DNA of 64,000 nt. Origin: Methylophilus sp. (lineage in GTDB: Bacteria > Pseudomonadota > Gammaproteobacteria > Burkholderiales > Methylophilaceae). The position numbers were made by a program, and so were the translations under genes. Below are positions 1 to 64,000 of the stretch, one piece after another. The notes below the pieces were generated by a model. That model was not told where the DNA came from and ran no database searches. It saw only the letters and a list, made by a program, of their open reading frames with translations. The DNA is taken from positions 62,001-126,000 of the forward strand of contig JAUYRP010000002.1 of NCBI GenBank assembly GCA_030696695.1. The letters run 5' to 3'. How positions within the stretch are numbered: position 1 is the stretch's first letter; each line of letters opens with the position of its first letter.

Positions 1-1073
1 TCACCGTAAGAGTAAAAACCGGTAATACTGGTTTTTGCACCAAGGATTTGTTGTACTTGTTTTACTTCGTCTACCACCAACTCAGCCATTACGCCTTTGC
101 GTCCAACACAACTGACGCAGAGCGCCAAACCAGTTTGGTTGGTTTTATTCTCGCCCAAACCATCCATTACTAATTCTGCAGCGGCACCTGCACCTTCCAC
201 TAGGCGATCATGATTGGTTTGGCAAAGGCGTACTGTTTCTCCCTCTTCCACGTTACCAGCAAAGGTAAGGCTGTTATCGTTAGCATTTACAGCGAGTAAG
301 GTGCGAATTTTCTCCACATCACGTTTGCCTTCTTCAATAATCGCAAGCGGGAATTTAAGGCCTGTGCCTGGCAAACCTTTCGAGAAAGCTTCTCCAATGT
401 ACATGCGATACAGCGGCAATGCAGGTTTGCCATCCATTTCGTAAACAATGTTTTTTTCTGATTTTGTAATTTTGCGTGGTGGGCCGTATGGCTTCCATCC
501 GCCAAGCGCGCCACTAGAAACGATCAGTGAGTCACCATATAAACCCACCGCGATAATCATGCCGTCAGAAACAGTGTCGTTAAATAATTGTAGTGTTTTG
601 ACAAATGCACCACCATCACCAGCTAGGCCGCCAATGATGGGGATTTCGCCAAGTACGCTTTGAAAGCCTTTGAGTAGCTCTGAACCATTCACATTTAGGC
701 CGTCAGAAATCACTAGCAATGCTTTGAGCGTATCGGCTTTTAATTGTTTACCTAATAATGCAGCGGTTTCAAACGAGTTTTGCATGCCAGACATTTTGGT
801 CTGCGCTACACGCTGTACAACTTTTTCCCACATGATGGCAGTAATTTGAATGCTATCGTCAAAAACGCCATTGACGTTTATCTCGCCCGATGTCGTGCAG
901 CCAATAATTTGTGCAGTTGGGTAACGTGCTTTTAAGAATGATTGTAATTTACCTTCAGAAAATCGCTTCACTGAGGAAAAAGTTAATACTAGATTAGCAG
1001 TTGGAAGAGGTGAAGCAGCGGGTAGATCTTTGAGTGCGCCTTTGGCATCTACAGATTCTTGTCTAATTAGCAT
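1..1073 (-). CDS. FIST-domain sensory protein (3' end cut by window edge)
   Basis: The reverse strand reads open from an ATG at 1073 to the window edge, giving about 357 residues of a FIST N/FIST C protein. FIST proteins are predicted ligand-sensing modules often coupled to chemotaxis or two-component systems. Visible features are an N-terminal strand-rich half with LVLTFSS and IIGCTTSGEI, then IIGGLAGDGG, a pattern typical of the FIST N domain. The C-terminal half has GLALCVSCVGRKG and ends near ITGFYSYGE, the usual FIST C motif, so only a short tail should be missing. There is no signal peptide or membrane helix, so it is probably cytoplasmic. It is divergent from pilG across a 233-bp spacer, suggesting it feeds the Pil-Chp pathway; that link is inference. 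The ligand is unknown. Confidence 0.85.
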   Translation of the reverse strand, partial: MLIRQESVDAKGALKDLPAASPLPTANLVLTFSSVKRFSEGKLQSFLKARYPTAQIIGCTTSGEINVNGVFDDSIQITAIMWEKVVQRVAQTKMSGMQNSFETAALLGKQLKADTLKALLVISDGLNVNGSELLKGFQSVLGEIPIIGGLAGDGGAFVKTLQLFNDTVSDGMIIAVGLYGDSLIVSSGALGGWKPYGPPRKITKSEKNIVYEMDGKPALPLYRMYIGEAFSKGLPGTGLKFPLAIIEEGKRDVEKIRTLLAVNANDNSLTFAGNVEEGETVRLCQTNHDRLVEGAGAAAELVMDGLGENKTNQTGLALCVSCVGRKGVMAELVVDEVKQVQQILGAKTSITGFYSYG

Positions 1074-1154
1074 TGATTGCAGCCCTTAAAAAATTAACTT
1101 GAGAAATGTATCTAAATTACCCATTTTTAGCATTAAATGTTAAAGTGTTTTATC

Positions 1155-1216
1155 ACAAATGTAAGCTAAGTGTTGCATTTCTGTTTAGATAATGTAATAT
1201 TTTTCTACAAATGTAA
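1155..1216. repeat. Pair of ACAAATGTAA direct repeats in the FIST/pilG intergenic region
   Basis: The 233-bp spacer between the divergent FIST and pilG genes (1074-1306) has no gene. It is AT-rich and contains ACAAATGTAA at 1155-1164 and again at 1207-1216, with starts 52 bp apart, about five helical turns. Such phased copies can be a regulator site for one or both divergent promoters. AT-rich sequence makes chance copies possible, and no clear sigma70 promoter stood out. Confidence 0.3.
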
Positions 1217-1306
1217 AGGATTGTTACCGGATTTTAGAGTTAACCAATACAAAAACCTTAGAAGAGTTGACAGGTAAACAACGTACAACAATAGGAGCGC
1301 ATTTAA

Positions 1307-1693
1307 TTGTCCAACGGTGATACAGCAGCTGTAAAAGTCATGGTGATTGATGACAGTAATACCATTCGACGCAGCGCCGAAATATTTCTAAAAAATGCAG
1401 GATATGCGGTGATCTTGGCGGAAGATGGCTTTGATGCGCTATCCAAGATTGCAGATCAGCATCCGCAAATTATCTTTATCGATATCATGATGCCGCGTTT
1501 AGATGGTTATCAAACTTGCAGCCTGATCAAACGTAATGACCGATTCAAGTCCACACCAGTCATCATGCTGTCTAGTAAGGATGGCTTGTTTGATCGTGCA
1601 CGTGGCCGCATGGCTGGCTCAGATGAATACCTCACCAAACCATTTACACAAGAAACCTTAGTGGCAGCTGTCACAGAGTATGTCAAAATCTAG
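1307..1693 (+). CDS. pilG: Type IV pilus response regulator PilG
   Basis: Single-domain CheY-like receiver of 128 residues. It is a phospho-acceptor of the Pil-Chp chemosensory system that controls type IV pilus extension and twitching. Seen: MVIDDS acidic pocket near residues 13-18, the phospho-aspartate in FIDIMMP, the switch region VIMLSSKDG and the lysine in YLTKPF. It starts at TTG 1307, supported by AGGAGCG at 1293-1299, a good Shine-Dalgarno at proper spacing; no nearby in-frame ATG would keep the receiver fold. It is the first gene of pilG-pilH-pilI-pilJ-pilL, with 28 bp to pilH. In Pseudomonas PilG promotes extension through PilB; the same role here is inferred from gene order. Confidence 0.93.
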   Translation: MSNGDTAAVKVMVIDDSNTIRRSAEIFLKNAGYAVILAEDGFDALSKIADQHPQIIFIDIMMPRLDGYQTCSLIKRNDRFKSTPVIMLSSKDGLFDRARGRMAGSDEYLTKPFTQETLVAAVTEYVKI

Positions 1694-1721
1694 CGATAAC
1701 ATTTAACAATAAGGATTCAAC

Positions 1722-2087
1722 ATGGCGATAGAAAAAATACTGGTAGTAGATGATTCAGCAACAGACCGTTTTTATTTAACTGAAATGCTAGAAGCCAATA
1801 ATTTTGAAGTGCAGACCCTTGAAAGTGGCGAGGCTTGTGTAGAAAAAGCAGCAAGCCTTGCACCTGATTTAATTGTGATGGACATCATCATGACTGGCAT
1901 CACAGGGTTTCAGGCAGCAAGAACGCTGACCAAAGATCCAGCAACGACCAATATTCCCATTGTGCTGACATCAGGTAAGTTACAAGTGACAGATTTGGCA
2001 TGGGCAGAAAAAATGGGCGCTAAGGGCTGTCTACAAAAGCCAATTGATAAAGCAGAATTGTTGGCGATTATTGCCAAACTTGGCTAA
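1722..2087 (+). CDS. pilH: Type IV pilus response regulator PilH
   Basis: Second CheY-like receiver of the cluster, 121 residues. In Pseudomonas PilH works as a phosphate sink or retraction regulator opposite PilG. Seen: ILVVDDS at residues 5-11, the phospho-aspartate in IVMDIIM, the threonine/serine switch VLTSGK and the lysine in GCLQKPID. One oddity is that the usual D-x-x-M-P-G after the phosphorylation site reads DIIMTGITGF, so the conserved proline is threonine. The core acidic residues and lysine are intact, so phosphorylation should still be possible. It lies 3 bp upstream of pilI, consistent with translational coupling. The start ATG 1722 is preceded by AAGGA. Confidence 0.92.
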   Translation: MAIEKILVVDDSATDRFYLTEMLEANNFEVQTLESGEACVEKAASLAPDLIVMDIIMTGITGFQAARTLTKDPATTNIPIVLTSGKLQVTDLAWAEKMGAKGCLQKPIDKAELLAIIAKLG

Positions 2088-2090
2088 ATC

Positions 2091-2609
2091 ATGGCTGGTA
2101 AAAGTACACTTAAAAATTATCAAGCGAACATTCTTGAGCGCTTAGAAGAGGCTAAGAAGGTTGGTTCTGCAGCGCCTGCTGGCTATCTGGGTGTAGTGAT
2201 TGCTGGTAAGCATGTGTTGGTCAACATGCAGGAAATCAGTGAAACCTTGCCCATGATGGAGATATATCCAGTACCACTCGTCAAGCCATGGTTTTTGGGT
2301 GTAGCCAATGTTAGGGGCGTGCTATATGCCATTAACGACATTGGTCAATTAATGAGCGGTGAAGTGACCACAATAAGCTCAAGCGCACGTGTATTGCTGA
2401 TGAGTGATGAAGTGACTTCTCATGTGGCATTCTTGGTGGAAAAATTAGTAGGCTTGCGCAAGCTTGAAGGCATGCAGAAAGTAAGTGATACCTTAGAGCA
2501 TGCGTTTTGTTTGCGACATGAGGTGTATGAAGATCAAGATGGAAACCAATGGATGGTATTAGATTGCATGAAACTGGTGCAGTCTAAAGAGTTTATTCAG
2601 TCATATTAA
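2091..2609 (+). CDS. pilI: CheW-like adaptor protein PilI
   Basis: CheW-domain protein of 172 residues that links the receptor PilJ to the histidine kinase PilL/ChpA. The fold spans about residues 25-165, with GVVIAGKHVLVNMQEISETLP at its start cut by the usual CheW turn, the segment PWFLGVANVRGVLYAINDIGQ (the docking surface motif of CheW proteins) and a C-terminal helix. No signal peptide or membrane segment is present, so it is cytoplasmic. It starts 3 bp after pilH and lies 33 bp before pilJ, in the same operon. Assignment rests on the CheW motif plus the strict pilGHIJ gene order; a second CheW gene (chpC) is not present in this window. Confidence 0.92.
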   Translation: MAGKSTLKNYQANILERLEEAKKVGSAAPAGYLGVVIAGKHVLVNMQEISETLPMMEIYPVPLVKPWFLGVANVRGVLYAINDIGQLMSGEVTTISSSARVLLMSDEVTSHVAFLVEKLVGLRKLEGMQKVSDTLEHAFCLRHEVYEDQDGNQWMVLDCMKLVQSKEFIQSY

Positions 2610-2642
2610 TAAATAAAATCGTAGGAAAACAGAGGGATTCAA

Positions 2643-4379
2643 ATGGCGATTAATCTAAGTTTTATAAAAGCAATTCCAGAAAAAGTGAAACAGCTTTTCA
2701 GTAAAAAAGAAGCTGTGTCTGGCGGTAAAACAAGTTACGCCCAAGTTTACTGGCCGGCCATCGGTTTTATTATCTTTACCGCGTTGGCTGCTTATGCAAT
2801 TAACCAGGTGCGTGTAAACGGGCCTGAGTTTAGTAAAATTCAAAAAAATAGTGACCTGCGTGCAGATATTTCGCCTCCCGCACTCTATGCGGTGGATGCG
2901 TTTGCGGCTGCAAACGAGGCGTATGTTGCAACGACGAACGGTGACTATCAAAAACGCGATAAAAAACTAGAAGAAGTAAAACGTTACGAAGCCGAGTTTC
3001 AAAAGCGACTCGCTTATTGGAAGGCCAATGCAGACGCGGGAAGTATGACAGGCGCGTTTGAGGCTGTTGCTAAATCGAATGAAAACTTCTACCGAATTTT
3101 CAATAAAGACTTTGATGCAGCGATTCAAATGGGTGCGATTTCAGCTGCCAAACCACTGGCAGATTTGGCAAGTGCCTACGAGGTAAATAAACAAACGGCG
3201 AATACGTTGAAAGCCGAAGTGGAGAAACTTTCCAATAAAACCTCTGGTGAGGTATCTCAGTTGTTGGGTACCATTTTGGCGGCATTGGCACTCTTGGGTT
3301 TAGCCATTCTGTTTGCCATGATTTACTTCGGTATTCGTCAGGTGAAAGCGATTGATGCTTCGGTGAAACGCTTGGAAGATGACGGACAATCGAACCAAAT
3401 GGCGGTTTTAAACTTGCTGGATGAGATGGGCGATTTGGCGGACGGTGACTTAACGGTGCGTGCGCAGGTGCGTGAGAATATTACAGGGGCGATTGCCGAC
3501 TCGATTAACTACACGATTGATAACTTGCGTGACTTGGTAACCGAGATTACAAGGGCGTCAGAACAAGTGAACACCGCAACGGTGCAAGCGCAACAAACAT
3601 CGGTATCTTTACTCTCAGCGACTGAGCAGCAATACAAACAAATTACTGATACGACAGATGCGGTGACAACGATGACACGCTCTATCTTGCAAGTATCCAG
3701 CAACGCGAGTCAGGCGTCTGAGGTTGCGCAACGCTCATTACAAGCAGCGTCTCAAGGTTCCAAAGCGGTACAAAACACGATTCAAGGTATGAACAGTATT
3801 CGTGAACAAATTCAGGAAACCTCAAAACGGATTAAACGTTTGGGTGAAAGCTCACAAGAGATTAGTGAAATCGTGGACTTGATTTCAGACATTACCGAGC
3901 AAACCAACATTCTGGCGTTGAACGCGGCGATTCAGGCAGCTTCTGCCGGTGAAGCGGGTCGAGGCTTTACGGTGGTTGCGGAGGAGGTGCAGCGTTTGGC
4001 GGAACGTTCATCTGAAGCGACCAAACAGATTGGCGCGATCGTGAAAACGATTCAGACCGACACGAACAGCGCGGTGGCTGCGATGGAGAAAAGTACCGAG
4101 GGTGTGGTGGAGGGGGCGCAACTGTCAGATGCGGCGGGTCGCGCACTGGCCGAGATTGAAAACGTGACGAACAACTTGGCGCGCTTGATTGAATCGATTT
4201 CTTCTGCAACAGAAGCGCAAACACAGGTAGCTTCACAAGTGACGAAAAACATGCAACAAATTCAGGAGATTACAACACAGACAACAGAAGGCACGAAAGT
4301 GACCGCGACCTCTGTGGGCCAATTAACCACATTGGCGAAAGACTTACGTGAATCCGTTGCTGGTTTTAAACTTGCCTAA
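2643..4379 (+). CDS. pilJ: Type IV pilus methyl-accepting chemoreceptor PilJ
   Basis: Membrane chemoreceptor of 578 residues that senses surface contact or pilin and signals to the PilL/ChpA kinase. Seen: transmembrane helix near residues 33-52, a helical periplasmic domain to about 200, a second helix near 207-230, HAMP-like linker, then a long coiled-coil signalling region with the MCP hairpin tip [21 protein letters not shown]. Pseudomonas PilJ is about 680 residues with two periplasmic PilJ modules. Here the periplasmic part is only about 150 residues, so it probably has one module. The neighbouring pilK methyltransferase gene is absent, so adaptation by methylation would need an enzyme encoded elsewhere. 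GAGGGATTC provides a ribosome site before ATG 2643. Confidence 0.94.
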
Positions 4380-4399
4380 CCCTATTGAGATAAACCTAC

Positions 4400-7300
4400 G
4401 TGTCAAATGATTTTGATATTGGCCCATTAACTTGGGTAAAGGAAGAAATTGATAAATCGCTACAAACGGTTTTAGATAATCTAAATAAGTTTAGCGAGAA
4501 TATTTCTGATGCTGCATTACTTCGGTACGCACAAACGCATGCTTATCAGGCCAGCGGTGCTTTGGATATGGTGGGCTTGGAAGGGTGTAAATTTTTCTGT
4601 ACTGAGTTAGAAAAATGCATCTCAAAACTCGAAAAAAATGAGATTACTGCAACGCCCGAACTAATTGAGCAGTTAATCAAGGCAGTCAATACATTATTGG
4701 CTTATATCGATAGCTTAATGAAGGGCGCACGCGATGTGCCGCTGAGATTGTTTGATGCACTTGCACCTATCGTGGAAGCTCAGGGTGGTCTGCTAGAAAA
4801 AAGCGATTTATTTTTCCCTGATACTAGCCACGCTGCACCCAGAGACATTCCAACGGTGGAGCTAGACGAAGCCGCCTATGCCAAATTTGTTGCAGAGCAA
4901 AGGCAAGATTACCAAAAATCATTATTAAGCTGGCTTAAATCAAAAGATGACATTGCTTTAGATGGCATGGTCACCGCACTATCTAATGTAAGTGAAGTAC
5001 AAACACGCAGCGCCCCCAAAATGATGTGGTGGTCTGCCAGCGCCTTCACGCAAAGTTTGCATGATCCTAAGATTGCGCAGCTTGCTGGGGCTAAACGCTT
5101 GTGCAGAAAAATAGACCAAGAGCTCAAGTTGTTATTAGATGGATCGGCTAAGGCCAATCCACAAATGCTGAAAGACATGCTGTTTTATGTGGCGGAAACG
5201 CAAGTGGAACTTCCCATTGTTGATAAAGCCAAGCGGATATACGATTTACAAAGTCACATCGATCACACCTTAGATCAGTTGGGTCACAGTGTGATTGATC
5301 AGTCCGAAATCACCATTGCGCTTCAATTGGGCGAGGCCGTGGCAAGTGTGGGAGATGTTTGGAACGAAGTTTCCAATAAAATTGATTTTCACATTGATCA
5401 CCGTGAGCAAACAGCCATTTCGATTGATGGTGATTTGATGGCGCGATGTTCAGCAATTTTGGCTGAGCATCAACCTTTGTGCCAGCAGCTCAGCCAAGTG
5501 GTGGTCATCGATTTATATCAAGCATTAACGCAAGTGATCCAATTCTTAAAAGATGGCTCAGGACATACTACCCACCCAATATTGATTGAAATTGCTGCTG
5601 GCATTCATTTGCTGGAAACTGCTTTGCAGGAGTATAACGATTTAGATGCCTCTAAAATTCAGAAGTTGTTATCTGAAATTCAACGATTAGAGCACATCGC
5701 ATCGGGTGCTGAATATACGCAACTTGCGCACGACAGAACCAATGAGCTTGATGCTGACACCATGAAAGTGGTGGTTTCCCAGATTCAGGAATCATTAAAA
5801 GTAGTCGAGCAAGCCTTAGACGGATTTTTTAGACATCCGGACAACAAATCTCCACTTGGCCTCACTGTTAAACCATTGCGTGAAATTGCCTCTATCTTTC
5901 AAATGCTGAATATGGATGTGCCAGCCAATATTGCGCAAACAAGTTTGGGCTATATTGATTTTTTCCAGTCGAATCAATTTGAATCGAATCAAGGTGAATT
6001 CGAATTGCTGGCTGAAAGTTTAAGTATGTTGGGTCTATATGCGGAAGGCATGCCCAAAGTTAGACCAGAATACGAATCAGCCATGGATGCTGCATTATCA
6101 CGTATGAAAGTGACATTGGCCAATGTGGTTGGCACTAGCTTAACAGCACCTGCAGAGCCGACTGATAGTGACCAACCCGTTATTTCTCAAACTACACAGG
6201 GTGCTTCTACGTCCACAGTGGTGGATAGCGCATTAGATGATGAGTTGCTAGACATCTATTTAGCAGAGACAGAAGAGGTGTTAGGACAAATCGCGGGCAA
6301 TTTGCAACTGCTTAAAGTGAGTGCTAGTCATGAAGCGTTGGTAGATATCAGGCGCGGGTTTCATACGCTAAAAGGTAGTGGCCGTACCGTAGGTTTGAAT
6401 GGATTGGGCGAGGTTGCAGGCAAAGTAGAAGCTTTCCTGAATGCGGTGTTGGATAACAACGCTGTACTCAATGCTGGACAATTGCAAGAGATTGAACTGG
6501 TATCTGCTGAATTTGCCAATTGGTCAAATCAATTGCGTGAAGAAAAACGAGTGACGTTTAGTCCAGATCAATGGATAGCACGCATTGAAAGCTGGAACAA
6601 GACAGCAGAAAAACCAGCCAAGAAAAAAGCCAGCGATGATGTCGTTATGATTGGCGGCACACGCAAACTAAGTCGCCAACTCTACAATATTTTCTTGAAC
6701 GAAAGTATGGTGAATATCACCACCCTAGAACAAGATTTAGCCAATATGAATGCGGAAACGCCTGCTATCGCGCCATCGGGTATAGCAAGACGCGCCATTC
6801 ATACCTTAGGCAGTAACGCGCTGGCTGCCGGCTTTACGCACATGGGCACATTGGGGCGTGCTGTTGAACAGTGGCTAGATGAAGTGGGTGAGGATTGGTC
6901 GCCCGCACAACACAAAGTGTATACGCGCGTGTTGAAGTCTGTGGCAAGAATGTGGCAACGTATTTCTGATTTAAATGAGCCAAAAGAAGAAAAAGCCTTA
7001 CTCAAAGCGGTGCTAAGTGTAACGCCAAGTGTTAAACGTGGTGCAAAACAAGCCAAGTCTGATCACCAGTTAGAAGAGGTGCTGTCTGCAGAAGAGAATG
7101 TAGAAGTTCAGCCAGAAATAGCAGAAGCAGAGGCTACGCAAGCAGAAAGCGCTACAACACTTGAGTCTGAGCTGATAATTGATGAAGTACCTGCTCTTGA
7201 TGTGGAAGAAGCAAACACTGCTGAGACTTTGCCAGCACAAGATGACCATGCAATACCTGAAGTTCAAGAAACGCAGGAAACGCAAGCAGAACTGGATGCT

Positions 7301-9616
7301 TTAGCTTTAGAAGATATTCCTGAAGGCTATGCCCCCGCATTGGCTGAAGAGCATCCTGAATTAGTCGATATTGAAATTCTGAATCTGTTCCAAGAGGAAG
7401 CAGATGAGTTATTGCCAATGATTGGTAATGCGCTGAGGGCGTGGCGTGCCGACCAAAGCGCTATGGAGCATGCAGACGCTTTGCAACGTGCATTGCATAC
7501 CCTCAAGGGCAGTGCACGTATGGCAGGCAAGCATCAGTTGGGTAATGTGGTACACAATATGGAAGAGCGTGTAGTGCAAGCGCTAAAAAATAATCCAGAT
7601 TCGCAGACGTTTGAACAGTTGTTTACAGATCTCGATGCCATAGGCTTGTACTTTGAAGAAGGACATTTGCCTGAGCATTTAACACAATTAATTGTGGCAG
7701 AACCTGAGAATACGCAGGGAAGTACTACAACGCCGATTGTGCCGAACTTACCCATAACTGCCGAGAGTGAGCATGCTGCGCCAACGATACGTTCAAGTAA
7801 TCGCAAAACACAGTTTTTGCGTATGCGTGCTGATGTATTGGATAGGTTAATTAATGAAGCGGGTGAGATTTCAATTATTCGTTCACGCATCGACAAAGAA
7901 GTGATTGGTTTTAAAAATACCTCACATGATCTGACGGAGAGTGTATCACGTATGCGTAACTACTTACGCGAGCTTGAGATTGAGGCAGATACACAGTTGC
8001 AATCACGTTTGACCTTATTGCAAGAAGCCAATGAGAAATTTGACCCATTAGAGTTTGACCGCTTTACCCGTTTGCAAGAACTTACCCGCATGATGGCGGA
8101 GAGTGTGAACGATATCTCGACTATTCAAAATGGCCTGATTGGTAACTTGGGTCAGGCAGAGGCCGCGTTACAACAGCAAACGCGCATGAACCGCGAATTG
8201 CAACAAACGCTCATGAACGTGCGTATGTTGCCGTTCTCTCAATTGTCGGAGCGCATGGACAGGATTGTGCGGCAAACTGCGCGTGAATTGAATAAGCGGG
8301 TTGAATTTGTGATCACGGGAGATAAAACTGAGATTGACCGCAGTGTATTGGACAAGATTGGTGCGCCGCTAGAGCATTTATTGAGAAATGCTGTGGCACA
8401 CGGCATTGAGTTACCTGCAGCACGTAAGAAAGCAAGCAAAGCAGAGATGGGTAAAATTCATCTGCACGTTGCCGCTGAAAATGATGAGATTCGCATTCAA
8501 ATTAGTGATGACGGTGCAGGTGTTAATCTCAAGCGTGTGAAAGAAATTGCGGTGCAAAACAAAGTGATTTCACCTGAAGCGGAAATCAACGATCAAGCAT
8601 TGATGGCAGTCATTTTTGAACCAGGATTTTCAACCTCCTCTGAAGTGACACAAATTGCAGGACGTGGTGTTGGTTTAGACGTGGTGCGCAGCGAAGTGAC
8701 TGGGCTGGGTGGTCGCATTGATATAGATAGTCGCTTAGGTGAAGGCACACAGTTCTATATCTACTTGCCTGTGACTTTAACTGTCGCTCAAGTATTGATG
8801 GTGAAATCAGGCGCTGCACAATACGCAATTTCTGTGGCGATGATTGAGCAAGCGCAAAAAGTAAAACAAACGGATATCGCTAAAGCGTACGAGATAGGTG
8901 AAATTGTGTGGGCTGGTAACCCATACCCTCTTCACCATATCAGCAAGCTGCTGAATGAATCGCCGTCTGAGCAAGAGCATGCCTATGCTTCAGTGCTGCT
9001 ATTAAGAAGCGGTAATTACCGCATTGCCTTGCATGTAGATGAAATGTTGGGTAACCAAGAGGTGGTGATTAAGCCGATTGGTGTTGAGTTGGCGCGGGTG
9101 CCAGGCATTATGGGCGCCACCGTCACGGGTGATGGTAGTGTGATCTTGATCCTCAACCCATTGTTATTAGCAAACCGTGAAGTGCTTGCAGTTGGCAGTG
9201 TGAAAGTAAATGTGCAAGCAGCACCTGCCGTACATAAATTAAAAGCATTGGTCGTGGATGATTCATTGACCATGCGTAAAGTGCTTGGACGTTTGCTAGA
9301 GCGTGAAGGCTTTGAGGTATTGGTGGCAAAAGATGGTATGGATGCGATGCAGTTATTGCAAACTGTGACCCCCGATATTATTTTGACCGATATTGAAATG
9401 CCTCGCATGGACGGTTTTGGTCTATCTAGAAATATCCGTGATGACGCGCGTACTGCCAACACGCCGCTGATTATGATTAGCTCGCGTACTGCAGATAAAC
9501 ATCAAAACACCGCGCGCGACATTGGCGTAGATGCTTTCTTTGGGAAGCCTGTGCATGATGAAGAGCTGGTTGCTAAGGTCAATGAGCTGATTCAACAACG
9601 ATCTAATTTACACTAA
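4400..9616 (+). CDS. pilL: Hybrid chemosensory histidine kinase PilL/ChpA
   Basis: CheA-type hybrid kinase of 1738 residues that phosphorylates PilG and PilH. Order seen: an N-terminal degenerate Hpt-like repeat region (residues 1-600), three Hpt domains with acceptor histidines at about 655 (FHTLKG), 801 (IHTLG) and 1033 (LHTLKG), a Glu/Ala-rich linker near 895-990, dimerisation region, HATPase with HLLRNAVAHGIE near 1325 and GRGVGLDVV, a CheW-like domain, and a C-terminal receiver with VVDDS at 1618 and phospho-aspartate 1664. Pseudomonas ChpA is about 2470 residues with more Hpt modules, so this is a reduced version. Start GTG 4400 follows pilJ by 20 bp. No chpB methylesterase follows; a terminator comes next. 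The symbol chpA is also used for this family. Confidence 0.94.
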   Translation: MSNDFDIGPLTWVKEEIDKSLQTVLDNLNKFSENISDAALLRYAQTHAYQASGALDMVGLEGCKFFCTELEKCISKLEKNEITATPELIEQLIKAVNTLLAYIDSLMKGARDVPLRLFDALAPIVEAQGGLLEKSDLFFPDTSHAAPRDIPTVELDEAAYAKFVAEQRQDYQKSLLSWLKSKDDIALDGMVTALSNVSEVQTRSAPKMMWWSASAFTQSLHDPKIAQLAGAKRLCRKIDQELKLLLDGSAKANPQMLKDMLFYVAETQVELPIVDKAKRIYDLQSHIDHTLDQLGHSVIDQSEITIALQLGEAVASVGDVWNEVSNKIDFHIDHREQTAISIDGDLMARCSAILAEHQPLCQQLSQVVVIDLYQALTQVIQFLKDGSGHTTHPILIEIAAGIHLLETALQEYNDLDASKIQKLLSEIQRLEHIASGAEYTQLAHDRTNELDADTMKVVVSQIQESLKVVEQALDGFFRHPDNKSPLGLTVKPLREIASIFQMLNMDVPANIAQTSLGYIDFFQSNQFESNQGEFELLAESLSMLGLYAEGMPKVRPEYESAMDAALSRMKVTLANVVGTSLTAPAEPTDSDQPVISQTTQGASTSTVVDSALDDELLDIYLAETEEVLGQIAGNLQLLKVSASHEALVDIRRGFHTLKGSGRTVGLNGLGEVAGKVEAFLNAVLDNNAVLNAGQLQEIELVSAEFANWSNQLREEKRVTFSPDQWIARIESWNKTAEKPAKKKASDDVVMIGGTRKLSRQLYNIFLNESMVNITTLEQDLANMNAETPAIAPSGIARRAIHTLGSNALAAGFTHMGTLGRAVEQWLDEVGEDWSPAQHKVYTRVLKSVARMWQRISDLNEPKEEKALLKAVLSVTPSVKRGAKQAKSDHQLEEVLSAEENVEVQPEIAEAEATQAESATTLESELIIDEVPALDVEEANTAETLPAQDDHAIPEVQETQETQAELDALALEDIPEGYAPALAEEHPELVDIEILNLFQEEADELLPMIGNALRAWRADQSAMEHADALQRALHTLKGSARMAGKHQLGNVVHNMEERVVQALKNNPDSQTFEQLFTDLDAIGLYFEEGHLPEHLTQLIVAEPENTQGSTTTPIVPNLPITAESEHAAPTIRSSNRKTQFLRMRADVLDRLINEAGEISIIRSRIDKEVIGFKNTSHDLTESVSRMRNYLRELEIEADTQLQSRLTLLQEANEKFDPLEFDRFTRLQELTRMMAESVNDISTIQNGLIGNLGQAEAALQQQTRMNRELQQTLMNVRMLPFSQLSERMDRIVRQTARELNKRVEFVITGDKTEIDRSVLDKIGAPLEHLLRNAVAHGIELPAARKKASKAEMGKIHLHVAAENDEIRIQISDDGAGVNLKRVKEIAVQNKVISPEAEINDQALMAVIFEPGFSTSSEVTQIAGRGVGLDVVRSEVTGLGGRIDIDSRLGEGTQFYIYLPVTLTVAQVLMVKSGAAQYAISVAMIEQAQKVKQTDIAKAYEIGEIVWAGNPYPLHHISKLLNESPSEQEHAYASVLLLRSGNYRIALHVDEMLGNQEVVIKPIGVELARVPGIMGATVTGDGSVILILNPLLLANREVLAVGSVKVNVQAAPAVHKLKALVVDDSLTMRKVLGRLLEREGFEVLVAKDGMDAMQLLQTVTPDIILTDIEMPRMDGFGLSRNIRDDARTANTPLIMISSRTADKHQNTARDIGVDAFFGKPVHDEELVAKVNELIQQRSNLH

Positions 9617-9617
9617 T

Positions 9618-9656
9618 TCACACAAGCGCTTTGTATTCAAGCGCTTGCGTGATTTT
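9618..9656 (+). terminator. Intrinsic terminator after pilL
   Basis: A perfect 9-bp stem, CAAGCGCTT (9623-9631) with AAGCGCTTG (9639-9647), and a 7-nt loop. It extends past one mismatch by TCAC/GTGA (9618-9621 with 9649-9652) and is followed by TTTT. It starts right after the pilL stop and closes the pil-chp operon. Confidence 0.8.
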
Positions 9657-9701
9657 CAGTTTTTCAACGCAAAATCTTTAGTCCCATTTAGCTATTAAAT
9701 G

Positions 9702-9730
9702 CTGTCAATATGACCTGACAAAGGTAAAAT
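9702..9730 (+). promoter_or_regulatory. Candidate sigma70 promoter of dnaE, very close to the start codon
   Basis: CTGTCA at 9702-9707 and TAAAAT at 9725-9730 are separated by exactly 17 bp. The -10 hexamer ends only 6 bases before the dnaE ATG at 9737, so the expected transcription start is on or next to the A of ATG, implying a leaderless or nearly leaderless message. No Shine-Dalgarno is possible on such an RNA. Confidence 0.5.
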
Positions 9731-9736
9731 ATTGGC

Positions 9737-12700
9737 ATGCAAGATTCAGAACACCATCCTTCATCACCTACATTTGTGCACTTACGCTGTCATAGCGAAT
9801 ACTCCATTTTGGATGGGATTGTGCGCATTGACGATTACGTTAAAGTAGCCAAAAAAGATGCAATGCCTGCCATTGCATTGACCGATTTATCGAATCTATT
9901 TGGTGCAATCAAGTTTTACAAAGCTGCCCGTGGCGCTGGTATTAAGCCATTGGTGGGCTGTGATGTTTGGATTGAAAACCCTAATAATCGCGATCAGGCA
10001 ACGCGTGTGCTCATGCTGGTGCAAAACCTCATAGGCTATCGACATCTATGTGAATTATTAAGCAAAGCTTTTCTTGAGAATCAATACCGTGGCCGTGCAG
10101 AAATCAAGCAAGAATGGTTAGTCGATGCGAATGCAGGTTTAATTGTTTTGTCTGGCTTTAAACATGGTGATGTTGGGCAGGCATTAAGCCAAGACAACTT
10201 GCATACGGCTAAAAAGTGCGCCGAACAATGGGCGAGCCTATTTCCCAATCGTTATTATTTAGAAGTGCAACGCACACATGAAGTGGGTAAACATCGTGTG
10301 CAAGATAAGTTAGTGCAACAAACATTAGTCTTAGCTAGCAACTTAAATCTGCCAGTAGTGGCAACGCATCCGATACAGTTTATAACCCCAGATGACTTTA
10401 TGGCGCACGAAGCGCGCACCTGTATTGCTGAGGGTTACATGTTGTCAGATAGTCGTCGACCCAAACACTTTACTGAATCGCAGTATTTTAAAACGCAAGC
10501 CGAGATGCAAGCGCTATTTGCCGATATTCCAGAAGCGCTGACCAACAGTGTTGAAATTGCCAAGCGTTGTAATCTCAGCCTTACCCTTGGTAAAAATTAC
10601 CTACCCGATTTCCCAACCCCCAATCAGGAAAGTTTAGATACTTACTTAGTGCAGCAATCCGAATTGGGATTGGAATCGAGGCTTGCTTCGCTCTATCCTG
10701 ATGATGCTGCCCGTGCACAAAAGCGTGAAGTATATGAAAAACGGCTGGCATTCGAATGTCAGATTATTAACCAAATGGGGTTTGCTGGTTACTTTCTGAT
10801 TGTGGCGGATTTTATTAACTGGGCCAAAAACAATGGTGTACCAGTAGGGCCAGGCCGTGGTTCTGGTGCGGGCTCATTAGTTGCGTACAGTTTAGGCATT
10901 ACGGATTTGGATCCGCTACGCTACAACTTGCTGTTTGAGCGCTTTTTGAACCCAGAGCGCGTTTCCATGCCTGACTTTGATATCGATTTCTGCCAAGAAG
11001 GCCGAGATCGCGTCATTGACTATGTGAAACAAAAATATGGCTTAGCTTCGGTCTCACAAATTGCTACTTTCGGGACCATGGCGGCAAAGGCCGTGATTCG
11101 CGATGTGGGACGTGTGCTGGATTTACCATTTAATTTTGTGGATGGAATTGCCAAGCTCATTCCGCTGGAACTCGGCATTACCCTGCAATCGGCGTTAGAA
11201 AAAGAACCGCAACTTCAAGAACGACGCGAAAAAGAAGAAGAGGTAGCGGGGCTGTTAGAGTTGGCATTGCGCCTGGAAGGCTTGGTGCGTAACGTCGGTA
11301 TGCACGCGGGGGGCGTACTCATTGCACCCGGCAAGATATCAGATTACTCGCCCATTTACTGCCAGCCCGATGGCGCCAGTTTGGTCAGCCAGTATGATAA
11401 AGATGACGTAGAAGCAGTAGGCTTGGTCAAGTTTGACTTCTTGGGTTTACGTACGCTTACTATTCTAGATATGGCGCTAGAAAACGCCAATGCGCAACGC
11501 GCGCAAGCGTCTCTACCGCCACTGAGTTTTGAAACCTTACCGTTAGACGATAAGCGTAGTTATCAACTACTCAAAACATCTAACACCACTGCCGTATTCC
11601 AGCTAGAGTCCAAAGGCATGAAAGACATGCTCAAACAGGCTAAGCCAGACTGCTTTGAAGATATTGTCGCGTTGGTGGCACTGTATCGCCCTGGGCCGAT
11701 GGATTTGATCCCAGATTTCTGTCGTCGTAAGCATGGCTTACAGCGTGTGGAATACCCGCATCCCGCCACAGAGTCTATTTTAAAAGAAACTTACGGTATT
11801 GCGGTCTACCAAGAGCAGGTGATGCAAATTGCGCAGGTCGTCGCGGGTTATAGTCTCGGCGGCGCAGATTTACTCAGGCGCGCCATGGGTAAAAAGAAGC
11901 CAGAAGAAATGGTGGCGCAACGAGCTATCTTTAATGAAGGTGCGCAAAAAAATGGCTTAAGTGAAAAGCAAGCCAATGAATTATTTGACTTGTTAGAGAA
12001 GTTTGCAGGGTACGGTTTTAATAAATCACATGCAGCAGCGTATGCGCTGGTGGCATACCAAACCGCCTATTTAAAAGCTCATTATCCAGCGGCATTTATA
12101 GCAGCCACCATGTCGGCAGACATGAACAATACCGATAACGTACGTACGTTCTTTGATGATTGTGCGCCGAACCAAATTGATGTGTTGCCCCCTGATATTA
12201 ATCAGAGTGTGTTTCAATTTAAGCCTTTGAATGCGAAACAGATTTTATACGGTTTAGGTGCTGTCAAAGGCACAGGTTTAGCAGCAATTGAGCTGATCGT
12301 TGCATCACGTCTGCAAGACGGTCCTTTTAAAGATATCTTTGATTTTTGTGCGCGTTTAGATTTACGTAAAGTGAATCGTCGTGTCATTGAATCATTGATT
12401 CGTGCCGGTGCTTTTGACACATTAGAACCTAACCGGGCAGCTATATTGGCAGCTGTAAGCACGGCAATTTCTGCCGCAGAGCAAAGTAGCTCACATGCTG
12501 GACAAAATAATTTATTTGGTGAGGTGACAGAGACCAAACATCAACTGCCAAGTGTAGAAGCTTGGTCGCCTGAACAAGCTTTGTTAGAAGAGAAAGCAGC
12601 GCTTGGTTTTTACTTGAGTGGACATCCATTTTTAAGTCACAAAGATGAGCTAGCTACATTCGTGCGCGGCACGTTGGCAGATTTAGCACCGCAAGAGCAA

Positions 12701-13207
12701 CCCAAGCTCATTGCTGGGGTGGTGATGGGTGTACGTATTCGCATGACGCAGCGCGGAAAAATGGCGATAGTGACAATTGATGATGCTGTGGCGCGTGTAG
12801 ATGTGGTGGTAGGTGCGGAGCTATTGAATCAACATGCCATGTTTATCAAAGAGGATCAGCTGCTATTGGTCGAAGGGCGGATTAGCAATGATGATTTCTC
12901 AGGCGGAATTCGCGTGAGTGCTCGCAAACTGTTTGATATGACGACTGCACGCAGTCACTTTGCCAATATGCTCAAAATCTCTTGTAATGGACAATCGGAT
13001 GCGCAGAAATTAAGTGCGATTTTGAACCCATATCGTAGCCGCAACAGCGAGAAAAAACTGTGCCCCGTTAAAATTGAATACCATAATACTCAAGGCCAAG
13101 CCAGCTTAATGCTTGGGGATGATTGGCGCGTAGAATTACATGATGATTTATTAAAGCATTTACATGCTTGGCTTTCAAAAGAAAATGTAAAAATCCTTTA
13201 TAATTAA
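9737..13207 (+). CDS. dnaE: DNA polymerase III alpha subunit DnaE
   Basis: Catalytic subunit of the replicative DNA polymerase, 1156 residues, the normal length for proteobacterial DnaE1. Seen: an N-terminal PHP domain (FVHLRCHSEYSILDG near residue 14), the polymerase active-site region GPGRGSGAGSLVAY, then PDFDIDFCQEGRD with the catalytic aspartates, a helix-hairpin-helix part, an OB-fold C-terminal domain (LIAGVVMGVRIRMTQRGKMA), and a tail. The start ATG 9737 is the only ATG before the PHP domain, giving an N-terminus about ten residues longer than in E. coli. It stands alone, with 27 bp to accA, whose own -10-like TATAAT lies at 13199-13204 inside the dnaE end. Confidence 0.97.
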   Translation: MQDSEHHPSSPTFVHLRCHSEYSILDGIVRIDDYVKVAKKDAMPAIALTDLSNLFGAIKFYKAARGAGIKPLVGCDVWIENPNNRDQATRVLMLVQNLIGYRHLCELLSKAFLENQYRGRAEIKQEWLVDANAGLIVLSGFKHGDVGQALSQDNLHTAKKCAEQWASLFPNRYYLEVQRTHEVGKHRVQDKLVQQTLVLASNLNLPVVATHPIQFITPDDFMAHEARTCIAEGYMLSDSRRPKHFTESQYFKTQAEMQALFADIPEALTNSVEIAKRCNLSLTLGKNYLPDFPTPNQESLDTYLVQQSELGLESRLASLYPDDAARAQKREVYEKRLAFECQIINQMGFAGYFLIVADFINWAKNNGVPVGPGRGSGAGSLVAYSLGITDLDPLRYNLLFERFLNPERVSMPDFDIDFCQEGRDRVIDYVKQKYGLASVSQIATFGTMAAKAVIRDVGRVLDLPFNFVDGIAKLIPLELGITLQSALEKEPQLQERREKEEEVAGLLELALRLEGLVRNVGMHAGGVLIAPGKISDYSPIYCQPDGASLVSQYDKDDVEAVGLVKFDFLGLRTLTILDMALENANAQRAQASLPPLSFETLPLDDKRSYQLLKTSNTTAVFQLESKGMKDMLKQAKPDCFEDIVALVALYRPGPMDLIPDFCRRKHGLQRVEYPHPATESILKETYGIAVYQEQVMQIAQVVAGYSLGGADLLRRAMGKKKPEEMVAQRAIFNEGAQKNGLSEKQANELFDLLEKFAGYGFNKSHAAAYALVAYQTAYLKAHYPAAFIAATMSADMNNTDNVRTFFDDCAPNQIDVLPPDINQSVFQFKPLNAKQILYGLGAVKGTGLAAIELIVASRLQDGPFKDIFDFCARLDLRKVNRRVIESLIRAGAFDTLEPNRAAILAAVSTAISAAEQSSSHAGQNNLFGEVTETKHQLPSVEAWSPEQALLEEKAALGFYLSGHPFLSHKDELATFVRGTLADLAPQEQPKLIAGVVMGVRIRMTQRGKMAIVTIDDAVARVDVVVGAELLNQHAMFIKEDQLLLVEGRISNDDFSGGIRVSARKLFDMTTARSHFANMLKISCNGQSDAQKLSAILNPYRSRNSEKKLCPVKIEYHNTQGQASLMLGDDWRVELHDDLLKHLHAWLSKENVKILYN

Positions 13208-13234
13208 CCCCATTCCAATACGAATTGCGACAAG

Positions 13235-14230
13235 ATGAAAAACAGGCGTCTTACCGATCCTAAACTGACTTATTTAGACTTTGAAGCTTCAATTGCCGAG
13301 CTTGAAAAGCGTATTGAGGCATTGCAAGTGTCTCATGATGAACATGATGCTTTAGATATCTCCAAAGAAGTAGACCAGCTACAAAAAAAGAACGATAAGC
13401 TGTTGCAAGATACCTATGACAATTTAACTGCATGGCAAATTTCGCAAGTGGCGCGTCATCCACAGCGTCCATATACTTTGGACTACATTGAGGAGTTGTT
13501 CACGGAGTTTGAAGAGTTGCACGGCGACCGCGCCTATGCAGATGACCCTGCAATTGTGGGCGGTATTGCGCGTTTCGAGGGCATCCCGGTGATGGTAATT
13601 GGTCATCAAAAAGGGCGCGATGTGAAAGAGCGTCAATACCGAAATTTTGGTATGCCACGTCCAGAAGGCTATCGCAAAGCGCTTCGCTTGTTCAAAATGG
13701 CCGAAAAATTTGGCCTGCCTATTATTACCTTAATCGATACGCCAGGCGCTTACCCAGGGATTGGTGCAGAAGAACGCGGTCAATCGGAAGCAATTGCGCG
13801 TAACTTATATGTAATGGCTGAATTAAAAACACCCATTATTGGTGTGGTGATTGGTGAAGGTGGCTCAGGTGGCGCATTGGCATTGGGTGTTGTGGACCAG
13901 TTGTTGATGTTGCAATACGCCACTTACTCAGTGATTTCGCCAGAAGGCTGTGCCTCCATTTTATGGAAAAGTGCGACCAAAGCGCCAGAAGCTGCTGAAA
14001 CCTTAGCAATTACGGCTGACCGACTGAAAGTATTAGGCTTGATTGATGAAATTGTGTCTGAGCCACTGGGTGGTGCACATCGTGAACCATTAGAAATGAT
14101 GGAAAAATTACGCCATGCGCTTCGCGTTCAACTGAAATCATTGCAAGCCAAAAAAATCGATAAATTACTTGAAACTAGGTATACCCGTCTCATGAGCTAT
14201 GGCAAGTTCAAAGTTGCCGCCACCAAATAA
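13235..14230 (+). CDS. accA: Acetyl-CoA carboxylase carboxyltransferase subunit alpha
   Basis: Alpha subunit of the carboxyltransferase that transfers CO2 from biotin to acetyl-CoA, the first committed step of fatty acid synthesis. 331 residues against about 319 in E. coli; the extra residues are at the N-terminus ([17 protein letters not shown]). Seen: crotonase-type core with [43 protein letters not shown] and [12 protein letters not shown], all typical of AccA. The ribosome site before ATG 13235 is poor, and a later start cannot be excluded. A perfect TATAAT at 13199-13204 may be its -10, but its -35 is weak. Its end overlaps tilS by 32 bp, so the two are likely co-transcribed. Confidence 0.96.
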
Positions 14231-15593
14231 GTCCAACCTGATTACGCGCGTTAACACATGTTTAACGCGCGTTTTTCATTCTAAACCTCAAGCTTCATAT
14301 CACTTAGTTCTGGCTTACAGTGGTGGATTAGATTCCACTGTATTGTTGCATGTACTCATTACCTTACAACAACAATTGCGTGCAGATAAAGATGCCCAAT
14401 TCCAGCTAAGTATTTCAGCCATGCATGTACATCATGGTTTGAGTGCCCATGCAGATGCATGGGTAACACATTGCCAGCAAACCTGTGTTCAGTATGGCGT
14501 GCCGCTACAAGTGGAGTATGTGCAAGTCAATAGGCAAAGTGGCCTTGGGATTGAAGCGACTGCCAGAAACGCGCGTTATGCAGCGTTACAACAAGTTTCG
14601 GCAGATTTTATTTGCCTAGCGCATCATCAAGATGACCAGGCAGAGACCTTGTTATTACAACTGATGCGGGGCGCCGGCGTAAAAGGGTTGGCTGGAATGG
14701 CGGAGGTAGATTTAATACAGCGTTTACTAAGGCCGCTACTCAATATTTCTAGGCAAGATATTGATATGTATGCCCAAGCCAATCAATTGCAATGGATAGA
14801 AGATGATAGCAATCAAAATACGGATCTTGATCGCAATTTTATGCGGCATCAAGTCATGCCATTGCTAGCAACCCGATACCCTAGCTTGCATAAAACCCTT
14901 AGCAGAACAGCGCAACATATGGCTGAAGCGAATGATTTGTTGACTGAGCTTGCGCAATTGGATGTTGCACAGGTGTTGGTGAGTGGTGAACAGAGTAACC
15001 AGCGTTGCTTGGCTATTGACCAACTGGCAACGTTCAACGCAGCTAGAGCAAAAAATGTACTGCGTTGGTGGATAGGTCTGCACAATGTAATGATGCCGAA
15101 TGCCGAGTTACTAGAGCAGATATGGCAACAATTGATACATGCGCGTGCTGACGCGAGTATTCATATTCAAATTGCGCCAAACCAATTGATCAAAAGATAT
15201 CTAGGCCTTGCTTACATTGTCAATGACATCATGCCTGCAGAAACTTATCACGTGTTATGGCAAGGTGAACCCGTGGTGCAGCTCACACCTGTTGATCGCT
15301 TGATTTTTGAGCCGATGAAAGGCCAAGGCATTGCGCAGAACAAGCTCGCTAATCACGCGTTACGGATTCGATTACGCGAGGGCAGAGAGCGGTTTAGACC
15401 TGAATTAGGGCGCCCCAGTAGAACACTCAAACATATTTTGCAAACACATAAAATTCCACCTTGGCAGAGAGGACGCGTTCCGTTGCTGTTTATAGATGAA
15501 ACTTTGGTGTGCATCCCCAATATTGGCGTTGACGCCAGTGTCGCGGCGCAGCCAGAGGAAATGGGTGTGTTGATTCGTTGGGAATGTATCTAG
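14199..15593 (+). CDS. tilS: tRNA(Ile)-lysidine synthetase
   Basis: Modifies the wobble cytidine of tRNA-Ile (CAU) to lysidine with ATP and lysine, changing both its codon reading and charging; essential in most bacteria. 464 residues, close to the family norm. Seen: the PP-loop SGGLDS at residues 41-46, the following [32 protein letters not shown] region cut by the HxxDDQxET motif, the substrate-binding [16 protein letters not shown], and a C-terminal domain with [18 protein letters not shown]. The start ATG lies within the last codons of accA (32-bp overlap); accA-tilS is a common betaproteobacterial pair. It is convergent with tesA, leaving 5 bp between stops. Confidence 0.95.
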
Positions 15594-15598
15594 TCGCT

Positions 15599-16246
15599 TT
15601 ATTTTTTGTTGAGCATGGTTTTTAAACTTGCCCAGATGGTTTCTAAAATAATGGGTTGTGCTTCAGCAGTAGGATGCAAGCCATCGTCCTGATTGAGTGC
15701 TCGGTTTCCTGCCACGTTCTCTAATAAAAACGGGACTAGTTTGACTTTAAATTGTTGCGCAAGTGTGGGGTAGCTTTGGTGAAAAGCTTGCGTATACTGT
15801 GGGCCATAATTAGGTGGAATGCGCATACCCACTAATAGTACTTGAATGTTGTTTTGTTTGGCCATTTCCAGCATTTTGGTTAAATTTTGCTGCATGGCAT
15901 CTACGGGTAAGCCGCGCAAGCCATCATTGGCACCAAGCTCCAAAATCATGATGCTAGGTTTTTGCTGTGCTATGGCTTGATTGAGACGGGTTAATCCGCC
16001 CGCTGTCGTTTCGCCGCTGATGCTGGCATTGACTACTTGATACGGATAGCGCTCGTTTTTTAAGCGCTCCTCCATCAAAGATACCCATCCTTGCTGGGTG
16101 GAAAGGCCGTAAGCAGCGGATAAACTGTCGCCAAACACTAAAATAGTCGATGCGGCTTGGCTTGGTAGTGCAACCAATAGCATTAAAACAAGACTAATAA
16201 ACATTAAACTAGGCTTATATAGCCAAAACAATAAATGAGACCTCAT
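15599..16246 (-). CDS. tesA: GDSL-type esterase/lysophospholipase TesA
   Basis: Multifunctional periplasmic thioesterase, protease I or lysophospholipase L1. 215 residues including a signal peptide whose hydrophobic core spans about 15-27 and which is probably cut after SQA. Seen: GDSLS at 39-43 (nucleophile Ser41), the glycine in GETTAGG, the GANDGL block and the catalytic DDGLHP near the C-terminus; these are the four SGNH blocks. On the minus strand, AGAGGAAA lies about 9 bases before ATG 16246, supporting this start, although a start at the Met near residue 15 would also give a working signal. The start codon abuts that of ybbA on the other strand; the same tesA/ybbAP arrangement occurs in E. 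coli. Confidence 0.93.
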   Translation of the reverse strand: MRSHLLFWLYKPSLMFISLVLMLLVALPSQAASTILVFGDSLSAAYGLSTQQGWVSLMEERLKNERYPYQVVNASISGETTAGGLTRLNQAIAQQKPSIMILELGANDGLRGLPVDAMQQNLTKMLEMAKQNNIQVLLVGMRIPPNYGPQYTQAFHQSYPTLAQQFKVKLVPFLLENVAGNRALNQDDGLHPTAEAQPIILETIWASLKTMLNKK

Positions 16247-16248
16247 TG

Positions 16249-16995
16249 ATGTTACTTTCCTCTACTGAAATAAATTCGCCAAAACAAAGCAATACTAATT
16301 CACTATCACACCATCCAACGCATGAAACTATCATTTTAGCGACAAAGCTCAGTAAAAGTGTGGGGAGTGGCGAACATACCCTACATATTTTGCGTGACTT
16401 ACAGTTAACCATACAACGCGGGGAGCGTGTGGCCATTGTCGGTAGCTCGGGTTCAGGCAAGTCTACACTACTTGGTATTTTGGCTGGGTTGGATGTACCT
16501 ACCTCGGGTGAGATCACCATTTTAGGCAATGCGTTCAGCACCTTGGGCGAAGACGCACGCGCGGCCATGCGAGGCCAATACATGGGCTTTGTGTTTCAGT
16601 CGTTTCAACTATTGCCAACGATGACTGCGCTTGAAAATGTGATGATTCCCATGCAACTCAATGGACATCCATCGCCTTTAAAAACCGCAAAAGAGAGTTT
16701 GACCAAAGTAGGTTTGGGCGAGCGTATGCAGCATTATCCCAAGCAGCTATCTGGTGGAGAGCAACAACGCGTTGCAATTGCGCGCGCCTTTGCTGCGCAA
16801 CCCGCGGTGCTATTTGCGGATGAACCCACAGGCAATTTAGATAGCGCTAATGGTGAAAAAATTATTGATCTGTTGTTTAAACTTAACCAAGAAAATAATA
16901 CAACGCTAGTGTTGGTGACGCACGATGTGCATTTGGCTCAACAATGTGACCGTGTATTGACCCTAAAAGACGGTCAATTGACTGCGAGCGTTTAA
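16249..16995 (+). CDS. ybbA: ABC transporter ATP-binding protein YbbA
   Basis: ATPase of a MacB/LolD-like exporter with the permease YbbP, of uncertain substrate. Seen: Walker A GSSGSGKST with Lys at about residue 71, Q-loop FVFQSFQLLPT, signature LSGGEQQRVAIARA, Walker B VLFADEPTGNLDS and the switch histidine LVTHD. The start is uncertain: ATG 16249 is chosen, with an in-frame TTG at 16246 just before it. Either gives a product with about 20 more N-terminal residues than E. coli YbbA, and neither has a strong ribosome site. It stops 2 bp before ybbP, so the two are translationally coupled. The divergent tesA start lies within 3 bp. Confidence 0.9.
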   Translation: MLLSSTEINSPKQSNTNSLSHHPTHETIILATKLSKSVGSGEHTLHILRDLQLTIQRGERVAIVGSSGSGKSTLLGILAGLDVPTSGEITILGNAFSTLGEDARAAMRGQYMGFVFQSFQLLPTMTALENVMIPMQLNGHPSPLKTAKESLTKVGLGERMQHYPKQLSGGEQQRVAIARAFAAQPAVLFADEPTGNLDSANGEKIIDLLFKLNQENNTTLVLVTHDVHLAQQCDRVLTLKDGQLTASV

Positions 16996-16997
16996 GT

Positions 16998-19529
16998 ATG
17001 GGTTTGCCCGATACGAAAGCACACGCATTACCTTTATATCAACTGGCTTGGCAACAACTTAAGGCTAATTGGCGCGCAGGAGATTTGCGTGTGCTGTTGC
17101 TGGCACTGGTATTGGCTGTAGCCGCCATCACTTCTGTCAATGCATTTTCCCAACGCATTGCTGGGCACCTAAACAGTCAAGGTGGCGTTTTGTTGGGGGG
17201 TGATTTGGTGGTCATCAGTGATCATACAGTGCCCGACAGTTATTTCCAGCAAGCACAACAGCTTGGATTGAAGGCGACACATACTGCAGAATTTCCTAGC
17301 ATGTTGGTGCATCAAACACGCAGCCAGATATCGGAAATCAAAGCGCTGGGTAGTGACTTTCCTTTACGCGGAGATTTTAGTGTACGGCTTACGCCCAATG
17401 CCGAACCTACACTGCTAATGCAACCGCCTGCAAAGGGTGAAGTCTGGCTAGAACCTAGGCTCATGGGTGTGCTAGGACTGCAAATAGGGGACCAGGTGAG
17501 CCTTGGTGCAGGGTCGTTCAAAGTCGCAGGTGTGCTGGAGCGTGAACCCTCTCGCGGCGGTGATATGTTTAGCTTTGCGCCACGCGTCATGATGAATGCA
17601 GATGATTTAGCTGCAACCGAGTTGATCCAGTTTGGTAGTCGCGTCAAATATCAAATGATTGTGGCAGGTAACGCTACGCAACTGGATGCATTTTCTACAT
17701 GGATCGCTTCACGTTTGCAGCGTGGTGAGCGTATTGAAGATGTAAAAACAGCACGTCCAGAAATCAAAAGTGCGTTAGACAAAGCAGAAATCTTTCTCGG
17801 TTTATCGGCTATGGTCAGCGTCATGCTAGCGATTGTTGCGATGTTGTTGGCTAGTGGTCCTTATTTGAACCGTAATTTAGATACGTTTGCCATGCTGCGT
17901 TGCTTTGGGGCGACAAGCCGCATGATACAAACGATTTTATTATGGCAAACAGTCTGGGTAGCATTGCTCGGTGGCTTCATCGGTGGGTTGCTTGGCTTCG
18001 CGTTACAAGAAGGCTTGGCAACTTTGGCAGGGCGATTGTTTGTAGAGTCGCTAGCACCAAGTGCTATGTGGCCATTTGTATTGGGTTTATTGGTCAGTTT
18101 GTTGGTCATGCTCGCACTGATGTGGCCACATTTGCGTGCGATTCGCAGTTTGCCCACGGTGACCATCCTGCGCCGCGAGGTGGAAATCAATCTCAAGCAG
18201 GATTGGTTAAATTATTTGCCGATGGCACTACTGGTGATAGCACTCATGGTATGGCAGGCCAAGACGCTTAAAATGGCGATAGCAGTCAGTACAGGTTTGG
18301 TACTCACTTGCGTCATTGTTGGCTTACTGGCTTATGCAATGGTGCATGGTTTATTTAAGCTTCAATTGCCTTCCGCTAAGCCGATAGCGGCTAGCTTGCA
18401 AATCGGTTTAACCAATTTAAAGCGTCGCATGCGTTTGTCGATTGCGCAAATGATTGCTTTTAGTTTGGGCATGATGGTCATTGTGTTGCTCAGCATTGTG
18501 AAAACAGATTTAATGAGTGCGTGGCGTGACTCCTTACCAGCAGATGCCCCCAATCGATTCGTCATCAATCTTCAACCAGATCAGCTAGAGGCTTTTCAGC
18601 AGGCTTTTATCAAACAACAGCAGCCTGCGCCACAAGTGCATGCCATGGTGCGTGCACGTTTAGTGGCCATCAATAATCAAAAGGTAGGTGCTGATACCTA
18701 TCAAGATGAGCGTGCAAAGCGGCTAGCTTCGCGTGAATTTAATTTGTCTTGGGCGGCAGACATGCAAGCTGATAACCAACTGTTGGAAGGGCAGTGGTGG
18801 AAGCCGGAAGATGCTGGAAAGCCTTATGTGTCGCTAGAGCAAGAGCTTGCGCAAAATTTGAACATTCAACTAGGCGATACGCTCAGCTATGATGTGGCAG
18901 GTACGCCTATTACACTGACGGTGACTAGCATCCGCAAGGTTGAATGGGATAGCATGCGTGCTAACTTCTTTGCCGTGACGCCACCGCAAACCATCGATCA
19001 ATTACCTGCAAGTTATATGACGGCCTTTTATTTGCCACCGCAACAAGCCGCATTTGTGCAGCAATTAGTCAGTACCTTTCCAAACCTTACGGTGATTGAT
19101 GTTGCCGCATTGATGGAGCAAGTGCGTTCCATTATGGAAAAGATGAGTGTGGCTGTGAGCTATGTATTTCTATTTAGCTTGGCCACAGGTTTGGCCGTGC
19201 TATACGCTGCCTTGATCGCTACACAAAGCGCGCGTATACGTGAATCTACTTTGTTGCGTGTGCTAGGCGCATCCAAGCAGCAAGTCAGTATTGCCATGTT
19301 GGCGGAGTTTTTTGCAATAGCTTTGTGTGCAGTGTTGGTGGCTGTGCTGTTAGCCAATATAGTCGCTTGGTACGTCAGTGCAACCATGTTGGAGATACCA
19401 TTTCACTTAAACTTGTCTATCAGTGCAGTTGCTGTGCTGAGCGCCGTTTTACTTATCCCACTAGCCTCTTGGCTTGTTCTTCGTCGTTACCTGAATGTCC
19501 CGCCCAAAGAGTTATTAAATAGCATCTAA
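16998..19529 (+). CDS. ybbP: FtsX-like ABC transporter permease YbbP
   Basis: Inner-membrane permease partner of YbbA, 843 residues. Two FtsX-type modules are visible: an N-terminal helix near 30-50 followed by a large periplasmic MacB-like domain, then transmembrane clusters near 265-290, 310-340, 350-375, 400-450, a second extracytoplasmic domain around 520-705, and final helices near 715-740, 765-790 and 800-825. Ten predicted helices agree with the YbbP family. Its close spacing to ybbA (2 bp) and the neighbouring tesA make the identification firm. Proposed roles in related bacteria include export of lipids or hydrophobic compounds and work with TesA; the substrate here cannot be read from sequence. 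Confidence 0.9.
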   Translation: MGLPDTKAHALPLYQLAWQQLKANWRAGDLRVLLLALVLAVAAITSVNAFSQRIAGHLNSQGGVLLGGDLVVISDHTVPDSYFQQAQQLGLKATHTAEFPSMLVHQTRSQISEIKALGSDFPLRGDFSVRLTPNAEPTLLMQPPAKGEVWLEPRLMGVLGLQIGDQVSLGAGSFKVAGVLEREPSRGGDMFSFAPRVMMNADDLAATELIQFGSRVKYQMIVAGNATQLDAFSTWIASRLQRGERIEDVKTARPEIKSALDKAEIFLGLSAMVSVMLAIVAMLLASGPYLNRNLDTFAMLRCFGATSRMIQTILLWQTVWVALLGGFIGGLLGFALQEGLATLAGRLFVESLAPSAMWPFVLGLLVSLLVMLALMWPHLRAIRSLPTVTILRREVEINLKQDWLNYLPMALLVIALMVWQAKTLKMAIAVSTGLVLTCVIVGLLAYAMVHGLFKLQLPSAKPIAASLQIGLTNLKRRMRLSIAQMIAFSLGMMVIVLLSIVKTDLMSAWRDSLPADAPNRFVINLQPDQLEAFQQAFIKQQQPAPQVHAMVRARLVAINNQKVGADTYQDERAKRLASREFNLSWAADMQADNQLLEGQWWKPEDAGKPYVSLEQELAQNLNIQLGDTLSYDVAGTPITLTVTSIRKVEWDSMRANFFAVTPPQTIDQLPASYMTAFYLPPQQAAFVQQLVSTFPNLTVIDVAALMEQVRSIMEKMSVAVSYVFLFSLATGLAVLYAALIATQSARIRESTLLRVLGASKQQVSIAMLAEFFAIALCAVLVAVLLANIVAWYVSATMLEIPFHLNLSISAVAVLSAVLLIPLASWLVLRRYLNVPPKELLNSI

Positions 19530-19585
19530 TTGGTTGTATACAACCAACATGAACCATTTAATTGGTTGTATACAGCCAATTAAAT
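19530..19585. promoter_or_regulatory. Tandem palindromic operators upstream of the TonB receptor gene
   Basis: A perfect 18-bp palindrome, TTGGTTGTATACAACCAA, lies at 19530-19547. A second copy, ATTGGTTGTATACAGCCAAT, lies at 19561-19580 and extends with flanking ATTTA/TAAAT to 30 bp (19556-19585) with one mismatched pair. The two centres are 32 bp apart, about three helical turns, typical of cooperative binding of a dimeric regulator on one DNA face. The TNGTATACNA core resembles GntR-family operators, but no such regulator is encoded nearby. They begin directly after the ybbP stop and precede the receptor gene by about 150 bp. Confidence 0.65.
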
Positions 19586-19673
19586 CGGCTACAATCAACC
19601 AACTCGCTGTCGTTCAACGTTAGTTGTTGATTTTCATGCATTTTATTTTAGGTCAGTTATCAGGAATGTTTCT

Positions 19674-19710
19674 TGCACATTTTTGCTTGAGCACACAGAA
19701 AAGATGTGCA
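19674..19710 (+). promoter_or_regulatory. Inverted repeat in the leader of the TonB receptor gene
   Basis: TGCACAT (19674-19680) pairs with ATGTGCA (19704-19710), with neighbouring T-run and A-run able to extend the stem past a bulge. It ends 28 bases before the ATG. It could be an RNA hairpin or a second operator. No riboswitch consensus (for example the cobalamin box) was recognised. Confidence 0.35.
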
Positions 19711-19738
19711 CTTATAACTCCGTCCTAGGGAAAAAATC

Positions 19739-22198
19739 ATGAAAACTAACATACAACCAAAATTAATATTGCTGGCAATATTGTCAGCCTACGCATCGCC
19801 ACATTTGGCACTTGCAGATGACAGTAATACGATAGAAGTAGACAAAATTGAAGTTTACAGCGCTACCCCATTAAAAGGCATAGGATTGCCTCTACACAAA
19901 GTGCCAGCAAATATCCAAATGGCAGCGCCTAAAGACATTAATGACCAAACAGGTGTGTCGATAGCCGATTACATGAATAACAATATGCAAAGTGTGACTG
20001 TGACTGAACTTGGCGGTAATCCTTGGCAGCCAGAAATTAACTTCCGTGGTTATTCGTCGTCTCCTTTGTTGGGTAATCCGCAAGGGCTTTCTACTTATAT
20101 TGACGGCGTGCGCGTCAATGAGCCTTTTGGTGATGTGACTTCATGGGACAAAATCCCTAGTTTTGCCATTGGTGGTATGCAAGTGGTGCCTGGTTCAAAT
20201 CCGCTTTACGGTTTAAATACATTGGGTGGTGCTATTGCCATTCAAACTAAGAGTGGGCGTGACAATCTAGGTGCTGCCATTGAATACGAGGCTGGCTCAT
20301 GGGGTCGCCAACGTGCATTAGTGGAATACGGCGGTGTTTCTCAAGATGGTGCGATTGACTATATTGTCGGCTTTCAACATACAACAGAAGATGGATGGAG
20401 AAAATATTCACCATCTCACGTGAATCAATTGTTTGGCAAAACAGGTTGGCAAAATGAGTCTACGCGTTTAGATCTGACCTATATTGGCAGTGATAACAAC
20501 CTGATTGGTAACGGTTTAACTCCAGAGTTTTTACTTAGCGGTGATCGTGATCAAATTCATACCCGTCCAGACCAAACCAACAACTACTCGCACATGCTTG
20601 CATTAAATGGATCACATTGGTTCAATGACCACACCATGTTTTCTGGCAACGTGTATTACAAAAAATCAAACCGCAGTACATTAAATGGTGATGGGTATGA
20701 AGGTGGTGCAGATGATACAGAGGCGCTTGAGGGTTATGAGCAATTAGGGCTCTGCGCTGCTGATCCAGGCGAAGATGAATGCGAAGTCATAGGTTCAGTA
20801 CTCAATCGTACCAATACCAAGCAAGATACTTACGGTACCACTGGTCAATTGACCTTTAACCAAGATTTTATGGGCAAAGAAAATCAATTTGTAGTTGGGG
20901 CTGGCTATGACTATAGCTTGATTCGATTCAAGCAAAGTGAGCGCATCAATATAGGTGATATTGATGGTACGATTGGCACGTTGAACGAAAGTGACTCAGT
21001 ATTTGATCCAACACGCGCACCTACTTTTGAGGGTGATGGAGTGTTGCCGCAGCGCCAAACCACAGGTTTAACGGGTAAACAATACACTGTGCGCTTATTT
21101 GCTACAGATACATTGTCACTGACTGATCAATGGCATTTAAATGTAGGGGCGAGCTGGAATTTCACCCGTATTGATAATACAGATACATTACGCGGTCCAA
21201 AAACGGACACAAACCCAAATAGTTTGACAGCTCGTGACAGTTATACACGCCTGAATCCTACGATTGGTCTGACACATACGCCTAGCAAAGATTTAACTCT
21301 CTATACTTCATATAGTGAATCCAGTCGTGCACCTACTGCCATTGAATTAGGTTGTTCTAACCCTGAAGCACCATGCTTGCTACCAGCAGCACTCGCAGAT
21401 GACCCACCTCTTAACCAAGTGGTCGCTAAAACGTATGAGTTTGGTGGTCGCGGTAAATTAACAGATGCTATCTATTGGAATGCTGGTATCTACCACGCGG
21501 TGAACCATGACGATATACAGTTTACGGCTGCGAATGCTCAAAACGGCGCTGGCTATTTCAATAATGTGGGTAGAACCAAGCGTCAAGGTCTTGATTTAGG
21601 CTTGAATGGCAACTTTGATAAGTTTAAATGGGGTGCTTCTTATAGTTATGTAAAAGCAACTTATGACACCGATGTTGAGTTTGCCAACGGCTCAAACTCT
21701 TCTGGCTTTGATAATGACGGTGTATTTACTGCAAAATCAGGAGACAGATTGCCAGTGATTCCACTACACCAACTGAAATTGCGTGGTCAGTATGCAGTCA
21801 CTCCAAGCTGGAACGTTGGTGCCAATGTCATTGGTTACTCTAGTCAATACGTGTTAGGCAATGAAAACAATAACCATCGTGCTAACGCGGCAGATTGTGA
21901 TGGCGGTGAAGAGTGTGCCATTGGCAAGGGCAAAATCAGTGGCTACTTTGTAGTAAACCTCGATACGCAATATAACTTTGGTAATGGTTGGAAAATGTTT
22001 GCCAAAGCCACCAATATTTTTGATCGTGATTACAACTTGAGTGGCCGTTTAGCAGAATCATTATTCGATGCCAATGGCCAGTTTGGTGAGGAATCCAAAG
22101 TGTTGGCGGTGTTGCCAGGTGCACCACGTGCTGCATGGCTAGGGTTCCGCTACGAGTTTGCTGGAAAAAAATCTGTCAGCAGTCTAGATATTGATTAA
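19739..22198 (+). CDS. TonB-dependent outer membrane receptor, substrate unknown
   Basis: Outer-membrane beta-barrel receptor of 819 residues for energised uptake of a scarce ligand, using TonB-ExbBD. Seen: signal peptide (residues 1 to about 26, ending ALA), a possible TonB box around NTIEVDKIEVYS, plug domain with GVSIADYMNN, INFRGY, STYIDGVRVNEPFGD and VVPGSNPLYGLNTLGGAI, then a barrel with many amphipathic strands. It ends in YEFAGKKSVSSLDID, which lacks the usual terminal aromatic residue. An acidic, cysteine-containing loop (CAADPGEDECE near 340) is unusual. The ligand is unknown; iron chelates, B12 or lanthanide complexes (known to use such receptors in methylotrophs) are all possible. 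A response regulator gene follows directly, and two strong palindromes lie upstream. Confidence 0.9.
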   Translation: MKTNIQPKLILLAILSAYASPHLALADDSNTIEVDKIEVYSATPLKGIGLPLHKVPANIQMAAPKDINDQTGVSIADYMNNNMQSVTVTELGGNPWQPEINFRGYSSSPLLGNPQGLSTYIDGVRVNEPFGDVTSWDKIPSFAIGGMQVVPGSNPLYGLNTLGGAIAIQTKSGRDNLGAAIEYEAGSWGRQRALVEYGGVSQDGAIDYIVGFQHTTEDGWRKYSPSHVNQLFGKTGWQNESTRLDLTYIGSDNNLIGNGLTPEFLLSGDRDQIHTRPDQTNNYSHMLALNGSHWFNDHTMFSGNVYYKKSNRSTLNGDGYEGGADDTEALEGYEQLGLCAADPGEDECEVIGSVLNRTNTKQDTYGTTGQLTFNQDFMGKENQFVVGAGYDYSLIRFKQSERINIGDIDGTIGTLNESDSVFDPTRAPTFEGDGVLPQRQTTGLTGKQYTVRLFATDTLSLTDQWHLNVGASWNFTRIDNTDTLRGPKTDTNPNSLTARDSYTRLNPTIGLTHTPSKDLTLYTSYSESSRAPTAIELGCSNPEAPCLLPAALADDPPLNQVVAKTYEFGGRGKLTDAIYWNAGIYHAVNHDDIQFTAANAQNGAGYFNNVGRTKRQGLDLGLNGNFDKFKWGASYSYVKATYDTDVEFANGSNSSGFDNDGVFTAKSGDRLPVIPLHQLKLRGQYAVTPSWNVGANVIGYSSQYVLGNENNNHRANAADCDGGEECAIGKGKISGYFVVNLDTQYNFGNGWKMFAKATNIFDRDYNLSGRLAESLFDANGQFGEESKVLAVLPGAPRAAWLGFRYEFAGKKSVSSLDID

Positions 22199-22210
22199 TT
22201 GAGGAAAAGC

Positions 22211-23626
22211 GTGCTTACACAACAAATGTCTGTCGAATCAAAATTTCATCCACACCAAGTCGTTAAAAAGGTACTTATTGTAGAGGATGAAGTATTGTTT
22301 GCCCGCGCGGTTGCTAAGCGTTTGCAAAAAGATGGCTTTGAGTGTGAGCATGCTGAAACACTAGCTGATGGCAGGTTAATCTATAAGCAATTTCATCCTG
22401 ATTTGGTGTTATTGGATATGCGCTTGCCAGATGGCAACGGCTTGGACTTGTTGTCGGAATTGGTAGCAAAAGGGGTGGCAACCATTGTGATGACAGCTTT
22501 TGGCGATGTCAGTGACGCAGTAAATGCCATGAAATTAGGTGCGATTGATTACCTAAAAAAACCGATAGATCTTGAAGAGTTACTGCTCGTAGTCAAAAAA
22601 AATGAGCGTGCTTCTGAGTTGCAAACCAGCTTAGATTATTCGCGCCAACGCAATACACACGCGACAGATGGCGTGCAGTTGATTGGAGATAGCCCAGCCA
22701 TGCAAAGCGTGCGACAGCAAATTAGCCGCATCTCGCAATTAAGTGCCATGACAGATGTTGTTCCGCCGACGGTATTGATTGTAGGTGAAACGGGTACGGG
22801 TAAGGATGTCGCTGCGCGTTTTCTGCATGCAGAGTGTGCCAATAGTGACAAACCTTTTGTGCATGTTGATTGTGCTTCACTACCTGCAGAGCTGATTGAA
22901 AGTGAGTTGTTTGGGCATGAAAAAGGCGCATTTACCAACGCAGTCAGTGCGCGCCCAGGTTTGATCGAGTCCGCGGAAGACGGAACCCTTTTTTTGGATG
23001 AGATTGGCGAATTACCACTTACCTTGCAAGCGAAGCTATTGAATGTGCTAGAGCGTAGACAAGTGCGTAGATTAGGCTCTACTAAAGAGCGCGCTGTGCC
23101 TGCTCGTATCATTGCTGCCACTAACCGTGATTTACATGACATGGTCAGTGAAGGTCGTTTTCGTTCAGATTTATATTACCGACTCAATGTGATTACAATG
23201 TTCATGCCACCTTTAAGGGATCGTGGTGATGACATTGTGCAACTCTCTAATTACTTTAGGTCGCTCACTGAAAAACGCTATGGGTTAAAGAAAAGAGAAT
23301 TTAGTGGTAATGCTATGCAGGCCATTCAAACTTATGGATGGCCAGGTAATGTTAGAGAGTTAAGGCACCAAATCAGCCGGGGTGTGCTACTAAGCTCGGA
23401 TGAGCAGATATTGGTCAGTGATTTAGCCTTACCTAATCATCAAGCAAAACCAGTAATAACTTTAGAGAGTCATGAAGCGCAAATGACGCTAGATGATGCT
23501 GAAAAAGCAATTTTGTTGAATGCGCTTGAACAAGCTCGCAATAATGTCTCGCAGGCCGCAAGGCAATTGGGCATCACGCGTATGACCATGCGTTATCGTA
23601 TGGATAAACACGGTATCTCTGTGTAA
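22211..23626 (+). CDS. NtrC-family response regulator with an atypical GAFTNA loop
   Basis: Enhancer-binding response regulator, about 471 residues. Seen: receiver with LIVEDE and phospho-aspartate 69 (LLDMRLP), AAA+ domain with Walker A GETGTGKD, Walker B GTLFLDEIGELP and arginine-finger FRSDLYYRLNV, and a Fis-type helix-turn-helix at the C-terminus (AARQLGITRMTMRYRMDKHG). The sigma54-contacting loop, normally GAFTGA, reads GAFTNA at about 239-244. Start GTG 22211 is chosen because GAGGAA at 22201-22206 is well placed; TTG 22199 overlaps that site, and ATG 22226 is also possible. No partner kinase is adjacent. It follows the TonB receptor by 12 bp, suggesting co-expression. Confidence 0.88.
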   Translation: MLTQQMSVESKFHPHQVVKKVLIVEDEVLFARAVAKRLQKDGFECEHAETLADGRLIYKQFHPDLVLLDMRLPDGNGLDLLSELVAKGVATIVMTAFGDVSDAVNAMKLGAIDYLKKPIDLEELLLVVKKNERASELQTSLDYSRQRNTHATDGVQLIGDSPAMQSVRQQISRISQLSAMTDVVPPTVLIVGETGTGKDVAARFLHAECANSDKPFVHVDCASLPAELIESELFGHEKGAFTNAVSARPGLIESAEDGTLFLDEIGELPLTLQAKLLNVLERRQVRRLGSTKERAVPARIIAATNRDLHDMVSEGRFRSDLYYRLNVITMFMPPLRDRGDDIVQLSNYFRSLTEKRYGLKKREFSGNAMQAIQTYGWPGNVRELRHQISRGVLLSSDEQILVSDLALPNHQAKPVITLESHEAQMTLDDAEKAILLNALEQARNNVSQAARQLGITRMTMRYRMDKHGISV

Positions 23627-23782
23627 ATCAAGTTCTTAATCTTGATGGTTGTTAACAATAAGATAGCAGTCTCTTAATCCACTATTCTTTGCTAGACATT
23701 CCTATTGGCTTTGTACGATAACCATCTCAGTTACACCTGACATCATGCTATCATTTCACTCATTATTGTCTGGAGTGATTAC

Positions 23783-24976
23783 ATGATTATTGGTTCGCCA
23801 CTTACCCCATCTGCCACCAAAGTGATGCTGCTAGGCAGCGGCGAATTAGGCAAAGAAGTGATTATTGCTTTGCAGCGCTATGGGGTAGAAGTCATTGCGG
23901 TAGACCGATATGAAAATGCCCCCGGCCATCAGGTTGCACATCGTGCTTACACCATTGATATGACAGATGCACAAGCCCTGAAAGCATTGGTCAATCAAGA
24001 AAAACCACACTTAATTGTGCCTGAAATTGAGGCCCTCAATACGGATGCACTGGCGGATATTGAGCGTGATGGCACAACGGTGATTCCAACAGTCAAAGCA
24101 GTGCAGCTCACCATGAACCGAGAGGGTATCCGCAAGCTTGCTGCTGAAACCTTAAACTTACCTACCTCTCCATATGCTTTTGCACGCAGCGAAACTGAGT
24201 TGCAAGCAGCGATTGATGCAGGCATAGGCTATCCATGTTTCATTAAGCCTACCATGTCATCTTCAGGCAAAGGACAATCTAGAATTACACAAGCTTCTGA
24301 GGTGAAAGCCGCTTGGGATTATGCGGCCGCTGGTGGACGCGTCAATCAAGGCGTGGTGATTGTAGAAGGGCAGATTGCATTTGATTATGAAATTACTTTG
24401 CTCACAGTGCGTGCTAAAAATGCACAGAGTGAGATACAAACGTATTTCTGTGAGCCAATTGGACATGTGCAGGAAAAAGGCGACTATGTAGAAAGTTGGC
24501 AACCGCAAATCATGACTGCAGCAGCATTGACATCAGCCCAACACATTGCAAAAACCATGACTGACGCGTTAGGAGGATTAGGTTTATTTGGCGTAGAGCT
24601 ATTTGTAAAGGGCGACCAAGTGTGGTTCTCAGAAGTCAGTCCTCGCCCGCATGACACAGGTATGGTCACCATGTGTAGCCAACGCCTAAGTGAGTTTGAA
24701 CTGCACGCACGTGCAATCCTTGGCTTACCTGTAGACGTTGCGATGACCAAACCAGGGGCCAGTGCTGTGATTTATGGTGGTGCGGAAAGCAAACAGTTAA
24801 GTTACGATGGCGTAGCAGATGCATTGGCCATACCTAACAGTGATATTCGCTTATTTGGCAAACCAGAGTCTTATCTGCGTCGGCGCATGGGGGTAGCTTT
24901 GGTGACTGCAGACAATACGGATGAAGCCAGAAAGCAGGCTAAGTTGGCTGCAAGTTTAGTGAAAACTAAAGCCTAG
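23783..24976 (+). CDS. purT: Formate-dependent GAR transformylase PurT
   Basis: Makes formyl-GAR in purine synthesis from glycinamide ribonucleotide, ATP and formate, bypassing 10-formyl-tetrahydrofolate. Free formate is a central intermediate in methylotrophs. 397 residues, the normal family length. Seen: N-terminal Rossmann-like PreATP-grasp domain ([18 protein letters not shown] with GSGELG), the ATP-grasp domain with [15 protein letters not shown], the metal-binding [16 protein letters not shown] and the C-terminal [12 protein letters not shown] block. The ATG at 23783 is preceded by TCTGGAG. A truncated haemoglobin gene follows 13 bp downstream on the same strand, so the two are probably co-transcribed. 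Confidence 0.96.
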
Positions 24977-24989
24977 TTCAGGTACTGTA

Positions 24990-25409
24990 ATGATAGATAA
25001 AATTGAAGAAGCTGGCAGTGATAAATCTACCTTTTACGCGCTATTTGGCGGGGAAGAAGACGGTCAGATAGTCATCAAACAATTGGTAGATACCTTCTAT
25101 GATGTCATGGATAGCGACCCAAAAGCCGCAGGTATTCGTGCATTGCATCAGCCGGATTTAACCGATGCACGTGAAAAGTTAACGATGTTTCTGACAGGCT
25201 GGATGGGTGGGCCGCAACTGTATATCGAGCGCTATGGGCACCCCATGTTACGTCGTCGCCACATGCCTTTTACCATTGGTGAGTCAGAGCGCGACCAGTG
25301 GATGTACTGCATGATACGTGCCATGCATACGTTGCAGTTAGATGAAGAAGTGATGAAGAAACTAGCCGCCCAACTATATGGTGTGGCTGATTTTATGCGG
25401 AACAAATAA
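24990..25409 (+). CDS. Group II truncated haemoglobin
   Basis: Small haem protein of 139 residues in the TrHb2 (GlbO-like) family, linked to O2, NO or peroxide chemistry. Seen: start of the 2-on-2 globin fold (STFYALFGG), a B-helix FYDVM with tyrosine 37, proximal histidine 91 in RRRHMPF and invariant tryptophan 104 (G8) in DQWMYCM, all hallmarks of group II. The length suits a complete protein, and no signal peptide is present. It lies 13 bp after purT. A functional link between the two, such as protection under low oxygen, is only suggested by position. The following 131 bp contain a candidate promoter for the next operon. Confidence 0.92.
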   Translation: MIDKIEEAGSDKSTFYALFGGEEDGQIVIKQLVDTFYDVMDSDPKAAGIRALHQPDLTDAREKLTMFLTGWMGGPQLYIERYGHPMLRRRHMPFTIGESERDQWMYCMIRAMHTLQLDEEVMKKLAAQLYGVADFMRNK

Positions 25410-25471
25410 CAAATCAGTATGAATGAGATGACAAGGAGTTGCAGTATCATTTAGTTTGGTCCATGTATAGT

Positions 25472-25500
25472 TTGACCTAGTTGCATTGCATCAATATAGC
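25472..25500 (+). promoter_or_regulatory. Candidate sigma70 promoter of the kinase/diguanylate cyclase operon
   Basis: TTGACC at 25472-25477 and TATAGC at 25495-25500 are separated by 17 bp. The predicted transcription start falls near 25507, about 34 bases before the TTG start of the kinase gene, which has AAAGGTAG as a ribosome site at 25528-25535. Confidence 0.45.
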
Positions 25501-25540
25501 CAGTTGAAATACCCCCTAACATCAATAAAAGGTAGCTTTC

Positions 25541-27856
25541 TTGGTATTGAAACAATTATTACGCTTGGTATGTCTAGCCGCGTTTGGCATGCTCGCAATT
25601 TCAATTGTGAGTGCTTTTCCTTTGCTCGAAAGTCTTGGGTTTTCTCCCAGTCACGTGGATCCCAGCGCTTTTGAAGGTGGCCAGTATGAACGCTCTTTAT
25701 TAGCATGGGTAGACGATTACAAACTAGAGCTGACCTTGGCCATGTTCATGGTATTAGCCGTGCTGACATTTGCGTTGTTTGTGCTAGATCGAGAGTTTCG
25801 TGCACGTTTGTTACAAAAGCTCTCCCCGAATGTAGATCACAGTCAGTTTCATCTTAATGATCCAGCGCTACTACATAAAATCACATTATCCCGTACAGGC
25901 TTTCTCGTCACATTAATCGCTATCTTTATACTTATTACAGTCACTTACCAATCTTATACCAATCAAACGATTGTTAAACTCTTTGCCTTAGGCGTGTTCG
26001 TTTTTAACCTCACAGGCACATATTTTTTTGGTAGTTTGAAGCGTGCGCATCAAATGGAGCGTTTGGCCAATAAACTACATACGCATATCAAACATAAAGA
26101 CGAAGTACAAGAAAAGTTACTGCAAGCGGATAACCGTTTAAAGCAACAATCTTCCAGTTTGGCTTACCTTGCATCAACGCAGCTCAATAAACAAACACCG
26201 CCAAAAGCGTTTTTTCAATCGTTAATCAAACAGTCCGCCGAAACCTTGAATGTCGCACGCGTCAGCGTTTGGCTATATTCGAGAGACAAGCAAGAGTTGG
26301 TATGCGAAGCACTGTTCGATTTGGACTCACAAAGCTATACGCAGGGGCAAGTATTGTCTGCAAAACATTTGCCACATTATTTTGCAGCACTCGAGCAATC
26401 GCGCGTGGTTGCAGCCAATGACGTATATGCGCATAGCGCAACGCAAGAGTTTGTAGCGGATTATTTTCCTGCATGCCAGATTGGTGCAATGTTAGATGCC
26501 ACCATTTGGCATGATGACGAGATGATAGGAGTGATTTGTCACGAGCATGTAGGTGGTACACGAGAGTGGACTTTAGATGAACAAAATTATGCAGGGTCTT
26601 TGGCCGATTTAGCGCGACTAACCGTTGAGTTACATCGGCGGCAAAAAGTGGAGACGGATTTAGTTGAGCACCGTGAAAACTTTGAAGATATGCTGAAAAC
26701 TAGAACTGCTTCCATAGAAAATAACGCCAAACTTTTTCGCTTTTTGGTCGAGCGCGCGCCAGTCACTATTTTGTACATGAATGCCGCGAATGAAATTATT
26801 GAAATGAATCCAGAGGCTGAGCGAATAAGTGGTTATAGCCGTGAAGAAGCGATTGGTAAAACTTATCAAAGTTTGTTTGTACCAAAAGAGTTGACGCAAG
26901 ATCATGATAAATACTTCAGTGAGGTGTTTTACGGCAACAAGATTCAAGGGCAGGAAATGCTTATCCGTCGCGCCGATGGTTCAACGATTGAGTTGTCTGT
27001 ATCTAGAAGCATGGAGCTAGATGCCGATGGTAATCCCGTCATTATTTCGATTGGGCAAGACATCAGCCAGCAAAAAGCGCTGGAAGCTTCGTTGATTGAA
27101 GCGAGAGAAGCTGCCGAATCTGCAGATCGAATTAAATCCATGTTTGTGGCCTCGATGTCACACGAGTTACGTACACCTTTAAACTCTATCATTGGGTTTT
27201 TAGGAGTGGTATTGCAAGGCATGTCTGGGGAACTTAATCCTAAACAAAAGGATCAGTTAGGGCGCGCTTACGCATCCTCTAAACACCTGTTGTCTTTGAT
27301 TTCGGATGTGATTGATATTTCTAAAATAGAAGCGGGATTTTTAGAAACACATCGAGCCAGTTTTGATGTGAAAGTGGTCATGGATGAAGTAACGCACGCC
27401 GTTCAGCATTTAGCAACAGAGCGAAATCTAGAGTTGCAAGTGGAGTGCCCAGACGATATCACCTTAAATTCAGACCGCAAGCGCTTCTATCAAGTATTGT
27501 TAAACGTGGTTTCCAATGGCTTGAAATATGCTGAAAAAGGCTATGTCAAAGTGATATTCACGCCTCTAGACGACATGCTAGAAATTACGGTCGAAGACAC
27601 TGGTATTGGTATGGATGAACCGGGCTTGAAAAAATTATTTAAGCCATTTGAACGCATCGAATCGCGTTTGAAAATCAAGACATTAGGTACCGGACTTGGC
27701 TTGTATCTGACGTATAAAATTCTGACGTTGTTATTGGGTGGCACCATAACGGTGAAAAGCAAGGTGGAGCAAGGCAGTACGTTCACGATGCGATTGCCTT
27801 ATCAAATGCCGACGATTGAAGCTGGAAAACAAGTGAATATACTCGAAGGATCATAA
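25541..27856 (+). CDS. Membrane GAF-PAS sensor histidine kinase
   Basis: Sensor kinase of 771 residues. Order seen: four hydrophobic segments (about 5-25, 58-80, 112-135 and 138-160), a coiled-coil linker, a GAF domain (about 225-385), a PAS domain with INEIIEMNPEAERISGYSREE-type sequence near 425, HisKA with SMSHELRTPLNS (acceptor His541) and HATPase with VVSNGLKYAEKG, DTGIGMD and GTGLGLYLT. There is no receiver on the protein itself. The TTG start at 25541 is supported by AAAGGTAG upstream. Its stop overlaps the next gene's ATG by one base (TAATG), so kinase, receiver and output protein are translated as a unit. The signal it senses is unknown. Confidence 0.88.
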   Translation: MVLKQLLRLVCLAAFGMLAISIVSAFPLLESLGFSPSHVDPSAFEGGQYERSLLAWVDDYKLELTLAMFMVLAVLTFALFVLDREFRARLLQKLSPNVDHSQFHLNDPALLHKITLSRTGFLVTLIAIFILITVTYQSYTNQTIVKLFALGVFVFNLTGTYFFGSLKRAHQMERLANKLHTHIKHKDEVQEKLLQADNRLKQQSSSLAYLASTQLNKQTPPKAFFQSLIKQSAETLNVARVSVWLYSRDKQELVCEALFDLDSQSYTQGQVLSAKHLPHYFAALEQSRVVAANDVYAHSATQEFVADYFPACQIGAMLDATIWHDDEMIGVICHEHVGGTREWTLDEQNYAGSLADLARLTVELHRRQKVETDLVEHRENFEDMLKTRTASIENNAKLFRFLVERAPVTILYMNAANEIIEMNPEAERISGYSREEAIGKTYQSLFVPKELTQDHDKYFSEVFYGNKIQGQEMLIRRADGSTIELSVSRSMELDADGNPVIISIGQDISQQKALEASLIEAREAAESADRIKSMFVASMSHELRTPLNSIIGFLGVVLQGMSGELNPKQKDQLGRAYASSKHLLSLISDVIDISKIEAGFLETHRASFDVKVVMDEVTHAVQHLATERNLELQVECPDDITLNSDRKRFYQVLLNVVSNGLKYAEKGYVKVIFTPLDDMLEITVEDTGIGMDEPGLKKLFKPFERIESRLKIKTLGTGLGLYLTYKILTLLLGGTITVKSKVEQGSTFTMRLPYQMPTIEAGKQVNILEGS

Positions 27857-28230
27857 TGAAAACAGCCTTGATTATTGAAGACAATGACAACAACCTTGAG
27901 CTGATTCGTTTTATTTTGCTGCAAGCCGGCTACCGTGTTCGTTTTGCGGTCACTGGGCTAGAAGGCGTACAACAAGCGCTGACAATCCCTCCCGATTTTA
28001 TTGTGTTGGATATACAACTTCCCGACATCAATGGGTTAGAAGTGCTAAAACGTATACGCGCAAACCCAGTGGGAGAAACTGTGCCGATTATTGCCATGAC
28101 TTCGTATGCAATGTCTGGGGATAAAGAACGCTTGCTTGCGGCTGGATGCACCAGTTATATAGAAAAACCGATTGACCCCATGACAGTGATTGCGCAAATA
28201 CAAGCGGTCATTGGTAAGGATATTGGATGA
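27856..28230 (+). CDS. Single-domain response regulator (DivK-like)
   Basis: Stand-alone receiver of 124 residues. Seen: LIIEDNDNN acidic pocket, phospho-aspartate in IVLDIQLPDINGLEV, switch threonine in AMTSYAM and lysine in YIEKPIDP. It has no output domain, so it probably acts as a phosphate relay or an allosteric partner, as DivK-type proteins do. It overlaps the kinase stop by 1 bp and the diguanylate cyclase start by 4 bp. The likely route is kinase to this protein and to the REC domain of the next one; this is inferred from overlap only. Confidence 0.9.
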   Translation: MKTALIIEDNDNNLELIRFILLQAGYRVRFAVTGLEGVQQALTIPPDFIVLDIQLPDINGLEVLKRIRANPVGETVPIIAMTSYAMSGDKERLLAAGCTSYIEKPIDPMTVIAQIQAVIGKDIG

Positions 28231-30371
28231 TGAACATACTCATAGCAGAGGATGATGATAACTCTCGGCAACTTCTGGTGGATTTATTTCAATCCAAAGG
28301 GCACGAAGTAGTAAGTTTTGATAATGGTTTAAAAGCCTTGGCGCACTTACACACACATACTGTTGATCTCATCATTTCTGATATTTTGATGCCAGAGATG
28401 GATGGCTATGGCTTATGCCGTGCAGTAAAACAAAATATTGCGTTGCAGAATATTCCTTTTGTATTTTATACCGCGACTTATACCTCTAGCCAAGATGAAC
28501 GCTTTGCCATGTCATTGGGCGCTTCAGCATTTTTGATTAAGCCGATGGATTTACAAGCATTTTTGGGTGTAATTGCCGAAGTGACTAAAAGCGATGCCAA
28601 ACAGCATCGCGCACCAAAAGGTAGAGGTTTGTACCGTGTTGCGCCTGTTAAGTTTGATAAACAGCATACCGATTTGGTCCGCGCTAAACTGGATAAGAAA
28701 ATTATCGAGCTTAACCAAGAGCGTCAAAAATTGATAGAAAGCGAGGCACGCTTTAGAGACTTTGCTGAGGCTTCTGCGGATTGGTTTTGGGAATCAGATG
28801 TTGCTTTAAATATTCAAGCATTGAGTGGTGCGCCAATGGGTTTAGGTGTATGTAACTTAAATGATATCGCTAAGGCTTGTCAGAGCCATTTGGCAGATGA
28901 CATGTTGAGTGTGTTGCAACAACGCTTACCTTTCTCTGACTTTATCGTGCATTTCATTGATACCCATGAAAAACATATGTATTTGCGCGTGTCGGGTAAG
29001 CCAATCTTTGACGAGACACTAAAATTTATTGGCTATCGCGGCGTTGGCAAAGATGTGACTGAAATGATTGCGCTTAATCGTAAAGTGGAGTTTCTTGCTT
29101 CGCACGATGAGTTAACAGGTCTACCTAATCGCAGCGTATTTAAGGCTAACTTAACCACGGCACTCAAAAAGGCGGAGCGCAATCTTCAGCAGGTATTACT
29201 TCTCTATTTTGATATTGATCACTTTAAGTTGGTGAACGACACTTTAGGTCATGAGGCAGGTGACCAATTGCTGATGATGTCCACCAAACGTATTATTGAA
29301 TGTGCACGTGCCTCTGATGTATTGTATCGCATGGGCGGCGATGAATTTGTGATGGTGATTGAATCCGCCACGCCACAAGATGGACATCGGATAGTGCGAG
29401 ACATAGTCAAAGCGTTCTCATTGCCGTTTGATATCATGCAGCAGCGCGTGTATACCACGGTTAGCATAGGTGTGAGTGTGTATCCTGATGATGCGACCGA
29501 TTTACAAACCTTGCTAACTTATGCAGATTTAGCCATGTACCGCACCAAACAAAACGGGCGAAATAGCTTTGAATTTTATACGCCCAATATGAATTTCATC
29601 CCAAAACAATGGATGGACATGGAGCATGGGATCCGCCTGGCCTTACATAAGAATGAATTTCATATGGTCTACCAACCGCAATTAGATGCAGAGCGTAATA
29701 TGGTAGTAGGGATGGAAGCCTTGATACGTTGGACGCATCCTGATCATGGTTTGATTTCAACCGTTGAACTGATCCGTGTGGCTGAACAGTCGTCCTTAAT
29801 TAACAATGTAGATGATTGGGTGTTAGAGGAAGTGTGTCGGCAAATGCGTGAATGGTTAGATGCGGGATATCAATTGCCACGTATTTCAGTCAATATGTCT
29901 GCCAGACATTTACGTTCTGATAATCTCATGAATTTATTGAATAATATTCCAAAGCATTATGGAATTGATCCAAGTTTACTCTGCATTGAAATTACTGAGC
30001 ATGCTATCTTAGAAGAAAGTCTGACCGTCAGAAATAATATGCAGGCCATTAAAAAAGCAGGCTTTGCAATTTCATTAGATGATTTTGGTACCGGCCACTC
30101 ATCCTTACTTTATCTCAAACGCTGGGCAGTGGATGAAGTCAAAATCGAGCGTACGTTTGTCAACGATTTGGTCAGTAGCGATGAAGACCGTGCGATTGTG
30201 CGTGCAATGGTAGCGTTGGCGGAGGCGTTGGATCTAGATTTAGTAGGTGAGGGTGTAGAAAATCAGAATCAAGCTGATATTTTATTAGCCAGTGGCTGCA
30301 AAGTGATTCAAGGCTATTACTATTCTCGGCCAGTGCCACCCGATCAGGTGACACAATGGCTGAAAAAATAA
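28227..30371 (+). CDS. REC-PAS-GGDEF-EAL cyclic-di-GMP turnover protein
   Basis: 714 residues with both synthesis and breakdown domains for cyclic di-GMP. Seen: receiver (LIAEDDDNS, phospho-Asp in IISDILMPEMDG), a coiled linker, a PAS domain (ASADWFWESD), GGDEF with an intact active site at 370-374 and an RxxD inhibitory site (RASD) five residues before it, and EAL with EALIRW from 497, DDFGTGHSS and the loop glutamates. The usual DDFGTGYSS has histidine in place of tyrosine here. Both active sites look complete, so it may be bifunctional with the receiver choosing the direction. It overlaps the preceding receiver gene by 4 bp and ends 1 bp from the convergent rhlE stop. Confidence 0.92.
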   Translation: MMNILIAEDDDNSRQLLVDLFQSKGHEVVSFDNGLKALAHLHTHTVDLIISDILMPEMDGYGLCRAVKQNIALQNIPFVFYTATYTSSQDERFAMSLGASAFLIKPMDLQAFLGVIAEVTKSDAKQHRAPKGRGLYRVAPVKFDKQHTDLVRAKLDKKIIELNQERQKLIESEARFRDFAEASADWFWESDVALNIQALSGAPMGLGVCNLNDIAKACQSHLADDMLSVLQQRLPFSDFIVHFIDTHEKHMYLRVSGKPIFDETLKFIGYRGVGKDVTEMIALNRKVEFLASHDELTGLPNRSVFKANLTTALKKAERNLQQVLLLYFDIDHFKLVNDTLGHEAGDQLLMMSTKRIIECARASDVLYRMGGDEFVMVIESATPQDGHRIVRDIVKAFSLPFDIMQQRVYTTVSIGVSVYPDDATDLQTLLTYADLAMYRTKQNGRNSFEFYTPNMNFIPKQWMDMEHGIRLALHKNEFHMVYQPQLDAERNMVVGMEALIRWTHPDHGLISTVELIRVAEQSSLINNVDDWVLEEVCRQMREWLDAGYQLPRISVNMSARHLRSDNLMNLLNNIPKHYGIDPSLLCIEITEHAILEESLTVRNNMQAIKKAGFAISLDDFGTGHSSLLYLKRWAVDEVKIERTFVNDLVSSDEDRAIVRAMVALAEALDLDLVGEGVENQNQADILLASGCKVIQGYYYSRPVPPDQVTQWLKK

Positions 30372-30372
30372 A

Positions 30373-31755
30373 TTAACTACGAGACTTCAAGCCACCTAAT
30401 AAAGCGGCCAGTGGCGCTTTACGACTTTGGCTCACGGCATTCTTAGTTGAGGCTTCAGTCATCGCTACACTCGGTTCATATGGCTTGTTGAACCATGGGT
30501 CTGACGCAGTTCTTTTTGGCTTTTGCGTATGCGAACTCGTGCTAGTCGAACGTGTTTTTTTCTCGTCAGATGAAACGCTACGCGGTGCATCATTACGTGA
30601 AGAAACGACTTGTGCAATTTGGCGCACAATGGTTTTCTTCATCAGTTTCTCAATTTCCAAGAAATATTTTTCTTCGTCTTCACTAATCAGAGAAATCGCT
30701 ATACCACTGGCACCTGCGCGTCCTGTCCGGCCGATCCTATGCACATAATCTTCAGGCGAACTAGGAATTTCGTAATTAATGACCATCGGCAAATCACTGA
30801 TATCCAAGCCGCGCGCTGCAACATCAGTGGCAACAAGTGCCATTACTTTGCCTGCTTTAAACGCATCCAGTGCCTCAATGCGTTCTTTTTGCGATTTATC
30901 GCCATGAATGGCATCTGCAGAAATATTTTCTTTTTGCAACGCACGTGCCAAACGGCTCGCCGTCAATTTTGTTTTCGTAAACACAATCACTTGATTGGTT
31001 TGCGCTTCTTTGAGTAACTGCACCAAAAATGCTTGTTTGCTCGTTGCGCTCACTGCGTAAGCTTGCTGAGTAATGTTCTCATTAGAGGCATTACTTCTAG
31101 CCACTTCAATCAAGGTGGGATTGGTTAAAAAGTCATCCGCTAACTTTTTGATTTCATTTGAAAACGTCGCAGAAAACATCATATTCTGACGTTGCTTAGG
31201 TAGCAACGCCAAAATACGTTTTAAGTCTGGCATAAAGCCCATGTCCAACATGCGGTCCGCTTCGTCTAGCACCAAAATCTGTACCTGACTCAGTGAAAGC
31301 GTTTTCTGTTCAATATGGTCCAGTAATCGCCCAGGGGTTGCCACTAACACTTCAACCCCTTTTTTGAGTTGCGGGATTTGAGATTTAATATCTACACCGC
31401 CATACACCACCAAGCTAGAAAGAGGTGTATGTTTGGCATACACCTTCACGCTTTCTTCTACTTGAATCGCTAATTCACGCGTGGGTGTTAACACCAACGC
31501 GCGGATAGGATGTTTAGCAGGAGAGGTGCTGGTACTGGCAAATGGCAACAGTTTTTGTAATACTGGTAATGCAAATGCAGCTGTTTTACCGGTGCCTGTT
31601 TGCGCACCCGCCATTAAATCCCCACCCGCAAGTGCCAAAGGAATTGCCTTGGCTTGAATTGGGGTAGGGGTGGTATAGCCAGTTTCTTGAATGGCTTGCA
31701 ACAAAGGTGCTGCTAAGCCAAGCGCATCAAAATTTACTACTGTGTTTGTATCCAT
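30373..31755 (-). CDS. rhlE: DEAD-box RNA helicase RhlE
   Basis: ATP-dependent RNA helicase, 460 residues, with roles in ribosome assembly or RNA turnover. Seen in order: Q motif with PTPIQAKAIP, motif I AQTGTGKT, Ia PTRELAIQ, GG, TPGR, motif II VLDEADRMLDMGF, motif III SATFS, motif IV VIVFTKTK, V TDVAARGLDI and VI HRIGRTGR. The C-terminal tail (about 385-460) is Ser/Lys-rich and low complexity. It closely follows RhlE proteins. It lies 21 bp downstream of another DEAD-box gene on the same strand, apparently one operon, and is convergent with the cyclic-di-GMP gene. Confidence 0.9.
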   Translation of the reverse strand: MDTNTVVNFDALGLAAPLLQAIQETGYTTPTPIQAKAIPLALAGGDLMAGAQTGTGKTAAFALPVLQKLLPFASTSTSPAKHPIRALVLTPTRELAIQVEESVKVYAKHTPLSSLVVYGGVDIKSQIPQLKKGVEVLVATPGRLLDHIEQKTLSLSQVQILVLDEADRMLDMGFMPDLKRILALLPKQRQNMMFSATFSNEIKKLADDFLTNPTLIEVARSNASNENITQQAYAVSATSKQAFLVQLLKEAQTNQVIVFTKTKLTASRLARALQKENISADAIHGDKSQKERIEALDAFKAGKVMALVATDVAARGLDISDLPMVINYEIPSSPEDYVHRIGRTGRAGASGIAISLISEDEEKYFLEIEKLMKKTIVRQIAQVVSSRNDAPRSVSSDEKKTRSTSTSSHTQKPKRTASDPWFNKPYEPSVAMTEASTKNAVSQSRKAPLAALLGGLKSRS

Positions 31756-31776
31756 GTACGGTAAATTTAGCCTTTA

Positions 31777-33435
31777 TTAAGCAAAGCTGCGGTTACGTTT
31801 AGGTTTGTTATCACCACTGAAGCCGCTAGCATTGACGCGTGGCGCACTACGTTGTGGACGAGGATTACCAAACTTCTCACCTGTGCTGGCTTTGTTGCTT
31901 GGGCGACCTTCACGTGGTGCGTCAGTACGCGCTGTTCTGTCTTGGCGACCGCGGCCGCCAAACTCTTGGCTTAACGCTCGCGCAAATTGAAAATCAGTAT
32001 CTTTAGTGTAGCTGCGGCTATTGCCATTCACTTCACGTTGACCATCACGTGGTGCTGCGTCCGCGTGGCGTGGTTGACTGTCACGTTGACGTGGCGCACC
32101 TTCAGTACGTGGAGCACCATCGTTAAATGAGCGCGTAGCTTGTGGTTTTGCACCACGCTCGTTCATCACACGGTCACCAAAGCTTGAGCCGCGAGCTGCA
32201 TTGTCACGTGATTGGTAACCACCGCGTGCACCTGGTTTGTGCGCATTGCTACGGTCATTGTTACGGCCACGTTTGCCAGCTGGCGCTTCAGATTTCATTG
32301 GGCGTTTCGGCTCAAAGCCAGCAATCACAGCTGCTTCTAATTTTTGACCTGTGTATTGTTCGATTTTACGCAACAAGTGACGGTCTACATTCGATGCGAA
32401 TGAAATCGCAATCCCTGTATTATTCGCACGACCTGTACGACCAATACGGTGTACGTAATCTTCTGCAAATTTAGGTAAGTCGTAGTTAATCACATGGCTA
32501 ATACCTTGCACATCAATACCACGCGCAGCCACATCGGTTGCTACCAATACTTTGACATCACCATGACGTAATTTAGTCAATGTACGGTTACGCGCACCTT
32601 GTGTCATATCGCCATGTAATGCTGCTGTTTTATGGCCAGCAGCGTATAAGTCTTCCGCCAACAAGTCAGCGTGACGTTTAGTGCTGGTGAAAATAATGGC
32701 TTGATTGACATCTGGCGCAATCAATAAATGCTCTAGTAATTTGTTTTTGTGGTTCATGTCATCCACAAAGTGCAAACGTTGTTCAATGTTGGCATGTTTC
32801 TCTTTTTGACCAGCCACTTGTAGTGTGATTGGGTTATTTAAGAATTGTTTAGCAATATGACCAATGCCATCTAACGTGGCTGAGAACAATAATGTTTGAC
32901 GCTCTTTTGGTAATGCGGCACAAATCTTTTCAACATCTGGCATAAAGCCCATGTCTAGCATACGGTCGGCTTCATCAAGCACCAACATTTGTAAACGGCT
33001 TAAGTCAATGCGGCCACGTTCCATGTGGTCGATAAAACGACCTGGGGTGGCAACTAAGATATCTAAAGGTTGTGACAATAGTTTGTTTTGCAGTGGGTAA
33101 GGCATACCACCGACGATACTCACTGTACGGGCGCGGATATATTTACCGTATTTACGTGCCGCTTCGTTTACTTGTGCAGCCAATTCACGGGTTGGGGTCA
33201 ACACTAAAATACGTGGGCCGCGGCTTTTTAATGGATGGGGTGTTGCTAATAAATTAAGCGCTGGCAATGTAAATGCAGCTGTTTTACCGGTACCGGTTTG
33301 TGCAGAAGCCATGATGTCACGGCCTTCTAATGCAGGTGGAATTGCTTGTGCTTGTACTGCTGTGGGTGTGTCGTAGCCTGCTTCAAGCACGGCACGTAAA
33401 ATGGTTGGATCTAGGTTTAATGATTCAAAAGACAA
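31777..33435 (-). CDS. DEAD-box RNA helicase with a long Arg/Gly-rich tail
   Basis: Second DEAD-box helicase, 552 residues. The core motifs are all present: TPTAVQAQAIP, AQTGTGKTAAF, PTRELAAQ, VLDEADRMLDMGF, SATLDG, ATDVAARGIDV and HRIGRTGR. After about residue 370, the tail of nearly 180 residues is rich in Arg, Gly, Asn and Ser (repeated RGG-like and PRxG segments), typical of RNA-binding tails in cold-shock helicases of the RhlE/CsdA type. The exact subfamily is not clear. ATG 33435 is preceded by AAGGGG on the minus strand. It has a long upstream region (33436-33802) that may include a structured leader, as with cold-inducible helicase genes; this is inference. Confidence 0.9.
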   Translation of the reverse strand: MSFESLNLDPTILRAVLEAGYDTPTAVQAQAIPPALEGRDIMASAQTGTGKTAAFTLPALNLLATPHPLKSRGPRILVLTPTRELAAQVNEAARKYGKYIRARTVSIVGGMPYPLQNKLLSQPLDILVATPGRFIDHMERGRIDLSRLQMLVLDEADRMLDMGFMPDVEKICAALPKERQTLLFSATLDGIGHIAKQFLNNPITLQVAGQKEKHANIEQRLHFVDDMNHKNKLLEHLLIAPDVNQAIIFTSTKRHADLLAEDLYAAGHKTAALHGDMTQGARNRTLTKLRHGDVKVLVATDVAARGIDVQGISHVINYDLPKFAEDYVHRIGRTGRANNTGIAISFASNVDRHLLRKIEQYTGQKLEAAVIAGFEPKRPMKSEAPAGKRGRNNDRSNAHKPGARGGYQSRDNAARGSSFGDRVMNERGAKPQATRSFNDGAPRTEGAPRQRDSQPRHADAAPRDGQREVNGNSRSYTKDTDFQFARALSQEFGGRGRQDRTARTDAPREGRPSNKASTGEKFGNPRPQRSAPRVNASGFSGDNKPKRNRSFA

Positions 33436-33802
33436 TGTATGTCCCCTTCAAATGTAAATAAAAAAGGGCGCAAGCAAAATACATCTCAGCTGAAAGATAT
33501 CAGCTAAAAACGCGAAAGCAGAGATACTACAAACTCATCAAAATGCTTTTTACCAGCGCACGGGCATAGCCGCTAACCAGTAAAAGATAGATAAATATTA
33601 TCTAAAAGATGGCTACTTCAAAACTTCACGAGTAGCTGTTGGGTCAGGGCAATGAATCTAAAACTTTTAATTGCTGCATAAGTTTTAAGTTGTGCGCAGT
33701 ATAACCATATCCACCCAAATGTCAAATTAAAATTAACTTTGTCAAATAAGTTTCATGTGAAATGTGTTAAAATCGCGCCCTTCCAAACAATTGGCAGCAT
33801 TC
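33436..33802. other. Divergent intergenic region between the helicase operon and typA
   Basis: 367 bp without a gene. It contains two small dyads: AGCTGA-N6-TCAGCT (33488-33505) in the probable leader of the helicase message, and AGATAA-ATA-TTATCT (33589-33603). The part next to typA is AT-rich with GTTAAAATCGCG (33766-33777), which looks like a -10 region, but no convincing -35 at proper distance was found. Nothing else recognisable. Confidence 0.4.
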
Positions 33803-35611
33803 ATGTCTCGTAATCTCAGAAATATCGCAATTATTGCGCACGTTGACCATGGTAAAACCACCATGGTTGATAAACTTTTACAACAAGCCGGCACGTTTGC
33901 ATCGCACCAAGCGGTGACAGAGCGCGTGATGGATAGTAATGATATCGAAAAAGAACGTGGTATTACTATTTTGGCAAAAAACACAGCCGTTAACTTTGAA
34001 GGCACGCACATTAATATCGTCGATACGCCGGGCCATGCGGACTTTGGTGGCGAAGTTGAGCGTGTATTAGGGATGGTAGATGGTGTGGTGTTGCTGGTAG
34101 ATGCTGTAGAAGGCCCGATGCCACAAACCCGTTTTGTGACAAAAAAAGCATTAGCACTAGGCTTAAAGCCTATTGTGGTGATTAATAAGGTGGATCGCCC
34201 AGGTGCACGTCCTGATTGGGTGATTAACCATACCTTTGATTTGTTTGCCAACTTAGGTGCAACAGACGAGCAATTGGACTTCCCCGTTGTCTACGCTTCT
34301 GCACTCAATGGATTTGCTACCTTGGATATGAAAACACCAAGCGAAACCATGCGTCCATTATTTGAAACCATTTTAAGCCATGTAGAACCACCGACTGGCG
34401 ACAGCGATGCGCCACTACAATTGCAAATTTCCGCATTAGACTATTCAACTTACACTGGTCGCTTGGGCGTTGGTCGTGTACGTAATGGCCGTATCAAGCC
34501 AGGCCAAGTAGTTGCCGTGATGCGTGAAAATGAACAAGTGGCACAAGGTCGCATCAACCAAGTGTTAGGTTTTAGAGGTTTGGAGCGTGTAGCCGTTGAA
34601 GAAGCCGAAGCAGGTGACATTGTCATTATTTCTGGCTTAGATGATATTGGTATTGGTTTTACCATCTGTGATCGTGAAAAACCAGTAGGTCTGCCACATT
34701 TGGGTGTAGATGAACCAACTTTGACCATGGACTTTATGGTGAACACTTCACCTTTAGCGGGTACCGAAGGTAAGTTTGTGACATCACGCCAAATTAAAGA
34801 CCGTTTAACCAAAGAGTTATTGGTGAATGTAGCGTTACGTGTAGAAGATACTGAAGACACTGATGTGTTCCGCGTATCTGGTCGTGGCGAATTACATTTG
34901 ACAATTTTATTGGAAAACATGCGCCGCGAAGGTTTTGAAATGGCGGTAGGTAAGCCACGTGTGGTATTCCGTGAAATTGATGGCGTGAAATGTGAGCCGT
35001 ACGAAGTATTGACCGTGGATTTGGAAGATGAGAACCAAGGTGCGGTGATGGAGGAGTTAGGTCGCCGCCGTGGTGAAATGCAAAATATGGAATCGGATGG
35101 CAATGGCCGTACACGCTTGGAATACAAAATTCCAGCACGTGGTTTGATTGGTTTCCAAGGTGAGTTTTTGACGATGACGCGCGGCACTGGCCTAATGGCA
35201 CATATTTTTGATGAGTACGCACCAGTGAAAGCTGATATGCCTAGCCGTCGAAATGGTGTGCTGATTTCGGCTGAACATGGTGAAGCTGTAGCCTATGCGC
35301 TCTGGAAATTACAAGACCGTGGAAAAATGTTCTCAAGCCCAGGCGACAAGTTGTACGAAGGTATGGTGATTGGTATTCACAGCCGCGAGAATGATTTGAT
35401 TGTGAACCCGATTAAAGGTAAACAACTGACTAACGTGCGTGCGTCTGGTACAGATGAAGCGGTGCGCTTGATTACACCGATTGCGTTAACATTAGAAAGT
35501 GCTGTTGAGTTTATTGATGATGATGAATTAGTGGAAATTACACCAAAAAATATTCGTATCCGTAAACGCTTCTTGTTAGAGCACGAACGTAAACGTTCTT
35601 TAAAAGAGTAA
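33803..35611 (+). CDS. typA: Ribosome-associated GTPase TypA/BipA
   Basis: Translational GTPase of the EF-G superfamily that binds ribosomes and aids stress or low-temperature growth and 50S assembly. About 602 residues, the family length. Seen: G1 AHVDHGKTT close to the start, switch I with RGITI, G3 DTPGHADFGGEV, G4 NKVDRPGARP, then EF-Tu-like domain 2, EF-G domains III and V, and the C-terminal BipA domain. An upstream in-frame GTG at 33764 exists, but ATG 33803 fits the usual MSRNLRNIAIIAHVDHG start. It is divergent from the DEAD-box helicase operon and convergent with ybiT, with a shared terminator between. Confidence 0.97.
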   Translation: MSRNLRNIAIIAHVDHGKTTMVDKLLQQAGTFASHQAVTERVMDSNDIEKERGITILAKNTAVNFEGTHINIVDTPGHADFGGEVERVLGMVDGVVLLVDAVEGPMPQTRFVTKKALALGLKPIVVINKVDRPGARPDWVINHTFDLFANLGATDEQLDFPVVYASALNGFATLDMKTPSETMRPLFETILSHVEPPTGDSDAPLQLQISALDYSTYTGRLGVGRVRNGRIKPGQVVAVMRENEQVAQGRINQVLGFRGLERVAVEEAEAGDIVIISGLDDIGIGFTICDREKPVGLPHLGVDEPTLTMDFMVNTSPLAGTEGKFVTSRQIKDRLTKELLVNVALRVEDTEDTDVFRVSGRGELHLTILLENMRREGFEMAVGKPRVVFREIDGVKCEPYEVLTVDLEDENQGAVMEELGRRRGEMQNMESDGNGRTRLEYKIPARGLIGFQGEFLTMTRGTGLMAHIFDEYAPVKADMPSRRNGVLISAEHGEAVAYALWKLQDRGKMFSSPGDKLYEGMVIGIHSRENDLIVNPIKGKQLTNVRASGTDEAVRLITPIALTLESAVEFIDDDELVEITPKNIRIRKRFLLEHERKRSLKE

Positions 35612-35618
35612 TTTCTGA

Positions 35619-35652
35619 CAATAAAAAAGCCGCTTAAGCGGCTTTTTTATTG
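35619..35652. terminator. Bidirectional terminator between typA and ybiT
   Basis: A perfect 15-bp dyad: CAATAAAAAAGCCGC (35619-35633), TTAA loop, GCGGCTTTTTTATTG (35638-35652). The GC core is flanked by A6 and T6, so it works as an intrinsic terminator for both convergent genes. Confidence 0.92.
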
Positions 35653-35666
35653 TCTACACTCTAATG

Positions 35667-37262
35667 CTATTCAATGCCCTGACTAGCCAAGTAATCTTCG
35701 TAATTACCCGTGTAGTCAATAATTCGGTCAGATTTTATCTCTAGAATCCTAGTTGCAATTGAGCTTACAAATTCACGGTCATGGCTGACAAAGAAAAGCG
35801 TACCTTTATATTTATCAAGCGCAGTATTGAGTGCCTCAATTGATTCCATGTCCATATGGTTAGTAGGTTCATCCATGAGTAACACATTGGTGCGCTCAAG
35901 CATTAACTTGCCATAGAGCATGCGTCCTTTTTCTCCGCCAGAGAGGACTTTGACAGATTTTTTAGTGTCCTCACCTGAAAACAATAAGCGGCCTAACATG
36001 CTACGTACCACTTGGTCATCGTCACTTGGCTGACGATATTGGGTCATCCATTCAAACAAATCTTCACCTTTTTCAAACTCATATTCATGGTCTTGTGCAA
36101 AATAGCCTAGGTTCGCCTTTTCCGCCCATTTTACCTCGCCATGTTTAGGCGCTAAATCGCCAGCCAAGCAACGTAAGAATGTGGTTTTACCAATACCATT
36201 TTCACCGATAATGGCAACTTTTTCACCTGCTTCAAACATCAAGTCAATGTCATTAAACAAGGGTTTATCAAAGCCATGACTCAATTTTTTAAGTTCCACT
36301 GCGTTGCGATGTAATTTATCTCTATCATCAAATTCAAAGCGAATGAAAGGATACTGGCGGCTTGAAGGTTTGAATTCCTCAATTTTGATTTTGTCAATTT
36401 GCTTAGCTCGGCTAGTCGCTTGTTTAGCTTTAGACGCATTGGCAGAGAAGCGACGCACAAAGTCTTGTAAGTCTGCAATTTGTTGTTTAGCTTTAGCGTT
36501 GTCTTTGGCTTGCTGCGCGCGTGCTGCAGTGCTCGCTTCCATGTAGTCGTCATAATTGCCTGGATAGCTGGTGATTTTCCCATAGTCCATATCGCAGGTA
36601 TGCGTACATACTTGGTTTAAAAAGTGACGGTCATGCGAGATGATAATCATGGTGCAGTCACGATTATTGACTACGTCTTCTAGCCAGCGAATGGTGTTAA
36701 TGTCCAAGTTGTTGGTAGGTTCATCCAGTAGTAATACATCTGGATTTGCAAATAATGCCTGCACTAACAATACACGGAGTTTCCAACCTGGCGCAACTGC
36801 ACTCATTGGTCCATTGTGCTGTTCAATAGGAATGCCAACACCTAATAGTAGCTCGCCTGCGCGCGCTTCTGCGGTGTAGCCGTCATATTCAGCATACACA
36901 GCCTCTAATTCCGCTGCGCGCATGTAATCTTCTTCGGTGGCTTCTAGGTTCTCGTAGATGGCATTTTTTTCAGCATTGGCTTTCCACATTTGCTCGTGGC
37001 CCATCATGACCACGTCTAAGACGCGTTGGTCTTCATACGCAAATTGATCTTGTTTCAAAAAGGCCATGCGTTCATTGCTGTCGAGTGAGATGTTGCCACT
37101 GCTAGGCTCTAGCACGCCTGCTAAAATTTTCATGAAAGTGGATTTCCCACAGCCATTGGCGCCAATCAGGCCATAGCGATTGCCATCGCCGAATTTGACT
37201 GAAACGTTTTCAAACAGTGGCTTAGCGCCAAACTGCATGGTGATATTGTTTGCGGTTAACAT
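35667..37262 (-). CDS. ybiT: ABC-F family ATPase YbiT
   Basis: Soluble twin-ATPase of the ABC-F class that acts on ribosomes rather than in transport. 531 residues. Seen: first Walker [10 protein letters not shown], an atypical first signature AVAPGWKLR, Walker [12 protein letters not shown], then the linker helix pair (about 245-300, Ala/Lys/Gln-rich), second Walker [10 protein letters not shown], second signature LSGGEKGR and [11 protein letters not shown]. The APGWKLR form of the first signature is the mark of the YbiT branch. It is convergent with typA through a shared terminator. The nitroreductase gene ends 23 bp upstream, so the guaB-guaA-greB-nitroreductase-ybiT series may be one transcription unit on the minus strand. 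Confidence 0.92.
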
Positions 37263-37285
37263 AGACTCTCTAAAATTGCGTTAAA

Positions 37286-37888
37286 TTAAAATGTGTTGTA
37301 AATGACGACTTCGTCGAGTGGTAATTGCCCAGCACGTTCGCGTGCAGGCTCAAGCGCTTTGCCAATCACCACAAACATGACAGGGGTGTGATCCGCTGGC
37401 AGCTTCAATAGTTTAGCCACGGCATCAAAATCAAAACCATCCATTGGGCATGTATCGTATCCCATCTCTTTAGCCGCTAGCATTAAAGTGGTGGCCGCCA
37501 TGCCGCAAGAACGCATGCCTTCATCACGTTGTACTTGGGTATTGCCGCGATAGTAGTTACCAATGGCAGGGACTAAATAATCTTGTACTGCTTTTGGCGC
37601 ATTACGCCAGTAGCGCTCAGGTTGTTTTTCCCATGCGTTTAAATCAGCCGTAAGTACCACCAATAGTGAGGCTTCTTCAACTTGTGCTTGGTTCCAACTC
37701 ACAGCACGAATTTGCTGGCGTAACACAGGGTCTGTAACTACGACAAATCGCCAGTTTTGAATATTAAAAGCAGTAGGCGAAAGGATAGCCAGTGACATCA
37801 GTTTCTGGATTTCGGCGTCGGTCATGCGATGATGTGGGTCATACGCTTTTACTGAGCGGCGCGCAATAATGGCTTCGGATACTTGCAT
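37286..37888 (-). CDS. Nitroreductase-family flavoprotein
   Basis: FMN-dependent NAD(P)H oxidoreductase of about 200 residues. Seen: N-terminal ARRSVKAYDP (FMN-contacting RRS motif), LSPTAFNIQNWRF (the usual SPSxxNxQPWxF active-site helix in variant form), a middle with GMAATTLMLAAKEMGYDTCPMDGFD and a C-terminal VMFVVIGKALEPARER. A longer frame starts at 37918, overlapping greB by 17 bp. ATG 37888 (MQVSEAI) fits the family start better and leaves 13 bp after the greB stop. The physiological substrate is unknown; similarity is general to NfnB/YdjA-type enzymes. Confidence 0.85.
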   Translation of the reverse strand: MQVSEAIIARRSVKAYDPHHRMTDAEIQKLMSLAILSPTAFNIQNWRFVVVTDPVLRQQIRAVSWNQAQVEEASLLVVLTADLNAWEKQPERYWRNAPKAVQDYLVPAIGNYYRGNTQVQRDEGMRSCGMAATTLMLAAKEMGYDTCPMDGFDFDAVAKLLKLPADHTPVMFVVIGKALEPARERAGQLPLDEVVIYNTF

Positions 37889-37901
37889 GGTTAAATTGCT
37901 T

Positions 37902-38399
37902 TCAATAATGAATTTCAATAATGTCTAATTGTAAATTGCCTGCTGGTCGTTGCCAGACCACGCTATCGCCCACTTTACGTCCAATGAGTGCGCGGGCAAT
38001 CGGCGAAATGTAGCTAACTTTGTGTTCCGCAATGTTAGCCTCGTCCTCGCCAACGATCGTAAATTCACTGATTTCACCAGTCTCATCTTCCACTTTGACC
38101 TGCGCACCAAACAACACAGTGTGTTGATCTTGCTGAGCTGGCTCCACCAATATGGCAGTTTCCAACCTTGCACTAATGTAGCGTAAGTCGCGCTCAATCA
38201 CACCAAAACGCTGGTTGGCTGTTGGGTCATCTTTACGATGATTTAGCGTCAAGCGTTCTTGTTCTAAAGCCTGTGCTTGGGCTTCTAACTGTGCTAATCC
38301 TGCAGGCGTGACGTAATTGGGATGCGTGCTGACGGGGCGCTCAGGTAAGTCCGTGCCCGCGTGCTCTAAATCATCTTCTTTAACAAAGCCTCGACTCAT
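37902..38399 (-). CDS. GreA/GreB-family transcription factor (GreB-like)
   Basis: 165-residue protein of the Gre group that binds RNA polymerase at the secondary channel. Seen: MSRGFVKEDD start, PNYVTPAGLAQLEAQ leading to an N-terminal coiled coil, then a C-terminal FKBP-like domain (VLFGAQVKVEDETGE, YISPIARALIGRKVGDSVVW). The coiled coil appears shorter than in E. coli GreB. At the tip, where GreA and GreB carry an acidic D-x-x-E pair needed for transcript cleavage, the sequence reads NHRKDDPTANQRF, without a clear match. It may be a non-cleaving or altered relative. It follows guaA by 13 bp and precedes the nitroreductase gene. Confidence 0.85.
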   Translation of the reverse strand: MSRGFVKEDDLEHAGTDLPERPVSTHPNYVTPAGLAQLEAQAQALEQERLTLNHRKDDPTANQRFGVIERDLRYISARLETAILVEPAQQDQHTVLFGAQVKVEDETGEISEFTIVGEDEANIAEHKVSYISPIARALIGRKVGDSVVWQRPAGNLQLDIIEIHY

Positions 38400-38412
38400 G
38401 TCTGCCTTGTTT

Positions 38413-39996
38413 TTATTCCCACTCTATCGTCGCTGGCGGTTTGCCAGAGACATCATAAACCACACGATTGATCCCGCGCACTTCATTGATGATGCGATTA
38501 GAGACCCTGCCTAATAAACTGTAGGGCAACTCTGCCCAATGTGCTGTCATAAAGTCACTGGTGACGACAGCGCGTAATGCCACGACATAGTCATAAGTGC
38601 GGCCATCACCCATCACGCCCACCGATTTGACTGGCAGAAATACAGTAAATGCTTGGCTGGTCAGTTCATACCAAGTTTTACCTGTTTTTTCGCATTTGGT
38701 ATTGCGCAATTCCTCAATAAAGATGGCGTCTGCGCGTTGTAATAGTAGCGCGTAGTCACGTTTGACTTCACCCAAGATACGCACACCAAGACCTGGGCCT
38801 GGGAATGGGTGGCGATAGACCATATCATGTGGCAAGCCAAGCGCTACGCCAAGCTCACGCACTTCATCTTTGAATAAATCGCGCAAAGGCTCTAGTAACT
38901 TCAAGCCTAGTTTTTCTGGTAAACCACCTACATTGTGATGGCTTTTGATTGTGACTGCTTTTTTAGATTTTGCGCCACCCGATTCAATGACATCAGGATA
39001 AATAGTGCCTTGTGCTAGCCATTTAGCATTCGCACATTTTTTGGCTTCTGCTTGAAACACCTCAACAAACTCGCCACCGATAATTTTACGTTTGGCTTCT
39101 GGGTCGCTGACGCCCGCCAACTTACCCATAAATTGATCAGTCGCATCTACGCGTATCACTTTGGCATGTAGACGGCCAGCAAACATCTCCATCACCATAT
39201 CGCCTTCGTTTAAACGTAGCAGTCCATGGTCTACGAATACGCATGTGAGTTGGTCACCAATCGCACGGTGAATCAGCGCTGCCGCAACGCTAGAATCTAC
39301 ACCGCCAGATAGACCAAGAATCACTTCCTCATCACCCACCTGCGCTTTGATTCTCGCTACAGCTTCAGTGATGTAGTCACCCATAATCCAATCCGCTTTT
39401 GCTTGGCAAATTTCAAGCACGAAGCGCTCTAACATGGCCTGACCCTGTTTTGTGTGGGTCACTTCTGGGTGGAACTGCACTGCGTAGAACTTACGTGATT
39501 CATCTGCCATGGCTGCTATAGGGGTAGTATCGTTGCTAGCAATCACCTTAAAGCCAGCAGGCAATTCAGTCACTTTGTCACCGTGGCTCATCCATACATC
39601 TACCAAGCCATGACCTTCCGCGTTGGTTGCATCTTGAATATCGCGGAATAGGGCAGAGTGGCCTCGCGCACGCACTTGCGCATAACCAAATTCACGTTTA
39701 AGACCAGCCTCGACCTTGCCACCAAGCTGCTGTGCCATGGTTTGCATGCCATAACATATACCAAGCACCGGTACGCCCAATGTAAAAACTGACTCAGGCG
39801 CTTTATCGGTTTCTTCTTCATACACGCTAGCGTGGCTGCCCGATAAAATAATGCCGTCCGCACCAAAGTTTTTCACAAACTCGTTGCTGACATCACAAGG
39901 GTGAATTTCACAATAGACTTGTGCCTCACGCACGCGTCGTGCAATCAGTTGCGTCACTTGAGAGCCAAAGTCGAGAATGAGAATTTTGCTATGCAT
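38413..39996 (-). CDS. guaA: GMP synthase (glutamine-hydrolysing)
   Basis: Last step of GMP synthesis: XMP, ATP and glutamine to GMP. 527 residues, the normal length. Seen: class I amidotransferase with catalytic cysteine in VLGICYGMQ and histidine in [13 protein letters not shown] pyrophosphatase P-loop [11 protein letters not shown], and the C-terminal dimerisation domain with [16 protein letters not shown] and the invariant tail PPATIEWE. It lies downstream of guaB on the minus strand, the usual guaBA order. A strong hairpin stands in the 73-bp gap, which may lower guaA relative to guaB expression. The GreB-like gene follows after 13 bp. Confidence 0.97.
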
Positions 39997-40017
39997 GTTG
40001 TTTATTTGCTTAAGAAT

Positions 40018-40051
40018 AAAGGCACAGTGTCATCAGAATCACTGTGCCTTT
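40018..40051 (-). terminator. Hairpin between guaB and guaA (possible attenuator)
   Basis: AAAGGCACAGTG (40018-40029) and CACTGTGCCTTT (40040-40051) form a perfect 12-bp stem with a 10-nt loop. For the minus-strand transcript leaving guaB, the stem is followed by TTTATTC, a modest U-tract, so it could be a partial terminator. A stronger T5 run is on the plus-strand side. Confidence 0.6.
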
Positions 40052-40069
40052 TTGGTTGGTCAATAAGGT

Positions 40070-41584
<1,515 letters not shown>

Positions 41585-41741
41585 AGTTCCGTATGATTAT
41601 TCTATGCTGTGCATATCAACCAATTGGGCTTTGAAACGTTTTAAAGTACACTCAAGCCTTAAATGTCAACATAAATGAATGACATTCAGCCCTAATCATT
41701 TTTAAGAATAATAAATAAAATCAGATAGATGGAGAAAAGCG

Positions 41742-42248
41742 ATGAACCAATACCGCGTAATGTTAATAGCTGTTTTCAGTTTATTGATTGCGAGTGTGCT
41801 GCCTGTACAGGCCCAGATTTATAAGTGGGAGGACAAAAATGGCACGGTGCGATATACAGACACACCTCCTCCAGCAGGAGCTAAGCCACTCTCAACAATG
41901 GGCAAAAAGGTGGCACCACCTGCGAATCAACAGCCCGTCACGAGTACAAACGCCACTACGAACGCAACGGAGCCATCGCCTAAAGTAGATGGATCATCAC
42001 CGGAAGCGTTGGCTAAGAAAAAACGTGAGCTGGAAGAGGTTGCTAAGAAAAATAAGGCAGAGTTAGATGCGCAAGCTAAAAAGAAAGAACAAAATTGCGC
42101 AACGGCTCGGACAAACTATCAAACCTATAGTCAAGGTGGTCGTATATATAAAACCAATGAAAATGGTGAGCGGGTATATGTCAACGAAAGTGAATTAGCT
42201 GAAGGCGCTGCGCAAGCGCAACGTGATATGCAAGAGTATTGTTCTTAA
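41742..42248 (+). CDS. DUF4124 domain-containing secreted protein
   Basis: Exported protein of 168 residues, function unknown. Seen: signal peptide (about 1-24, cut after VQA), then the DUF4124 block QIYKWEDKNGTVRYTDTPPPAGA (residues 25-47), a low-complexity Thr/Ala/Pro linker, a charged Lys/Glu-rich coiled coil (about 92-120) and a C-terminal part with CATARTNYQTYSQGGRIYK, ending in YCS with a second cysteine that could pair with the first. A clear TGGAGAAAAG ribosome site precedes ATG 41742. It is convergent with rnfH. The DUF4124 family is widespread in beta- and gammaproteobacteria, without a known role. Confidence 0.88.
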   Translation: MNQYRVMLIAVFSLLIASVLPVQAQIYKWEDKNGTVRYTDTPPPAGAKPLSTMGKKVAPPANQQPVTSTNATTNATEPSPKVDGSSPEALAKKKRELEEVAKKNKAELDAQAKKKEQNCATARTNYQTYSQGGRIYKTNENGERVYVNESELAEGAAQAQRDMQEYCS

Positions 42249-42267
42249 AGCTTACCTAAGTTGGCAA

Positions 42268-42603
42268 CTAATCATCGGCCTGCAAATCCCCGCCACCTTT
42301 TTTCATTACCTTTCCATCAGCGGCGCGTTGTTTTCTGACAGATTTTGGGTCGGCAATCAGCGCGCGATAAATTTCTACACGATCCAGATGCCTCAGTAAA
42401 GCGTCATTTTTGGTGAGTTTTCCAAAAATCCCGAGTTTGTTTTCATTGAGATTAATCTCTGGAAATTTATCTAATATGCCTGATTGGCGCACAGCATCTT
42501 CAGCAGTACTACCTTCGTTCATGCGTATTGGAATAATGAGCTGTTCATGCGGAAGTGCATAAGCAACTTCGACAGTAATCTGATTAACGTTTGGGTTATT
42601 CAT
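42268..42603 (-). CDS. rnfH: RnfH-family ubiquitin-like protein
   Basis: Small beta-grasp protein of 111 residues (also called RatB/UPF0125). Seen: ITVEVAYALPHEQLIIPIRM near the start, cut by a typical RnfH beta-hairpin, then GSTAEDAVRQSGILDKFPEIN, LGIFGKLTKNDALLRHLDRVEIYRALIADPK, the family hallmark, and a basic tail. It lies 23 bp after ratA in the same direction. The ratA-rnfH pair next to divergent smpB is the order seen in many proteobacteria. Biochemical role is unresolved. Confidence 0.9.
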   Translation of the reverse strand: MNNPNVNQITVEVAYALPHEQLIIPIRMNEGSTAEDAVRQSGILDKFPEINLNENKLGIFGKLTKNDALLRHLDRVEIYRALIADPKSVRKQRAADGKVMKKGGGDLQADD

Positions 42604-42626
42604 GCAAAGAGCCTAATTGTTCCTGA

Positions 42627-43064
42627 TTATTTTGTGGTATAAATTTTACCCGCTTGCAACACAAAGCTATCTACAAAAGTGTTGGCAATATGGCTAAATA
42701 CGGGAGCGATGATTTTTTCTAACAGGCTGTTTGAAAACTCGTAAGACAGTCTGAATTCAATTTTACAGGCATCCTCGCGCAGCGCAATAAAATGCCAATG
42801 CCCCTCTAGTTGTCTAAAAGGCCCATCTTTCAATGTGATGTCCATTCTGCTAGGAAAATGTTTAGTGTTGATGGTGGTAAAATGCTGTTTAATGCCATGA
42901 TAGTTGATATGCAAAGTTGCGCTAGTAATTTCATCAGTACGTTCATGTAAGTCCACACCGCCACACCACGGCAAGAATGTCGGGTATTTCATTACATCAT
43001 CTACCAATGTAAACATTTGGGCACAAGAGTGCATCACCAAAACCGTTTTTTCAACTTGAGCCAT
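42627..43064 (-). CDS. ratA: START/SRPBCC-family protein RatA
   Basis: 145-residue ligand-binding fold protein of the RatA/YfjG (COQ10-like) family. In E. coli overproduction blocks 70S association. A ubiquinone-binding role has also been suggested for the family. Seen: VEKTVLVMHSCAQMFTLVDDV with the pattern of START proteins, YPTFLPWCGGVDLHER, the central beta strands and a final helix (NSLLEKIIAPVFSHIANTFVDSFV). There is no export signal. It is divergent from smpB across 62 bp and upstream of rnfH. Confidence 0.9.
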   Translation of the reverse strand: MAQVEKTVLVMHSCAQMFTLVDDVMKYPTFLPWCGGVDLHERTDEITSATLHINYHGIKQHFTTINTKHFPSRMDITLKDGPFRQLEGHWHFIALREDACKIEFRLSYEFSNSLLEKIIAPVFSHIANTFVDSFVLQAGKIYTTK

Positions 43065-43126
43065 TCGAATAAGCGTGGATAGAGTAAAATGCTATTTTAA
43101 GTCATTCGTTCGCAAAATACAGATTT

Positions 43127-43576
43127 ATGAGCATTGCGCAAAATAAAAAAGCCTTTTTTGATTACTTTATAGAAGAAAAGTATGAGGCTGGTATTGTCCT
43201 TGAGGGTTGGGAAGTTAAGGCGATTCGTGATAATCGCATCAACATCAAGGAAGCTTATGTGGTGATTATGCATGGTGAAGTCTATTTGATTGGCTGTCAT
43301 GTGACGCCTTTGGGCGCAGCCTCTACCCATATACGACCAGATGCAATACGCACACGTAAGCTACTATTGCATAATGAAGAAATTGCAAAGCTGATTGGTA
43401 AAGTAGAGCGTGCAGGTTATACCTTGGTGCCCTTGGATATGCATTTCACACGCGGTAGAGTGAAAGTGCAAATTGGGTTGGCCAAAGGTAAAAAGCAACA
43501 CGACAAACGTGATACTGAAAAGGCACGTGATTGGGAGCGCGAAAAAGGGCGCATTATGCGTGCCCATAACAAGTAG
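43127..43576 (+). CDS. smpB: SsrA-binding protein SmpB
   Basis: Binds tmRNA and brings it to stalled ribosomes for trans-translation. 149 residues, the usual length. Seen: [33 protein letters not shown] at the start (with the GIVLxGxEVKSxR motif), beta-barrel with [15 protein letters not shown]-like sequence, and a basic C-terminal tail [28 protein letters not shown], which enters the mRNA channel. No ssrA (tmRNA) gene was recognised in this window. Divergent from ratA. Confidence 0.96.
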
Positions 43577-43627
43577 CTAGTATAAAAAATACCCTGTTGT
43601 ACAGCGTTTTATTTCGCTTATTTCTAA

Positions 43628-45349
<1,722 letters not shown>

Positions 45350-45378
45350 AGCAAGGCTGTCATAATGAAGAAAATTGC

Positions 45379-46482
45379 GTGAATACACTGGTTGAAAAAG
45401 TTCAGCGCTTAGCCAAATCTAAAGTCGCATCTTGGATTTTATTAATTGGATTTTTTTATATGGTAGCTGCAGCTGCGCACTCAGGCTCTATGGCTAAATA
45501 TGCGTTGAGAGATGGCAATCCAGCTTTTTCTATCATCCAAATGATGGATGGCACAGCTGAACGGCCATTTGTATACCGTCAGTTATTGCCAACCATCGCA
45601 AAGATTGCTCAAAAAACGATTTCTGAGTCTGAGTCGTTTTTTTATAGTGCCATCAAAAAAGTTAAATTAGACGCAAGTCAAAACTACACACGTGCTACAG
45701 ATGCAAACGTTGAAGGATATCAATACGGCTATAAAATAGTTTACTTGGCTAGTTTTTTAGGGCTATTTTTATCACTAATCATGTTGCGTGCATTGCTGTT
45801 ATCACAGGGTTACGGCCAAGTTGAGTCTGTGTTAGCGCCGACAGCATTTATTATTGCGTTCCCATATCTACAAAGCATAGGAGGCTTTTTCTACGATAGT
45901 ATTGAATTGGCTTTTTTTATTGGCGCTATCATGCTGGCATATAAAGGGCGAATTGCTTCTTTGATTGTTTTAACGATTTTTGCCAGTTTCAATAAAGAAA
46001 GTTTTCTGTTTTTCATTCCAACGTTTTATCCTTTCATTCGAGCAAAATTTACGTTCAAACAAACAATCTTGATTTTTATATCATTGCTCTCTGTTTCAAC
46101 GTTAATCCATTTCTACTTACATGAATTATTTAAAGGTAATGTTGGCAGTGAAATGTACTTTCATTTGTGGATAAATTTGAAAGAATATTTATCACCCATG
46201 ACGTATTTAAGAAATGAGACGACCTATGGGTTACCTGGGCCAAGTGGATTTTTTATTACCACATTGACCATCATGTTGATTGTTGCTGTGCGTGCCAAAT
46301 TAGAAGTGTCTTTAGTGTGGAAGCAACATTTTTTAATCGCCTTCCTAATCAATATGCCATTATTTCTTGCTTTTTGTGTCACTGGTGAATTAAGAAATCT
46401 AAGTATGTTGTACGTTGGTGCGGTAATTTTTATGGCTGGCGCATTGAGAGCAAGTTTAAAGAATAGCACATGCATTCGCTAA
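45379..46482 (+). CDS. Polytopic membrane protein inserted between pyrG and kdsA
   Basis: Not recognised. 367 residues with about eight or nine hydrophobic helices (near 18-36, 115-138, 150-170, 175-190, 195-212, 225-245, 285-305, 320-340 and 345-360). Conserved-looking polar motifs in loops are RPFVYRQLLP near 55, FYDSIEL near 170, FNKESFLF near 205 and GELRNLS near 335. This pattern resembles membrane sugar-transferases of the GT-C type or polysaccharide polymerases, but I cannot assign a family. Start is GTG 45379 with a weak ribosome site. The codons look more AT-rich than those of neighbours. In related genomes pyrG is normally followed directly by kdsA, so this gene seems to be a later insertion. 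Confidence 0.75.
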   Translation: MNTLVEKVQRLAKSKVASWILLIGFFYMVAAAAHSGSMAKYALRDGNPAFSIIQMMDGTAERPFVYRQLLPTIAKIAQKTISESESFFYSAIKKVKLDASQNYTRATDANVEGYQYGYKIVYLASFLGLFLSLIMLRALLLSQGYGQVESVLAPTAFIIAFPYLQSIGGFFYDSIELAFFIGAIMLAYKGRIASLIVLTIFASFNKESFLFFIPTFYPFIRAKFTFKQTILIFISLLSVSTLIHFYLHELFKGNVGSEMYFHLWINLKEYLSPMTYLRNETTYGLPGPSGFFITTLTIMLIVAVRAKLEVSLVWKQHFLIAFLINMPLFLAFCVTGELRNLSMLYVGAVIFMAGALRASLKNSTCIR

Positions 46483-46589
46483 CTTAAACCCTGGTGTTTG
46501 CAAGGATGTCATCGCAGACAACGCTGCGTATGTAGTAAAATGCACTTGATGATTGAAGTTAAATAACGATTGAAAGTACTCAATTCAGT

Positions 46590-47429
46590 ATGAAATTATG
46601 CCACTTTGAAGCTGGTTTAGAACATCCCCTATTTTTGATAGCAGGGCCGTGTGTCATTGAGTCTAAACAAATGGCCATTGATACAGCAGGGCAGTTAAAA
46701 GAAATTGCTGCGCGTGTTGGAATTCCCTTTATTTATAAGTCCTCTTACGATAAAGCTAATCGTAGCTCAACCAAAACTTTTCGAGGATTTGGCATGGAAG
46801 AGGGGCTGCGCATTTTGGATGATGTGCGTGCGCAATTAGGTGTACCAATTTTGACCGATGTCCATACCGAAGAGCAAGTGAAGCATGTTGCAGCAGTAGT
46901 AGACGTGTTGCAAACGCCAGCATTTTTGTGTCGCCAGACAGATTTTATAGTGGCGGTTGCTACCTGCGGTAAGCCGGTTAATATTAAAAAAGGCCAGTTT
47001 TTAGCACCCGGCGATATGAAGCAAGTCGTGAATAAAGCCAAAGAGGCCAATGGTGGTGCTGATACCATCATGGTTTGTGAACGAGGAGCATCGTTCGGTT
47101 ACAACACGTTGGTATCGGATATGCGTGGTTTGGCTATTATGCGTGAGACCAATTGTCCTGTGGTGTTTGATGCAACACATTCAGTACAGCAACCTGGTGG
47201 GCAGGGTGAAAAAAGTGGTGGTCAGCGCGAGTTTGTGCCCGTGCTCGCCAGAGCAGCGGTAGCGAGTGGGATTGCAGGTGTGTTTATGGAAACGCACCCA
47301 GACCCAAGTAAAGCATTGTCGGATGGTCCAAATGCATGGCCGTTAGATAAAATGGAAGATTTATTACATCTATTAGTAGATTTAGATCGGTTAGTTAAAA
47401 AAGCTGGTTTTGCAGAGCAAAGTGTATAA
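46590..47429 (+). CDS. kdsA: 2-dehydro-3-deoxyphosphooctonate aldolase (KDO-8-P synthase)
   Basis: Condenses phosphoenolpyruvate and arabinose-5-phosphate to KDO-8-phosphate for lipopolysaccharide core. 279 residues, normal length. Seen: [76 protein letters not shown] and MFMETHPDP-like [18 protein letters not shown], all class markers. A TAAAAT at 46536-46541 may be its own -10 element, which would fit expression independent of the inserted upstream gene. 33 bp to eno. Confidence 0.96.
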
Positions 47430-47459
47430 GCACACAATATTGTCATAGATAAGGATTAG

Positions 47460-48749
<1,290 letters not shown>

Positions 48750-48788
48750 AGCTGTAACTTAAAGGCTAAACTCGTTAATGCTATGTTA

Positions 48789-48845
48789 AAAACCAGCTCA
48801 ACATCCTCATGTATTCTATATATCCTCCGGTGTTTTGCTGGTTTT
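48789..48845 (+). other. Long imperfect hairpin between eno and ftsB
   Basis: AAAACCAGC (48789-48797) and GCTGGTTTT (48837-48845) pair perfectly over 9 bp, with a possible extension CAACA/TGTTTTG inside. It is not followed by a U-tract, so it looks more like an mRNA structure or processing site between eno and ftsB than a terminator. Confidence 0.4.
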
Positions 48846-48910
48846 CGCCTAGCCATTACTTGGCTCGCATCTTTAACTAACAGGCTTTACAGCACTAAGC
48901 TTTTGGCGTA

Positions 48911-49234
48911 ATGAAGGCTCTAACTTTGATCTTTGTGGTGCTGATTGCATTGCTACAATACCCACTGTGGCTGGGCAAAGGCAGTTGGTTGCGGGTGTGG
49001 AATGTTAGTCAAAAAATTGATGAGCAAAAAGCACGAAATGTTGAGTTTAAATTACGCAACGAGACATTACGTGCTGAAGTGCGTGATTTGAAGCAAGGCA
49101 ATGCCGCCATTGAAGAGCGTGCGCGTAGCGAGTTGGGCATGATTAAAGAGGATGAAGTGTTCTATCAAGTGATAGATCAACCCATCCTACCTTTACCTCA
49201 AGTATTCGAAGAGTCAGCCAATCCTAAAGAATAG
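48911..49234 (+). CDS. ftsB: Cell division protein FtsB
   Basis: Bitopic inner-membrane protein of the divisome that works with FtsL and FtsQ. 107 residues. Seen: one N-terminal helix (about 3-20, LTLIFVVLIALLQYPLWLG), then a periplasmic coiled coil (residues 37-73, QKIDEQKARNVEFKLRN with heptads), and the family signature RARSELGMIKEDEVFYQV. It follows eno as in most proteobacteria. Its last 37 bp overlap the convergent ygfZ. Confidence 0.95.
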   Translation: MKALTLIFVVLIALLQYPLWLGKGSWLRVWNVSQKIDEQKARNVEFKLRNETLRAEVRDLKQGNAAIEERARSELGMIKEDEVFYQVIDQPILPLPQVFEESANPKE

Positions 49235-50250
49235 GGCAGTGCTTTACTGATAAGCAATTGATTGTTCCAGAAAACTGGCCCTGCTTGTTGTGCCTCAATT
49301 CTTAATTCTGCCAGTAAGTCAAATCCGCCCGCAGCGTTAGGTGCTACTCGTACTATTTGACCAACTTCATTTTGATTCGCATCCATCACCTTGTCACCGG
49401 CATTCGGGCGTGTATCACTAGATACTTGCATTAAAAAAGTACGACGCTTAACACTACCTAAATAATGGGTGCGCGCGACAATTTCTTGGCCTGTGTAACA
49501 TCCTTTTTTAAAGTTAATCGCATTCAGTAAATCTAAGTTCACCATTTGCGGCACAAATTGCTCTTGTGTTGATAGCGTAATTTCAGGAATGCCTGATTGG
49601 ACCTCTAGCCAGTCCCAACATGGCTTGCCAACGGGAGTGGCCACTAATTTGAGCGCGTTCCACAGTGTGGCTGCTTGGTCTAAAGGTGCGACAATTTCAA
49701 AACGCTGGTGACCTGCAATGGTTGGCAATTTTATTAGTGTAGTCTGTGCTATCGATGTTGAAGCATAGTCTTCATTTGGCAGTTCAGAAAAACGGCCAGC
49801 CAGTATTTGTTCTGCATTTGGCCCATTTAATCCCATTTTCACCAAATGATCAGCCGTATCGTTGATGGTGACTTTGCTACGGAGAACATACATGCGCAGA
49901 CGCTTAGTAATGGCTTCAGCAATTGCGCTTGGTATTTGCAGATAGAGATGTTCTTGATTTGCAAACGCTAAAAATAAGCCTAGTAACCTGCCTTTAGGTG
50001 AACAGTAACCCGTATAGTGCGCGCGCCCCTCACTCAGCAATTTCACATCATTGGTGACTTGGCCTTGTAAAAAATTGCTAGCATCTGCGCCGCTTAATAT
50101 TAATAGTGTGAGGTGCGACAAATCGCAAAGCACATTCCCTTCAGAAGTCTGCTTAAGCTCTTGCAGGGTGTCACCAAAATGCAAGATCGCATTCTGTTCA
50201 AGCGTTGCACCTTGTTTCACTAAATCTGTTTGCCATTGTGTGATGGTCAT
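49198..50250 (-). CDS. ygfZ: Folate-binding Fe-S cluster repair protein YgfZ
   Basis: Tetrahydrofolate-dependent protein that helps maintain certain iron-sulfur enzymes; related to glycine-cleavage T proteins. 350 residues. Seen: the YgfZ hallmark KGCYTGQEIVAR near 246-257, with the key cysteine, LLILSGADASNFLQGQVTNDV near 50, YCSPKGRLLG, and a C-terminal beta-barrel. Convergent with ftsB, overlapping by 37 bp, and divergent from ygfX across about 34 bp. The pairing of ygfZ with ygfX is also seen in E. coli, where sdhE lies between them; sdhE is absent here. Confidence 0.92.
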   Translation of the reverse strand: MTITQWQTDLVKQGATLEQNAILHFGDTLQELKQTSEGNVLCDLSHLTLLILSGADASNFLQGQVTNDVKLLSEGRAHYTGYCSPKGRLLGLFLAFANQEHLYLQIPSAIAEAITKRLRMYVLRSKVTINDTADHLVKMGLNGPNAEQILAGRFSELPNEDYASTSIAQTTLIKLPTIAGHQRFEIVAPLDQAATLWNALKLVATPVGKPCWDWLEVQSGIPEITLSTQEQFVPQMVNLDLLNAINFKKGCYTGQEIVARTHYLGSVKRRTFLMQVSSDTRPNAGDKVMDANQNEVGQIVRVAPNAAGGFDLLAELRIEAQQAGPVFWNNQLLISKALPYSLGLADSSNT

Positions 50251-50284
50251 GCCAATATTTGCCTAATAATAAAAATTGATAAAA

Positions 50285-50773
50285 ATGAAAACACGCATCA
50301 TTCCTGCCATCAGTGTCTCGCTGCGACCTTCTTACCTTATATTAGGCAGTTATGTCTGTATTTCAATACTAAGTGTCATTGCATTAATGCTGGCGACCTT
50401 GTCGTGGATGTTGCAGAGCGCCATTATCTTTGTGGTGATTATAGCCACAATCTACACGGTTCTGCAGGATGTATTGTTGCTATTGCCTTGGTCGTGGCAT
50501 CAGATTGAGGTGAGCAGCCATGGTCAGCTTCAATTGACTATGAAAAATGGTGAAACATTTCATGTCGTATTACAACCTTCTAGTATCAACCATCCTTGGC
50601 TGACGATATTACATTTTAAGCGTGTAGTTATAGGGGTTGGTTTTAGAGTCAACGTGGTGCTGACTCCTTGGCAAGTAGCTGATTTACAACAGTATCGAAA
50701 GTTACGTGTATGGTTGAAGTGGGGTAGCCCACTCAAACAACATCACACTTTGGATACTTTGCCAGACGATTGA
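50285..50773 (+). CDS. YgfX-family membrane protein
   Basis: 162 residues with two adjacent N-terminal hydrophobic segments (about 15-38 and 42-63) and a cytoplasmic remainder. Seen: SLRPSYLILGSYV at the start, LPWSWHQIEVSSHGQLQLTM, PSSINHPWLTILHFK and LTPWQVADLQQYRKLRVWLKWG, fitting the YgfX/CptA (DUF1434-type) layout: two helices plus a short beta domain ending in an LRVWLRW-like motif. An in-frame TTG at 50276 is possible, but ATG 50285 is preferred. Divergent from ygfZ. The last 31 bp overlap the convergent mxaL 3' end. Confidence 0.75.
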   Translation: MKTRIIPAISVSLRPSYLILGSYVCISILSVIALMLATLSWMLQSAIIFVVIIATIYTVLQDVLLLLPWSWHQIEVSSHGQLQLTMKNGETFHVVLQPSSINHPWLTILHFKRVVIGVGFRVNVVLTPWQVADLQQYRKLRVWLKWGSPLKQHHTLDTLPDD

Positions 50774-51756
50774 CGTGATAGTCGTTTTGACCAAGTTGTC
50801 CAAACCTGTTTGGCCTCATGGACAGGGTGTTTGGGAATATAGGCCAATAGGAACAGCAAGCCAGCAAGCCCAGCCAATAACCAACGCAATTCAAATTTTG
50901 CTTTGTCACGTCTAGCTGGCGGTTGATTTTTCATCGCCATCAGAACATTTTGCACGCTGTCGCCATTCACATAGTTGCCTGATACTTCTTTTGCAACGGA
51001 TTCTAGATATTTCTCATCTAGCTTAGACAAAAAACGGTCGCTTTCACTGGGGGCCACATTATCGTCACGAATGCCAATATTGGCCTCTGAAATTTGTGCA
51101 ATGCCAGGCTGCATAGCAAAACTCTCGCTGGACCAATAACCAATCACTTGGTTATGTTCATCAAGTTTTGGAATCGCTGTTCCTTTGTCGCTGCCTATGC
51201 CAACAAATAGCCAATCTTTACCACCTTGAAAACTAGTTAAATCTTTAGTGTTAAATGCGTGCAGTTTTGGCGCCTCTTCACCATCGGTCACGTAAACCAC
51301 TTGCGCAGGCTCAGGAAAACTACGAATCACTCGTGCTAGAGTAAATAAGCTCGTTCTAACCTTGCTATTGCCTGACCAGCCCATGCGCCAGTCAAGGTGA
51401 TCTATGCTGTCTTCAATCGCGTGAAAGTTACTGCATACCTCAATCGGGGTATACAACGCAGCCACACTATCGCCAGCAAATAAACCAATACTCACTAAGG
51501 TGCCACATGGCAATTCACCAATCACGCGATGCAACAGATATTGTTGATACTCCATGCGCGTAACAGGTTTGCCCAAAATGGACATGTCTTTGACATTCAT
51601 ACTTTGAGAAATGTCAGCGACCAGTAAGTAACTATAAATATCGCGTTTAATAGGCCATGTAGGTTTCAACATGGCAACAATCAGCAACAATAGTGCAATA
51701 CATAAAAGCACTAAGTCGCGTCGGTGGCGTAAGTAATTTATCAATCTTTTAGACAT
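50743..51756 (-). CDS. mxaL: Methanol dehydrogenase maturation VWA protein MxaL
   Basis: Von Willebrand factor A protein of 337 residues, needed with MxaACK for insertion of Ca2+ into methanol dehydrogenase. Seen: N-terminal helix (about 15-31), a VWA domain with MIDAS D48-x-S-x-S52 (DISQSM), threonine/aspartate loop VVYVTDGEEAP, IGYWSSESFAM, and a C-terminal helix near 292-310. It is the last gene of the mxaRSACKL group, 2 bp after mxaK. A strong paralogue lies at 56331-57314. The stop overlaps the convergent ygfX; mxaD, E, H and B, which follow mxaL in Methylobacterium, are absent. Confidence 0.9.
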   Translation of the reverse strand: MSKRLINYLRHRRDLVLLCIALLLLIVAMLKPTWPIKRDIYSYLLVADISQSMNVKDMSILGKPVTRMEYQQYLLHRVIGELPCGTLVSIGLFAGDSVAALYTPIEVCSNFHAIEDSIDHLDWRMGWSGNSKVRTSLFTLARVIRSFPEPAQVVYVTDGEEAPKLHAFNTKDLTSFQGGKDWLFVGIGSDKGTAIPKLDEHNQVIGYWSSESFAMQPGIAQISEANIGIRDDNVAPSESDRFLSKLDEKYLESVAKEVSGNYVNGDSVQNVLMAMKNQPPARRDKAKFELRWLLAGLAGLLFLLAYIPKHPVHEAKQVWTTWSKRLSRQSSGKVSKV

Positions 51757-51758
51757 GA

Positions 51759-52313
51759 TTATGGTAACCCTACAGGGATATTGCCCATAATAAGCCCTGG
51801 GGTGTCAGACTCTCCAACGCCAGGCGTGGGGGTCCCAGGTAGCATGGTAAGCAAGCGATCCATATTATGGCGCGCATCCCATTGTGTATTGTCTAACTTT
51901 AAAGAAGCTTGGTAAGCCGTTTTAGCCTGTCGGATAAAATATTCTGCTTCATTACGTACAGTCATGTTGGTGCCATTAATTGCAAGGCCACGCAAGAAAA
52001 ACATATTGCCAACGTTATATTGCACCGCGGCTTTTTGTTGTGGATTGGCTTTAGGCAGCAGCTGGGTGAATAGCAAAGTGGCTTCCTTGTAGCGTTCTCG
52101 CTTGGCTAAATAAAGTGCAGTTGCAAATTTCGCTTCAAAACTTTGACGGTCAGTTTCTGGTGTTTTGCCTGCAGACACGGCCTGATTAAAGGCATGAATC
52201 TGCTGAATACGTTGGTAGGTATAAATGCTCGCTGATATGCAAATTATGCAAAGCGCTAAAAATAACCAAGTAAGTTTGGTCACTGTAAACCAAGATTTTA
52301 TGCTGTACGCCAT
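51759..52313 (-). CDS. mxaK: MxaK-like membrane-anchored helical protein
   Basis: 184 residues: one N-terminal membrane helix (about 13-33), then an alpha-helical region with TPR-like spacing (residues 60-155: FATALYLAKRERYKEATLLFTQLLPKAN and YNVGNMFFLRG, QAKTAYQASLKLDNTQWDARHNMDRL), and a Pro/Gly-rich tail. The N-x-x-N and D-x-R-x-N patterns resemble the TPR-bearing components of Bat operons. It overlaps mxaC by 16 bp and precedes mxaL by 2 bp. MxaK is required for calcium-dependent methanol dehydrogenase in methylotrophs. Name based on gene order plus length. Confidence 0.85.
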   Translation of the reverse strand: MAYSIKSWFTVTKLTWLFLALCIICISASIYTYQRIQQIHAFNQAVSAGKTPETDRQSFEAKFATALYLAKRERYKEATLLFTQLLPKANPQQKAAVQYNVGNMFFLRGLAINGTNMTVRNEAEYFIRQAKTAYQASLKLDNTQWDARHNMDRLLTMLPGTPTPGVGESDTPGLIMGNIPVGLP

Positions 52314-53281
52314 GTGTTGACCTCTAAGTATTTCACACCTAACAGCAGCGCAATCATTATCGCTGCAATCATAAAGAAAATATTGGAAAAATCTTTGCCT
52401 GGAATTTTTTCCATGTATTTAATCGGCTTTTTCTCTTTGCGATTAATGTCCTCAATGGCTAATTGCAATGTTCTGGGATTCTCAGCTTCATACGCATTGA
52501 ATGGCGTTTTCAGCGTTTTAAAGAAATCGTATAACTCAATTTCAGGAGGCAATGCTTGATCTTCTTGTGGCTTGTAGTTTTCATCAAAAATACTTAAGCC
52601 ACCAGGTTGACGAAGCACAATCCAGTACAAGCTGATTTCTAAGCGGTCGAACCATTCGCGAATTTTTTCTTGTGTATTGGCATCAATACGACCTGCACCG
52701 TCTGATAGCAGAATCACCGCGCGTGAACCTGAATTGGGTACTTTGTCGAATAGACCAGCGCCAGAGGTTAGCCCACTACCAATATTGGTTTGAAACAGCG
52801 CATTGCCTGCGGTTGCGCGCACCGCTGCAACAATTGCCTCTTTATTTTCTGTGAGTGGTAGCACGTGCATCGCAGAGTTACTAAACGTAATCATGCCTAT
52901 CATGTCGTTTTGACGCGATTTCACAAACTCTGCAATTAAGCGTGCCGCAGCGGCCGATTTTGTCTCACCCACCGTGGTCTCGGTTGTGCCAGAAAAAGGG
53001 TCGTCCATACTCGCGCTTCGGTCTAACACTAAGCCAATTTGAGCGCCCACACCAATACGTTCTACTTCTTGTTGATAGCTATGCGGAGCGCTCAAGCCAA
53101 TGATTGTGCTTGCCAAAATACACACAGCCAACACTTTTAAAATTAAGCCAATGATGTTGGATAATGGGTCGGCAGGCAACATCTCTAACCAAGAGTAGTT
53201 GCGCGTATGTGCACGCTGAAATACCAATGGCAATAAAGCCAATGGGAGTAGCCACAATAAGTAAGGGTGAGAAAATGCCAT
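52298..53281 (-). CDS. mxaC: MxaC, VWA-domain membrane protein
   Basis: 327 residues. Seen: N-terminal membrane helices (about 6-22 and 43-63), a BatA-like VWA domain with MIDAS D87-x-S-x-S91 (LDRSASMDD), GMITFSNSAM, VILLSDGAGRID, and a C-terminal helix (about 302-320). This layout is that of Bat/MoxR-linked VWA proteins exposing the domain to the periplasm. It lies 3 bp downstream of mxaA and overlaps mxaK by 16 bp. In Methylobacterium, MxaC is needed for active methanol dehydrogenase. Confidence 0.9.
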   Translation of the reverse strand: MAFSHPYLLWLLPLALLPLVFQRAHTRNYSWLEMLPADPLSNIIGLILKVLAVCILASTIIGLSAPHSYQQEVERIGVGAQIGLVLDRSASMDDPFSGTTETTVGETKSAAAARLIAEFVKSRQNDMIGMITFSNSAMHVLPLTENKEAIVAAVRATAGNALFQTNIGSGLTSGAGLFDKVPNSGSRAVILLSDGAGRIDANTQEKIREWFDRLEISLYWIVLRQPGGLSIFDENYKPQEDQALPPEIELYDFFKTLKTPFNAYEAENPRTLQLAIEDINRKEKKPIKYMEKIPGKDFSNIFFMIAAIMIALLLGVKYLEVNTWRTA

Positions 53282-53284
53282 GGT

Positions 53285-54298
53285 TTATGCAGCCTTGCTT
53301 GTGGCGATGCTATCCGGAATTAAGCCGCGCTCGCAGTCACGACATTGCTTGCACAACTTACCAAGCCATACCAACTGTTCTGGATCAATTGGCTGAGCCG
53401 TATTGGACTCAAAAAATACTTTGCGAGACAGTGAAAAAAACTGGTTTAGCTCGGCTTGAATGTTTCTGAAAGCAGGTTTTTTGGCTAAAAACGCCTCCAT
53501 GTTATTACTAAACAAGCTGTAACCTGCAGTTGTGTTCAATGCTTCATGCAAGCTACTCACAGCAGATTGAACGCCCTCAGTAGTGTTTGGTGCATGTCGA
53601 ATGGTTTTGTATGCCCTCGCAAACGGACCACCCATACGCGGTAACCAGGCATGTTTTCCCAGCATGTACAAAAGCGCCAATAGCGAGAAACCTAGCACAA
53701 CCAAGAAAACATTCAGCCGCTGTTGGAGAGGTTCTGGATTCAGTAGCAATGGGCCTCTGTAACCACTCATGTCCGCTTCCACTTTTACCTGCCCAAATAC
53801 TGAAATAGGGGAGATAGCAAAATTCCAACTTGGAATGCGGTATCTATAGACGCTTTTGTCTTTGCTAGAGGTGTCTAGCAGGCGTAAATATTCTCCTGGC
53901 AGTGCGGCGGGCTTGGCTACTACGTTATTGGTAAACACTTGGTAGCTCAAAGTGATGCGGTGCGTAGCAGAATCGCTATCTACCTCCTTGCTGTGTTTGA
54001 GATCTGATAAATCGATGCCAATTAATTGACCTTTGTAGCGTCGCTCATACCCTACAATTGGTAGCGATTCTTCCACCAATACATAGGGTTTTTTGATAGT
54101 GAGCGTAATTTCTCTAGTCAATACATCACCCACCGTGTAACCAACATCACGCGTAGGTTCTTTAACTTCCATTCTGACAATGCCTTTTTTGACGTCTGGC
54201 AGAAAGTCAGTTTCTAATGCATGGGCATGCATCACTATCATTATGCTGATGAGAGAGGCATTCATGAGTAAGCGCAGTGGATGTACAATTTTTTTCAT
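53285..54298 (-). CDS. mxaA: MxaA, methanol dehydrogenase maturation protein
   Basis: About 337 residues. Seen: signal peptide or N-terminal helix ending in HAHA, an extracytoplasmic beta-rich domain (about 25-205), one membrane helix (about 215-232, LNVFLVVLGFSLLALLYMLG), and a cytoplasmic helical tail ending with CKQCRDCERG. Its three cysteines with a C-x2-C-x2-C spacing suggest metal or redox chemistry; this is inference. A longer frame starts at 54328, overlapping mxaS. ATG 54298 gives a normal signal peptide and was chosen. Required for calcium-containing methanol dehydrogenase in methylotrophs. Confidence 0.87.
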   Translation of the reverse strand: MKKIVHPLRLLMNASLISIMIVMHAHALETDFLPDVKKGIVRMEVKEPTRDVGYTVGDVLTREITLTIKKPYVLVEESLPIVGYERRYKGQLIGIDLSDLKHSKEVDSDSATHRITLSYQVFTNNVVAKPAALPGEYLRLLDTSSKDKSVYRYRIPSWNFAISPISVFGQVKVEADMSGYRGPLLLNPEPLQQRLNVFLVVLGFSLLALLYMLGKHAWLPRMGGPFARAYKTIRHAPNTTEGVQSAVSSLHEALNTTAGYSLFSNNMEAFLAKKPAFRNIQAELNQFFSLSRKVFFESNTAQPIDPEQLVWLGKLCKQCRDCERGLIPDSIATSKAA

Positions 54299-54314
54299 GG
54301 TGTGTAGTAAAGCT

Positions 54315-55181
54315 TTAGGCAGCAACAAATTGATGAAAGTATTCGGTCAGTGCGTCTGCATCAAACTCACCTTCCACAAAAAATGGGGGCATATCAAACT
54401 GCATAAAGAGCTGATGTATCGCTTCGCGTCTTGCCTCAAACGCAGCAATAATGCGCTCGCGATACTCTTTGCGTAAAAACAGTGTGCGTTTCATGCCGGT
54501 TTCAGGGTCAGTCACCGCAGTAATGCCAAATTCTGGGAGTTTGGTGTATTCGTCTGCATCCCACAGCACTACTGGCACAATATGATGCTTAAGTAAGTTA
54601 GCCAATGATTCCTCTAATTGTTTAAGCGGCATATGAAAATCTGACACCATGAACACCAAAGAGCGTTCACGTGGTAAGTAACGCCAAACATCCGCTATCC
54701 CATCACCAGATACCATTTCAGGGTGATGCTCTTTTAACCGCTCCATCAACTCGATAGCGCGTTGCGATTTAAATGACGCAGTGCTAATCCAATCTTCACG
54801 GACGATGGCATCAAAGCCAACAAAACCAAATGGGTCGGCATTTCTGCTGGCTGATTGGGCAATGGATTCAATAATGTCTGCTGCACGCCTTATTTTGCGA
54901 GACTTAGCGCCAAAATTCATGCTACCCGACATGTCGCAAATCGCAAATACAGGCGTCGCACTTTTTTGATTAAACAAGCGCACATACACTTGTTCCATTG
55001 GGTCACGTATGGTTTGGCGTAAATCAATACGGCGTGGGTCTGGATAAGCGACTAAAGTAGTATGGCCAATGAACTCCATGCCCATGCCGCGCTGTGTGCT
55101 GGCATGCCGGCCTGGATGACGTCCGCGGTTGCGCCAGCCGATGTGGTAGGAGAACTCTTTAATCTCGTTATACATAGTCAT
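54315..55181 (-). CDS. mxaS: MxaS, DUF58/VWA protein
   Basis: 288 residues, soluble, no export signal. Seen: an N-terminal basic Arg/His/Gly-rich stretch (GWRNRGRHPGRHASTQRG), then a DUF58-type VWA domain with MIDAS D83-x-S-x-S87 (CDMSGSM), MVSDFHMPL and a C-terminal helical segment. It corresponds to the BatB-like/DUF58 partner of MoxR ATPases. It starts 9 bp after mxaR and ends 16 bp before the chosen mxaA start. The name is based on order and domain type. Confidence 0.9.
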   Translation of the reverse strand: MTMYNEIKEFSYHIGWRNRGRHPGRHASTQRGMGMEFIGHTTLVAYPDPRRIDLRQTIRDPMEQVYVRLFNQKSATPVFAICDMSGSMNFGAKSRKIRRAADIIESIAQSASRNADPFGFVGFDAIVREDWISTASFKSQRAIELMERLKEHHPEMVSGDGIADVWRYLPRERSLVFMVSDFHMPLKQLEESLANLLKHHIVPVVLWDADEYTKLPEFGITAVTDPETGMKRTLFLRKEYRERIIAAFEARREAIHQLFMQFDMPPFFVEGEFDADALTEYFHQFVAA

Positions 55182-55190
55182 GTAATAAAG

Positions 55191-56207
55191 TTAAGGCGCA
55201 GCGACCACATTCATGATGCTAGTGAGCATTTCACGTGCAATTTCAGTCCGTCGCATTTCATATACTGGGCTGAATACCAAGCGATGCGCAACCGTCTCGT
55301 GGAACACTGCGTGGATATCTTCAGGCGTAACAGCCGTGCGTTCATTGAGCCATGCATTCACACGTGCTGCACGCAACATCATACTCATGCCACGTGGACT
55401 GGCACCCGCTAACACTAGGCGGTTCATGTCTACGTTGCTGACTTTGACACCATATTCGAGTGGATGGCGCGTCGCTTTCCATAAATTGAGCGCATATTTT
55501 TGTAAGGTGGGTGATGCTTCTACGCTGTTTTGGATGACGCTAGAAAAGCTATTCAGCTGGTCAAATTGCAATACATCAGGTTTCAGTGTATCGACCAATG
55601 CATCTACATTATGGAATTTAGTATCAAACATTAAGCCTTGCATAATGTCGTCGTCATTCGGTACTACGATAGGAATTTCCATCATAAAACGGTCACGTGC
55701 CGCAGATGGAATTTCAAACGTTTCTTCTTTTTCGACTTGGTTACGGTCAGCAAACACAATCATGTGAGGGAATACATGTTCTTTATTAAACGCGGATAAG
55801 GTACGTTCAGCCATTACGCGCAGTAACAATGAGTGCACTTGTGGGCGCGCACGGTTAATTTCATTAAAGAAGAACACCGATAAGTTTTCACCAGACATCA
55901 GCAGTGGACCAGCGCTCACGTGTGGCTTGCCATCTTCGCCTAAATAAGTGTGATACACCAAATCGTTAGGCATCAAATCAATCGTACCTTCAATACGCTG
56001 GTAACCACCACCAATACCACGGGTAAATGCGCGTAATAGCGTTGTTTTACCTACGCCTACATCGCCTTCAAGCAACACGTGACCGCGCGCAAAAATGGCA
56101 ATAGTAATTAAGCGGATCGGATTGCTCTGACCGACAACAACTTTATTGACTTCTGATTCTAGTGTTAATGCATGCTGACGCCAGTCGGCGAGTAGACGAT
56201 CGCTCAT
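55191..56207 (-). CDS. mxaR: MxaR, MoxR-type AAA+ ATPase
   Basis: 338-residue AAA+ chaperone. Seen: Walker A GDVGVGKT (48-55), Walker B in the form VFFFNEINRARPQ, where Asn115 stands in the place of the usual aspartate before Glu116, sensor 1-like VFADRNQVEKEE, arginine region SAARDRFM, and a lid domain with SPRGMSMMLRAAR. The family is thought to drive maturation of the target through VWA co-factors; here MxaS, C and L. The ATG is backed by AGGAAA. It heads mxaRSACKL, but no mxaF, mxaJ, mxaG or mxaI lies upstream. Confidence 0.93.
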   Translation of the reverse strand: MSDRLLADWRQHALTLESEVNKVVVGQSNPIRLITIAIFARGHVLLEGDVGVGKTTLLRAFTRGIGGGYQRIEGTIDLMPNDLVYHTYLGEDGKPHVSAGPLLMSGENLSVFFFNEINRARPQVHSLLLRVMAERTLSAFNKEHVFPHMIVFADRNQVEKEETFEIPSAARDRFMMEIPIVVPNDDDIMQGLMFDTKFHNVDALVDTLKPDVLQFDQLNSFSSVIQNSVEASPTLQKYALNLWKATRHPLEYGVKVSNVDMNRLVLAGASPRGMSMMLRAARVNAWLNERTAVTPEDIHAVFHETVAHRLVFSPVYEMRRTEIAREMLTSIMNVVAAP

Positions 56208-56246
56208 CGTGATTTCCTAAAGGTTAAAAATGATGAATATTTGCTT

Positions 56247-56320
56247 ATTTGTAAATGATTTGTAAGTAATTTGTAAATAATATAAACGAATTTTTTAAAA
56301 GTGTATACAGGTTTGTATAC
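56247..56320 (-). promoter_or_regulatory. mxaR leader: candidate promoter, three phased ATTTGTAA repeats, two GTATAC hexamers
   Basis: Within the 123 bp between mxaL2 and mxaR, ATTTGTAA occurs at 56247-56254, 56258-56265 and 56269-56276, exactly 11 bp apart. Two GTATAC hexamers stand at 56303-56308 and 56315-56320. On the minus strand, TATACA (complement of 56302-56307) and TATATT (complement of 56279-56284) with 17 bp between could form a promoter. The first hexamer then overlaps the -35, and the repeats lie around and just after the start of transcription. A repressor or activator site is plausible. Confidence 0.5.
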
Positions 56321-56330
56321 TTTTGACGGT

Positions 56331-57314
56331 TTATTTTATCTCCGTTTTTCGTTTATTTGTGCTGCCGCTGCCAATGCTTAGTTTGACCCATATATCAGGC
56401 ACATATACCGCAATCATGAGCATGAACGAGATTAGAGCACACAGTCGGTTTAAAGCAAACTGGGTTTTGATGTGCACAGAAGGTGCGTGTTGATTAAGTG
56501 CATGTATGAGTGCCTCAGCTGTAGTAGCTTTGAGATATTGTGCCCCAATTTGCGTGGATAATTCCTGTAGGTATGATGCATCTAGTTGAGACAGATAATA
56601 CTCATAAGGCTCAGTCGCTATTGAATTGTCACGGCCACCATTGTGACCTTGATCTACATTTGATGCGGGATTGAGTTTAATAGCATCTGTAGACCAGTAC
56701 CCAATAATATTATCTTGTGTGTCTAGCTTGGGTATAGGCACTGGCTTATTACCTCCAACACCCATAATCGTCCATGCACGGCTGTCCTGCCACTTGCTTA
56801 AGTTGGTATGCGTAAATACGTTTAATGGCGGGGCTTCATTACCATCCGTAATAAACACCACTTGAGCGATATCTTCAATACTGGAATTAAGTAACGCTGC
56901 GGTTGAGAGTAGCCCTAAGCGAATGTTGCTATTCCCTTGCGAAGCCATGCGCCAATCCACATGGTTTAACGTACTCTCTAATACATGGTAATGCGCACAT
57001 GTCTCAATCGGGGTGTAGAGTAAAGCAGCTGTAGTTTTAAAAAATACCCCCAAACCAACTTGAGTGCCACAAGGCAGTTGTTTGATGGTCTCTTTGAGTA
57101 ATTGCTTAGTGAAGTTGAGTCTGCTGATAGGGTTTTGTTTCCATGCCATATCTTGCACATTCATGCTTTGAGTCACATCGATAATGAACAGTATATTTTT
57201 CTGTGGATAGACTGACGTAATAGTTGGCTGGTAAATAGCCAACAATAAAAAAAGCAGCGCTCCGCATAAACAACCCATATCGTAGTGTTTGCGGATGCGC
57301 CCTAAACGTTGCAT
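56331..57314 (-). CDS. MxaL-like VWA protein (paralogue, upstream of mxaR)
   Basis: 327 residues, same layout as MxaL: N-terminal helix (about 13-29), VWA domain, C-terminal helix near 293-309. It shares with MxaL such blocks as LLYTPIETC, DWRM with GNS, AQVVFITDGNEAP, IPKLD and IGYWS, so the two genes are clearly paralogues. The MIDAS reads D46-V-T-Q-S50: Thr replaces the first Ser, a conservative change that may still bind metal. It sits 123 bp upstream of mxaR on the same strand, in the place where mxaI or mxaG would be expected. The four-helix protein gene lies 34 bp upstream. Function unknown. Confidence 0.85.
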   Translation of the reverse strand: MQRLGRIRKHYDMGCLCGALLFLLLAIYQPTITSVYPQKNILFIIDVTQSMNVQDMAWKQNPISRLNFTKQLLKETIKQLPCGTQVGLGVFFKTTAALLYTPIETCAHYHVLESTLNHVDWRMASQGNSNIRLGLLSTAALLNSSIEDIAQVVFITDGNEAPPLNVFTHTNLSKWQDSRAWTIMGVGGNKPVPIPKLDTQDNIIGYWSTDAIKLNPASNVDQGHNGGRDNSIATEPYEYYLSQLDASYLQELSTQIGAQYLKATTAEALIHALNQHAPSVHIKTQFALNRLCALISFMLMIAVYVPDIWVKLSIGSGSTNKRKTEIK

Positions 57315-57348
57315 ACAAGCCTTTTAAACGTTGATAGTCGGCATGGGT

Positions 57349-57792
57349 TTAATATGTATGCGGTTGCAAGGTAGATTTAAAGATAATGACGGCACCTTTG
57401 CCAAAGCCATAGCTCGTGGTAATCAGGCTGGCAAATAAATACCATTGAAACAACATTGGCGGCGGCAGTTCAGGATTATCTAAGGCAGGGAAAATTGCCA
57501 TCAGCAAGAATAAACTAGAATTTGTAAACGCACCCACCACCATGGCCAAGCTGACATGCCAAGGCAAAGTGACTTTGGTTGCGTAATACCCAAAAATGAG
57601 TGCGCTCATCAGCAAAAAATCAATGTGTGCTTGTAGCAGGCGTGTGAACTTCCCAGCAAAAATTGATTTTAGAAGTCCCACTTCAAAATTGAGCCCTATC
57701 ATGCACCATGCTAGTAACAACGCCATTAACATCCATAGTGCTGCGCCGCGAATTAATACAATATTGCCTGCATGTTGATCTGCTGATTGCAT
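57349..57792 (-). CDS. Small four-helix membrane protein of unknown function
   Basis: 147 residues with four predicted membrane helices (about 12-32, 54-74, 78-102 and 110-135). A histidine in LLQAHIDFLLMSALIFG at the start of helix 2 recalls the RAHSG haem-binding site of styrene-oxide isomerase (StyC), a four-helix protein of similar size. Helix 3 has GAFTNSSLF near the place of its GWANVG. The match is loose, and the StyC aspartate in helix 3 is missing, so I do not assign that activity. It is divergent from an AraC-family regulator and only 34 bp upstream of the MxaL paralogue, so likely in one operon with it. Confidence 0.7.
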   Translation of the reverse strand: MQSADQHAGNIVLIRGAALWMLMALLLAWCMIGLNFEVGLLKSIFAGKFTRLLQAHIDFLLMSALIFGYYATKVTLPWHVSLAMVVGAFTNSSLFLLMAIFPALDNPELPPPMLFQWYLFASLITTSYGFGKGAVIIFKSTLQPHTY

Positions 57793-57849
57793 GAGATTTC
57801 CTTTGAATGAATATGCAAGCAGTGTATGAAGTTAGGTATGAATAGGCTG

Positions 57850-57878
57850 TGTTTAAACAGCGTTGAGACTTGACTCAA
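57850..57878. promoter_or_regulatory. Two dyads in the divergent AraC/membrane-protein promoter region
   Basis: In the 168-bp space between the divergent genes stand a 10-bp palindrome TGTTTAAACA (57850-57859) and TTGAG-ACTTGA-CTCAA (57863-57878), four bases apart. Candidate operator of the AraC-family regulator, at a position to control both directions. Confidence 0.4.
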
Positions 57879-57960
57879 ACGGTGGTGGGATGATTTACAT
57901 TACATGGGGTAGCTTTTAATATGTACTTATCGCTCATTTCATTATGGGAAACCCAAGGTT

Positions 57961-58998
57961 ATGCGACACGCATCGTTCATCGATTTAAGCAATCCGCAAT
58001 TGCCTCAAACGGCCCTCCAACAAAGGGATGCACTACAAAAAGGATTAACACTTTCCACCGCAGATGTGTTGCCGCATGAACGACGAGAGTGGTTGGAAGA
58101 CATGATTTGTCAGGAATTCACTCGTGTGGCAGTTATACCGCCTACGGATAAGCAGTTATTTAATGAAACCACTTTGTATGACTGGGACAAACTGCGTTTA
58201 TCAGTTATTCATTCTCGCGGCTTAACCATTGAGCGATTACGCCGTGAGCCGTATCACAACAATCAAGATAATTATTTAGCGGTGATATTGCTTTCAGGAC
58301 GTTATTCACTTGAACAGAATGGGCGTGAGGTATTTTTGCAACCTGGAGATATGACCATTTACGATGCGACTAGACCGCATCGTATCCAATCATCAATCGG
58401 TTTTTCTAAAATTCTGGTCTCGATTCCACGCGTAATGATGCGAGATAGACTCGCAGGCATAGAACATTGCACCGCATTGTCGGTGCCTGGCAAAATAGGT
58501 GTTGGCGCGATGGCTTCGCAGTTTATGCAAACGGCTGCAATCCAAGCCAAGTATTTGCGTTCTGAGGAATTGACCAAATTGTCCGCACAGTCATTAGATT
58601 TGCTAACCTTGGCATTTCAATCAGTACGTCCGCAGCACGTTTATCTCTCCCGAAGCCGCTCACTTTCGCTAAGGCAAATTAAAGATTATGTTGCACAGAG
58701 ACTAAAAGATACGCAACTAGACACCGCCATGATTGCAGAAGGCACACGTTTATCTCCACGTTATATCAATGATTTATTTAGTGACGAAGACACTTCTCTG
58801 ATGCGCTACGTATGGAGGAGTCGATTAGAAAAATGTCGTAAAGAAATACTCGAATACCCATGTGAGCCTGTTTCAGTGATTGCATTTAAGTGGGGATTTA
58901 ACGATATGTCGCACTTTAGTCGTGCCTTTAAAAAACGATTCGGCATCGGGCCAACTGAACTAAAGCGATATGTAAACGAGACGATAGAACCCACTTGA
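57961..58998 (+). CDS. AraC-family transcriptional regulator (FeaR-like)
   Basis: 345 residues. Seen: an N-terminal AraC_binding_2-type cupin domain (YLAVILLSGRYSLEQNGREV, LQPGDMTIYDATRPHRI, typical of FeaR/NahR-type activators of aromatic amine or styrene-like pathways), and a C-terminal double helix-turn-helix (DTAMIAEGTRLSPRYINDLF and PVSVIAFKWGFNDMSHFSRAFKKRFGIGPTEL). ATG 57961 has AAGG just upstream. It is divergent from the four-helix protein gene, which together with mxaL2 and mxaRSACKL lies on the other strand. It is the natural candidate regulator of that unit; target and inducer are unproven. A small dyad (58999-59018) follows its stop. Confidence 0.88.
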   Translation: MRHASFIDLSNPQLPQTALQQRDALQKGLTLSTADVLPHERREWLEDMICQEFTRVAVIPPTDKQLFNETTLYDWDKLRLSVIHSRGLTIERLRREPYHNNQDNYLAVILLSGRYSLEQNGREVFLQPGDMTIYDATRPHRIQSSIGFSKILVSIPRVMMRDRLAGIEHCTALSVPGKIGVGAMASQFMQTAAIQAKYLRSEELTKLSAQSLDLLTLAFQSVRPQHVYLSRSRSLSLRQIKDYVAQRLKDTQLDTAMIAEGTRLSPRYINDLFSDEDTSLMRYVWRSRLEKCRKEILEYPCEPVSVIAFKWGFNDMSHFSRAFKKRFGIGPTELKRYVNETIEPT

Positions 58999-59138
58999 AT
59001 TGATTGTGGGAAATCAATGCACGTCGCTATAAAGATGATTGTGTTGACAGGTTTTGTGTTGATTTATTGAGATAAGACTTTCGCAAAATACATTTTCCAG
59101 CGAAAATAGCGTAAATATCATTAAAAAGTTTATATTGA
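58999..59138 (+). other. Spacer between the AraC-type gene and fabA, with a dyad
   Basis: ATTGATT (58999-59005) and AATCAAT (59012-59018) form a 7-bp hairpin right after the regulator stop, without a T-run. A TTGACA lies about 95 bp upstream of fabA (near 59044), but no good -10 follows at proper distance. No small gene was seen. Confidence 0.35.
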
Positions 59139-59654
59139 ATGTCAAAACAAACAAGTTACACCAAAGAAGAATTATTAGCATGTGGTCGTGGAGAGCTATT
59201 TGGAGAAGGTAATGCGCAGTTGCCGTTGCCCCCTATGTTGATGTTTGATCGCATTGTCTCCATCACTGAAGAAGGTGGTAAATATGGCGCAGGGCAAATT
59301 ATTGCTGAGTTAGATGTCACACCTGACTTATGGTTTTTTGACTGTCACTTTACGGGTGACCCTGTGATGCCTGGTTGCTTAGGCTTGGATGCTATGTGGC
59401 AGCTAGTAGGGTTTTATTTGGGTTGGAAAGGTGGACCAGGCCGTGGTCGCGCGCTGGGTGCGGGCGAAGTGAAGTTTACGGGCCAAGTGCTGCCAAAAGC
59501 AAAACTGGTGCGCTATCATATTGATTTGAAAAGAGTTATTATGAGAAAATTGGTCATGGGTATTGCTGATGCGCGGATGGAAGTGGATGGCCGTGAAATC
59601 TACGTGGCCAATGATTTGCGTGTAGGTTTGTTCACTACCACAGACAATTTTTAA
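59139..59654 (+). CDS. fabA: 3-hydroxydecanoyl-ACP dehydratase/isomerase
   Basis: Makes the double bond of unsaturated fatty acids under anaerobic-type synthesis: dehydrates 3-hydroxydecanoyl-ACP and isomerises trans-2 to cis-3. 171 residues, full length. Seen: the catalytic histidine in [18 protein letters not shown], followed by [16 protein letters not shown], the hot-dog helix, and [19 protein letters not shown]. fabB follows 30 bp downstream in the standard fabAB pair. Confidence 0.97.
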
Positions 59655-59684
59655 AATAATAAGATTTAATTAAGGGAATACTCA

Positions 59685-60911
59685 ATGCGTCGCGTCGTCA
59701 TTACAGGGTTAGGGATTGTTTCTAGCCTTGGTAACAATAAAGATGAAGTGCTTGCAAGTTTAAAAGCAGGTCAGTCTGGGATCACTTTCCAGCCAGAGTA
59801 TGCTGAGCGTGGCCTTCGCTCGCAGGTGGCTGGTTCTATTAAAAACCTCAACATTGAAGAGTTGATTGATCGTAAATTGTTGCGCTTTATGGCAAAAGGC
59901 CATGCCTATGCTTGGATTGCTATGCAAGAAGCGATTGCCGATGCCAGCTTAGGTGAGGACTTGGTCTCTAATGTGCGCACTGGCATTATTGTGGGTGGAG
60001 GTGGTCCATCCACTGAGAGCATTGAGCAAAGTAATGCCACACTTGCAGAAAAGGGTATCCGCCGTGTTGGACCCTACATGGTGACGAAAGCCATGTGTAG
60101 TGGCATTGTTGCTACCTTAGCTACTGGCGCAAAAATCAAGGGCGTCAATTACGGTATCAGCTCAGCCTGTTCTACCAGTGCGCATTGTATTGGCGCTGGT
60201 GTAGAGCAAATCCAACTAGGCAAACAAGATATTGTGTTTGCTGGTGGCGGCGAGGAAGAACACTGGAGTCTGTCATACCTGTTTGATGCAATGGGTGCTA
60301 TGTCCTCCAAATACAACGAAACACCTGAAAAAGCCTCACGCACTTATGATGCAGACCGAGATGGCTTTGTCATTTCTGGTGGCGGTGGCATTGTCGTGCT
60401 AGAAGAGTATGAGCATGCCAAAGCGCGCGGCGCAAAAATTTATGCTGAAGTAGTGGGTTACGGTGCAACATCGGATGGTTACGATATGGTGGCACCAAGT
60501 GGTGAAGGTGCCGTACGCTGTATGCAGTTGGCGTTGCAGGGCATCGATAAAGTTGATTACATCAATACACACGGCACCAGCACACCTGTGGGCGACACCA
60601 AAGAGTTAGAAGCGATTCGTGAGGTGTTTGGGGTAGACAATCCTGTGGCGATTGCTTCAACCAAATCATTGTCAGGTCATGCGTTAGGCGCTGCTGGCGT
60701 CAATGAAGCAATTTATACCTTATTGATGATGCAGAATAACTTTATTGCAGCGTCCGCCAATATTGAAACTTTGGACCCTGCAGCTGAAGGCCTCAACATT
60801 GTGCGTCAACGGATTGATAACGTGAAGATTGAAACTGCGCTTTCCAATAGCTTTGGTTTTGGTGGGACGAATGCAACACTCACCTTGTCTACTAAAAACT
60901 TAGATAGATAA
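59685..60911 (+). CDS. fabB: Beta-ketoacyl-ACP synthase I
   Basis: Elongates the unsaturated intermediates made by FabA. 408 residues. Seen: N-terminal [17 protein letters not shown], catalytic cysteine in [14 protein letters not shown], histidines in [11 protein letters not shown] and [12 protein letters not shown], and [12 protein letters not shown] at the C-terminus. This Cys-His-His thiolase set is complete. AAGGGAATACTC precedes ATG 59685. The next gene begins after 45 bp, possibly within the same transcript. Confidence 0.97.
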
Positions 60912-60956
60912 TTTTCGCACAAGCAAAATTGCACTGACTATAGGTTAAGGATTTCA

Positions 60957-61523
60957 TTGATACTGTCCAACACCTTGCATCAAGTTTTCAAGAGTAGTGT
61001 AATAGCTTGCGCCTGCTTGATATTTTCAGCTTGTGCGGGGATGGGTGATAAAACAGTCAGTGTCACCGAGGCGCAAATTCAGCAAAAGCTCAACGAGCGA
61101 TTGTCTGTGCCTCTCTCTTTACTCAAGATTTTTGATATAAATTTATCGAATGCTGTAGTCACTTTCGATGAGACCACGGGTCGCATGCACACTTCATTTG
61201 ATACGCATTTGAGTAGCCAATTGTTTGAAGAGTCACATGCGGGTAAGCTTGGTATTTCAGGTAAGTTACGTTTTGATGCACCTAGTAACAGTGTGGTACT
61301 TGATGCCCCGGAGATTGAGAATTTCCAGCTAGATGGTTTGGATAGTAAGCAAACTGAAGTGATGAATGCCTTAGCTAAACAAGTAGGCGGTCAGTTGTTA
61401 AACGGCTTAACACTTTATACAGTTAAGCCAGAAGACTTAAAAATTGGCGCCACCCAATATCAGCCAAAAGATCTCTCGGTGACCAATCAAGGTTTGCAAA
61501 TTACGCTGACTCCGCAGCGTTAG
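60957..61523 (+). CDS. DUF1439 lipoprotein
   Basis: 188 residues, envelope protein of unknown function. Seen: N-terminal hydrophobic segment with a lipobox-like IFSAC (cysteine at about 26), then a beta-rich domain (about 35-188) with the DUF1439 pattern SVTEAQIQQKLNERLSVPLS near the start and ALAKQVGGQLLNGLTLYTV near the end; E. coli YceB is a related protein. The TTG start at 60957 is supported by TAAGGA at 60946-60951. It lies 45 bp downstream of fabB and is convergent with the Mth938-like gene. Confidence 0.82.
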   Translation: MILSNTLHQVFKSSVIACACLIFSACAGMGDKTVSVTEAQIQQKLNERLSVPLSLLKIFDINLSNAVVTFDETTGRMHTSFDTHLSSQLFEESHAGKLGISGKLRFDAPSNSVVLDAPEIENFQLDGLDSKQTEVMNALAKQVGGQLLNGLTLYTVKPEDLKIGATQYQPKDLSVTNQGLQITLTPQR

Positions 61524-61547
61524 CTAGTTCACAAAATGAGTCGTTCG

Positions 61548-61919
61548 CTACAATAAGAATAAGGCGGCAGCAACGCTCCTACCCTCACTCATCAATATGT
61601 TGTATGTTCTGCACGCCGCTGCAGTGGTCATACATTCCAACGGAATACCTAGCGCAGTTAAAGATTGGTAAAGTTTTGGATGGATAAATTGATGGGTTGT
61701 GCCTGTGCCCAGCAATACAACTTCTGGTTTGCTATCGGCCAATATTGAAAAATGGGTAGGTTCGAGAGTGTTTAGCTTGATGTTTGACCACTCATCCGAA
61801 ATCCTGTCTGGCATCACAATCGTGTTGGTGAAATAGCGCTGCCGGTTGATTTCAATAAAAACTTCGCCGTAACCAGTAATTAAGTTTTGTTTCTCTGCGG
61901 TGGTTAAATGTAGCTTCAT
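61548..61919 (-). CDS. Mth938-like (DUF498) domain protein
   Basis: 123-residue single-domain protein, related to the Mth938/NDUFAF3 fold, which in mitochondria assists complex I assembly; bacterial role not established. Seen: GYGEVFIEINRQRYFTNTIVMPD, the VVLLGTGTTHQFIHPKL loop (family motif LGTGxxxxFP), GIPLECMTTAAACRTYNILMSEGRSVAAALF at the C-terminus. Complete and without signal. It is convergent with the DUF1439 gene and divergent from the aminotransferase gene across 127 bp. Confidence 0.88.
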   Translation of the reverse strand: MKLHLTTAEKQNLITGYGEVFIEINRQRYFTNTIVMPDRISDEWSNIKLNTLEPTHFSILADSKPEVVLLGTGTTHQFIHPKLYQSLTALGIPLECMTTAAACRTYNILMSEGRSVAAALFLL

Positions 61920-62010
61920 CGTGACGTACTCGTGTTGTGTTCATCAGGCTTCTCTTTCATTGAAGAGCGAAGCCTTTCTAAGGTAAAATAAGGTTTTTAT
62001 TTTCTGCCAG

Positions 62011-62027
62011 TTAAGCGAGCCGCTTAA
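62011..62027 (+). promoter_or_regulatory. Dyad TTAAGCG-N3-CGCTTAA upstream of the aminotransferase
   Basis: TTAAGCG (62011-62017), AGC, CGCTTAA (62021-62027) is a perfect 7-bp dyad 19 bases before the ATG at 62047. A TAAAAT (61984-61989) upstream could be the -10, so the dyad would lie in the leader, as an operator or short hairpin. A second GC-rich hairpin, GGCTTC/GAAGCC, is near 61950-61976. Confidence 0.4.
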
Positions 62028-62046
62028 TAGGTGAATTCTAGTCCTT

Positions 62047-63273
62047 ATGCAGCCAGTCAACAAATCAAATAAGCTTAATAATGTTTGCTACGATATTCGT
62101 GGGCCAGTGCTTCAGCGCGCGCGTCAAATGGAAGACGAGGGCCATCGTATCATCAAGTTGAATATTGGTAATCCTGCGGCCTTTGGATTTGAAGTGCCAG
62201 AAGAAATTCAACAAGATACGATCCGTAATATGAGCAAAGCAGGCGGCTACACCGATAGTAAAGGTTTGTTTGAGCCACGCAAAGCCATTATGCACTACAC
62301 TCAAAGCAAGAATATTGCTGGGGTGACAGTGGATGACATCATTGTCGGCAATGGGGTGTCTGAGCTGATTGTGATGGCGATGCAAGGCCTGCTGAATAAT
62401 GGTGACCAAATGTTGGTACCGATGCCTGACTATCCATTGTGGACAGCTGCTGCGACTTTGGCGGGAGGCACTGCGCGTCACTATTTGTGCGATGAAGCTA
62501 CTGGTTGGTTGCCTGATTTAAAAGACATAGAATCTAAAATCAATGCCAATACCCGCGGTATCGTTGTCATCAACCCTAATAATCCTACTGGTGCCTTGTA
62601 CCCGCGGGAGACCCTAGAAGGCATTATTGAGATCGCACGTCATCATGGCTTAGTGATTTTTGCCGATGAAATCTATGACAAAGTACTGTACGACGGTAAC
62701 GAACATATTTCGATGGCCTCGTTGGCCGATGATGTGTTATTCGTCACATTTAATGGCTTATCCAAGAATTATCGCACTTGCGGCTACCGCGCAGGTTGGA
62801 TGGTGATTTCTGGTGAAAAGAAACACGCGACCGACTATATTGAAGGCTTAAACATGCTGGCGTCTATGCGTCTGTGCGCCAATGTGCCAGGCCAATTGGC
62901 AATTCAAACTGCATTGGGTGGCTATCAAAGTATTCATGATTTAGTGGCGCCAAGTGGTCGATTATGTAAGCAACGTGATTTGGCTTACGAGATGTTGACA
63001 GCTATTCCAGGCGTGACCTGTGTGAAGCCTAAAGCGGCCATGTATTTGTTCCCTAAATTAGATCCAAAAATTTATCCAATTGAGGATGACCAACAGTTTA
63101 TTTTGGATTTGTTGTTAGAGGAAAAAGTGTTGCTGGTACAGGGCACTGGGTTTAATTGGAAAAAGCCAGACCATTTCCGCGTGGTGTTTTTACCTAATGT
63201 GGACGACCTAACTGAGGCAATACAACGTATCGCCAGATTTTTAGAAAATTATCGCAAAAAGCATCAAAAATAA
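62047..63273 (+). CDS. alaA: Pyridoxal-phosphate aminotransferase, AlaA type
   Basis: 408 residues, class I fold aminotransferase of the AlaA/YfbQ group (glutamate-pyruvate and related transamination). Seen: IRGPVLQRARQMEDEGHRIIKLNIGNPAAFGFEVPEEI in the N-terminal part, VGNGVSELIVMAMQ, NPNNPTGALYPRE, FADEIYDKVLYD and the lysine FNGLSKNYRTCGYRAGW that binds PLP. These match AlaA closely. The homoserine dehydrogenase gene follows 19 bp later, as is common in betaproteobacteria. This links it to amino acid synthesis from aspartate and pyruvate. Confidence 0.92.
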   Translation: MQPVNKSNKLNNVCYDIRGPVLQRARQMEDEGHRIIKLNIGNPAAFGFEVPEEIQQDTIRNMSKAGGYTDSKGLFEPRKAIMHYTQSKNIAGVTVDDIIVGNGVSELIVMAMQGLLNNGDQMLVPMPDYPLWTAAATLAGGTARHYLCDEATGWLPDLKDIESKINANTRGIVVINPNNPTGALYPRETLEGIIEIARHHGLVIFADEIYDKVLYDGNEHISMASLADDVLFVTFNGLSKNYRTCGYRAGWMVISGEKKHATDYIEGLNMLASMRLCANVPGQLAIQTALGGYQSIHDLVAPSGRLCKQRDLAYEMLTAIPGVTCVKPKAAMYLFPKLDPKIYPIEDDQQFILDLLLEEKVLLVQGTGFNWKKPDHFRVVFLPNVDDLTEAIQRIARFLENYRKKHQK

Positions 63274-63292
63274 CGAAAGTTGAATGTAGGGT

Positions 63293-64000
63293 ATGAAAGC
63301 ACTTAAAGTTGGGTTGTTAGGCATTGGCACTGTGGGCGGGGGTACGTATACCGTGCTTACGCGTAATCAGGCTGACATAGAGCGTCGCTTGGGTGCGACT
63401 ATCGAAATTGTGCAAGTGGCTGATCGTAATATTGCACTTGCTAACCAAATCACAGGTGGCAAAGTAGCGGTGACAGATGACGCATTTGCTGTGGTAAACA
63501 ATCCAGAAGTGGATGTGGTGGTGGAGCTGATAGGTGGTTACACCGTTGCCAAAGAGTTGGTGCTTCAAGCGATTGCAAATGGTAAGCATGTGGTGACAGC
63601 AAACAAGGCCTTAATCGCTGTACACGGCAATGAGATTTTTAAAGCGGCAGAAGCCAAAGGTGTCATTGTCGCTTTTGAAGCATCTGTAGCAGGCGGTATC
63701 CCTATCATTAAAGCTTTACGTGAAGGCCTAAGTGCTAATCGTATTGAATGGGTGGCGGGGATTATTAACGGCACGACTAACTTTATTCTGACTGAAATGC
63801 GTGAAAAAGGCTTAGCGTTTGCCGATGTGCTGGGTGAAGCGCAGCGTTTGGGCTATGCCGAAGCGGATCCTACATTTGACGTGGAAGGCATTGATGCGGC
63901 ACATAAACTGACCATTATGGCCTCCATTGCATTTGGCATGCCCATGCAGTTTGATCAAGCCTATACAGAAGGTATAACTAAGCTTACGACTAAAGATATT
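63293..64000 (+). CDS. hom: Homoserine dehydrogenase (3' end cut by window edge)
   Basis: First 236 residues of homoserine dehydrogenase, which reduces aspartate-semialdehyde to homoserine in threonine and methionine synthesis. Seen: Rossmann VGLLGIGTVGGGTYTVL at residues 6-22, VVVELIGGYTVAKELVLQA, GKHVVTANKALIA, EASVAGGIPIIKAL, GIINGTTNFILTEM, and EADPTFDVEGIDAAHKLTIMA with catalytic residues. The reading frame is open to the right edge, so about 200 residues including an ACT domain (expected in this type) lie beyond. ATG 63293 has GTAGG upstream. 19 bp after alaA. Confidence 0.95.
   Translation, partial: MKALKVGLLGIGTVGGGTYTVLTRNQADIERRLGATIEIVQVADRNIALANQITGGKVAVTDDAFAVVNNPEVDVVVELIGGYTVAKELVLQAIANGKHVVTANKALIAVHGNEIFKAAEAKGVIVAFEASVAGGIPIIKALREGLSANRIEWVAGIINGTTNFILTEMREKGLAFADVLGEAQRLGYAEADPTFDVEGIDAAHKLTIMASIAFGMPMQFDQAYTEGITKLTTKDI

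Follow-up and report, generated by a model that had tools for sequence, protein, structure and literature searches.

Why should an operon that ends in an mxaL-like gene of its own also have a second gene of that family at its upstream end, and what might the second protein do? The question arises in the window analyzed here, a stretch of Methylophilus sp. DNA of 64,000 nucleotides, where a gene referred to below as L_extra lies directly upstream of moxR, the first gene of an RSACKL cluster. The preliminary description of this locus had proposed a second MxaL-type gene upstream of mxaR at this position, which was borne out: the exact reading frame lies on the minus strand, starts with ATG at 57314, runs to 56331 with no internal stops, and encodes a protein matched above the cut-off by Pfam VWA_2 (PF13519; E 4e-8). 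To judge from its sequence, L_extra is a real, intact, and old paralogue within the MxaL family. The genes concerned are as follows.

56331–57314, minus strand: L_extra, an MxaL/BatB-type VWA protein of 327 aa with an N-terminal transmembrane segment, a VWA domain with MIDAS, and a C-terminal transmembrane segment
55191–56207, minus strand: core-type moxR/mxaR ATPase (domain search and homology)
54315–55181, minus strand: mxaS-like DUF58 protein (domain search)
53285–54298, minus strand: mxaA-like protein (listed ORF start 54328, TTG; the ATG at 54298 is preferred)
52298–53281, minus strand: mxaC-like (BatA-type) VWA protein (domain search)
51759–52313, minus strand: mxaK-like protein (named from its place in the operon and a weak resemblance to K of other clusters)
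50743–51756, minus strand: core-type mxaL, the operon's own L (homology and tree)

The Operon Downstream of L_extra

Downstream of L_extra the gene order is moxR, DUF58/S, A, C, K, and L, the last gene ending at 50743. Four MxaL-family matches were found in the genome, namely L_extra, the operon's L, and one in each of two clusters on contig C32, which by homology are mxaFJGIRSACKL-D (L005) and xoxFJG followed by several other genes and then RSACKL (L006). The mxaF gene and four xoxF-like genes of this genome are all located on C32 (dehydrogenase search, E ≤ 1e-40), and no methanol dehydrogenase gene is present among the ORFs listed for 43–64 kb of the window. The idea that the window operon is the canonical mxa operon was therefore rejected, the mxaFJGI-linked set being on C32. 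Because a close relative of its moxR (at least 77% identity) was found in each of the 14 family genomes examined, one of which is the window's, the operon can be identified from sequence as the core accessory RSACKL cluster of the family, the third set in this genome. Genomes of Methylophilaceae have been described to carry two to four copies of mxaRSACKL, one directly downstream of mxaFJGI and the others elsewhere (PMC4109929, 2014); the part of that paper considered here describes multiple sets, as found in this genome, but mentions neither an extra upstream L nor the P147 and AraC cassette described below. No paper on the L_extra cassette was found in the open full-text literature. An ORF at 50276–50773, convergent with the core L, keeps its position in the family loci read and evolves fast (25–58% identity among relatives).

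Sequence and Predicted Topology of L_extra

L_extra and the operon's L (50743–51756, minus strand) share 35% identity (E 5e-68), a sequence likeness far above chance, and the extended motifs earlier reported as common to both were all recovered (LLYTPIE/ALYTPIE, DWRM, IPKLD, and IGYWS). The MIDAS of L_extra comprises D46-V-T48-Q-S50 plus S129 and D157. In an alignment of 90 L-protein rows, D46, S50, D157, Cys 82, and Cys 106 are kept throughout and positions 48 and 129 are always S or T; MIDAS and the Cys pair are intact in all ten L_extra rows. The preliminary description correctly noted the D-x-T-x-S form of this site. That form is not special to L_extra, and we rejected it as a mark of its divergence, since the middle position is T in all 12 L proteins of mxa clusters; T is likewise found in all ten L_extra rows, in 11 of 41 core L, and in 2 of 24 group-2 or other L, and three xox-cluster L have S.

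The predicted structure of L_extra (mean pLDDT 71) contains helices at residues 2–28 and 289–317. Basic tails mark the cytoplasmic side of a membrane protein (the positive-inside rule), which is used here for topology. Net positive N-tails occur in 85 and net positive C-tails in 89 of the 90 rows, and because of these basic tails at both ends and the invariant Cys pair, the VWA domain is predicted to be periplasmic. MoxR ATPases are cytoplasmic, so the earlier idea that MxaR could have a second client appears unlikely to apply by direct contact. A heteromeric complex of VWA proteins that includes L_extra may be possible.

The remaining L_extra rows are 40–61% identical to the window copy, and dS is saturated between L_extra and orthologues other than one close pair. 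In that single pair, on which the dN/dS values rest and which holds very few changes, L_extra evolves faster than its neighbors (0.37, against 0.17 for P147, 0.007 for R, and 0.00 for L).

Phylogeny of L Proteins

A phylogeny of MxaL proteins, proposed earlier as a means to date the duplication, was built from 90 rows and placed L_extra in an old clade of its own (10 rows, support 99/95) rather than as a recent duplicate. The core L proteins, the window's L among them, form a different clade (41 rows, 90/82), as do the group-2 L (22 rows, 100/100), and the mxa- and xox-linked L also fall outside the L_extra clade. L_extra lies on the core and group-2 side of the tree, away from the mxa- and xox-linked L, as far as midpoint rooting shows, and its grouping with group 2 is weakly supported (83/46); the tree program flags long rows, the L_extra of genome G061 (L012) among them. 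Approximately unbiased (AU) tests rejected a pairing of L_extra and L from the window (p 1.1e-8), and a tree with all core L as the sister group of L_extra was compatible with the data (p 0.23). Tree and AU test together rule out L_extra as a recent duplicate of the operon's L. The view that one duplicated copy flanks each end of the operon thus holds insofar as a family member stands at both ends, but not in the sense of a simple duplication of the operon's L. Given its own clade and the rejected pairing, the duplication that gave rise to L_extra is most likely older than the dispersal of core L over the sampled genera. Genes of the MxaL family stand last in RSACKL, behind K; L_extra departs from this placement, a positional rather than a sequence feature, as it lies upstream of R or has no RSACKL nearby.

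Additional L genes also occur elsewhere. Core-type clusters end at their 3′ side in tandem L–L pairs in five genomes (G005, G011, G039, G093, and G075; loci L048, L049, L019, L174, and L175), and by sequence these copies are of an origin independent of L_extra. A group-2 L follows P147 in three further loci, before moxR in L095 and L170 and at a contig end in L097; these L genes fall within another clade of the tree and are of separate origin.

L_extra Belongs to a Cassette With P147 and an AraC-Type Regulator

Two further genes and the region between them adjoin L_extra.

57349–57792, minus strand: P147, a predicted four-helix membrane protein of 147 aa, 34 bp upstream of L_extra
57793–57960: divergent AraC–P147 intergenic region of 168 bp, presumed from its position to be the control region of the cassette
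57961–58998, plus strand: AraC-type regulator (AraC_binding_2 and HTH_18), divergent from P147

The order in the window is fabA, AraC–P147–L_extra, and moxR. P147 precedes L_extra in all ten rows, and a divergent AraC gene is present in each (as two ORFs in L040). Intact L_extra was found in at least 9 of 150 family genomes, a lower bound because weaker matches were only partly entered in the tree. Five loci, the window's and L037, L038, L040, and L041, have the cassette ahead of the core cluster, and the contig of L039 ends after L_extra; in three genomes (L045, L046, and L047) the trio has no RSACKL around it within the 17–20 kb read. A stand-alone trio is found at L091 of Methylotenera mobilis 13. 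From these data, the natural unit of L_extra seems to be the AraC–P147–L_extra cassette and not the operon. A short contig titled Legionella (L098) carries an AraC–P147–L_extra cassette nested among Methylophilaceae rows and is probably mis-binned.

The distance from fabA to R is approximately 2.9–3.1 kb in the five cassette loci versus 172–907 bp in 22 loci lacking an intact cassette (L216–L235, L043, and L215), which were chosen for having no L_extra-level match at the junction and so give no frequency. One of these junctions, in genome G077 (L223), contains a decayed L_extra from which P147 and AraC are gone, and no L_extra remnant was found in the other 21 fabA–moxR spacers searched. A decayed L_extra also follows P147 at a different locus in G069. 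Decay, raised earlier as a possibility for the window's gene, thus occurs in G069 and G077, and the window's copy has no internal stop and an intact MIDAS. A single insertion with frequent losses and repeated insertions are both compatible with this pattern. The GC content of the cassette (43–44%) is like that of the operon (44–47%), so base composition does not point to recent import, and the idea that the cassette is foreign in base composition was rejected.

The least probable account of L_extra, that it is a dispensable relic being lost with little present function, could draw on the two decayed copies, the patchy occurrence, and the elevated dN/dS of one pair, but it is very unlikely given that all ten rows keep ORF, MIDAS, and Cys pair intact at 40–61% identity to the window copy.

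P147 Occurs Mostly in Methylotrophs

P147 has no Pfam family, and its best NCBIfam match is no better than E 0.004. Its model consists of four long helices (pLDDT 88). Profile searches against solved structures returned no meaningful match, and nothing at E ≤ 0.001 was present among the best 50 of 367 Foldseek matches; the best-looking bundle match, LTC4 synthase (TM 0.60, E 0.16), is not significant. A styrene-oxide-isomerase-like four-helix enzyme, considered as a candidate identity for P147, found no sequence or fold support in these profile searches or among these best 50 of 367 matches.

Within the family, P147 occurs in 27 of 150 genomes (at least 68% identity over nearly the full length). 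For a wider scan of 84,980 species with one genome each, the pattern was taken from a P147 alignment, because a contig scan with the single sequence P0001 had confirmed no relative; the misassigned row L127 was left out, and L169, with a bad second half, and short rows were kept. Eighty loci were obtained among 98 pattern matches. Sixty-eight of these 80 listed loci carry names of methylotrophs or methanotrophs, and 12 do not, including Rudaea, Labrys, and Filomicrobium. An AraC-family gene lies within 6 kb of P147 in 67 of 75 clustered loci (75 of the 80 listed loci were used). By this survey, the AraC–P147 pair is mostly found in methylotrophs and recurs in alpha-, beta-, and gammaproteobacterial ones. 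In 12 genomes chosen for carrying P147, with no P147-free set for comparison, a XoxF-like dehydrogenase was found in all 12 and MoxR at 50% identity or more in 10.

Neighbors were counted in 79 named loci, many from closely related genomes, L168 being left out for want of a P147 ORF. P147 is directly followed by an RSACKL-family gene in 16 of them (L-type in 11, BatA/C-type in four, and moxR in one) and by none in 63, some of which end near P147, suggesting that P147 usually does without a linked VWA protein. The BatA/C-type VWA genes lie directly behind P147 in Methylophaga and a related gammaproteobacterium (L123, L129, L152, and L165). Eight Methylophaga contigs (L113, L115, L118, L119, L121, L125, L137, and L153) stop approximately 1.2–1.5 kb upstream of P147, just past AraC, which suggests a repeat upstream of AraC. 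The genes adjoining AraC–P147 in three loci of the Methylophilus group (L075, L078, and L080) have sequence starts that we take to be those of a periplasmic molybdenum aldehyde oxidoreductase.

Probable Separate Control of the Cassette and moxR

One further feature lies between L_extra and moxR.

56303–56320: palindrome GTATACAGGTTTGTATAC, conserved ahead of moxR whether or not a relative has the cassette

This 18-bp palindrome is located 94 bp upstream of the window's moxR. With up to two mismatches, it precedes moxR in 25 of 26 loci including the window, versus none of 1300 mononucleotide shuffles, the pattern having been drawn from part of the same loci that were counted; L226 lacks it and L041 is unreadable there. 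Because the conserved palindrome stands between L_extra and moxR, moxR is very likely under its own control, apart from the cassette. L_extra is probably its own AraC-controlled unit, and the 34-bp gap between P147 and L_extra suggests a single transcript under AraC. No terminator between L_extra and moxR was supported (fold z −0.32), and scans between the units gave four promoters versus 5.9 expected and one terminator-like site versus 1.8 expected.

The palindrome pattern TATACWNNNCTGTATAYA has six distinct sites in the genome at up to one mismatch, versus none for the reversed-pattern control. Two of them lie upstream of MxaD-like genes, and the others precede the core moxR, a TetR gene, xoxJ, and a PQQ dehydrogenase (L237, L238, L240, L241, and L245, together with 56303–56320); the set likely represents a TetR regulon for methanol oxidation. 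In the window's genome, a TetR gene and a 251-aa ORF adjoin at L237. Beside group-2 RSACKL clusters or P147 in L071, L074, L095, L097, L170, and L214 there are ORFs of 184–188 aa and of approximately 240–290 aa, the former assigned to TetR by Pfam in L071, by eye in L074, and by size in the other four.

Comparison With Known MoxR/VWA Systems

MxaL of mxaFJGIRSACKLD and L_extra have in common the VWA domain, the MIDAS, two membrane anchors, the invariant Cys pair, and the motifs DWRM and IPKLD. MxaL sits after mxaK, whereas L_extra stands upstream of moxR behind P147 and AraC and belongs to a separate clade. The best fold matches of L_extra are 4jdu and 3ibs, BatB-type crystal structures of the Bat aerotolerance systems (E 3e-10 to 2e-9), but at only 16–18% identity; a profile of L proteins also matches 4rck, 4jdu, and 3ibs. 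The NCBIfam BatB model, a narrow one for Leptospira, scores L_extra at 20.2 bits versus a cut-off of 350. Bat operons have a MoxR/VWA gene setting similar to that of L_extra.

In the parts of the NorD literature considered here, the MIDAS of NorD is thought to dock the client for metal insertion, and NorD binds the NorQ ring, a MoxR ATPase, directly via a finger (PMC9976466; PMC13036017). The MIDAS would be the likely client-binding site, and the MoxR contact would lie elsewhere (PMC9976466). NorD thus contacts NorQ directly, whereas L_extra is a membrane protein with two anchors and a predicted periplasmic VWA domain. The separation of MIDAS and MoxR contact in NorD fits a docking role of L_extra without direct MoxR contact.

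Proposed Role of L_extra

L_extra is most likely an alternative L subunit or a partner of P147. More specifically, we propose with about even confidence that it is an AraC-induced alternative or additional L subunit that works with P147, the core RSACKL machinery, or both. AraC would drive P147 and L_extra as one transcript apart from moxR. Once induced, L_extra would be anchored by its two membrane helices, with the VWA/MIDAS domain facing the periplasm, and would act as an alternative or additional L subunit. Its MIDAS metal might dock either P147 itself or a client handled jointly with it onto the machinery of core RSACKL, which would help to mature PQQ methanol dehydrogenases.

An unlikely alternative, though one to be taken seriously, is that L_extra simply serves core RSACKL as a second L subunit for methanol dehydrogenase maturation, either alongside the operon's L or replacing it, and that P147 and AraC are mere neighbors. 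It shares family and MIDAS with the operon's L, immediately precedes moxR in the window, as it does in the four relatives read as far as the operon, and has counterparts in the independent extra L copies of other RSACKL operons, either as 3′ tandem L–L or as P147–L–RSACKL. This alternative is at odds with the trios that have no adjoining RSACKL, with the presence of P147 ahead of L_extra in every row, and with the conserved palindrome that makes moxR seem a separate unit. Improbable, in turn, is a role for P147 alone, for instance as an assembly or stability factor, with no part in MoxR/RSACKL function: L_extra always adjoins P147, and at several loci, but most named P147 loci have no linked L, and with a core moxR in all 14 family genomes examined such independence cannot show.

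Implications

We know of no established account of how MxaRSACKL acts on methanol dehydrogenase or of how VWA proteins and clients are paired. A VWA paralogue that moves with a conserved membrane protein of methylotrophs would reduce the question to a short list of partners. A more far-reaching possibility, which we regard as rather doubtful, is that AraC–P147–L_extra is a methylotroph-specific inducible membrane module in which the MoxR/VWA maturation machinery has P147 as a new type of client or partner. If so, VWA genes would have been recruited beside P147 several times independently, as L_extra and group-2 L in Methylophilaceae and as BatA/C-type genes in Methylophaga and a related gammaproteobacterium. 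The independent addition of L genes to several operons shows that the parts of RSACKL are modular, and the AraC–P147 pair, whose membrane protein belongs to no Pfam family, offers a fresh target in methylotrophs.
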